A DNA stretch of 33,141 nucleotides from positions 1 through 33,141 of the forward strand of contig MFJF01000012.1 in the NCBI GenBank assembly GCA_001779115.1. Direction: 5' to 3'. A program made the translations under genes and the position numbers. Below are positions 1-33,141 of this stretch, piece after piece. This stretch comes from Candidatus Gottesmanbacteria bacterium RIFCSPHIGHO2_01_FULL_40_15 (GTDB lineage: Bacteria > Patescibacteriota > Microgenomatia > 2-02-FULL-39-11). The notes beneath the pieces were generated by a model, which made no database searches, was not told the DNA's origin, and saw nothing but the letters and a program-made list of their open reading frames with translations. Each line of letters begins with the position of its first letter. Position 1 is the stretch's first letter.

Positions 1-807
1 GTTTTTCAGTGCCAAATCAATCAGTTTTTCTATTTTAAAGGTGGAAACACCCAAGTCAAATAAAAGATGCTGATGCCTACCCATCAGTCGGCCGAATTCC
101 GACCAGTCCTCGTTAACATAAGATTTTTTTCCTTTTTCAACCAAAGCACTTATTTCAGCAAATACCCGGTTAACTAAACGGGCTTTCTTCTTTTTTATTT
201 GAGAAACTTTATTAACCAATCTACCGGTATCAGCTTTTACTCCGGTATAAACAACAAGAAAAGGGGGATTGACTTTTTTCAGGTTTACGATTTTCTTATC
301 CATCTGATAACAGATTGTTCCACCAAAGATTGAAGATGCCACATCGAAACCGGAAGTTTTACCCTGAATATCTGACACCACGCGGTAAGCAAGTTCAAAC
401 AGTTTATATTTTGACAAATTCTTCTGAAAAAGAACTGACAGCGCATGAAAGGCTGCTACCGTAACAGCTGCTGAGGATCCCAGTCCCAGTTGGGGTGAAA
501 ATTGGGATTTTATGGAAATATCCAGCCCGTCATTTATATTAAATTCAGAATAAAAGCGAGTAATTGTTTTAATTAAAAAGGCCATTTGACGGGGTGCCTG
601 ATACCGGTACAAGTCCGGAAGAGGGATACTGGTTTTATATTCAAGGTCACGAGCATTAATATTAATATCGGAGAATGAATTTTTCTTAACTGAAACAGTC
701 AGTCTACAACTCAGAGCTGTCACCAGAGCAGGTTTTCCATAAACAACAGCATGCTCACCCATGAGCATCAACTTTCCCGGGGATGATACTTTGACAACTT
801 TTGTCAC
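1..807 (-). CDS. Phosphomevalonate kinase-like GHMP kinase (C-terminus beyond window)
   Basis: A GHMP-family kinase of which 269 codons are inside the window; the 3' end lies beyond base 1. Seen: the N-terminal motif SSPGKLMLMGEHAVVYGKPA, the ATP-binding loop LGLGSSAAVTVA, and a later GKTSGFDVASSIFGG segment. The SGFDVAS pattern is typical of phosphomevalonate kinases (ATP + 5-phosphomevalonate to 5-diphosphomevalonate) and differs from the HGNPSG signature of mevalonate kinase in the gene before it. The start is GTG, chosen because it overlaps the preceding stop as GTGA and sits directly before the conserved motif. It is the last visible gene of the mevalonate run, translationally coupled to mevalonate kinase. 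It could instead be a related kinase or decarboxylase of an alternative mevalonate route; the family is certain, the exact substrate is inferred. Confidence 0.72.
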   Translation of the reverse strand, partial: MTKVVKVSSPGKLMLMGEHAVVYGKPALVTALSCRLTVSVKKNSFSDININARDLEYKTSIPLPDLYRYQAPRQMAFLIKTITRFYSEFNINDGLDISIKSQFSPQLGLGSSAAVTVAAFHALSVLFQKNLSKYKLFELAYRVVSDIQGKTSGFDVASSIFGGTICYQMDKKIVNLKKVNPPFLVVYTGVKADTGRLVNKVSQIKKKKARLVNRVFAEISALVEKGKKSYVNEDWSEFGRLMGRHQHLLFDLGVSTFKIEKLIDLALKN

Positions 808-1745
808 TTTAGTTTTTCCAACCTTAATCCCGGTTGCCCCAATAAAATATCTTGAAAGGTAAATCCATATTTAGTGCAAATTTGAGTTAACACTTGCCTG
901 TTTTGAAGCAAACAAAGAAGATAGCCGACTCCACCCATATATCCTCCTCCTCCCAATATTTTAGCCGCGCCACCTTCCGATTCCAAATCCTTAATAAAAG
1001 GAATGACTTTTTTTGAAACAACACCTAAGTTTTTGAATGTCTGTTGACCGGCTCTTACAGCTTTTTTTAGATTTTTAATATCACCTGAATTTAGAGAATT
1101 AAGTACATTATTCGTTTCTTTTTCATTAATATCGGCAAGACGTTTAAAATATTTCATATTTTCGTTTCTGAATTTTCCAACATGGGAAACCATATCACCG
1201 GTCGTTTGACAGGGTCTACCGGTATCCACCAAGTAAAAATTATTTAGAACTTGTGAAGAAACAGCCGGAGATAACCGGATAGATTTGATTATTTTACCTT
1301 TTTCAGAATACCAGATAAGACCACCAAAAACAGATACGGTATTATCGGCTCCGGAAGGGTTTCCATGTTTAATTTTTTCCGCCCGGAAGGCCAAGAGGTT
1401 AAAAAGATCAGGCTTCCAAACAGATCTCAGGAAATATGACAATGAAGAAATTACGGCAACACTCACGGCAGCTGATGAACCTAAATGATATCCGGCTTTA
1501 ATCTTGGATTTGACTGTTATTCTAAACGGAGGAAAATCGTTTATTTTAAAATGTTTCTTTACTATGCCAATAATATGCCGGATAAAAAAATTATCGGCTG
1601 AGTTAATCTGTCTTTTTGATCCGTCGTCACTTACCGTAACATAAACCCTTTTATCTATGGCAGATAATAAAGCCGGGCGGCCAAAAACGACAAAATGTTC
1701 ACCTGATAAATATATTTTTCCGGGAGAGGAAACTGTTACTTGCAT
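804..1745 (-). CDS. Mevalonate kinase
   Basis: A cytosolic GHMP kinase of 313 residues that should phosphorylate mevalonate with ATP. Seen: N-terminal SSPGKIYLSGEHFVVFGRPA; ATP loop GYHLGSSAAVSVA at about residues 85-97; KIKHGNPSGADNTVSVFGG at about 125-142, where Asp134 is the expected catalytic base and HGNPSG is the family signature; and a glycine-rich C-terminal segment LGGGGYMGG near residue 265. Length fits archaeal and bacterial mevalonate kinases (about 300-320). The ATG start lies 11 bases after the DUF35 gene. No Shine-Dalgarno sequence is visible. The stop overlaps the GTG of the next kinase, so the two are likely made together. It acts after HMG-CoA reductase in the same operon. 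Confidence 0.88.
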   Translation of the reverse strand: MQVTVSSPGKIYLSGEHFVVFGRPALLSAIDKRVYVTVSDDGSKRQINSADNFFIRHIIGIVKKHFKINDFPPFRITVKSKIKAGYHLGSSAAVSVAVISSLSYFLRSVWKPDLFNLLAFRAEKIKHGNPSGADNTVSVFGGLIWYSEKGKIIKSIRLSPAVSSQVLNNFYLVDTGRPCQTTGDMVSHVGKFRNENMKYFKRLADINEKETNNVLNSLNSGDIKNLKKAVRAGQQTFKNLGVVSKKVIPFIKDLESEGGAAKILGGGGYMGGVGYLLCLLQNRQVLTQICTKYGFTFQDILLGQPGLRLEKLK

Positions 1746-1756
1746 TAATTATTGGA

Positions 1757-2059
1757 TTATGTGACAGGTTTAAATTTAATGCCGTAGGGAATAATACCTT
1801 CCAACCCCGGATCTTTCGTACGGCGAAGAACTGTAATAATTTTTCTTCCGATCATCAGATCCGACTCATTAAAATCTACTAATTGAGCAATTATTCTCTT
1901 ACCGTCATCTAATTGCGCAACAGCCACGACATAAGGCGCTTGTGATTCAAACCCGGCAGGAGGCACATGAATTCTGGTGTAAGAAATTATTTCTCCTTTT
2001 TTATTTAAAATCGATTTTATTTTATTCTGATTCCGCCAAATTTTCACCGGTGAAAGCAT
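1757..2059 (-). CDS. DUF35 OB-fold protein of the thiolase/HMG-CoA synthase complex, lacking the zinc ribbon
   Basis: A 100-residue DUF35 protein. Seen: IISYTRIHVPPAGFESQAPY, then VVAVAQLDDGKRIIAQLVDF and a C-terminal GIIPYGIKFKP, all typical of the OB-fold half of archaeal DUF35 proteins. In archaea, DUF35 binds acetoacetyl-CoA thiolase and HMG-CoA synthase and holds them in one channelling complex; its position directly after those two genes supports the same role. Odd: the usual N-terminal rubredoxin-like zinc ribbon (two Cys-x-x-Cys pairs, about 30 residues) is missing, there is no cysteine in the protein, and an in-frame stop seven codons upstream of the ATG rules out a longer start. Only a short WRNQNKIKS-like remnant precedes the OB fold. 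Family assignment is strong; the role is inferred from context. Confidence 0.82.
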   Translation of the reverse strand: MLSPVKIWRNQNKIKSILNKKGEIISYTRIHVPPAGFESQAPYVVAVAQLDDGKRIIAQLVDFNESDLMIGRKIITVLRRTKDPGLEGIIPYGIKFKPVT

Positions 2060-2084
2060 ATAAATTAAATTTACAATTTATAAA

Positions 2085-3227
2085 TTAATTCTTTTTAAGG
2101 ATATGAATAACACAGGTTGCTCCGGTACCTCCGACATTATGGGTCAAACCGATTCGGGAAGATTTAACCTGCTTTTTTCCGGCTATTCCTTTTAACTGCT
2201 TATAAATTTCCACAACCTGTTTAACACCGGTTGCTCCAACCGGATGACCGGCAGCTTTTAACCCGCCTGAAGTATTAACCACCGGCCTACCGATGTTTAA
2301 CCATGTTTTCTTTTCATAGATTGCCCGAGCAGCTGCTCCTTTTTCAAAAAAACCAATATCTTCCATAGCAATTATTTCAGCAATGGTGAAACAATCATGA
2401 ACTTCCGCAACATCAATATCAGCCGGTCCCACTCCCGCTTGGCTAAATGCTAACCGAGAAGCAATTTTTGCAGATTTTAAAGATGTAAGATCATCCCTTT
2501 GGGATATCCCTAATGTATCAGTTGACGGAGCGGAAGCAGCAATATAAATATCAGAACCAGTGTTTTTTTCGCTACTTAAAATTAATGCAGCAGCACCGTC
2601 AGAAATGGGAGAACAATCAAAAATTTTAAGGGGAGAGGCAACTACGGAACTTTTTAAAACAGCTTCAAGCGTTAAGGGAACAGTATATTGCGCATGAGAA
2701 TTTAATGAAGCGTGGTAATGATTTTTTACAGCTACCTGCGCCATTTCTTTTTCCGTAGTCCGGTATTTTTCCATGTGAGCTCTGGCTATTAACGCATAAA
2801 GAGCGGCAAACGTGGCACCTGTTTCCCTTTCAGCATCTGAAGAAGCTCCCATAAGAGCTGAATTTACCATCTCCGGTTTATAATCAGTCATTTTTTCAAT
2901 TCCCAAAACCAAAACTTTTTTATACTGACCCGAAATGACTGATAAAGCAGCCAAATGAACGGCCATACCACCGGAAGCACAGGCTGCCTCTATTTTAACG
3001 GCAGGAACATTCATTCCCAACTCTTCAGAAAAGAAAGCTCCAAGATGATCCTGATTTCCAAGCGAAGATGAAAGCATATTGCCAACAAATACAGCTTCAA
3101 TTTTATTTTTAGCCAAACCGGATTCTTTTAAAACTTGCGCCGTTACCTGTTGTGCCAATACACGGGGGGAAAAATCCCATAATTCACCGAATTTTGTTGT
3201 TGCTCCGGCAAGTACCGTAACTTTCAT
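2085..3227 (-). CDS. Archaeal-type acetoacetyl-CoA thiolase
   Basis: A 380-residue thiolase expected to condense two acetyl-CoA into acetoacetyl-CoA, the first step of the mevalonate pathway. Seen: nucleophile Cys83 in EAACASGGMAV, the HDCF motif at 277-280 (in place of NEAF of classical thiolases), His328 in GGLKAAGHPVGATG, and a C-terminal LTHNVGGTGA with His363. HDCF and the shape of the C-terminus match the archaeal/SCP2-like thiolases that pair with archaeal HMG-CoA synthase, not the usual bacterial AtoB type. The ATG overlaps the stop of the HMG-CoA synthase gene as ATGA and has an AGAAGGA Shine-Dalgarno-like sequence four bases upstream. The DUF35 partner follows after 25 bases. Confidence 0.9.
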   Translation of the reverse strand: MKVTVLAGATTKFGELWDFSPRVLAQQVTAQVLKESGLAKNKIEAVFVGNMLSSSLGNQDHLGAFFSEELGMNVPAVKIEAACASGGMAVHLAALSVISGQYKKVLVLGIEKMTDYKPEMVNSALMGASSDAERETGATFAALYALIARAHMEKYRTTEKEMAQVAVKNHYHASLNSHAQYTVPLTLEAVLKSSVVASPLKIFDCSPISDGAAALILSSEKNTGSDIYIAASAPSTDTLGISQRDDLTSLKSAKIASRLAFSQAGVGPADIDVAEVHDCFTIAEIIAMEDIGFFEKGAAARAIYEKKTWLNIGRPVVNTSGGLKAAGHPVGATGVKQVVEIYKQLKGIAGKKQVKSSRIGLTHNVGGTGATCVIHILKKN

Positions 3228-4261
3228 ATTTTCCTTCTGTATTTTAAATATTCAACATAAGAAATATATTTTTTCCGGCTAGCCTGATTAATAAAAACAT
3301 CAGCAGATTTTTTTTCGGGGGCATCACGCATTACCTTAAAGACTAATCCGTCAGATCCGGCCCCTGAACCGTATGAAACCATAAATATTAAATCATCCTT
3401 ACCGGCAACATCCAAAACTTTAGCCAGCCCCAAAAGAGATGAGGCTGTATAAGGATTGCCTATATAATCCACTATCAAGGAAGGAGCCAGCTGTTTTTGA
3501 GTGAAACCAAGCCTTTTGGCTATCTGACGCGGAAATTTACCGTTAGGCATATGAAAAATACAATATTTAAAATCCTCAGGGATCAGATTTGTTTTTGCCA
3601 GCAGTTTTCGGGCAGCATTTTCCACATGGCGAAAATAAGCCGGTTCACCAGTAAACCGACCTCCGTGACTGGGAAAACGTACCCCATCACGGCGCCAAAA
3701 ATCGGGAGTATCGGATGAATATGAAGTTGAAGCGAAAATCTGTGCAATTTGGTTTTTTTTGCTGTTACTAATTAAAAAAGCGGCACTTCCGGAAGCGGCT
3801 GAATATTCCAATACATCGTGAGGTTTTGCCTGAGCGCTGTCGCTGCCAACGATAAGACCTGTTTTTATTTGTCCAGATAAGACCAGCGAGGATACGGCAA
3901 TCATGGCAGTTGTTCCCGCTTTACAGGCAAATTCAAGATCAGCAGCCAAATAATCATGACCGACATTTAAAAATTCTCCCAAAATTGTTGAAGTAGGATT
4001 AACAGCATAAGGATGGCTTTCCGATCCGACAAAAATTGCATCAATTTCGGAGGGAGACATATCGGCTGATTTAACTGCTCGTATTGCCGCTTCATATGCC
4101 AAGGTTACGGAATCTTCATCAAAGGCGGTGACTGATTTTTCCGTTATTCCCAAGGAAGATATGACATCGGAAGGTTTTTTTCCCCAGACAGGAGCTATAT
4201 CTTCTATTTTAAGACGGTTGAAAGGAATATAAATTCCGTATGAAATGATTCCGACCGACAT
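3224..4261 (-). CDS. Archaeal-type hydroxymethylglutaryl-CoA synthase
   Basis: Condenses acetoacetyl-CoA with acetyl-CoA to HMG-CoA. Seen, numbering from the chosen ATG: MSVGIISYGIYIPFNRLKIE at the N-terminus, EDIAPVWGKKP, GSESHPYAVNPTSTI (Glu81), Cys113 in EFACKAGTTA as the acyl-binding nucleophile, His237 in CIFHMPNGKFPRQ, and VSYGSGAGSDG near residue 296. These are hallmarks of the archaeal HMG-CoA synthase (about 345-350 residues) rather than the bacterial MvaS type. An upstream TTG at 4294 is open in frame, but the ATG at 4261 aligns with the family start and leaves a 13-base gap after HMG-CoA reductase. The stop overlaps the thiolase ATG, which suits a one-to-one complex. Confidence in function is high. 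Confidence 0.9.
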   Translation of the reverse strand: MSVGIISYGIYIPFNRLKIEDIAPVWGKKPSDVISSLGITEKSVTAFDEDSVTLAYEAAIRAVKSADMSPSEIDAIFVGSESHPYAVNPTSTILGEFLNVGHDYLAADLEFACKAGTTAMIAVSSLVLSGQIKTGLIVGSDSAQAKPHDVLEYSAASGSAAFLISNSKKNQIAQIFASTSYSSDTPDFWRRDGVRFPSHGGRFTGEPAYFRHVENAARKLLAKTNLIPEDFKYCIFHMPNGKFPRQIAKRLGFTQKQLAPSLIVDYIGNPYTASSLLGLAKVLDVAGKDDLIFMVSYGSGAGSDGLVFKVMRDAPEKKSADVFINQASRKKYISYVEYLKYRRKI

Positions 4262-4274
4262 TATAATAATATTA

Positions 4275-5426
4275 TTATTCCATTCCCCTGGCAAAACGCT
4301 TATGGGAACGGGCCAGATCTCCTGATGAGAGCGCAGCTAACAGCGAAAGCTCTCCTGCCAGAACGGCAGCACCTACAATTTCAGCAAGCATATCAGCTTT
4401 TTCTCCTTTGGTGCCTCCGCTGACGTTTAACATCTGCAGTAATGCCTGTTGAGCCGGCAACCAGGTTCCACCACCGACAGTTCCTATCGGCAAATCAGGC
4501 AGATAGATACTGAAATTCAAATCATTGCCAATAATTTCAGTCGTGGTTATTCCCAAACATCCTTCTGAGACATGAGCGGCATCCTGTCCAAGAGCTATAA
4601 AAAGCGCGGCAATAATATTGGCATATTGGGCATTATAGGCGAGCGATCCGCTAATCGCACTTCCTAAAAGGCATTTACTTTGAACCAAACTGTTCAATTT
4701 AACAGCATTTGTTTTTAAAATACTTTCAAGTACTTTTTGAGTTAACAGAACCTGGGCCCAAACCATGCGGCCACGACCTTCATGAAAATTAAGAAAAGCC
4801 GGTTTTTTATCGATATCAAAATTACCGGCCAAGGACAGACATTTAATACCGGTCTTTTTTTCTACTTCATGGCACAACTCATCTGCGGCAAAAGTAGCCA
4901 TGTTCATACCCATCGCTTCATCAGTATCAAATGAAAAACGAACGAAAACATTATTTCCGACTATTCTGACATTAATATCAGTTAACTTTAAATGAGACGA
5001 AGTGGCAGCGGCAACTTTTTTAAGTTTTTCAATGTTAACGCTTAAATATTTTTTGAGATAATGGCTCTTTTTAAGTCCGTCGGTTTTAAATATAGACCCC
5101 CTGGTAATGCCGACATTATGACAAAAAGTTTGTACTCCCCCGCTTTGGTTAACAGCTTTGCAACCGCGATTAACCGAGGCAACTAAAGCACCTTCGGTCG
5201 TAGCCAAAGGGATATAATAATTTCCAGCTGTGAATTGTCCTGAAATTTTAACCGGACCGGCAATACCTACGGGAATCTGCACACCGCCGATCATATTCTC
5301 GCAGTTTTTTCCTGCCGCACCCTCGAAATTTTCCGGATAAAAAGACAATGGACGAAGATTAATTTTAAATTTTTTTTCCAAAGACAATCTTTTCCCCGTT
5401 ACAGAATTTATTTGCCGAAGTTTCAT
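4275..5426 (-). CDS. HMG-CoA reductase (class I-like)
   Basis: Reduces HMG-CoA to mevalonate with two NAD(P)H. Seen, numbering from ATG 5426: ENMIGGVQIPVGIAGPVKI, catalytic Glu78 in LATTEGALVAS, the cofactor-binding DEAMGMNMAT at 169-178, catalytic Lys in DIDKKPA at 204-210, Asp282 in ALGQDAAHVSEG, GTVGGGTWLPAQQ at 315-327, and His375 in LARSHKRFARG as the C-terminal general acid. No N-terminal membrane segment is present, so the enzyme is soluble, as in archaea and bacteria. Length 383 fits. A TTG at 5432 would overlap the upstream stop, but the ATG two codons later is preferred. It is the first biosynthetic gene after the sigma factor and two membrane protein genes. Confidence 0.93.
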   Translation of the reverse strand: MKLRQINSVTGKRLSLEKKFKINLRPLSFYPENFEGAAGKNCENMIGGVQIPVGIAGPVKISGQFTAGNYYIPLATTEGALVASVNRGCKAVNQSGGVQTFCHNVGITRGSIFKTDGLKKSHYLKKYLSVNIEKLKKVAAATSSHLKLTDINVRIVGNNVFVRFSFDTDEAMGMNMATFAADELCHEVEKKTGIKCLSLAGNFDIDKKPAFLNFHEGRGRMVWAQVLLTQKVLESILKTNAVKLNSLVQSKCLLGSAISGSLAYNAQYANIIAALFIALGQDAAHVSEGCLGITTTEIIGNDLNFSIYLPDLPIGTVGGGTWLPAQQALLQMLNVSGGTKGEKADMLAEIVGAAVLAGELSLLAALSSGDLARSHKRFARGME

Positions 5427-5428
5427 AG

Positions 5429-6046
5429 TCAAATAAAAGGAATTTTGTATACACCCAGACGGTACATTAATAAGGCGTAAACAAATATGACCGGTGTAAA
5501 AAGTAACGTCAGTAATATAATCCGGGACAAATCAAGACGCAAAGCAAAGCGTAAAGTTAGATAATACAGCATAAGTTTCCATAACAGAAGTGTTGTGGAG
5601 ACAACCAGGTAAAGCAGACTGTAGGTTTTACCGAAAATTGAGAAAGTCCGGGGCGGCGGTAAAACTATATACATTACAGAAGTATAAAAAAACCAAAAAA
5701 GTGTCGGGAAAAGACTATAAGACCAGAGTACAACTAATCTCCCGGGATAAAAATTTACAGTAGAATAAATTTTATGCCCAAGATAAAAAAGAAAAATCAT
5801 CAGAAAAAATCCGCTTGTGGAGGCCAAGAAAAGAGAGTTAAACTTAAAAGTCAATAAAAACGGGTTTTTATATCCTGCCTTTAAAAGCGAAGCAAATAAA
5901 AAATATAACAGTACGAAAACATAAATATAAAAAACCTGCCTGATATCGGTACCGGAAAACGAAATACGGCGGTAAGTATTATAGGGATTTAATATAACAG
6001 CCAGGAAATTTCGCAGAAATAAAATAAACGGCTTTAAAAGGCCCAT
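5429..6046 (-). CDS. Yip1-like multi-spanning membrane protein
   Basis: A 205-residue, very hydrophobic protein with about five predicted membrane helices and an N-terminal segment LKPFILFLRNFLAVILNPYNTYRRIS. The NPYNTYRRIS element before the first helix resembles the start of Yip1-domain proteins, and size and helix number fit, but no catalytic motif is visible. Function is unknown; Yip1-like proteins are thought to organise membranes or act as partners of other membrane proteins. It sits between a small single-helix protein (4-base gap) and HMG-CoA reductase (2-base gap), so it is co-expressed with the isoprenoid pathway and the sigma factor. The family call is moderate and the role is open. 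Confidence 0.5.
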   Translation of the reverse strand: MGLLKPFILFLRNFLAVILNPYNTYRRISFSGTDIRQVFYIYVFVLLYFLFASLLKAGYKNPFLLTFKFNSLFLASTSGFFLMIFLFYLGHKIYSTVNFYPGRLVVLWSYSLFPTLFWFFYTSVMYIVLPPPRTFSIFGKTYSLLYLVVSTTLLLWKLMLYYLTLRFALRLDLSRIILLTLLFTPVIFVYALLMYRLGVYKIPFI

Positions 6047-6050
6047 CTGT

Positions 6051-6284
6051 CTAGAAACTGGCTTGAAGGACGGATGCCAAACTCACCAGTAATACTCCGA
6101 AAAATATATAAGCGATAAAAATTAAGAATAGAGAAAAAGGCAAAATGGCTACCACGGGAAAAAATTTCAAACGGGAAACAAGCAATTTATAAAGGGGTGT
6201 AAACGGCCCGACGGTCTGGGGAGGAACTACAGATACCTCATGCATTTTTAATACCAATTGACGGTAAAAGCGGTCATTTTTCAT
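6051..6284 (-). CDS. Small single-helix membrane protein, possible sigma-factor partner
   Basis: A short protein of 77 residues from the ATG at 6284, with a hydrophilic N-terminal half (KNDRFYRQLVLKMHEVSVVP) and one long C-terminal membrane helix of about 30 residues. GTG 6290 and TTG 6293 are alternative starts. It overlaps the end of the ECF sigma-factor gene by 11 bases. Genes placed this way after an ECF sigma factor are often membrane anti-sigma factors, which hold the sigma factor through a cytoplasmic N-terminal domain. Here that domain is only about 45 residues and has no HxxxCxxC zinc motif, so this is a guess from position. The protein itself is not recognised. Confidence 0.55.
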   Translation of the reverse strand: MKNDRFYRQLVLKMHEVSVVPPQTVGPFTPLYKLLVSRLKFFPVVAILPFSLFLIFIAYIFFGVLLVSLASVLQASF

Positions 6285-6870
6285 AGCCACCAAAATTTAC
6301 AGCGAAAGCTTTCCGCGCCCGGAAGAGCTGGCTTTCGGCACTTTTAAAACTAACTGAGAGCAATTTGGCAATTTCCAGAACTGAATACCCTTGAACATAC
6401 TTCAATTTCAGAATCAGACTGTATGAGGGAGATAATTTTTCCAGTGTTTCTTTTATTTTTTCTTTAAGAATCTGCACATTCAATGCTTCTTCAGGTCCGA
6501 AAAGTTCAACGAGGAGAGGTTCAATATCAACAAATTGCGAAAAAACAATTTTTTTAATTTTTTTCCGGCGATAAAAATCAATAATCTTATGATTGGCGAT
6601 ACTGCAAATAAAGGTAAACAAGGCAGATTTGAAGGAAAAATCCCGAAGGGCGTCCAGAGTCGCCATAAAAGTATCCTGAAGGATCTCTTCGGCATCTTCG
6701 GGATTGGCTATTTTTTTACCTATATATGAATTCAGGGGTGAATAAAAATGGTTATAAAAGAAATTAAGGGCCCGTTCGTTACCGTTTATGATCCGTCTCA
6801 CCAAAAGTGTTTCATTGATTTTTTTCCCTTTCATAAAGTATGAGTCGGAACTGTCCTGGTTTTCATGCAT
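6274..6870 (-). CDS. ECF-type sigma-70 family RNA polymerase sigma factor
   Basis: A 198-residue sigma factor. Region 2 is seen in LNFFYNHFYSPLNSYIGKKI, PEDAEEILQDTFMATLDALR and FTFICSIANHKIIDFYRRKK. Region 4 is seen in LEKLSPSYSLILKLKYVQG and YSVLEIAKLLSVSFKSAESQ, then a basic LFRARKAF recognition end. There is no region 1.1 or 3, so it is of the ECF class, which directs RNA polymerase to a limited gene set. It is the first gene of the minus-strand run that holds the mevalonate pathway, and its ATG lies six bases after a TATAAT, so its mRNA is probably leaderless. Whether it controls its own operon cannot be read from the sequence; the promoter in front looks like a housekeeping one, not a typical ECF promoter. 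Confidence 0.88.
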   Translation of the reverse strand: MHENQDSSDSYFMKGKKINETLLVRRIINGNERALNFFYNHFYSPLNSYIGKKIANPEDAEEILQDTFMATLDALRDFSFKSALFTFICSIANHKIIDFYRRKKIKKIVFSQFVDIEPLLVELFGPEEALNVQILKEKIKETLEKLSPSYSLILKLKYVQGYSVLEIAKLLSVSFKSAESQLFRARKAFAVNFGGYEK

Positions 6871-6876
6871 TCTGAT

Positions 6877-6905
6877 ATTATAAATACAGCCAATAATTCT
6901 TACAA
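6877..6905 (-). promoter_or_regulatory. Promoter of the sigma factor/mevalonate operon
   Basis: TTGTAA (6905-6900), 17-base spacer, TATAAT (6882-6877), then six bases to the ATG at 6870. The predicted transcription start falls on or next to the A of the ATG, so the transcript should be leaderless. The match to the primary sigma consensus is 11 of 12. Confidence 0.75.
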
Positions 6906-6940
6906 GTTAAGCCCGGAGAAACAGAAACTCCCCGAGGAAA

Positions 6941-6970
6941 TTGACAAGCAAGCCTTTCCATGTCTAAACT
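6941..6970 (+). promoter_or_regulatory. Promoter of the pilin cluster
   Basis: TTGACA (6941-6946), 18-base spacer, TAAACT (6965-6970), then seven bases to the ATG at 6978. The likely transcription start coincides with this ATG, which makes the upstream ATG at 6960 an unlikely start. A TATAAT at 6974-6979 is too far from the -35 to be paired with it. Confidence 0.6.
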
Positions 6971-6977
6971 GAATATA

Positions 6978-7295
6978 ATGCTTTTGGCCCAGGTAGATAT
7001 TAAAAACGAATTCCAACCGGCAAAAAATACAGATTTTCAAACTTTAGGCGGAGTCATATCCGCTTTTTTACCTAAAATCCTTCTGGTGGCCGGCATAATA
7101 TTTTTTATAATGACTGTTCTGGCCGGAGTCGGAATGATTGCCGGAGCCGGAAGCAGTGATGCCCAGTCAAAGGAAAAAGCCCGGTCATTTCTGACTTATT
7201 CAATTATCGGACTGGTCATCATTTTTACATCCTATTGGATCGTTCAGATAATAAGTTTTACGACGTTTAATTCATTAAAAAATTTACTAAAATAA
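6978..7295 (+). CDS. T4SS pilin-like two-helix membrane protein 1
   Basis: A small membrane protein of 105 residues from ATG 6978 (111 from ATG 6960). Two membrane helices are seen, about residues 27-52 (LPKILLVAGIIFFIMTVLAGVG) and 72-93 (SIIGLVIIFTSYWIVQII), joined by a short polar stretch GAGSSDAQSKEKARS. This plan, with a Gly-rich turn followed by acidic and basic residues, is that of VirB2/TrbC-type pilins and the T4SS-pilin family common in CPR bacteria. It would be inserted in the membrane and assembled into a secretion or conjugation pilus. It is the first of four such genes and lacks the GGD motif of the others. The start was chosen from the promoter position. Confidence 0.68.
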   Translation: MLLAQVDIKNEFQPAKNTDFQTLGGVISAFLPKILLVAGIIFFIMTVLAGVGMIAGAGSSDAQSKEKARSFLTYSIIGLVIIFTSYWIVQIISFTTFNSLKNLLK

Positions 7296-7311
7296 TTTAA
7301 GAGTAAAAATT

Positions 7312-7650
7312 ATGGATCCGATCGGTAAAGTAAACCCGATTGTTAATGTTCCGGGAATAACTACTTCAGGACAGTTAACCGGCATAATACTTCTTCTTAA
7401 CGCTGTGTTAAGATTAATCTTTATCATTGCCGGATTATTTGCTTTTTTTAACATACTAATGGCGGGAATAAGTTTTATCAGTGCCGGCGGGGATCCGAAA
7501 AAAGTCCAACACGCCTGGGAGAAAATCTGGCAATCATTTCTGGGTCTTGTTATTATCGTAACATCTTTTATATTGGCAGCGGTTATCGGCATCATTTTGT
7601 TTAAAGATCCGTCAGCACTACTAAATCCAAGATTAACGCCGGTAAAATGA
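7312..7650 (+). CDS. T4SS pilin-like two-helix membrane protein 2
   Basis: A 112-residue protein starting 16 bases after pilin 1. It has a polar N-terminus (MDPIGKVNPIVNVPG), helix 1 at about 22-52 (LLNAVLRLIFIIAGLFAFFNIL), the pilin turn GISFISAGGDPKKVQHAWEK with the GGDxxKV motif, and helix 2 at about 72-96. A short tail follows. The GGD turn and two-helix hairpin are shared with the next two genes and are typical of the CPR T4SS pilin family. There is no long signal peptide. Co-transcribed with its neighbours. The exact role, major or minor pilin, cannot be told from sequence. Confidence 0.72.
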   Translation: MDPIGKVNPIVNVPGITTSGQLTGIILLLNAVLRLIFIIAGLFAFFNILMAGISFISAGGDPKKVQHAWEKIWQSFLGLVIIVTSFILAAVIGIILFKDPSALLNPRLTPVK

Positions 7651-7664
7651 TTTAATAAAAGAAT

Positions 7665-8060
7665 ATGGCCGGATTTTTTCACTTAATCAGACCAGTATTT
7701 GCCCAGGGACTCGGCTGCGGAGGAGGATTGGGTCCAATTGCTGCGGCATTGTGCAACATAAATCCAGGTGATACTTCAAAAGTAGGTACCAGATTAAATA
7801 TCGCCATAAGCGGTATCATCGGTTTTTTAACCATTATCGCCGCTTTATGGTTTGTAATTCAGTTTATTATTGCAGGATTTAACTGGATAAATGCCGGCGG
7901 AGATAAAAGCGCAGCACAAGCAGCACAACAGAAAATTACCAATGCAATAGTCGGACTTTTGATTGTAGTTTTGGCCTGGGTGATTGCCGGACTATTGGGA
8001 GTCCTTCTGGGCATTGATATACTAAATCCCGGAGCAATGTTACAAAAATTAATTATATAA
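7665..8060 (+). CDS. T4SS pilin-like two-helix membrane protein 3
   Basis: A 131-residue protein with a short hydrophobic lead MAGFFHLIRPVFAQ that looks like a minimal signal peptide ending at FAQ, then an extracytoplasmic segment with two cysteines (GLGCGGGLG and AALCNINPG) that could form a disulfide. Helix 1 lies at about 45-68, the turn is FNWINAGGDKSAAQAAQQKI, and helix 2 (TNAIVGLLIVVLAWVIAGLLGVLLG) is followed by a short tail. This is the best match in the cluster to the T4SS pilin pattern (WINAGGDK...A...KI..A..G). The gene begins 14 bases after pilin 2. It is a good candidate for the main pilus subunit, by inference only. Confidence 0.77.
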   Translation: MAGFFHLIRPVFAQGLGCGGGLGPIAAALCNINPGDTSKVGTRLNIAISGIIGFLTIIAALWFVIQFIIAGFNWINAGGDKSAAQAAQQKITNAIVGLLIVVLAWVIAGLLGVLLGIDILNPGAMLQKLII

Positions 8061-8067
8061 AAAACAT

Positions 8068-8424
8068 ATGTTTTTACTTCAGGCGCCAATTACTAATCCG
8101 GTTATAAAGGGACTTACCGGCAAATTACCTAAGGACGCACCGGGAATTCTGGCAACATTTATTGCCGGGCTTATCGGACTTTTGCTGGTTATCGGAACTC
8201 TCTGGGCTTTTTTCCAGTTTATAATCGGAGCCTTTAACTGGATTTCATCATCAGGAGACAAGGGAAAACTGGAATCAGCCCAACAAAGAATTCTTCAGGC
8301 GGTTATCGGACTGATTGTCGTATTTGCCGCTTGGGCGATATTTATTGTACTTTTGAGGTTTCTTGGGGTGACCGGCGCCGGCGCCGGCGGGCAGATCCAG
8401 CTGAAACTGCCGACTCTTTTTTAA
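8068..8424 (+). CDS. T4SS pilin-like two-helix membrane protein 4
   Basis: A 118-residue member of the same family. The N-terminus is MFLLQAPITNPVIKGLTG; helix 1 is at about 28-54 (FIAGLIGLLLVIGTLWAFFQFI); the turn is FNWISSSGDKGKLESAQQRI; helix 2 (LQAVIGLIVVFAAWAIFIVLLRFLG) is followed by the tail GVTGAGAGGQIQLKLPTLF. It begins seven bases after pilin 3 and resembles it more than pilins 1 and 2, so the pair may be a local duplication. The last 83 bases overlap the convergent nucleotidyltransferase gene on the other strand, within a GC-rich (CCGGCG) tract. Confidence 0.72.
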   Translation: MFLLQAPITNPVIKGLTGKLPKDAPGILATFIAGLIGLLLVIGTLWAFFQFIIGAFNWISSSGDKGKLESAQQRILQAVIGLIVVFAAWAIFIVLLRFLGVTGAGAGGQIQLKLPTLF

Positions 8425-9256
8425 AACCTGCCCAAATTTTTATTGCTTTTTCGTAAGAGGCAGGAGTACCGATGTCCATAAAGCGGCCTTCAAAGGGAAA
8501 TCCGGATAAAACCCTGGTTTTGGCCAAACGGGGAAAAATGTCTTCCAATTGAGCCTGTCCTTTTTTAGGGAGATAGTTAAATATTTGCCTGTCAAATACA
8601 TACAACCCGCAACTAATTAATTGTGATTTCTGGGTTCCGTATCGCGGTTTTTCAATAAAATTAGTAATTTTGTTTCCATGAAGAATCACTTCACCAAAAC
8701 TTGAAGGATCAACCACACTGGTAACGGCAATTGTGGCCAAAGCATCATTTTCACGATGATAAGTAAAAATATCCGTCAGATTTATATCGATCAGAATATC
8801 ACCGTGAATAACCAGAAAAGTTGATTCGTGCAGAAATTTCTCAGCCAGGACTAAGGCACCTCCCGTTCCGGCTGATTCAGATTCCCGAACATAAGTTATA
8901 TTTACTCCAAATTTTTGACCATTGCCAAAATACTCTTTAATTTTTTCTCCAAGATGACCGATTGAGAAAATTACATTTCTGATATTATTTTGAGTTAAAA
9001 GTTGGATTATATGTTCAAGGATCGGTTTACCACCTACCGGAAAAAGACCTTTGGGCATTTCGAAAGTAAACGGCCTCATATTAATCCCCCTGCCTCCGGC
9101 CAGAATTACAGCAGTATTAATTTTCGGAGTAAGACTTTGTGAAATAAGTGTCTCAATAGCATGAGACCGGTTGCGGATATTGGTGCCGTCAATTAATTCA
9201 TCAACTTTTCCTAACAGCGACTTTCTCAAGGTAATAGTAAGCCGTTCGCGATCCAT
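8342..9256 (-). CDS. Sugar-1-phosphate nucleotidyltransferase with N-terminal ribbon-helix-helix domain
   Basis: A 304-residue fusion. Residues 1-45 (ERLTITLRKSLLGKVDELID, then RNRSHAIETLISQSL) match a ribbon-helix-helix DNA-binding domain of the CopG/Arc type. Residues 47-275 form a nucleotidyltransferase: VILAGGRGINMRPFTFEMPK binds the nucleotide, HGDILIDIN at 151-159 carries the metal-binding Asp, and FIEKPRYG holds the substrate-binding Lys. Enzymes of this family join NTP and a sugar-1-phosphate into an NDP-sugar for glycan synthesis. The GRGxRL loop is altered to GRGINMRP. The tail ends in six arginines, and the last 83 bases overlap pilin gene 4. It follows the YkuK-family gene by eight bases, with no visible promoter of its own. 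The sugar and nucleotide are not determined. Confidence 0.83.
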   Translation of the reverse strand: MDRERLTITLRKSLLGKVDELIDGTNIRNRSHAIETLISQSLTPKINTAVILAGGRGINMRPFTFEMPKGLFPVGGKPILEHIIQLLTQNNIRNVIFSIGHLGEKIKEYFGNGQKFGVNITYVRESESAGTGGALVLAEKFLHESTFLVIHGDILIDINLTDIFTYHRENDALATIAVTSVVDPSSFGEVILHGNKITNFIEKPRYGTQKSQLISCGLYVFDRQIFNYLPKKGQAQLEDIFPRLAKTRVLSGFPFEGRFMDIGTPASYEKAIKIWAGFKKESAVSAGSARRRRRRSPQETSKVQ

Positions 9257-9264
9257 TTTAAATG

Positions 9265-9807
9265 TTAAGTATGACGATCAGCCACTTTACTGGCTCCATA
9301 TGAGGCAGGTTTGGTTTTAACATTAAACCCATAACTTCTAATCATACCGACAACTTCATTAATCATGTCTTTAGTATCGCCAAAACTGCCGATATCAACA
9401 TGGATTTCCACATCGTATTTACTGATACCGTCATTTTTGAACAAATTTAAAAATTCTTCAGCACATGACAAGGATAAGGCGGCTTCCTGATATATTCTTG
9501 ATCTTAAAACATATTTTTTGGTGTCCAAATGCCTTTTCCAAAAATAGATTCCACCGAAACCGATCCGATGAATAACAATCGCCGTAACAAAATCTACTCC
9601 GTGACCGTTTTTTGTCTGGGAATCGGATCCTATTACCAACCGATATTTATACTCAGGAGCACTTTCAATAAAATTAAGCGCGTATTTTCTCAGATTTAAA
9701 AGTGTAACCGATCCATAGGTCGGACTGTTATATGTACCATTACTAAGTTGTGAATCGCTGTTTTTCATTAAATACCGCGTTAAATGAATTTGCTCTGATT
9801 TTAACAT
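9265..9807 (-). CDS. YkuK-family (DUF458) RNase H-like protein
   Basis: A 180-residue protein from the ATG at 9807. Seen: YNSPTYGSVTLLNL near the N-terminus, YRLVIGSDSQTKNG with the first conserved Asp, FVTAIVIHRIGFGGIYFWKR, LRSRIYQEAALSLSCAEEFL, VEIHVDIGSFGDTKDMINEV, and a C-terminal KPASYGASKVADRHT. This order matches the RNase H-fold YkuK family across its full length. The biochemical role of the family is not settled. The reading frame is open to an ATG at 9864, but 9807 is chosen because a promoter lies just before it and the longer start would run through that promoter. The sugar nucleotidyltransferase follows in the same transcript. Confidence 0.85.
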   Translation of the reverse strand: MLKSEQIHLTRYLMKNSDSQLSNGTYNSPTYGSVTLLNLRKYALNFIESAPEYKYRLVIGSDSQTKNGHGVDFVTAIVIHRIGFGGIYFWKRHLDTKKYVLRSRIYQEAALSLSCAEEFLNLFKNDGISKYDVEIHVDIGSFGDTKDMINEVVGMIRSYGFNVKTKPASYGASKVADRHT

Positions 9808-9814
9808 AAAAATT

Positions 9815-9842
9815 AGAATATTTATAAAAAGCGGCTTGACAA
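9815..9842 (-). promoter_or_regulatory. Promoter of the YkuK/nucleotidyltransferase pair
   Basis: TTGTCA (9842-9837), 16-base spacer, TATTCT (9820-9815), then seven bases to ATG 9807, again predicting a leaderless mRNA. Its -35 box overlaps the -35 box of the divergent promoter on the plus strand inside the near-palindrome CTTGACAAG. Confidence 0.55.
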
Positions 9843-9864
9843 GCATTTTTTTATCATCTAACAT
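9836..9864 (+). promoter_or_regulatory. Promoter of the xPxTG surface protein gene
   Basis: TTGACA (9836-9841), 17-base spacer, TAACAT (9859-9864), then 11 bases to ATG 9876, so a leader of about four bases. The -35 shares bases with the opposing -35. The ten bases TTGACAAGCA are identical to those at the pilin promoter (6941-6950). Confidence 0.6.
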
Positions 9865-9875
9865 ATTTTGGCTTT

Positions 9876-10208
9876 ATGGCTTCAAGCAGATTCATTTTAG
9901 CTCTATTGGGATTAATTTTTATCGTAATCGTACTTCTATCCAGCAGTAAAATATTGGAGTCTATAAGAAGCAGAACAGGACTACTCACTCAAAACAATCA
10001 GGTTGAGGACAGCACTCAGGCGCCTGCACGGACTCCAACCACAGTCCCGACCGGAAGAGATGCATCTGAAAATAAGACAAGCCCCCCGCCGGAAAGCAAA
10101 GAGACTCCAAGCACCGGTCCAACAGAAATAATTTATTTGTTATTAGGAGGAGGACTGATTACAGGATATTTTATTAATATTAAAACAAAAAGAATCAGGG
10201 CAGATTAA
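9876..10208 (+). CDS. Small surface protein with xPxTG-type sorting signal
   Basis: A 110-residue protein with an N-terminal hydrophobic segment (about residues 5-24, a signal peptide or anchor), a low-complexity middle rich in Thr, Pro, Ser and Glu, and a C-terminal ETPSTGP motif followed by a hydrophobic stretch (IIYLLLGGGLITGYFI) and the basic tail KTKRIRAD. That triad is the layout of a sortase cell-wall sorting signal, with PSTG in place of LPxTG. Inferred: it is exported and either linked by a sortase or kept as a two-anchor membrane protein. No sortase gene is in the window. Its stop lies inside the convergent gene, a 14-base overlap. Confidence 0.62.
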   Translation: MASSRFILALLGLIFIVIVLLSSSKILESIRSRTGLLTQNNQVEDSTQAPARTPTTVPTGRDASENKTSPPPESKETPSTGPTEIIYLLLGGGLITGYFINIKTKRIRAD

Positions 10209-10794
10209 TAGAATCCAAATCTTGCCTAAGCGGGGTTAAGTCAGTCTTATTCAGATCATCTTCAATCAGATCTAAATTATCCGATTCATTAATTTCATTT
10301 AAACTACTTAAATATTCATCCTGAGGTGCCGGAGTTTGAGAAGGCTCTTTTAAACTTTGGACAGTTTCTTTCAGATCTGTTGTAACTTGAGGTTTTAAAA
10401 CTTCTTCCCGCTGTTGTTTTATTAATGTCGTAACCAATAATGCGGTTATTACAAAAAACACGATTGAAACGAAAGCAAACAAAATGTAAAACCAAAGCGG
10501 AAGAGATTCATTTTTTACCTCGTTTTTCACTGTGACAACATCAGGAGGAACCGGAGGAGGTTTTGTTGGGATTTCATTAGCAATACCGGCTGAAACCGGG
10601 ATTGAGGATGCGGTTGATGATTTTTGGGAAGAATCCTCCAGTGCAGTTTGAGGGGGGTTATTATCGGGTGGATTGGGAACAGAGGAAGCAATAGGCGGAA
10701 CGGAAGATCCCCCTTTGGGAGTTGGCGGGACAACACCGGTATTTAAACCGTTATTATTGAGACTATCAGTTTGGTTTTTATCAGATCCGTCCAT
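10195..10794 (-). CDS. Proline-rich single-span membrane protein, unknown function
   Basis: A 199-residue protein not recognised. Residues 1-95 are low complexity, rich in Pro, Ser and Asn; residues about 99-124 (LPLWFYILFAFVSIVFFVIT and on) form one membrane helix; the rest is acidic and polar with KETVQSLKEP and repeated Asp/Leu pairs. There is no cleavable signal peptide, so the N-terminus is probably cytoplasmic and the acidic tail outside. It lies eight bases after the secreted coiled-coil gene and is presumably expressed with it, so the two may work together at the envelope. Confidence 0.6.
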   Translation of the reverse strand: MDGSDKNQTDSLNNNGLNTGVVPPTPKGGSSVPPIASSVPNPPDNNPPQTALEDSSQKSSTASSIPVSAGIANEIPTKPPPVPPDVVTVKNEVKNESLPLWFYILFAFVSIVFFVITALLVTTLIKQQREEVLKPQVTTDLKETVQSLKEPSQTPAPQDEYLSSLNEINESDNLDLIEDDLNKTDLTPLRQDLDSINLP

Positions 10795-10802
10795 AAAATA
10801 AT

Positions 10803-11330
10803 TTAATTTAATATTGCTGATTCACTGGAATTTTGATCTTCAGACAGGTTTGTAAGTTTATACTTTTTAAAATCCCTGACTAAAGTTATCTGCCCTTCCT
10901 TAATATTTTCCAATTTATCAATAAGCAAATTCAGTCGGTTTTTCAAATCCAGCAAATCTGATCTTTCGCCATCAGTTTTTATTGTTTCCCAGAGAGAGGG
11001 AAACGTCTGTAATTCCCCTTTTGCCTCATTCAATTCATCGGCTATTCCGGTCATGCGGTCATTAAATCTTCGTAATACCGTTGAAGTAGTGTCCAACCTT
11101 AACAGCCTTTTTCCAAGTATTAAATTAATTTTATCCAACCTCAAAATAAGCGCGTTTAATCTTTTGGTCAATCGGACAAAACGATTTTCAGCTGTTATAA
11201 GATCGGAAGATAAAAGCTGTAATTTGTTTCTGGGAGAGGAAGACGAAGCAGATTTATCAACAGATGTCTGGGCGTATAAAGCATTAGGCAGTATGGCAAA
11301 TATAATCAATAAAAATACAAATATTCTCAT
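10803..11330 (-). CDS. Secreted helical protein, unknown function
   Basis: A 175-residue protein with a clear signal peptide (MRIFVFLLIIFAILPNALYA, cleavage expected after ALYA) and a mature part that is nearly all helical with heptad-like Leu spacing (ENRFVRLTKRLNALILRLDK; LLDLKNRLNLLIDKLENIKE). No catalytic motif or sorting signal is seen. It probably forms an extracytoplasmic coiled coil. It is followed after eight bases by the proline-rich membrane protein. A weak promoter candidate (TTGACG, 17 bases, CACAAT) lies upstream, but it would leave a leader longer than is usual here. Confidence 0.62.
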   Translation of the reverse strand: MRIFVFLLIIFAILPNALYAQTSVDKSASSSSPRNKLQLLSSDLITAENRFVRLTKRLNALILRLDKINLILGKRLLRLDTTSTVLRRFNDRMTGIADELNEAKGELQTFPSLWETIKTDGERSDLLDLKNRLNLLIDKLENIKEGQITLVRDFKKYKLTNLSEDQNSSESAILN

Positions 11331-11438
11331 GGGCAGACGATTGTTTTATTTTATTGTGAAGGAAAAACCGAATTTCGTCAAGGCACTTACCCCGGCTTGC
11401 CAAACAGAATCATTTAAGTTAACCTTTGTTTGATAAAA

Positions 11439-11954
11439 ATGAAACCATCAAAAACAATAAAAATCAAATATTTCCCGCATATTCCCCGAATTTTTCCCGC
11501 ATTCTTTAAACAAAATCATTTAAAGATTTCTCTGTGTATTCTTATCGTACTCGCAATTATTATTAATTTTAACCAAGCAATAATAACTTCGAAAGATACC
11601 GAAAAAAATATTCTAAAGGAAATAATTCACCACCCTTTTCAATACAGCCGGCATAAAGAACTGGCCGATTACTACGAAATTAGAAATATAAATGAAGCTA
11701 CCCGTGAACTAAACCTTTTAGAAAATTACGCTAATAATGAATTTGAGGCCATGAAAATATTAGGTTTAGAATTTAATGCCAACAGTAATGAATCCACGAA
11801 AGAACTTACATTTTGGCAAAATTTCATCAGAAAATATCCTGATTATCATTATGCCTTAATAAAATTATCACAATTATATTTTAAACTTGACAGAAATACT
11901 GAAGGAAATGCGATGATGACCAAATACAGGCAGGAAACGGGTAAATTGAATTAA
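11439..11954 (+). CDS. Membrane-anchored TPR-like protein
   Basis: A 171-residue protein from ATG 11439 (a TTG three codons upstream is also open). A basic N-terminus is followed by one membrane helix (ISLCILIVLAIIINF) and then a helical soluble domain with degenerate TPR-like pairs: PFQYSRHKELADYYEIRNIN, FEAMKILGLEFNAN and YPDYHYALIKLSQLYFKLDR. The last segment fits the TPR pattern best. Such anchored TPR proteins usually act as scaffolds; no partner can be named. It stands alone on the plus strand between two minus-strand groups, with a possible promoter TTGCCA (11397-11402), 17 bases, TAACCT (11420-11425). Confidence 0.55.
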   Translation: MKPSKTIKIKYFPHIPRIFPAFFKQNHLKISLCILIVLAIIINFNQAIITSKDTEKNILKEIIHHPFQYSRHKELADYYEIRNINEATRELNLLENYANNEFEAMKILGLEFNANSNESTKELTFWQNFIRKYPDYHYALIKLSQLYFKLDRNTEGNAMMTKYRQETGKLN

Positions 11955-11965
11955 GAAAGGGACTG

Positions 11966-12670
11966 TTACTTATTTTCCTGGGGAGATTTGTTGTTTTCTT
12001 GCGCGGTTTTAACAGCAGGAGCTTCTTCAACCGGCGCTTGTTCACTTTCAGCCGCTTTTTCTGCAGCTGTTTTTTCTTCCTGGGCTTTCTGTTCAATCAA
12101 ATTTTGGGCTTCTTTAGAAACAAGCGGAGCGATTTTTACAACTTCCAGCTCAGAATCGTTTATTATTCTAATATTAGGCGATATTTTAAGATCCTTAATT
12201 TTAACCGCTTCATCAACAGTTTTTAAACCTTTAATATCAACAGTAATTCTTTCAGGCAAATCCTGGGGAAGCGCTTCTACTTCCAATTCATTCAAAATGG
12301 TTAATAATACACCTGTCTTGTCTTTAACAGCCGGTGATTCACCAACCAATTCCAAAGGAATATTGGCAGTAACTTTCTCTTTAAGATCAACATTATAAAA
12401 ATCAGCATGAAGAGGAGCACCGGTAACGGGATGATAAGAAATATTATGAATTAAAACAGGCATTTTTTTCCCGTCCAGATGAAGTTCAACAATTCCTGAC
12501 CCGCCGGCATTTTTAAAGATATCAAGGAAATCAGTACTTTTGACTGAAACAGCATGGGATTTTATTTTCTTACCGTAGATATTAGCCGGCAGAATTCCCC
12601 CACCCCTTAATTTTTTTACCTTTCTGCCAAAAACAATCCGGTTAGCAGCTTGAAGTATATATTTAGTCAT
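11966..12670 (-). CDS. rplY: 50S ribosomal protein bL25 (long CTC form)
   Basis: A 234-residue bL25 that binds 5S rRNA in the large subunit. Seen: RGGGILPANIYGKKIKSHAV near the N-terminus; VLIHNISYHPVTGAPLHADF, which is the family signature (HP...HvDF); then the C-terminal CTC/TL5 domain with NIPLELVGESPAVKDKTGVL and EVEALPQDLPERITVDI. A final 45-residue tail of Ala, Glu and Lys is low complexity. The long two-domain form is the one found in most bacteria outside the enterics. The gene is alone on its strand with its own strong promoter (TTGACA/TAAAAT). The AE-rich tail is common in this form. Confidence 0.93.
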   Translation of the reverse strand: MTKYILQAANRIVFGRKVKKLRGGGILPANIYGKKIKSHAVSVKSTDFLDIFKNAGGSGIVELHLDGKKMPVLIHNISYHPVTGAPLHADFYNVDLKEKVTANIPLELVGESPAVKDKTGVLLTILNELEVEALPQDLPERITVDIKGLKTVDEAVKIKDLKISPNIRIINDSELEVVKIAPLVSKEAQNLIEQKAQEEKTAAEKAAESEQAPVEEAPAVKTAQENNKSPQENK

Positions 12671-12690
12671 AAATTCTTATCAAGAATGTT

Positions 12691-12719
12691 ATTTTATGGT
12701 TATTTAGACCGGATGTCAA
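12691..12719 (-). promoter_or_regulatory. Promoter of the bL25 gene
   Basis: TTGACA (12719-12714), 17-base spacer, TAAAAT (12696-12691), 20 bases before ATG 12670. The match is 11 of 12. Unlike most promoters here it gives a short leader of about 13 bases, with no clear Shine-Dalgarno sequence. Confidence 0.7.
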
Positions 12720-12755
12720 ATCAGATGAACCCTGTTAAAAATATTCAATTATTCC

Positions 12756-12761
12756 TATAAT
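12756..12761 (+). promoter_or_regulatory. -10 box of the LCP-like gene
   Basis: A perfect TATAAT six bases before ATG 12768, so the predicted transcript is leaderless. The -35 at 17-base spacing (TGTTAA, 12733-12738) is weak. Confidence 0.5.
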
Positions 12762-12767
12762 AAATTA

Positions 12768-13931
12768 ATGAAAATATTCAGATTCGCAACAGTATTCTCA
12801 GTAATTTTTTTAAACGGATTTTTTCTATTATCAACTTTTTTACCAAAAATCAATGCCCGTCAATCGATTAGTGCCTTCCCCTTATCAGACAACAAAAACC
12901 AATCCGCTGTTAAATACCAATTAATCAAGCCGATAAGAGATGAAGAAATTAGGGCTGAAACCAATTTGAACTTACTGTTACTGGGACTTGACAGCCGAAA
13001 AAACGAAAGCAATCCCAGATGCGATGCCATTCATATATTCAGTTATTCGCCTTCAACTGATTATCTGACCATTACTTCTATTCCCAGAGGAACAAGAGTT
13101 GAAATAAATAACGTATCAACTCAAAGCGCTTACCTTGCTAACAGCTGTCATATTAAAGGTATTGAAGCAACAATAGAGGAAATTGAAAAGATATCGGGGC
13201 TTAATATTGATGCTTATGTTACAGTCGGATTTTCACAGGTTCTGGGAATACTGAGACAGATGAAACTGCCAACAACTCCAACTCTTCAATATTTAAGAAA
13301 CAGAAAATACGGAATCGGCGATTACCAGAGAAGCCATAATCAAGCGATATTTTTGAAGGATATGCTGATTGAACATAACCAGATATTAGCGGATATGCCT
13401 GACCGTTTAAAAAAGTGGCTTTATTCAATAATCAAAACAAATTTAAGCTATCAGACTGCAGATCAAATATTTTCCGAATTATATAAAAAGAACGTATTAT
13501 CCAATCCCGATAAAATAATTCTAATAACCAAACCGGAAAAATCAAAATATACCAAAGAACTCCATTATGATCAAAATCCGGAAAATGAATCAGATTGGCA
13601 GGATGACAGTGAATTTATTGAATATCAAAATGATTTAGAAAATTATTTAAAACGAGTGATTGCAGGAGCAATAGCCGATCTTACCGGCAACCGGAAATTA
13701 AATGCTTTAAAAAAAGTTGAAACTATTTATAGACAAAAATTGTGGATGCAGATTGAAGATGAAGAAACTCGAGATAATTTGCATTTCGATTTATTCAGAA
13801 TCTATTTTCAGTCAGCTGATGATCCGAATTTTATAAAAGCATTAAAAGATGATTATATTGAAGAAATGGATTTGTTTGATAAAACAAAATTTATAAAACA
13901 AGCCGAGGGATTAAAAACGGATCAGATTTAA
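12768..13931 (+). CDS. Divergent LytR-CpsA-Psr (LCP) family protein
   Basis: A 387-residue exported protein. An N-terminal hydrophobic segment (about 5-26) acts as anchor or signal. The LCP core runs from about 67 to 220: LNLLLLGLDSRK at 67-78, RCDAIHIF at 84-91, ITSIPRGTR at 102-110, and LRNRKYGIGDYQRSHNQAIF with the arginines that contact the lipid pyrophosphate. LCP enzymes move glycans from undecaprenyl pyrophosphate onto peptidoglycan or proteins. Odd: the usual SIPRDT is SIPRGT, the GGV segment before the R-rich motif is absent, and an acidic helical C-terminal half of about 150 residues is unlike standard LCP proteins. It may have altered activity or be a non-enzymatic relative. Confidence 0.72.
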   Translation: MKIFRFATVFSVIFLNGFFLLSTFLPKINARQSISAFPLSDNKNQSAVKYQLIKPIRDEEIRAETNLNLLLLGLDSRKNESNPRCDAIHIFSYSPSTDYLTITSIPRGTRVEINNVSTQSAYLANSCHIKGIEATIEEIEKISGLNIDAYVTVGFSQVLGILRQMKLPTTPTLQYLRNRKYGIGDYQRSHNQAIFLKDMLIEHNQILADMPDRLKKWLYSIIKTNLSYQTADQIFSELYKKNVLSNPDKIILITKPEKSKYTKELHYDQNPENESDWQDDSEFIEYQNDLENYLKRVIAGAIADLTGNRKLNALKKVETIYRQKLWMQIEDEETRDNLHFDLFRIYFQSADDPNFIKALKDDYIEEMDLFDKTKFIKQAEGLKTDQI

Positions 13932-13935
13932 ATCA

Positions 13936-16275
13936 TTATTCCAGAGGCAAACGTAGCTGAAAAATCCTGTCAACAGAAGTATCAGTCGAGAGAGTCAAGA
14001 CGCTATTATCTTTATTTTGTGAAATAAAATTATAAGGTGAAATCCTCAGTTTTGATGAAGCAAAACTCAAATCAAGAGATGAAATTTTATCTCCCGGCTG
14101 TTTCTGAAAATAAAACTGATAATACAGGTTATTAGTTTTCAATAAGTCCGATAAAAGATAGGAAAATTTTAACTCTAATTCCGAATTTTCAGGAATCTTC
14201 AACAAAATTCCATAAATGGTTTTGTCTTTCTGATAGGAAGACACCTCATAAAGATTATTATTTATTATTTGGTTATTAATAGCGGAATTTATCATTTGTG
14301 AATTTCGGGGCAGAATCAGGCGGAGATAATTTTTATATTCTCCTCCCTGAAGAAGTCCGTTTTGGCTCTGATTACGAAACTTCAGAGTAAGATCAGTGAT
14401 AATCTGGCCGTTAATATTAATTTTTTTATCAACTTTAATTGATTTTGTTATAAAATAATTGGCTTTATTAACACCAAAATTAGCTTCATTGATATATAAA
14501 TAATCAGGGAAACAAGAATCATTAATATTTATACAACCAATATCGTAAACACGTCCTGCCCAGGCTAATTTTTCCATATCCAGCTGAAAAGATGGATCGT
14601 TAAAAAAGAAGATAATATTTTTTTCATCAAGAGCTTTTTTGAATACCCTTAATACTTCCAAATAAGACACGTCCCCTGATACCAATTTTTGCTCAAGTTG
14701 TCCGGACACTGAATTCAAATAGTTCCTTTTGGCGTTTGAACCAGCAAAAAAATTTTCATTTATATAAAGTTGAGCTTTAATAAAAAAATTATCATTGGTT
14801 ATCACTTCATTATTAAAATCGGGTAATATTACACCACCAACCGCTTTAATTAAGTCCTGAACCAAAAATAAATTCATGCCGATCACACCATCGACTTTCC
14901 GGTTTATTGATTTTTCAAGAAACCACTGCGCCTGAAGTGCTGATGCAGCAAAATCAGGGTCAAAGTTACTGTCCCTTAAAAACCAATTGGGCTGCTGAAA
15001 ATGAATTCTGAAGACTTCCGGAGGATCAACATGACCTTTAAGTTGACCGTCAATACTGTAAACATCCAATATTTCAAAATTTTCGATATTTCCCCGGTTA
15101 AGAGTTAAAAAGCCAACAGAACCGATAAATCCACCGGTTGGGCGCAACTCCATATTATTCTGAAACAAGATCAAATAATTTTTTTTATCCGTATAAAGAA
15201 TTTTTTTCAATTGAGGAAAAATTTGAACCAATGAATCAGATTCAGTTATGAATGAACCTAAAAATGTGTCAATCGAATCAAGCGGAATACCCGGAAAATT
15301 TATAAATTTAATTTTTTGCCTTAAATTTTTAGCTGATGAAGACAATTTTAATATTTTATCAGTAACTGAATCAAAATCACCTTCGGATAAAAAGGCTGCT
15401 GATGAAGATTGAGCAGCAGCCCTATTATTCAAATTCCGGGCTTCAGACAACAAAAATTGAGAAGTTTTAAGAAATTCTTCAGATGAATCCAGAAGCTGTC
15501 CGGTATTTACAATAAAAGTTAAATTTTTTAAAGGAGACAGCGGACCAGCTGCAATGCCATAGATGATTTTTACTAATTTCAGTTTCTCATTAATTTTTTC
15601 TAAATTTTTAGAAACCGATGAATAATCAGAGGTTAAAAAGCTATCTTGAGTATCAAAAATAATATCCAGAGCGGATTTGGCCTGCCAATATAGAAATCCC
15701 GTTATTGAAAAAAAGAAAATAAGGATAAAAATAAAAAAATAAATTATATTCCCACTTAATTTTTTTTCAACATATGATTCTTTTAAATTTAAATCGGTTT
15801 GAGCAGGATCTTCTTTTTTAATCAAAGAAGTTTTTTCCGATATGACTTTTTTATGTGTTCCGAATGAAGGTTTTAAGCGGATATCAGAAACATTTTTATC
15901 ACTTTCAGTAAAAGTTATTTTTAGAATTTCATCAGTAATCTTTTGAAAATACCAAGGATTTAAATTTTCAACCCGAAGAATTTTAACACCGCTTAATCCG
16001 GTAATTGATGAAATATTTTCGCCGGTATAATCAATAAAAAGGAATTTACCGTAAGGCTTTAAAAATTTGATATGGGAATCTTTAACAATATCAACTTTAC
16101 CGAATTGAAAGATATAGTTAAATTTACCGCTTTTGGGATATTCACCCGCTTCAACAACTTCACAACCTCCCTGTTGAAGCTTCCGTGAAAGAGCTACGGT
16201 TATTTCTGAGCTGCCTACAATTAAAGCCAAAGGACCGGCAGATATTTCAATTTTTTCAGTTTTTATCTTGGCCAT
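13936..16275 (-). CDS. DUF4012 membrane protein with N-terminal Rossmann-like domain
   Basis: A 779-residue protein. Residues 1-125 (LALIVGSSEITVALSRKL and on, with FNYIFQFG and GKFLFIDYTG) look like a reduced Rossmann-type nucleotide-binding domain without a full Gly-rich loop. A polar linker follows, then a membrane helix at about 177-197 (IIYFFIFILIFFFSITGFLY). A helical stretch leads into DUF4012 from about 364: KNYLILFQNNMELRPTGGFI, FEILDVYSIDGQL and VDGVIGMNLFLVQDLIKAVG. The C-terminal 200 residues are probably beta-rich. DUF4012 proteins are common in CPR bacteria and Actinobacteria, linked by context to surface polysaccharides; their activity is unknown. It faces the LCP-like gene tail to tail, four bases apart. 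The RNase HI gene precedes it by 27 bases. Confidence 0.78.
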   Translation of the reverse strand: MAKIKTEKIEISAGPLALIVGSSEITVALSRKLQQGGCEVVEAGEYPKSGKFNYIFQFGKVDIVKDSHIKFLKPYGKFLFIDYTGENISSITGLSGVKILRVENLNPWYFQKITDEILKITFTESDKNVSDIRLKPSFGTHKKVISEKTSLIKKEDPAQTDLNLKESYVEKKLSGNIIYFFIFILIFFFSITGFLYWQAKSALDIIFDTQDSFLTSDYSSVSKNLEKINEKLKLVKIIYGIAAGPLSPLKNLTFIVNTGQLLDSSEEFLKTSQFLLSEARNLNNRAAAQSSSAAFLSEGDFDSVTDKILKLSSSAKNLRQKIKFINFPGIPLDSIDTFLGSFITESDSLVQIFPQLKKILYTDKKNYLILFQNNMELRPTGGFIGSVGFLTLNRGNIENFEILDVYSIDGQLKGHVDPPEVFRIHFQQPNWFLRDSNFDPDFAASALQAQWFLEKSINRKVDGVIGMNLFLVQDLIKAVGGVILPDFNNEVITNDNFFIKAQLYINENFFAGSNAKRNYLNSVSGQLEQKLVSGDVSYLEVLRVFKKALDEKNIIFFFNDPSFQLDMEKLAWAGRVYDIGCININDSCFPDYLYINEANFGVNKANYFITKSIKVDKKININGQIITDLTLKFRNQSQNGLLQGGEYKNYLRLILPRNSQMINSAINNQIINNNLYEVSSYQKDKTIYGILLKIPENSELELKFSYLLSDLLKTNNLYYQFYFQKQPGDKISSLDLSFASSKLRISPYNFISQNKDNSVLTLSTDTSVDRIFQLRLPLE

Positions 16276-16302
16276 AGGGCAGTTCTTCGAAACTTTACCG
16301 GA

Positions 16303-16728
16303 TTATTCATCCAAAGCAAGATTAACCAACTGGTCAGCCTGCCGGTTTTTTTCCCGAGGAATAAGATTGTAGACTATACTTACCGGAATTTCCTGCTCTA
16401 ATTCCCTGATCCGATAAATGTGTTCCCTAAGCCGGGAATTTTTTACCTTAAACAGACCGTTTACCTGATTGACAATAAGACTGGAATCTATAAAAATCTT
16501 AATAGTTTTAACTGATTTTAAAGACAAATTACCCGAATTTTCCGCCAGATATTCCAAAGCGGTTATCAAAGCCTGATATTCGGCTTCATTGTTGGTAGTT
16601 ATGCCTATATTTCGCGATATCCGTTTAATAATTTTGTCCTTTTCGGTTTTTATTACTACCCCTACGGCTGCCGGACCGGGATTTCCTCTGGCACCGCCGT
16701 CAGTATTTATTATCAAATTTTCAGACAT
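16303..16728 (-). CDS. RNase HI family ribonuclease
   Basis: A 141-residue RNase H-fold enzyme that would cut the RNA strand of RNA-DNA hybrids. Seen: Asp10 in INTDGGARGNPGPAAVG, Glu48 in TTNNEAEYQALITALEY, Asp81 in KIFIDSSLIVNQVNG and Asp132 in IPREKNRQADQLVNLAL, which gives the complete DEDD set. The short form without a basic protrusion resembles the archaeal and Gram-positive RNase HI type (Sulfolobus, Bacillus YpdQ-like). The ATG at 16728 lies 11 bases after a TATAAT (16745-16740), giving a leader of a few bases. DUF4012 follows in the same direction after 27 bases. Confidence 0.92.
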   Translation of the reverse strand: MSENLIINTDGGARGNPGPAAVGVVIKTEKDKIIKRISRNIGITTNNEAEYQALITALEYLAENSGNLSLKSVKTIKIFIDSSLIVNQVNGLFKVKNSRLREHIYRIRELEQEIPVSIVYNLIPREKNRQADQLVNLALDE

Positions 16729-16739
16729 AGCAGATATAT

Positions 16740-16745
16740 ATTATA
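16740..16745 (-). promoter_or_regulatory. -10 box of the RNase HI gene
   Basis: TATAAT on the minus strand, 11 bases before ATG 16728. No good -35 is seen at normal spacing. Confidence 0.4.
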
Positions 16746-16846
16746 AATATACCGAAACCTACACCAGGTAATACCATTCTTTTTAATTTTATCATTTAAT
16801 TTTTACCAATTTATAAAATAATGACTAAATATTCTTTTCATATTGC

Positions 16847-16875
16847 TTGACAATAATACCATAGCCAAATACGCT
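16847..16875 (+). promoter_or_regulatory. Promoter of the giant repeat protein gene
   Basis: TTGACA (16847-16852), 17-base spacer, TACGCT (16870-16875), then six bases to ATG 16882. The promoter lies inside the upstream in-frame extension beginning at TTG 16843, so the true start is almost certainly 16882 and the mRNA leaderless. The -10 is weak. Confidence 0.55.
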
Positions 16876-16881
16876 AAGAAT

Positions 16882-19800
16882 ATGAACGGTGAAAAATTAA
16901 AACAACCGACAGATCCGCTTCAGCAAAGGTATGATGCCTTAATATATGCAAAATTAAAACTGCAATCAGTAACTATTGATCTTGGCCTTCCACCTAAAGC
17001 AATAGTTGATAAATTTAACGAAGAACATCATGGAATTTATTTAAGGCGAACTTCTCAATTCCTAAGCCAGATTGAAACTGCCCAGAAGTTTTTAAGAGAA
17101 ATTAAAGCCGTAGGTCTTACTCCTGAAACTCCACTTGAAGAAATACGGAAGACAGATGAACGCTTCCGAACTGATGCCATAAAGCTTGGTATGGCCAGAG
17201 TTGACAAATCATCATTAGTGCAAATTTCTGATTATATCAGGCAATTCAGAGAAAGCGCGGAATCCATCGGTATACATAACGCCATAGAACTTCCTGTAAC
17301 CGATTTGGAAAACGCAATCCGGCAAGCCGGATCTTTAATTGAAATTGGTGACGTTCAAAAAACACCTATCAGACTGATCACCAAACGGATCAGATCAATA
17401 ATTGATGATGCCAAATCCATTGGTGTACCCACTGAAGACTTAAAAACAGCTTATGAAGTATGTAAAGATTTCCGAAAAAAATTAGACCAGGCCAAAATTT
17501 CAGGATTATCAGATCAACCTTTATCGCTTTTAACCAAAAGAGTCAGCAGTGAAGCAGAGCTCATCGGCATACCAGCCTCAAAATCAAACCAAGAAAAAAT
17601 TGCGTCTTTAATAAACTTCAGAAATAAGGCCGATGAAGCAATGATCATCAGAGCAGGCAGTGACCCAATTACCAATATTATTGAAAACGCCAAAAAACAA
17701 GCAACCGCTGCAAATATTCCCGGAGCAGATACTGCAGAACCCGTTAAATTATTAAATACCATTGCCAATTTAAGAAATTTAGCCGGCCAGGCTAGTATTA
17801 TCGGAGCAAAAACAGCACAACTGGCTGATCTTGCCAATAATATACGCAGAGATGCCAGAACAAACGGATTAGAAAAATCTGATACCGAACTGCTTCTGAA
17901 ATTAGCCGGAAAATTACTTCAAATCAGAGAACTGGCAGTAAGAGCAAATATTGACGGAGCAAGACTTAAAGATTTCGAATCTTTAGCAATAGCGATTAGA
18001 AAAGAGGGTCTTTTACTGGGTTTTGACGATCCCATTAATGCCGCAACCGACCTAATCCTTAAAACAAGTTTACGTGTCCGAACCGATGCGGCAATTTCAG
18101 GATATGAAGGTCCGGAAACTGCAAATTTGGTTTCAGTTGTTGTTTGGAATACCGATATCAGGGCAAAAACAGGCACATTGAATATCGTTAATGCGGACAA
18201 TATTCCGATGAAAGACTTAGCCAACCGGGTCAAAACTGAAGCTGCGATTGCCGGAATTGGTGATTTGGAGGTAAAAAACCTGCCAGAAATTGTTGATGAA
18301 TTGGTACAATTAAAAACTAACGCTATAAATGCCCATATTTTCAATTCCCAGAGAATGACCGTCACCGATCTGGTGAGATGTATCCGCCAGGAAGCTGCAG
18401 ATTTGGAAATTTCAAAAAATCCGGGTGACCCGCTTAATCACTTGATCGATGAAATTGATTTTTTGCGAACAACTGCCGATAAAGCTTTTATCGCGGGGGC
18501 ATATTCTGAGACGGCAATAAACCTTAAAAACAACATCCGAAATGAAGGAATGGGTTTAGGATTAAATGTTGAAAATTTAGGCTTGTTAACCACCTCTTCA
18601 ACCATTTATTTTTTAAGGACAGACGCACTGTCTGCCGGAATTATTAAAATGCCGGATATTCCCGCGTCTGAGCTGGCCACTCAAATCAGAAACAAGAGTG
18701 AGGAAATCGGAATCGCTGATCCAAACATACCGCTTGAAGAGATTGTAAATAAGATTTCTTCAGTTCAAAATGACAGTCTTATTATCGGGATACCCGTTAA
18801 TGAATCATTAACTCAAAAAAACAACAGGCTGCAATCTTATCTCCAAAAAGCTTCAGAGATCGGCGTTGCCGATACGGGACAGCCGTTTTTTCAAAGAGTC
18901 AATCAAATTATTTTCGAAGGACATAAAATCGGATTAAGTCCTGATATTACTTCCGAAGAGATTGTAAATGAGATTTGGAAATGGATAAAAGACGCTCAAA
19001 CATCTAAAATATCCTCAAAAAATACGATCGATGAAATAATAGCAGATATTAAATCAGCAGCACTTCAGATAAATATTGTTGATCCCGATGCGGAAACTCC
19101 GATAATTCTTTTAAACAAAGAAAAACAGGTTTCAGATGAAGCTGCAATTATTGATATTCCGGAAGCCACTGCTCTTGACCAAAAATACAGTCTCGTAAAT
19201 GATTTCAAAAACCGATCCCAAACCGCAGGCATATCTTCTGCAGTTAATAAATCCGTTGATGAAATTAACCAGGAGTTAATAAATCTGGGATCTCAAATCG
19301 GAATTGAAAATCCGGAAAAAGAACCTCCGGCCAATATTCTTGCACGAGCAGAACAAATAATAAGTGATGCCGCAGATTTAGGAATTCCCTCCGGAACAAC
19401 ATTAGACCAAAAATACCGGCAAGTGATAAATATAAGAAACGGCGCTCAACAATTAGAACTTCCGGATTCCCATAAAGCCCCAATTTCAGATGTGATTGAC
19501 AAATTAAAAGATCTGGCAAGAAACCAAGGAGTACTTAATGCTGACAGTTTACCTGCGGAAGAACTTTTGCTATCAATCGGCTCACGAACGGATAAAGGAG
19601 AATTTACTGCCCGACTGGTTACTGAACTGGGACCGGGAAGTGTCTTAGTTTCCGCGGAAAAAATCAATAATTGGGATAATGTACAACCGATATCTATGGA
19701 GCATAATTTAATATTAATTATCGGAGGAGAACTTGATTACACTCTGGGTGAACGTATACAAATTGACGGATTATTAAGTGATGAATCAGCAAGTATTGTT

Positions 19801-20523
19801 GAAGCTAACCGGATTATTAATCAAATAAAAAATATAAACGAAGAAATCAATAAATCAGAGGTAAAAAGAAATAATTTATTCCGTGATAAACAAATTACCC
19901 GGGACCAAATCAGACAATTTGAAATTTTAATTAACATCAGAAATTTTATCCAGAGCGGGAGGTCAGATATAGAAGTACTTAACCGGGATTTGACATCGCT
20001 TGGTTGGAAAATCCGTAGCACTGACGAATTGAGGCAAAAATATAATCAGACCACCAATTCAACACCTAATTTTGGATCTTATTACAGAATTATGGTCAGC
20101 CAAGATGATGCAACCGGCCATCATCCGGGTCTTATTGAACTTAATCAGGAAAAATTAAAATTACAAGAAAATTATCAGATCCTCAGAGAAAAACAACCAG
20201 AAGACAATGACACAATTTCTTTAAAACAACAACTGATATCAATAAATCAGATTGACGATTTATTGCAGCATTTAAATAACCCGGACGGAATAAAACAATT
20301 AATTGAACTCATTAAAAGTAAAAAAATTATTACGGACAAAACCACACCCGTACCTGAAACATTAAGACGGGGATTTGAATCGATAGTCTATGAAATTGAA
20401 CGGGGAGGCCGGGAACTTTTACCTTTAGACCGAATAAACGCCAATGAAAGGTATTTAATCAGAATAGCCAGAATATTGGCAGGAATTAGCGGCAGTATTA
20501 AAGGAAAAATTATTCTTCCTTAA
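16882..20523 (+). CDS. Giant helical repeat protein of unknown function
   Basis: A 1213-residue protein from ATG 16882. It is not recognised. From about residue 14 to residue 903 it is a continuous array of about 34 units of 23-28 residues (a few longer) with consensus LxxLxxxIRxxAxxxGI and a polar loop often ending in Pro. Examples are LADLANNIRRDARTNGLEK, ASELATQIRNKSEEIGIADP and LEEIVNKISSVQNDSLIIGI. The pattern predicts one helix plus loop per unit, stacking into a long solenoid. The last 310 residues differ: a short beta-like LILIIGGELDYTLGERI and then coiled-coil helices. There is no signal peptide or membrane helix, so it is probably cytosolic. A solenoid of this size suggests a scaffold, but no partner can be named. 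It ends tail to tail with the 124-residue gene, sharing TTAA. Confidence 0.85.
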   Translation: MNGEKLKQPTDPLQQRYDALIYAKLKLQSVTIDLGLPPKAIVDKFNEEHHGIYLRRTSQFLSQIETAQKFLREIKAVGLTPETPLEEIRKTDERFRTDAIKLGMARVDKSSLVQISDYIRQFRESAESIGIHNAIELPVTDLENAIRQAGSLIEIGDVQKTPIRLITKRIRSIIDDAKSIGVPTEDLKTAYEVCKDFRKKLDQAKISGLSDQPLSLLTKRVSSEAELIGIPASKSNQEKIASLINFRNKADEAMIIRAGSDPITNIIENAKKQATAANIPGADTAEPVKLLNTIANLRNLAGQASIIGAKTAQLADLANNIRRDARTNGLEKSDTELLLKLAGKLLQIRELAVRANIDGARLKDFESLAIAIRKEGLLLGFDDPINAATDLILKTSLRVRTDAAISGYEGPETANLVSVVVWNTDIRAKTGTLNIVNADNIPMKDLANRVKTEAAIAGIGDLEVKNLPEIVDELVQLKTNAINAHIFNSQRMTVTDLVRCIRQEAADLEISKNPGDPLNHLIDEIDFLRTTADKAFIAGAYSETAINLKNNIRNEGMGLGLNVENLGLLTTSSTIYFLRTDALSAGIIKMPDIPASELATQIRNKSEEIGIADPNIPLEEIVNKISSVQNDSLIIGIPVNESLTQKNNRLQSYLQKASEIGVADTGQPFFQRVNQIIFEGHKIGLSPDITSEEIVNEIWKWIKDAQTSKISSKNTIDEIIADIKSAALQINIVDPDAETPIILLNKEKQVSDEAAIIDIPEATALDQKYSLVNDFKNRSQTAGISSAVNKSVDEINQELINLGSQIGIENPEKEPPANILARAEQIISDAADLGIPSGTTLDQKYRQVINIRNGAQQLELPDSHKAPISDVIDKLKDLARNQGVLNADSLPAEELLLSIGSRTDKGEFTARLVTELGPGSVLVSAEKINNWDNVQPISMEHNLILIIGGELDYTLGERIQIDGLLSDESASIVEANRIINQIKNINEEINKSEVKRNNLFRDKQITRDQIRQFEILINIRNFIQSGRSDIEVLNRDLTSLGWKIRSTDELRQKYNQTTNSTPNFGSYYRIMVSQDDATGHHPGLIELNQEKLKLQENYQILREKQPEDNDTISLKQQLISINQIDDLLQHLNNPDGIKQLIELIKSKKIITDKTTPVPETLRRGFESIVYEIERGGRELLPLDRINANERYLIRIARILAGISGSIKGKIILP
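16921..19590 (+). repeat. Tandem protein-level repeat array, about 34 units of roughly 78 bases
   Basis: Read from the translation: successive units each carry a hydrophobic position, an IR/LR pair, Ala four or so residues later, and GI/GA before a loop. Two flavours often alternate: one with R..A..A.I.GA and one with IR.eA..lGI. The average period is about 26 codons. The DNA copies are strongly diverged, so it is an old array and not a recent slippage product. Confidence 0.75.
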
Positions 20524-20894
20524 TTTGTCTTCTTTACTGTTTGTTTTCCGGTATTTTTTTTAATTAATTTCTGAAGCGACAGTCTGATATCTTCAATCGA
20601 TTCCGCTTCCTTATTTTCAGCAATGTCCCTTAAAAAACGCATATAAACCTGCTCTTTAATCCGGGGATATAATTGGTTATCCATTTCTCCTTTACCTTTT
20701 TCAATTTCCAGAAGAGCCAATTCGAATTCATATTGAGACTGTACCATTAACAATTCATGAACCATCAACCATAATGTTTCGTCCAGAGATATTTTCTGTT
20801 GCGGTGAATAACCGGCTAATTTTACCAGAGTTTCCTGACGGATTTTATCATCGATCGGCAAATACTTTAATAAATTTTGGGTGGTTACTGTCAT
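20520..20894 (-). CDS. Small helical protein of unknown function
   Basis: A 124-residue protein, not recognised. It is predicted to be all helical (DKIRQETLVKLAGY; LDETLWLMVHELLMVQSQYE; LYPRIKEQVYMRFLRDIAEN), with a basic C-terminal tail rich in Lys and Thr. It has no signal peptide or membrane segment. It starts eight bases after the 679-residue coiled-coil gene and so belongs to the same transcript; the pair may form a complex. Its stop overlaps the stop of the giant repeat gene by four bases. Confidence 0.7.
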   Translation of the reverse strand: MTVTTQNLLKYLPIDDKIRQETLVKLAGYSPQQKISLDETLWLMVHELLMVQSQYEFELALLEIEKGKGEMDNQLYPRIKEQVYMRFLRDIAENKEAESIEDIRLSLQKLIKKNTGKQTVKKTN

Positions 20895-20902
20895 AATAAT
20901 AT

Positions 20903-22942
20903 TTATAAGTTTAAACCCTTGTCCCTAATTTCGTAAATCATTTTTGCAATAGCACCATGGACATCAATAAAGCCTATTTTCCTGGCTTTTAATACCGCCA
21001 AAACCTGTTTAAGCGGATCACCAGCGTTAAAAGAGACGTCAAAAGTTTCGGCCAGAATATTGGCTAGTGTATCCTGAGGAAGAACTTCCATAGCTCTTTT
21101 GCGATATTCCTCCTTTTTCATATTTCCGGGAGGATTATCCGTATTAAAGATCAGATCAATATAAGCAATATAGGCAGCAGGAATTTCATTGCCGGTCTGT
21201 CTTTTAACGACAGGATCAGGTTCCGAATCCGTAAAATCTGTTATCTGTTTTTCATTTAAAATACCCTGAGCACCGGGATATTTTTTCAAAGCCTGTAATA
21301 CGGCATCAAATTGCTCCAATTTAACTTTATTGGCCGGTGCTAATCCGGTTTCCAGCTGTTCTTCCAAATCATCAAGCCGGCTTTCCAGACCGGATATCCT
21401 GGTTTCTCTTAAAGATGTAATTCTATGCTCATAAATTGCTTTTTTTTGATGCAAACCCGGTTCACTATCAAATAAAGCAATAATTTCATCCAGCCTGGCT
21501 TTTTTTTTAATATAACCTCTATCGACATCAATTGGTTTTAACCTTCTTTCAAACTCGGCTTTTTGATGTTCCCAATTACTTTTGTGTCTTTGTTCTTCCT
21601 TGGCATCTCGGGCCTGCTCAAATCTTATCTGAAAATTTATTTGCGCCTGTTCCTGTTCAGCAATTATCGGAGAACGCTCGGCTTCCAATTGATTAACTTC
21701 CGGCTGAAGTCTTTCCCTTTCAGCCTGATTTACATCACGATTTTCTTCAATATAATTTAAAGAGGCATCAGCTTCATCAAGCTGGCCAATATATTTCTTT
21801 AATTGGGATTGGGCTTTGGTCAGATCTTCCTTCACTTCATTTATTTTTTCAATTATTCTTTCTTTGGATCTTGCCTGAATTTCAGGCTTTTCCAGACCGG
21901 TTCTTCTTTCTTCTATCTTGCCAACGGCATCAGAAAGACCGGAAATTTCACCGGAATTAATTTCAGTTAATCTTACCCTGGTCCATTTGGCAACAACATT
22001 CCGATGCGCTTCGAAAGCAAGCTCTAACTTGTCCTGAGGAGTTAAATTTTCCCGTTCAAAAAAGCTTAATATTTTTAACTGTTCCAAATAATCCAGGTTC
22101 CAATATGAAGAAATGTTTTGGGCAATATCCTTAGAATTTAATTTTCTGCTTTCAGTCTGATCCAAATTCAGTCTTTCCCAGGGAGTAGCGGCATTTAATT
22201 CACGGGGCGAAATTCCGATAGCCCGGTAAAAGATGAGTTGATTTTTGGCGGCATTAAGAATATATTCCGATACATTTTCTTTATTGATTCCTGACTGGCA
22301 CCATTCAATATATTCCCGATGCACTTGGGGCAAACGGCTGATATCCAAATCGGCCATCGGTGTGAGGTCAAGGCTGCCTTCGCTTCCATGAAAAATGCCC
22401 AAAGAACCGGTTAATTTTTGGAGGACGGCGTTTAACTCATTTTTAAGATGGGGAAGCCCACTTTCCAGACTTAATAACCTTAAAGTTTCAGGGGCAGTTT
22501 TTCCGACAACACCCTTTTTAGTTAAATCCAGCGATTGGCCAAGAGCCAGAAGCCGGAATAAAACTTCCTGGGTCACCATTCTGTCGGCAGCTATGATACC
22601 GGCTTCTGTTTCAAGCAGTTTTTCCGCACCGACGGTTTGATCTTCCAAACCGCCGGCTTGATCAAATGATTCCAAAAAATCCCATTGTTCCCGGGAAAGT
22701 TTATGGCTTTTTTTGAATTGCCTGAACCGCTCGGCAATTTCAATTACCGTAGGAACATATGATTTGGAAACATAACCGGTTTGTTCCACTACACCTGAAG
22801 CTCCCTCAATCATTTTTTCGAGACGCCATTTACGGATTCCTTCTGACGAAGTGGATGATGTGTCCTCAGCGGGCTGACCTTCTTTGCCTGAAGGAGCCTG
22901 GACAGGAGCCTGTTTGAGCGGAGTAGCGACCGGAGTTGCCAT
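20903..22942 (-). CDS. Large coiled-coil protein of unknown function
   Basis: A 679-residue protein with no recognised domain. Residues 1-35 are low complexity (Ala, Pro, Thr, Ser); residues about 36-340 are helical and globular (SREQWDFLESFDQAGGLEDQ; LPQVHREYIEWCQSGINKEN); about 345-550 form a long charged coiled coil (RSKERIIEKINEVKEDLTKA; QAERERLQPEVNQLEAERSP; RISGLESRLDDLEEQLETGL); the last 130 residues are a helical domain. No signal peptide or membrane helix, so probably cytosolic. It is divergent from the 594-residue gene across 93 bases that hold both promoters. By size, composition and place it looks like part of one functional group with its neighbours, but no function is shown by the sequence. 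Confidence 0.8.
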   Translation of the reverse strand: MATPVATPLKQAPVQAPSGKEGQPAEDTSSTSSEGIRKWRLEKMIEGASGVVEQTGYVSKSYVPTVIEIAERFRQFKKSHKLSREQWDFLESFDQAGGLEDQTVGAEKLLETEAGIIAADRMVTQEVLFRLLALGQSLDLTKKGVVGKTAPETLRLLSLESGLPHLKNELNAVLQKLTGSLGIFHGSEGSLDLTPMADLDISRLPQVHREYIEWCQSGINKENVSEYILNAAKNQLIFYRAIGISPRELNAATPWERLNLDQTESRKLNSKDIAQNISSYWNLDYLEQLKILSFFERENLTPQDKLELAFEAHRNVVAKWTRVRLTEINSGEISGLSDAVGKIEERRTGLEKPEIQARSKERIIEKINEVKEDLTKAQSQLKKYIGQLDEADASLNYIEENRDVNQAERERLQPEVNQLEAERSPIIAEQEQAQINFQIRFEQARDAKEEQRHKSNWEHQKAEFERRLKPIDVDRGYIKKKARLDEIIALFDSEPGLHQKKAIYEHRITSLRETRISGLESRLDDLEEQLETGLAPANKVKLEQFDAVLQALKKYPGAQGILNEKQITDFTDSEPDPVVKRQTGNEIPAAYIAYIDLIFNTDNPPGNMKKEEYRKRAMEVLPQDTLANILAETFDVSFNAGDPLKQVLAVLKARKIGFIDVHGAIAKMIYEIRDKGLNL

Positions 22943-22948
22943 ATCTAT

Positions 22949-22977
22949 ATTTCACTCTAACACAGTAGTAATGTCAT
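22949..22977 (-). promoter_or_regulatory. Promoter of the coiled-coil/124-residue pair
   Basis: ATGACA (22977-22972), 17-base spacer, TGAAAT (22954-22949), six bases before ATG 22942. Leaderless layout; the -10 matches consensus at four of six positions. Confidence 0.4.
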
Positions 22978-22999
22978 CTTCAATAATAGGAGTAATTGC

Positions 23000-23027
23000 T
23001 TGTAAAGTCATTTAATATTCCTATAAA
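23000..23027 (+). promoter_or_regulatory. Promoter of the 594-residue protein gene
   Basis: TTGTAA (23000-23005), 16-base spacer, TATAAA (23022-23027), eight bases before ATG 23036, so the leader is about one or two bases. The opposing -35 starts only 22 bases away, so the two genes could be controlled together. Confidence 0.55.
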
Positions 23028-23035
23028 ATAAACTT

Positions 23036-24820
23036 ATGGCAGTCCCAGCATCAGTAATTGAAACAAAACCACCACAAAAACCTGATTTACGAATAACACC
23101 TGAAGCGGTAAAACCGCTATCCGGCCTGGCAAGTCAATATACTGCAGCTTTTGAGATATTAACCCAAAACAAAAAAATTCTTAAACAAACATCTCAACCG
23201 TTTGAAAACGACCAAAGATTAAAATCGGTTCCTCAGGAGAAAAAAAGTGAAATAACCCAATACCTTGCCTCTACTGACGCTGAAATTTCACAGGCTATTG
23301 AGGCAATGCAGCAATTTGAACAAGCCGTAATACAAGGCACTGCCAGCCAAGATAGTGCCGGAGATTATACCGGCGAATATAAAATTATTTCCGATCAGGA
23401 AATAATAGGACCAGACGGTAAACCTTATAAGCCCGAAACAACCGGAAATGTAACTCATTTTTACGGTTGGGCATTACGGGGTTTGAAAAGAATAATTACT
23501 GAAACAGGAGGAAACAACGATCCGCAGCTGCAGAAAATCCATGATAACGCTACTGAAGCATTAGACGGCATCAGATCAAATATCAGGATTAATATTGGTA
23601 ATGAACAAATTACAATTTACGAATGGGAAAAGCAAATTACTGAAGAAACGCTTATCCAGTGGAGAGAATTAACAGGCAGACCTTCCGGAAACCAGAAGGA
23701 TTGCGAGAAGGATCTTAAAAGTAATAAATTCCTCAAATATATTGCTGAAACAAAAGCTGAAGAAACTTTAATTCAAAATGAGAAAACTTCAGGTAATGAA
23801 GTCAGTTATAATTTGGTCTACACAAAAGAACAGGCCAATACAACAGATTCCCAAAACGAAGAGACTATGGCAAAACCCGAGAGGGTAAGAATTCAGGAGG
23901 AAACTTTTGAGACAGCAAAACAACTTTTAAGCGCTTGGGATCAGAATGACAATTTGGTTAATAATGACGAAAAACCAGAAATAGAGATCGAAGGAAGAAA
24001 ACCGGTTCCAGAAAGAGGGCGATTGACAATGCTTTTAGACGCATATGGGGCGACCATGATTGATGAGGCTAAGTTATCTTTAACCGCAGAAATTCACCTA
24101 TTATTGCAGAGACTTCAAATTAATCCGGATATTAATCCGGAATTAGCCGGTAAAGTAAGCGAGCTTCGAAAAAACGATCCGATAATGCAAGACATTGATA
24201 AAACAGTATTAACCCGGATTTCATCGATGGCAGGTGTTGAGATACCCGACGGATCAATCAGGCGGGGAAATCAACTGACTGACGTGTTATTGGCTTATAC
24301 CATTAAACAGTCAGGTTTGGAATTGGAAAGAGATCCAAATTCCGGATACGCTGTTTTACCCAAAGAAGCAAGGGAAGATATTATGCGTTTCATGGAAAAA
24401 GGTTTAATGAACCGGAACGACGAAAATTTAATAAAATATCTATTAACAAGTGATACCAGCGAGCAAATATTAAGCAATTTATACGGTTTTGATATAAATC
24501 TATTAAATGATTTAAAAAACGCTCCGGCTATCATAGCAAAACGGTTAACCGGTAAAGTACATGACGAATGGAGCCAGGAAAAGTTGAATGAGTTGGATCC
24601 CGAAGCAAGAAAAAATGCCATCAAACAAAAAGAAACCACTGAAAAAGTTTTGGAGAATGATATTTCCGTCTCCTGGCAAAGATTTACCGATAAGAGTAAT
24701 AAGGGACATGGGTACATGAAAATGATGGGGTTGATGGCACTTATTTGCATGCCGCAGATCAATGAACTACTCAAAACAGGTGTTGAAGAGGAAAGAGCAT
24801 CACCCGGCGGGATGCATTAA
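23036..24820 (+). CDS. Large soluble protein of unknown function
   Basis: A 594-residue protein, not recognised. After a Pro-rich start (MAVPASVIETKPPQKPDLRI) it is mostly helical and polar: LSGLASQYTAAFEILTQNKK, STDAEISQAIEAMQQFEQAV, a short DGKPYKPETTGNVTHFYGWA, then an acidic, Gln- and Asn-rich middle and a helical C-terminal half (LTMLLDAYGATMIDEAKLSL; FMEKGLMNRNDENLIKYLLT). A short hydrophobic MMGLMALICMP near the end is too brief for a sure membrane helix. No signal peptide. It is divergent from the coiled-coil gene and followed after 27 bases by a membrane metalloprotease-like gene. Its shared style with the two other large proteins suggests a common process, by inference. Confidence 0.8.
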   Translation: MAVPASVIETKPPQKPDLRITPEAVKPLSGLASQYTAAFEILTQNKKILKQTSQPFENDQRLKSVPQEKKSEITQYLASTDAEISQAIEAMQQFEQAVIQGTASQDSAGDYTGEYKIISDQEIIGPDGKPYKPETTGNVTHFYGWALRGLKRIITETGGNNDPQLQKIHDNATEALDGIRSNIRINIGNEQITIYEWEKQITEETLIQWRELTGRPSGNQKDCEKDLKSNKFLKYIAETKAEETLIQNEKTSGNEVSYNLVYTKEQANTTDSQNEETMAKPERVRIQEETFETAKQLLSAWDQNDNLVNNDEKPEIEIEGRKPVPERGRLTMLLDAYGATMIDEAKLSLTAEIHLLLQRLQINPDINPELAGKVSELRKNDPIMQDIDKTVLTRISSMAGVEIPDGSIRRGNQLTDVLLAYTIKQSGLELERDPNSGYAVLPKEAREDIMRFMEKGLMNRNDENLIKYLLTSDTSEQILSNLYGFDINLLNDLKNAPAIIAKRLTGKVHDEWSQEKLNELDPEARKNAIKQKETTEKVLENDISVSWQRFTDKSNKGHGYMKMMGLMALICMPQINELLKTGVEEERASPGGMH

Positions 24821-24831
24821 GAAGGATCAGA

Positions 24832-24837
24832 TATAAT
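24832..24837 (+). promoter_or_regulatory. -10 box before the HExxH membrane protein
   Basis: TATAAT, 10 bases before ATG 24848, in the 27-base gap after the 594-residue gene. No -35 with good match is present at normal spacing, so it may be weak or serve only as an internal promoter. Confidence 0.35.
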
Positions 24838-24847
24838 ACTTACACCA

Positions 24848-25558
24848 ATGATCCCACAATCGGCTTTATTTATTTTTCTTCTGTTTTTAATATATTTTAT
24901 CAGCCGTAAAATAATTCAAAAAATTTCATCTTTAATTGATTTATTTTTACCAGCCCAAAAGAAATCGTTATGGATATTGGCTGTTTTTTACCTTCCGGGG
25001 ACTCTTTTTCATGAGATGTCACACTTTATTGCGGCAATAATATTAAGAGTGCCGACCGGACCCTTATCGATATTTCCCACTTTTGATCAAGAGCCAAAAG
25101 CCAATGGAGTTGCGGTCAAAACCAAACTCGGGCATATTAAAGTTGCCGGAACTGATCCGTTCAGATTATCTTTAATCGGACTTAGCCCAATTTTGACCGG
25201 TTTAGCAATAATTTATTTTACGGGTGAAATATTTTTTCCCGATTTTTCCAGTATTTTAGATGTTTCAAATATCCCGAAAAATCTGTTAGGCGTTTATATA
25301 TTGTTCATAACTTCAAGCAGTATGTTTTCCAGCAGACAGGATCTTAAAAGCTTACTCATTTCGCTGCCTGTTATTGTCTTAATTATTTCCGCCTTATGGT
25401 TTTCGGGAATAAGGATTGTGTTCGGAGAAAATTTAATTGAGGGGACTACGAATATTCTGGCTTTATTGAATAAATATCTTTTATTAACTGCAATTATTGA
25501 TTATACCGTGTTTTTAATTTGCGCAACGGGAAAAACAGTTATCACCGGGAAAAAATAA
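24848..25558 (+). CDS. Membrane-embedded putative zinc metalloprotease (HExxH)
   Basis: A 236-residue protein with about five membrane helices. Helix 2 contains FYLPGTLFHEMSHFIAAIIL: the HEMSH motif is a zinc-binding HExxH placed inside a hydrophobic segment, as in site-2-type (M50) proteases and related M50-like proteins. A short soluble loop follows (FDQEPKANGVAVKTKLGHIK), then GTDPFRLSLIGLSPILTGL at the next helix. The NPDG zinc ligand of classical M50 enzymes is not visible; GTDP or SPI may take that place, which leaves activity open. It could cut membrane proteins or be an inactive relative. It converges with the Clp gene, 22 bases apart. Confidence 0.62.
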   Translation: MIPQSALFIFLLFLIYFISRKIIQKISSLIDLFLPAQKKSLWILAVFYLPGTLFHEMSHFIAAIILRVPTGPLSIFPTFDQEPKANGVAVKTKLGHIKVAGTDPFRLSLIGLSPILTGLAIIYFTGEIFFPDFSSILDVSNIPKNLLGVYILFITSSSMFSSRQDLKSLLISLPVIVLIISALWFSGIRIVFGENLIEGTTNILALLNKYLLLTAIIDYTVFLICATGKTVITGKK

Positions 25559-25580
25559 TTCAGATAGAAAAGAAGCGTAA

Positions 25581-28500
25581 TCAGGAAGTGGCAGAAGCAA
25601 CTGCGGCGGACTCCTCCTGAACCGGCTTAGCCTGACCGGTTGGCGCGGCTGGCGTTGCTCCGGTTTCAACAGGTTGGTTACCGGCAGCAAAATAAGATTC
25701 AAGCGGATTTTGTACCGGAGGAGACGGTTGAGGATTTTGTACCGGAGGAGACGGCTGTTGAGTTATAACCGGAGTTTGAATGGAAGAAAAGGGAGGAGGC
25801 TCTGAAACTTGAGGCGGAGACGGCGGCTGGTCCGGTTGAGATGGTTGGGATTTTGGGACAGATTGATCAGGTGATGCTGGAGGGGGAGACGAAGGTGTTT
25901 GAGGCAGACCCGGGTTACCCTGATCCTGTCCGGAAGTCTTATTGCCTTGATCAGTATTTCCCGATACCGGAGGAGCCGCTGCCCCTGTTGGCGGCGGTTG
26001 AAAGAGAGAAACTGCGGGACTTTGACACTTGGGACAGGCGGAAACAGGAGATCCAAAGGGCACTTCGAATTCATGACCGCAATTTTTGCACTGATAGGTA
26101 TCAACTGACTTATCTTCCGAAGACGGGGGAGGGGGCGGAGTTTTAAGATGCATTTTTTTGATGTTAAACAACAACTTCTGACCGTCATAATCGATATCAA
26201 TAGTATCTCCGGCAGCCAGTTCACTTTTTATAAGATAAGTAGAGATCGGATTTTCTATTTCCCTTTGAATAGTACGCCTTAACGGCCTGGCGCCAAAAAC
26301 CGGATCAAAACCGATTTCAGTAAGATACGCTTTCGCGACTGGCGTTACATTAATGGCGATATTCTGTTCATATAATTGTTTTTTCAAAATATTCATTTGA
26401 AGGTCGACTATTTCCAGCATGTGCTCTTTTGTCAGCGGTCTGAATATAACTACTTCATCATAACGATTCAGGAGCTCAGGCCGGAAAAATTTACGAAGTT
26501 CTTCCATCAGGCGATTTGCCAAAACTTCAAATTTATCGTCATTTATATTTTCTTTTATTTCAATTTCAGTTTCACTTTTAACAGGAATAAAGGCTAACTC
26601 CTCTCCGATTTTTTCATCAGAATCAGATTCATCAGTTTCTGTTTCATGCTCCGGAACTTGGTTATTATTGATTAACCTGCCTTTTAAATAACCCTGTTTT
26701 ACTTTGACAGAACCCCCCGGTTTTTCCTTTTTAACCGATAAACTTTTAGGGAGTTCGACTTCAATTACAGAAAATAGTTTCTCTACCGGTCCTGCTTTCC
26801 AGTTAACTGAAGAGGAATTAATCCGCATGTAGAAGCGTCCCTCAAAAATAATTATTTCTTCACCGGTCGGTTTGAAAAGATGAATATCCCAGAGGTCGAC
26901 AGGAAATTGAAGTGGCTCCGTCTTGTCCATTTTTTTATCATCTCTTTTTTGGATAAGATGGGCAGTGTCATCTTTTTTGCCCGGTTGGGGTTTATTCTGC
27001 TGCGCCACTATTGAATCAGGCTCATCAGACAATAGAACGCCATTGGCAAAATACTCCATGAGCGAGCCGGTTGTCCAATCTTTAATCTGAAGATTATCCC
27101 TTTTCCAGAATCTATTACCTAAAGTAATGATTTCCTGATTGGACAAAGAAAACGCATGAGTTGAAATTTGCGCTGTGGGCAGCTGTTGATCGGGCTTATC
27201 GGGCATGGCATTGATGACAATATGGCCTTTTACCTGGTCCAGAATTGATGACAGGCGCCATTCTTTACCGGTTGTTGAAGTTCTAAACCAAACCTTGTCA
27301 GCTGAAGTTATAGTTTCCGAACCATCAGGAGCAATAGTGTGGGTGTCTAAACCATCCTCAGGAAAGAGTTTTTCGCCCTCTTTTAAGCTCATACCGGTGA
27401 CGATTGATCCGGCAAAATAGTCTTTCAGGAATCCTTTTTTCCATTTGATATCCTGCGGATCCTTATGAAAATAAAGATCGTCAAGAGTCAGCATTTCACG
27501 ACCGGTAGGAGACACAACAAAAGTTTTGAAAATTCTTGCCTTTTCAATAAGCGGTTTTATTTCCCTAACCTCTTTTATGCCCCAGCTGAGAATTTCTTCC
27601 TGAATGATGGAACTGCCCAAATTAGATGTACAAATAACAATCGAGTTTTTAAAAGAGATTGTCCTGCCTTTGTTATCGGTTAAACGGCCGTCATCCAATA
27701 ATTGAATTAAAATATTGAAAACATCCGGGTGAGCTTTTTCAATTTCATCCAGAAGAACAACCGAGTAGGGTCTCCTCCTGACAGCTTCCGTTAACTGGCC
27801 GCCTTCTTCATAACCAACATAACCGGGCGGGGCACCAATCAGTTTGGCAACTTCATGCTTCTCCATATACTCGGACATATCAAGACGGACCATCATTTCT
27901 TCACTGCCGAACAGTATTTCGGCAATGGATTTGGCCAGCTCGGTTTTACCGACACCGGTCGGGCCCATAAATATAAATGAACCAATCGGGCGTTTATTGG
28001 ATTTAAGACCAGCCCGGCCCCGGCGGACAGCTTCGGCAACGGCTGAAACAGCTTCCTCCTGATCAATTAGTCTTTTATGAATTATTTTTTCCAGATCCAT
28101 AAGTTTGACAGCTTCACTTTCCGTCAGACGGCTGACCGGGATATTAGTCCAGCGGGAGACGATTCCGGCTATGGTTTCCGGATTAACCTCGTTGGTGGTA
28201 GTTGATTTCTTGAGCTGATAGTCATTTTGCAGCTTTTCCAGATTCTTCTGTTCATCTTCTATTTCCTTTTTAATCGATTCAGACCGGACCGCATCCCCCA
28301 TCTTATCGGCTTCTTCAAATTCGTGATTTAATTTTTTCAGCTTATTTTCGGCACTTTTAATTTCCTCCGGAAGAGAAATAGCAGGAAGACGAACCGCAGC
28401 TGATGCTTCATCAATCAGATCGACGGCTTTATCAGGAAGATAGCGATCGGAAATATATCTTTGGGACAGCCTGACGGCAGCCTCAATTGCATCTTCGGGA

Positions 28501-29891
28501 ATCTTGACACGGTGAAAAGCTTCATACTTGTCCCTCAGAGCGGTGACCATTTCTATGGCCGTTTCGGCAGAAGGTTCCGCAACTGTAACCGGCTGGAATC
28601 GCCTTTCGAGCGCCGGATCTTTTTCGATATATTTGCGGTATTCGGTAACGGTAGTGGTACCGATAACCTGCAGCTCTCCACGGGCCAGGGAAGGCTTCAA
28701 TATATTTGAGGCGTCCATGGTGCCTTCACTGCCGCTTCCGGCTCCGACCATATTATGAAGTTCATCGATAAATAAAATAATAGCTCCAGCAGCGGATTTT
28801 ACTTCTTTTATAAGATTTTTAAGCCTTTCTTCAAATTCACCACGATGACGGGCACCGGCAATTAAAGACATCAGATCCAAAAGAAGCACTCTTTTATGGA
28901 GAAGGGTTTCGGGAACATCACCCCTGGCTATTCTTTGAGCCAAGCCTTCGACAATAGCTGTTTTCCCGACTCCGGCATCACCTATTAAAGCAGGATTATT
29001 TTTGGTCCGGCGGGAGAGGATATGAATAATTCTTTCTATTTCCCCACTTCTACCTACAACCGGGTCAAGTTCACCGCGGGCAGCTTTAGCAGTCAAATCC
29101 TCAGTAAACTGTTCGAGAGCGGTGGTTTTCCGGTCGTCTTTTTTATGTTCCAGATCTTTTTTACCGGTTATTTTCTGATTAAGTACCGGGGTAGTCAGGC
29201 GGAATTTAGTTAAAACTTGAGCGGCAACTCCTTCACCCTCCTGGGATAAGGCTAACAAGATATGCTCAGGAGAAATAAATTCATATCCCAATGATCGGGC
29301 GGCAGACAGAGATAATTCCAAAACTCTTTTTACCCGGGGAGAAAATTGGGGAAGTCCCGCGTATTTTCCTTTTTTAAAATTTTTTTCCAGCATTGCCTGA
29401 AGTTCAGATGGAACAACTTTACAGTCAGAGATCAACTGGTAAATACTAGAATCATGGAGAAGACCCCATAAGATATGTTCAGTATCAATATATTGTCCTT
29501 TTAACTCTTTTACTTTATCGACTGATTTCATGAGAACGGCATTGGCTCTTTGTGTCAGACGAGAAAGCACATCCATACCAACTCTTTTTCCCATATCAAT
29601 GGATGACGGCTCGGAGGATGTTTTGGGAGCGGGTTGGGATCCGTCAGAAGTACTTTGGGAGACAGTAGTTTTTTGGGCTGTAGTCGTCTGGTTTGGAGCC
29701 TGCGGATTGCCGATACCGGAATAAGCCTGACCCTGCGGAGGATTACCGATACCTGAGTAAGATCCTGATTGAGATGGTTGGGACGATTCCTCCTGGCTTA
29801 CCTCCACTGAAGTTGACTGAACCTGGCTACTGTCCTGACCGGGATCTCCTGATGAATCCTTTTTGAAGTATTTGGTAAAGCTGAAGGCCAT
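25581..29891 (-). CDS. ClpC-like AAA+ unfoldase with large insertion in the second AAA+ module
   Basis: A 1436-residue Hsp100 ATPase that should unfold and thread proteins. Order: Gly/Ser/Gln-rich extension (1-100, with YSGIGNP twice); Clp N domain (about 104-240); AAA1 with Walker A GDAGVGKT at 304-311 and Walker [11 protein letters not shown]; a short ClpC-size middle coiled coil (about 508-560); AAA2 with GPTGVGKT at 643-650, [11 protein letters not shown] at 711-721 and sensor 1 TSNLGS at 755-760; an insertion of about 360 residues; then [11 protein letters not shown] (Arg finger 1143), sensor 2 GARPLRR at 1200-1206, a zinc ribbon (Cys1268, 1271, 1286, 1289) and a Pro-rich tail. ClpC is normally about 810-850 residues. 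The insertion replaces the stretch that holds the ClpP-binding loop in ClpC/ClpA. Partner and substrates are unknown. Promoter TTGACA/TTTACT lies directly upstream. Confidence 0.9.
26517..27596 (-). other. Insertion in the Clp AAA2 module with four related modules
   Basis: Residues about 766-1125 of the Clp protein. Four stretches share a pattern: a hydrophobic start, xPxGxE or similar, ITL/LTL, an aromatic F/W-Y/F/W pair, then W-(K/T/R)-x-G-x-L...YF...: residues 791-836 ([33 protein letters not shown]), 851-897 ([35 protein letters not shown]), 911-957 ([35 protein letters not shown]) and 1003-1049 ([34 protein letters not shown]). The first three start 60 residues apart. An acidic linker ([16 protein letters not shown]) closes the insert. 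The frame is open throughout. The fold is not recognised; the hydrophobic pattern suggests beta strands followed by a helix. Confidence 0.75.
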
Positions 29892-29898
29892 TATTTGT

Positions 29899-29927
29899 AG
29901 TAAATCATTTTAATAAGTAAGTGTCAA
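29899..29927 (-). promoter_or_regulatory. Promoter of the Clp gene
   Basis: TTGACA (29927-29922), 17-base spacer, TTTACT (29904-29899), seven bases before ATG 29891; leaderless layout. No CIRCE element (TTAGCACTC inverted repeat) or CtsR-like direct repeat is seen, so no classic heat-shock control is evident. Confidence 0.55.
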
Positions 29928-30001
29928 CCCTTTTATGCTTAAAATTTCTTTTCACGGATATTTAATGCAGTTTGGTAGTAATTTGAATACTAATGCGCCA
30001 G

Positions 30002-30030
30002 TTGAAAGGGTGTTTTTCACATTTTAATCT
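30002..30030 (+). promoter_or_regulatory. Promoter of the PrgI/VirB4 operon
   Basis: TTGAAA (30002-30007), 17-base spacer, TAATCT (30025-30030), 11 bases before ATG 30042, giving a leader of about four bases. A TATAAG at 30034-30039 is too close to the ATG to be the -10. Confidence 0.45.
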
Positions 30031-30041
30031 AGATATAAGCA

Positions 30042-31475
30042 ATGGAACAGCACCCGGTTCCCAGAAATATTTCCAGTTTTCAATTCCATCTGGTAGGAGA
30101 CATGACAATGCGCCAGTTCCTTTACCTGGCCGGAGGGGCATTCATTGCTTTTTTAATCTTTAAATTCGCACCGCTACCGGCACTTTTAAAATGGCCAATG
30201 GCACTCTCAACCGGATTCGGCGGTTTTGCCTTTGCTTTTTTACCAATCCAGGAAAGGCCGCTCGATAAATGGCTATTGGCATTTCTTAGAAGCATCAATG
30301 CTCCGACACAATATATTTGGAGAAAAGAAGAAACAATGCCTGATATTTTGGCCAGAAGCTATACCTCTCCCATTAAACGACTACCGCAAAATCATCAGGA
30401 GGCTCATCAAGATGCGCAAAGAAAATTAGATATGTATATGACGAGCGTTCCCAAACAACCCCACCAAACTTTAAATATTGCCGAGAAACGCTATATTGAC
30501 CAGACTTTACAACTGTTCAATACAACCGGAGTGGCAACCACAGGACAGGTTCAACCCGGATTTTACCAGCCGCAGGTCAGTCCGCAAATAGCCGATCTGA
30601 CTACCACACAAGAACCGGTTATCCGTCCGGAAAAACACATCAAAAACATTACGGATCCGACAACACCAAAAATTAACATCCAAGATACACCTCCGGTTAA
30701 AGAAAAAGCAACTGAAGAAAAAGACAGCAAAACCATTAAAACGGACGACATAAAACCGGCCGGAAAAATTCAGACGGAAAAAACCAGTACCGGGGAGATA
30801 ATAAGAGAACCGAATAAAATACCTGATTCAATTGGAAAAGTGCCAGCGGAAAAGAGAGCAGATAAAAAGGATGTTGAGTCAGCAACCCCGGTCCTGCAAA
30901 CTGTGATTCAATCAGAAGTTAAAAAAACTGTTACTGATAGCCCCCGGGAAGACTCAAAACTTTCCGGAATCCTTGCGGAAAAAGAAAAATTGGAGCTGGA
31001 ATTAAAACAATTAAAAGACGAACTGGAAAAAAGCAGAAAACCCGATATCGTCAAACCGCAACTGGCTCCTGAAAAGAAAGTACCAACGATTAAAACAGTA
31101 ACGCTAAAAACAGCAGTTGATGAAATCGGCATTCCCAAGCTACCACAAGTACCCAATATTATTATGGGAGTTATTAAAGATACACAGAGGAAAATTCTTC
31201 CAAACATTATTTTGACAATAAAAGACACAAAAGGAGTGCCTCACCGGGCTTTAAAAACAAACAGGCTGGGTCAATTTTCAACGGCTACGCCACTTCAAAA
31301 CGGCACTTATTACATTGAAGCGGAAGATCCCCTAAAAAGATATGTTTTTGATATAGGCGAAATTAATTTAACCGGGAAAGTTTTTTTACCGATTGAAATG
31401 ACAGCCAAAGGGGAAAAGGAACTGATGAGGGAGAAACTGACAAAAGAGATTTTCGGAAACCCACGGGCAGCATAA
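30042..31475 (+). CDS. PrgI-family T4SS protein with C-terminal carboxypeptidase-regulatory-like domain
   Basis: A 477-residue protein. Residues 1-95 match PrgI: HPVPRNISSFQFHLVGDMTM, two membrane helices (about 25-42 and 48-66) and the RPLDKWLLAFLRSINAPTQY end, where PrgI, like VirB3, is an inner-membrane partner of the VirB4 ATPase in Gram-positive conjugation systems. Residues about 100-300 are low complexity, rich in Lys, Thr, Pro and Glu; about 315-345 is a coiled coil (AEKEKLELELKQLKDELEKS); about 370-455 is a beta-sandwich like the carboxypeptidase regulatory domain (IMGVIKDTQRKILPNIILTI, LKTNRLGQFSTATPLQNGTY). Known PrgI proteins are near 120 residues, so the extension is large. It begins the T4SS operon; the next gene is 42 bases downstream. 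Confidence 0.8.
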   Translation: MEQHPVPRNISSFQFHLVGDMTMRQFLYLAGGAFIAFLIFKFAPLPALLKWPMALSTGFGGFAFAFLPIQERPLDKWLLAFLRSINAPTQYIWRKEETMPDILARSYTSPIKRLPQNHQEAHQDAQRKLDMYMTSVPKQPHQTLNIAEKRYIDQTLQLFNTTGVATTGQVQPGFYQPQVSPQIADLTTTQEPVIRPEKHIKNITDPTTPKINIQDTPPVKEKATEEKDSKTIKTDDIKPAGKIQTEKTSTGEIIREPNKIPDSIGKVPAEKRADKKDVESATPVLQTVIQSEVKKTVTDSPREDSKLSGILAEKEKLELELKQLKDELEKSRKPDIVKPQLAPEKKVPTIKTVTLKTAVDEIGIPKLPQVPNIIMGVIKDTQRKILPNIILTIKDTKGVPHRALKTNRLGQFSTATPLQNGTYYIEAEDPLKRYVFDIGEINLTGKVFLPIEMTAKGEKELMREKLTKEIFGNPRAA

Positions 31476-31517
31476 TAATTTTAATTAATATTCGAAAATA
31501 AGAAAAATAAGTATTAT

Positions 31518-32192
31518 ATGATCCAGCCTACTTCAGCACCAATCAGGGCAACCACTCAGGAATTTCTGGAAGTTGAAGATATTGCCGATGATTTAGTTAT
31601 TATGACCAGCGGATCAGCCGCAATAGTTATTGAAACAACAGCTGTCAATTTCGGGCTTTTATCCGAGGACGAGCAGGATGCCTTAATTTACGCATACGCA
31701 TCTTTTTTAAATTCGCTCTCGTTTCCCCTGCAAATTGTGATTTTGTCAAAAAGAATGGATATTTCTTCTTATATAGAATACCTGGTTGACAAGGAACACA
31801 AAACGGCGGATACGATTTATAAAGACAGAATTAAAAATTACCGTGAATTTATTATGTCAACCGTTAAAGACAATAAGGTACTGGAAAAAAAATTCTATCT
31901 GGTGGTGCCTTTTTCGGTACTGGAAATGGGTATTAAAAATTCATTATCAAGTACCGGTAAAAAGAAAAAATTACCCTTTTCCAAAGATTATATTATCTCC
32001 CGGGCTAAAACTTCGCTTTTTCCAAAAAGAGACCATATTTTAAGACAATTGGGCAGAATCGGACTAAAAGGAAGACAATTGACGACCCAGGAGCTAGTTG
32101 AGCTTTTTTACAGTTTATATAATCCTTCGTTTGCCGGAGGAAAATTAGGAGAATCAACCGGATATATAAAACCCCTGGTAGAAGGAGCGTAA
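31518..32192 (+). CDS. TraC/VirB4 N-terminal-domain-like protein
   Basis: A 224-residue soluble protein. Seen: an alpha/beta N-terminal half (TTQEFLEVEDIADDLVIMTS, IVIETTAVNFGLLSEDEQDA, LNSLSFPLQIVILSKRMDIS) and a helical part with KDRIKNYREFIMSTVKDNKV, EKKFYLVVPFS and LGRIGLKGRQLTTQELVELF ending in YSLYNPSF. This is the layout of the N-terminal region of VirB4/TraC conjugation ATPases, here as a separate protein with no Walker motifs. It lies between PrgI and the VirB4 gene, three bases before the latter, so it probably works with that ATPase at the base of the channel. The family name is by pattern recognition; the role is inferred. Confidence 0.7.
   Translation: MIQPTSAPIRATTQEFLEVEDIADDLVIMTSGSAAIVIETTAVNFGLLSEDEQDALIYAYASFLNSLSFPLQIVILSKRMDISSYIEYLVDKEHKTADTIYKDRIKNYREFIMSTVKDNKVLEKKFYLVVPFSVLEMGIKNSLSSTGKKKKLPFSKDYIISRAKTSLFPKRDHILRQLGRIGLKGRQLTTQELVELFYSLYNPSFAGGKLGESTGYIKPLVEGA
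32181..32187 (+). promoter_or_regulatory. Ribosome binding site of the VirB4-like gene
   Basis: GAAGGAG eight bases before ATG 32196, inside the end of the previous gene. This is the clearest Shine-Dalgarno sequence in the window and sets the VirB4 start; it contrasts with the leaderless first genes. Confidence 0.65.
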
Positions 32193-32195
32193 AAA

Positions 32196-33141
32196 ATGCT
32201 GTCGTTATTTAATAAGAAAAAAAAACAGGCTGAGGAGATTCAAGCTGCACCGGCCTTAAATATGACGGGTACTGTAATGCCCGGAGCTTACCAGACAGGC
32301 GCCAAAAACAAGGCAATTGCGGGACAGACAACAACTTCAGGAATAACGGCAAATTTTCCATCAACAGCCAATCCGGCGGGAACCGGACAGCCCCAACCAG
32401 GACAACCAACACAACAAACAACGGCACATGCAGGAGGAAAGGGGACTTTGCCCATTAAGCCGGGACAACAGCAGGGACAGACTGTTTTGTCGAAACAGGC
32501 AATGGCCGCCCAAAGAACAAAGAGCTTCCAGGCAAAGCAACAGTTTACTAAAGGACTTTCGAACATCAGAGATATCATCGCACCTAGCCTGGTTGAAGTT
32601 GATTTTGACAATATCAGGATAAACAATAATTTTTACCGGACTTTATTTGTGGCCGGTTATCCGCGGTATGTGTCGGCCAACTGGCTTCACCCGCTTCTGT
32701 CTTTTGACCAATCCTTATTTATATCAATGTATATATATCCGACGGAATCAAGAATAATTCTTGAAGATCTCAAGAGAAAAATTGCCGAAATGGAGGCAAC
32801 CATTCAGGTTGACATGAAAAGAGGTAAAGTGATTGACCCTTCAGTCCAGGTATCCCTGGATGATGCTCTGGCTCTTCAAGCACAACTGGCCAAGGGTGCT
32901 GAAAGATTTTTCCAGTTTGCGCTTTATATCTGCATTCCGGCGGATACAATTGAAGAATTAAACAGGCAAAGCAAAGAAGTTGAATCGACACTGGGATCTT
33001 TATTGGTAGTCACCAAACACGCAACACTGTCCCAGGAAGACGGATTTAAGTCCACTCTGCCTCTTGGACTTGACAAACTGGATGTAACCAGAAATATGGA
33101 TACGACAAGCCTGGCGACAACTTTTCCTTTTACCACAGCAT
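32196..33141 (+). CDS. VirB4-like T4SS ATPase, N-terminal part (cut by window end)
   Basis: 315 codons are present and the frame is open at the last base. Residues 1-105 are a basic start (MLSLFNKKKKQAEE) and then a Gly-, Gln-, Thr- and Pro-rich disordered stretch. From about 110 it resembles the N-terminal domain of VirB4/TraC ATPases: IRDIIAPSLVEVDFDNIRIN, FYRTLFVAGYPRYVSANWLH, SLFISMYIYPTESRIILEDL, then DDALALQAQLAKGAERFFQF and TLPLGLDKLDVTRNMDTTSL, which includes the LPLG...R.M.T motif that precedes the ATPase core. The Walker motifs would lie beyond the window. It should be the membrane-associated ATPase that drives pilus assembly or substrate transfer. The preceding gene ends three bases upstream. 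Confidence 0.88.
   Translation, partial: MLSLFNKKKKQAEEIQAAPALNMTGTVMPGAYQTGAKNKAIAGQTTTSGITANFPSTANPAGTGQPQPGQPTQQTTAHAGGKGTLPIKPGQQQGQTVLSKQAMAAQRTKSFQAKQQFTKGLSNIRDIIAPSLVEVDFDNIRINNNFYRTLFVAGYPRYVSANWLHPLLSFDQSLFISMYIYPTESRIILEDLKRKIAEMEATIQVDMKRGKVIDPSVQVSLDDALALQAQLAKGAERFFQFALYICIPADTIEELNRQSKEVESTLGSLLVVTKHATLSQEDGFKSTLPLGLDKLDVTRNMDTTSLATTFPFTTA

Follow-up and report, generated by a model that had tools for sequence, protein, structure and literature searches.

A ClpC-type Hsp100 unfoldase with a predicted hemopexin-type propeller at the ClpP-docking loop in Candidatus Gottesmanbacteria

The window analyzed here, i.e. the whole stretch of 33,141 nucleotides, is taken from contig MFJF01000012.1 of Candidatus Gottesmanbacteria bacterium RIFCSPHIGHO2_01_FULL_40_15 (GTDB lineage Patescibacteriota; Microgenomatia; 2-02-FULL-39-11, below referred to as the phylum, the class and the order). 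The genome is 1.33 Mb in size and 100% complete. Towards the end of the window a gene for a large ClpC-like protein converges with a gene for a small membrane protein and diverges from the first genes of a T4SS operon. The features of this region are summarized in Table 1.

Table 1. Genes and protein features around the clpC-like gene (positions are those of the window)
Feature	Residues	Position	Strand	Evidence and remarks
Membrane protein, convergent neighbor	236 aa	24848..25558	+	invariant HExxH and downstream invariant Asp
ClpC-like Hsp100 unfoldase with propeller insert	1436 aa	25581..29891	-	ORF; Pfam; PDB match
Zinc ribbon, C-terminal, C-x2-C...C-x2-C	1266-1294	26010..26096	-	Pfam Zn_ribbon_8, 4.3e-5, below curated cut-off
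Return helix, Arg-finger motif PELLNRYD and D2-small domain	1110-1246	26154..26564	-
Disordered return linker	1047-1109	26565..26753	-	low pLDDT
Propeller blade 4	1003-1046	26754..26885	-	AlphaFold2; repeat test
Blade 3-4 linker	956-1002	26886..27026	-	pLDDT 49-61; variable length, nearly absent in some homologs
Propeller blade 3	911-955	27027..27161	-	AlphaFold2; repeat test
Blade 2-3 connector	888-906	27174..27230	-	near-invariant V-x-N-A-x-x-D-x-P-x-x-Q-L-P-T, outside repeat pattern
Propeller blade 2	850-887	27231..27344	-	near-invariant R-x-S-T-T...K-x-W
Propeller blade 1	790-833	27393..27524	-	AlphaFold2 pLDDT about 89-96, four strands and short helix; repeat test
AAA2 large subdomain up to sensor 1	593-766	27594..28115	-	Walker A GPTGVGKT, Walker B VVLLDEIE, pore loop GAPPGYVGY
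AAA1	258-441	28569..29120	-	Walker A GDAGVGKT, Walker B ILFIDELH
Clp N-domain	109-236	29184..29567	-	Pfam Clp_N; alignment to ClpC N-domain structures
PrgI-family (VirB3-like) protein, divergent neighbor, first gene of T4SS operon		30042..31475	+	Pfam PF12666, 2.4e-8
Protein of T4SS operon	224 aa	31518..32192	+	conserved within the order; VirB4-N-like by eye only; no Pfam match
VirB4/TraG-type ATPase, gene start	700 aa in all	32196..33141	+	P-loop_TraG 1.2e-28 on full protein in L115

The Pfam domains detected in the 1436-aa protein were Clp_N, AAA, AAA_lid_9, AAA_2 and ClpB_D2-small, and its top match among PDB sequences was ClpC of B. subtilis (2.9e-240). With a Clp N-domain, two AAA+ modules and a D2-small domain, the protein has the composition of class I Hsp100/Clp unfoldases; the M-domain of ClpC length, the nearly gapless alignment with B. 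subtilis ClpC over residues 179-764 and the best PDB matches, which are to ClpC, assign it to the ClpC type, while the curated NCBIfam model for ClpB yielded 953.8 bits, below its cut-off of 1232.1. All Walker A, Walker B, Arg-finger and sensor-2 motifs are intact, and so is the pore loop of D2, GYVGY. The zinc ribbon is located within a P/Q-rich tail and was found in about half of the homologs. In the D1 pore loop (window 28569-29120) His (ARHRG) stands in place of the Tyr of ClpC (KYRG); this substitution (K/R/S-H-RG) occurs in nearly all ClpC proteins of the clade, insert-less orthologs included, and may alter the grip on the substrate. Ahead of the Clp N-domain, the gene encodes a conserved N-terminal start (MxxxFxFxxxFKK-like, window 29820-29891), possibly an amphipathic anchor, which is followed by a P/Q/S-rich linker.

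The reading frame, residue numbers and coordinates given in an initial annotation of this DNA were correct, the sensor 1 motif TSNLGS beginning at residue 755 and the Arg-finger motif LLNRYDE at residue 1140. The alignment with B. subtilis ClpC (3j3s) fell into two blocks, residues 179-764 versus ClpC 76-666 and residues 1122-1238 versus ClpC 683-799, with about 357 residues between them as compared to 16 in ClpC, at the segment which holds VGF or LGF in ClpC; the previously reported insert of about 360 residues at the ClpP-docking loop is thereby confirmed. The distance from sensor 1 to the Arg-finger motif is 375 aa; about 80 loci of the ClpC/ClpB type in other phyla have 23-40 aa there, and most of them carry [LIVM]GF in this stretch. 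A ClpP-docking [LIV]GF tripeptide was sought in the 375-aa segment and, as already observed in the initial annotation, none was found. In the rings of other Clp proteins the same loop is directed towards ClpP (PMC10149685). A structure model of AAA2 plus insert (residues 587-1245, pTM 0.50) contained an ordinary NBD2, to which Foldseek assigned the NBD2 of ClpC and ClpB, with the insert placed between the post-sensor-1 helix and the pre-Arg-finger helix. A frameshift or assembly artifact was rejected, since the frame is conserved and open over about 1150-1660 aa in the majority of the genomes of six families.

The four related modules noticed earlier within the insert are true repeats: their summed pairwise score was 352, versus 127 +/- 10 for shuffled sequences, none of 2000 shuffles scored as high, and the same outcome was obtained in three distant homologs. 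Searches of the insert against Pfam, NCBIfam and the PDB sequences yielded no match, and a known Clp domain was rejected as the identity of the modules. In the AlphaFold2 model of the insert, built with an alignment of 28 homologs (mean pLDDT 80.6, blades mostly 93-98; pTM 0.70), each module consisted of four strands and a short helix. When this model was compared with the PDB using Foldseek, matches 1-29 were all hemopexin-type four-bladed beta-propellers (E values 9e-9 to 2e-5, TM up to 0.73 on target), followed by other propellers; they included MMP-13 (9.2e-9), hemopexin (4e-8), MMP9 (1.2e-7), MMP-1, seed albumins and vitronectin. At the level of the model, four four-stranded blades and best structural matches to hemopexin domains thus identify the insert as a single hemopexin-type four-bladed beta-propeller between flexible linkers. 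The earlier description as an array of four domains did not hold, since the modules are predicted to be blades of one propeller. The insert shares the four blades of four strands with the hemopexin-like domains of matrix metalloproteinases (MMPs), hemopexin, vitronectin and seed albumins, but it is set inside an AAA+ protein, is only 7-13% identical to these Foldseek matches and, with zero or one Cys per propeller, lacks the disulphide closing blades 1 and 4. Regarding the Pfam Hemopexin family (PF00045), one of the 28 homologs yielded a match (E = 0.049) below the curated cut-off and the 1436-aa protein itself was not listed; membership of the family is unsupported by sequence because this match is too weak.

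Across the 28 homologs, near-invariant positions outside the repeat pattern are concentrated in blade 2 and the connector following it, namely R870, S872, T873, K876, W878, K888, V892, N894, A895, D898, P900, Q903, L904, P905 and T906. As these residues are not repeated in the other blades, the block 870-906 suggests a specific ligand or partner rather than a mere spacer, and the blade 2-3 connector is a candidate functional face, judging from sequence conservation.

The survey of ClpC homologs from CPR genomes proposed in the initial annotation detected the insert in 13 of the 15 genomes of the order (nine of nine among those of good quality). Within the class, the propeller profile matched 37 of 280 genomes, 35 of which were counted as insert-bearing; left out were G072, with secreted proteins containing related modules, and G241, with a 352-aa protein. 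The 35 genomes span the families f1, f2, f6, f20, f37 and f42, and the insert is 35-64% identical across the class. When 380 genomes from the phylum were searched with the profile, full matches were confined to the class; a wide distribution in the CPR was rejected, the many matches beyond the class covering nearly exclusively the ordinary flank shared by these proteins (FFRPELLNR), save one weak stand-alone match (G541). No relative was found in the viral contigs searched, and a viral or phage origin was rejected accordingly. Close orthologs without the insert occur in G001, G005, G143 and G161; in these, the remainder of the protein is retained along with most neighboring genes, and the loops of 36-117 aa contain no modules. 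In a tree of the ClpC core, calculated without the insert residues, five changes suffice to explain the distribution of the insert, at least three of which are forced by well-supported branches, as compared to 18 for shuffled labels. A single early gain followed by repeated loss is the simplest reading, because insert-less sequences nest inside insert-bearing groups.

Since close orthologs lack the insert, the function which it serves is not indispensable. Such losses (five changes in all), together with widely varying linker lengths and the module-free loop of 117 aa in G005, would fit a tolerated ornament, i.e. a propeller that occupies a loop freed after ClpP docking had gone and adds little beyond spacing or stability. 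Under drift, however, neither an identity of 35-64% over six families nor the near-invariant, non-repeated block 870-906 would have been kept, and this explanation is considered unlikely.

A check of the genome for clpP, also proposed in the initial annotation, yielded no match to PF00574, whereas 12 of 14 control genomes were positive; likewise, no homologs of the proteasome or HslV were found. Two further Clp-like proteins are present, one of 713 aa with a loop of 25 aa and one of 738 aa with a degenerate first AAA module. The latter (L003 52-2268, contig C28) has a hydrophobic N-terminus and an intact second AAA module. Strong ClpP matches occurred in ten of the 280 genomes of the class (families f19 and f30), none of them insert-bearing; three insert-bearing genomes (G039, G126 and G170) yielded a remote ClpP-like match only (E about 1e-19 to 1e-21). 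Insert and ClpP were rejected as mutually exclusive traits, for the overlap is zero, yet this is expected by chance in about 26% of draws (P = 0.26). [LIV]GF is also missing from the insert-less orthologs and from further proteins of the ClpB/ClpC type in the class (loops of 20-117 aa), including those examined in genomes with ClpP; the loss of the ClpP loop is therefore wider than the insert. Given these relatives and the rarity of ClpP, the propeller apparently entered a loop already without ClpP docking. The earlier proposal that the unfoldase exchanged its ClpP contact for the new domain thus could not be upheld, replacement of a contact not being demonstrable.

In the favored reading, the protein would be a double-ring Hsp100 unfoldase of the ClpC type which operates without ClpP and, judging from its intact motifs, still threads substrates through the pore by its motor. 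If it assembles into a hexameric ring, the homologous position of the loop would place six tethered propellers around the pore exit, where they may form a binding platform for a receiving partner or for the emerging substrate, contacted via the conserved patch formed by blade 2 and the connector that follows it. Substrates would probably be handed to some other partner, unless the unfoldase acts on its own. The complete statement, a ClpP-independent unfoldase with a conserved partner- or product-binding platform on its exit face, is given an even chance, and its anatomical part is regarded as highly likely. Alternatively, the unfoldase may be a stand-alone disaggregase used like ClpB, with the propeller serving as an exosite for substrates or adaptors; it would bind a class of clients in the manner of the hemopexin domains of matrix metalloproteinases and dock no receiving machine. 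This agrees with the missing [LIV]GF loop and the missing ClpP, as in ClpB; moreover, hemopexin domains are commonly ligand-binding modules, and the related four-module propellers in secreted proteins of the class point to a generic binding fold. By homology, however, the insert lies at the D2 exit, whereas the usual site of substrate recruitment is the entry, even if a tethered propeller could reach around; the exosite is accordingly rated as the less probable role, though a serious contender.

Compared to ClpC of Bacillus and Mycobacterium, which act in ClpCP, the protein has the same domain order, a ClpC-length M-domain and two intact AAA+ modules; it differs by the large insert in place of the [LIV]GF loop, a genome without ClpP, the His for the D1 pore-loop Tyr, the N-terminal motif with its P/Q/S-rich linker and, in many homologs, the zinc ribbon. 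With ClpB/Hsp104 it shares the absence of a ClpP loop and a presumably ClpP-independent action, but it has a short, ClpC-like M-domain, carries the propeller and scores below the ClpB cut-off. The ClpI class of Actinomycetota comprises proteins with and without LGF motifs; in ClpIb the LGF region is merely shortened to about 5 aa, and the accessible part of that study describes no domain insert (PMC10149685). Within the accessible parts of the open-licence literature on Clp proteins with hemopexin or propeller inserts, on CPR ClpC inserts and on CPR ClpP, no description of the present insert was found, consistent with the earlier suggestion of an undescribed Hsp100 variant. A whole folded domain, as predicted here, can thus be accommodated in the ClpP-docking loop of an Hsp100, and a genome-reduced clade retains a ClpC which lacks ClpP and carries a putative binding platform, new and conserved, at this loop. 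This makes testable which role the exit of a Clp ring plays without ClpP, and whether CPR bacteria couple unfolding to something besides degradation.

Wherever the contig reaches, the clpC-like gene is arranged throughout the order as in the window, divergent from the genes for the PrgI-family protein, the 224-aa protein and VirB4 and convergent with the HExxH gene; in f6 and f37 the neighbors differ and include a T4SS pilin (PF18895) and, by sequence, recF and groEL. The same neighbors are retained beside insert-less orthologs, which weakens the earlier suggestion of a peptidase or membrane complex as partner. The 236-aa protein showed no match in Pfam and, in the PDB, a weak match (E = 0.28) to a zinc metalloprotease from Aquifex; by its motif, its family, present in 102 of the 280 genomes of the class, is a candidate for a new site-2-protease-like family. 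Adjacency of the genes in two families and the invariance of HExxH and the downstream Asp might point to a propeller that docks this protein in an FtsH-like two-part protease. Such docking is very improbable given that some of the 102 genomes have only remote ClpB/ClpC matches, that the gene stays beside insert-less ClpC (G001, G005, G143) and that in some genomes with the insert, G015, G033 and G039 among them, no member of the family was found.

Regarding the T4SS operon, the adjacency within the order and the pilin genes near the insert-bearing gene in other families are suggestive of a partner, but the operon was rejected as such because its genes persist without the insert; the T4SS link is a lead and not evidence for the function of the insert. 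CPR T4SS loci are often found near dnaA/dnaN (PMC12102498), and dnaN- and dnaA-like genes, identified by sequence, follow on the same contig; the adjacency is therefore perhaps due to origin-proximal gene order. A crown of propellers which docks the unfoldase onto a membrane machine, e.g. the adjoining T4SS, and feeds unfolded proteins into an export channel is conceivable by analogy, though quite unlikely. HSP101 of the Plasmodium PTEX translocon, a ClpP-free Hsp100 which threads substrate into a membrane pore (PMC7355975), is a functional analog only; it has no propeller and its receiving proteins are different. At window 7665-8424, about 17 kb away from the clpC-like gene, there are two T4SS-pilin genes in tandem (PF18895, 3e-7 and 5.5e-6).

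Modules related to the ClpC propeller also occur, four in each case, in two secreted-looking proteins (L200 3-2375 and 4614-6782) with dockerin-like C-termini, one of which contains DUF2961; they are a possible source of the ClpC insert. A phmmer search of the related propeller from a secreted protein against the PDB yielded no match. The 352-aa protein of G241 (L199 6668-7726) combines four modules with a degenerate AAA2 large subdomain that has lost Walker B, and is read as a remnant or a regulator.
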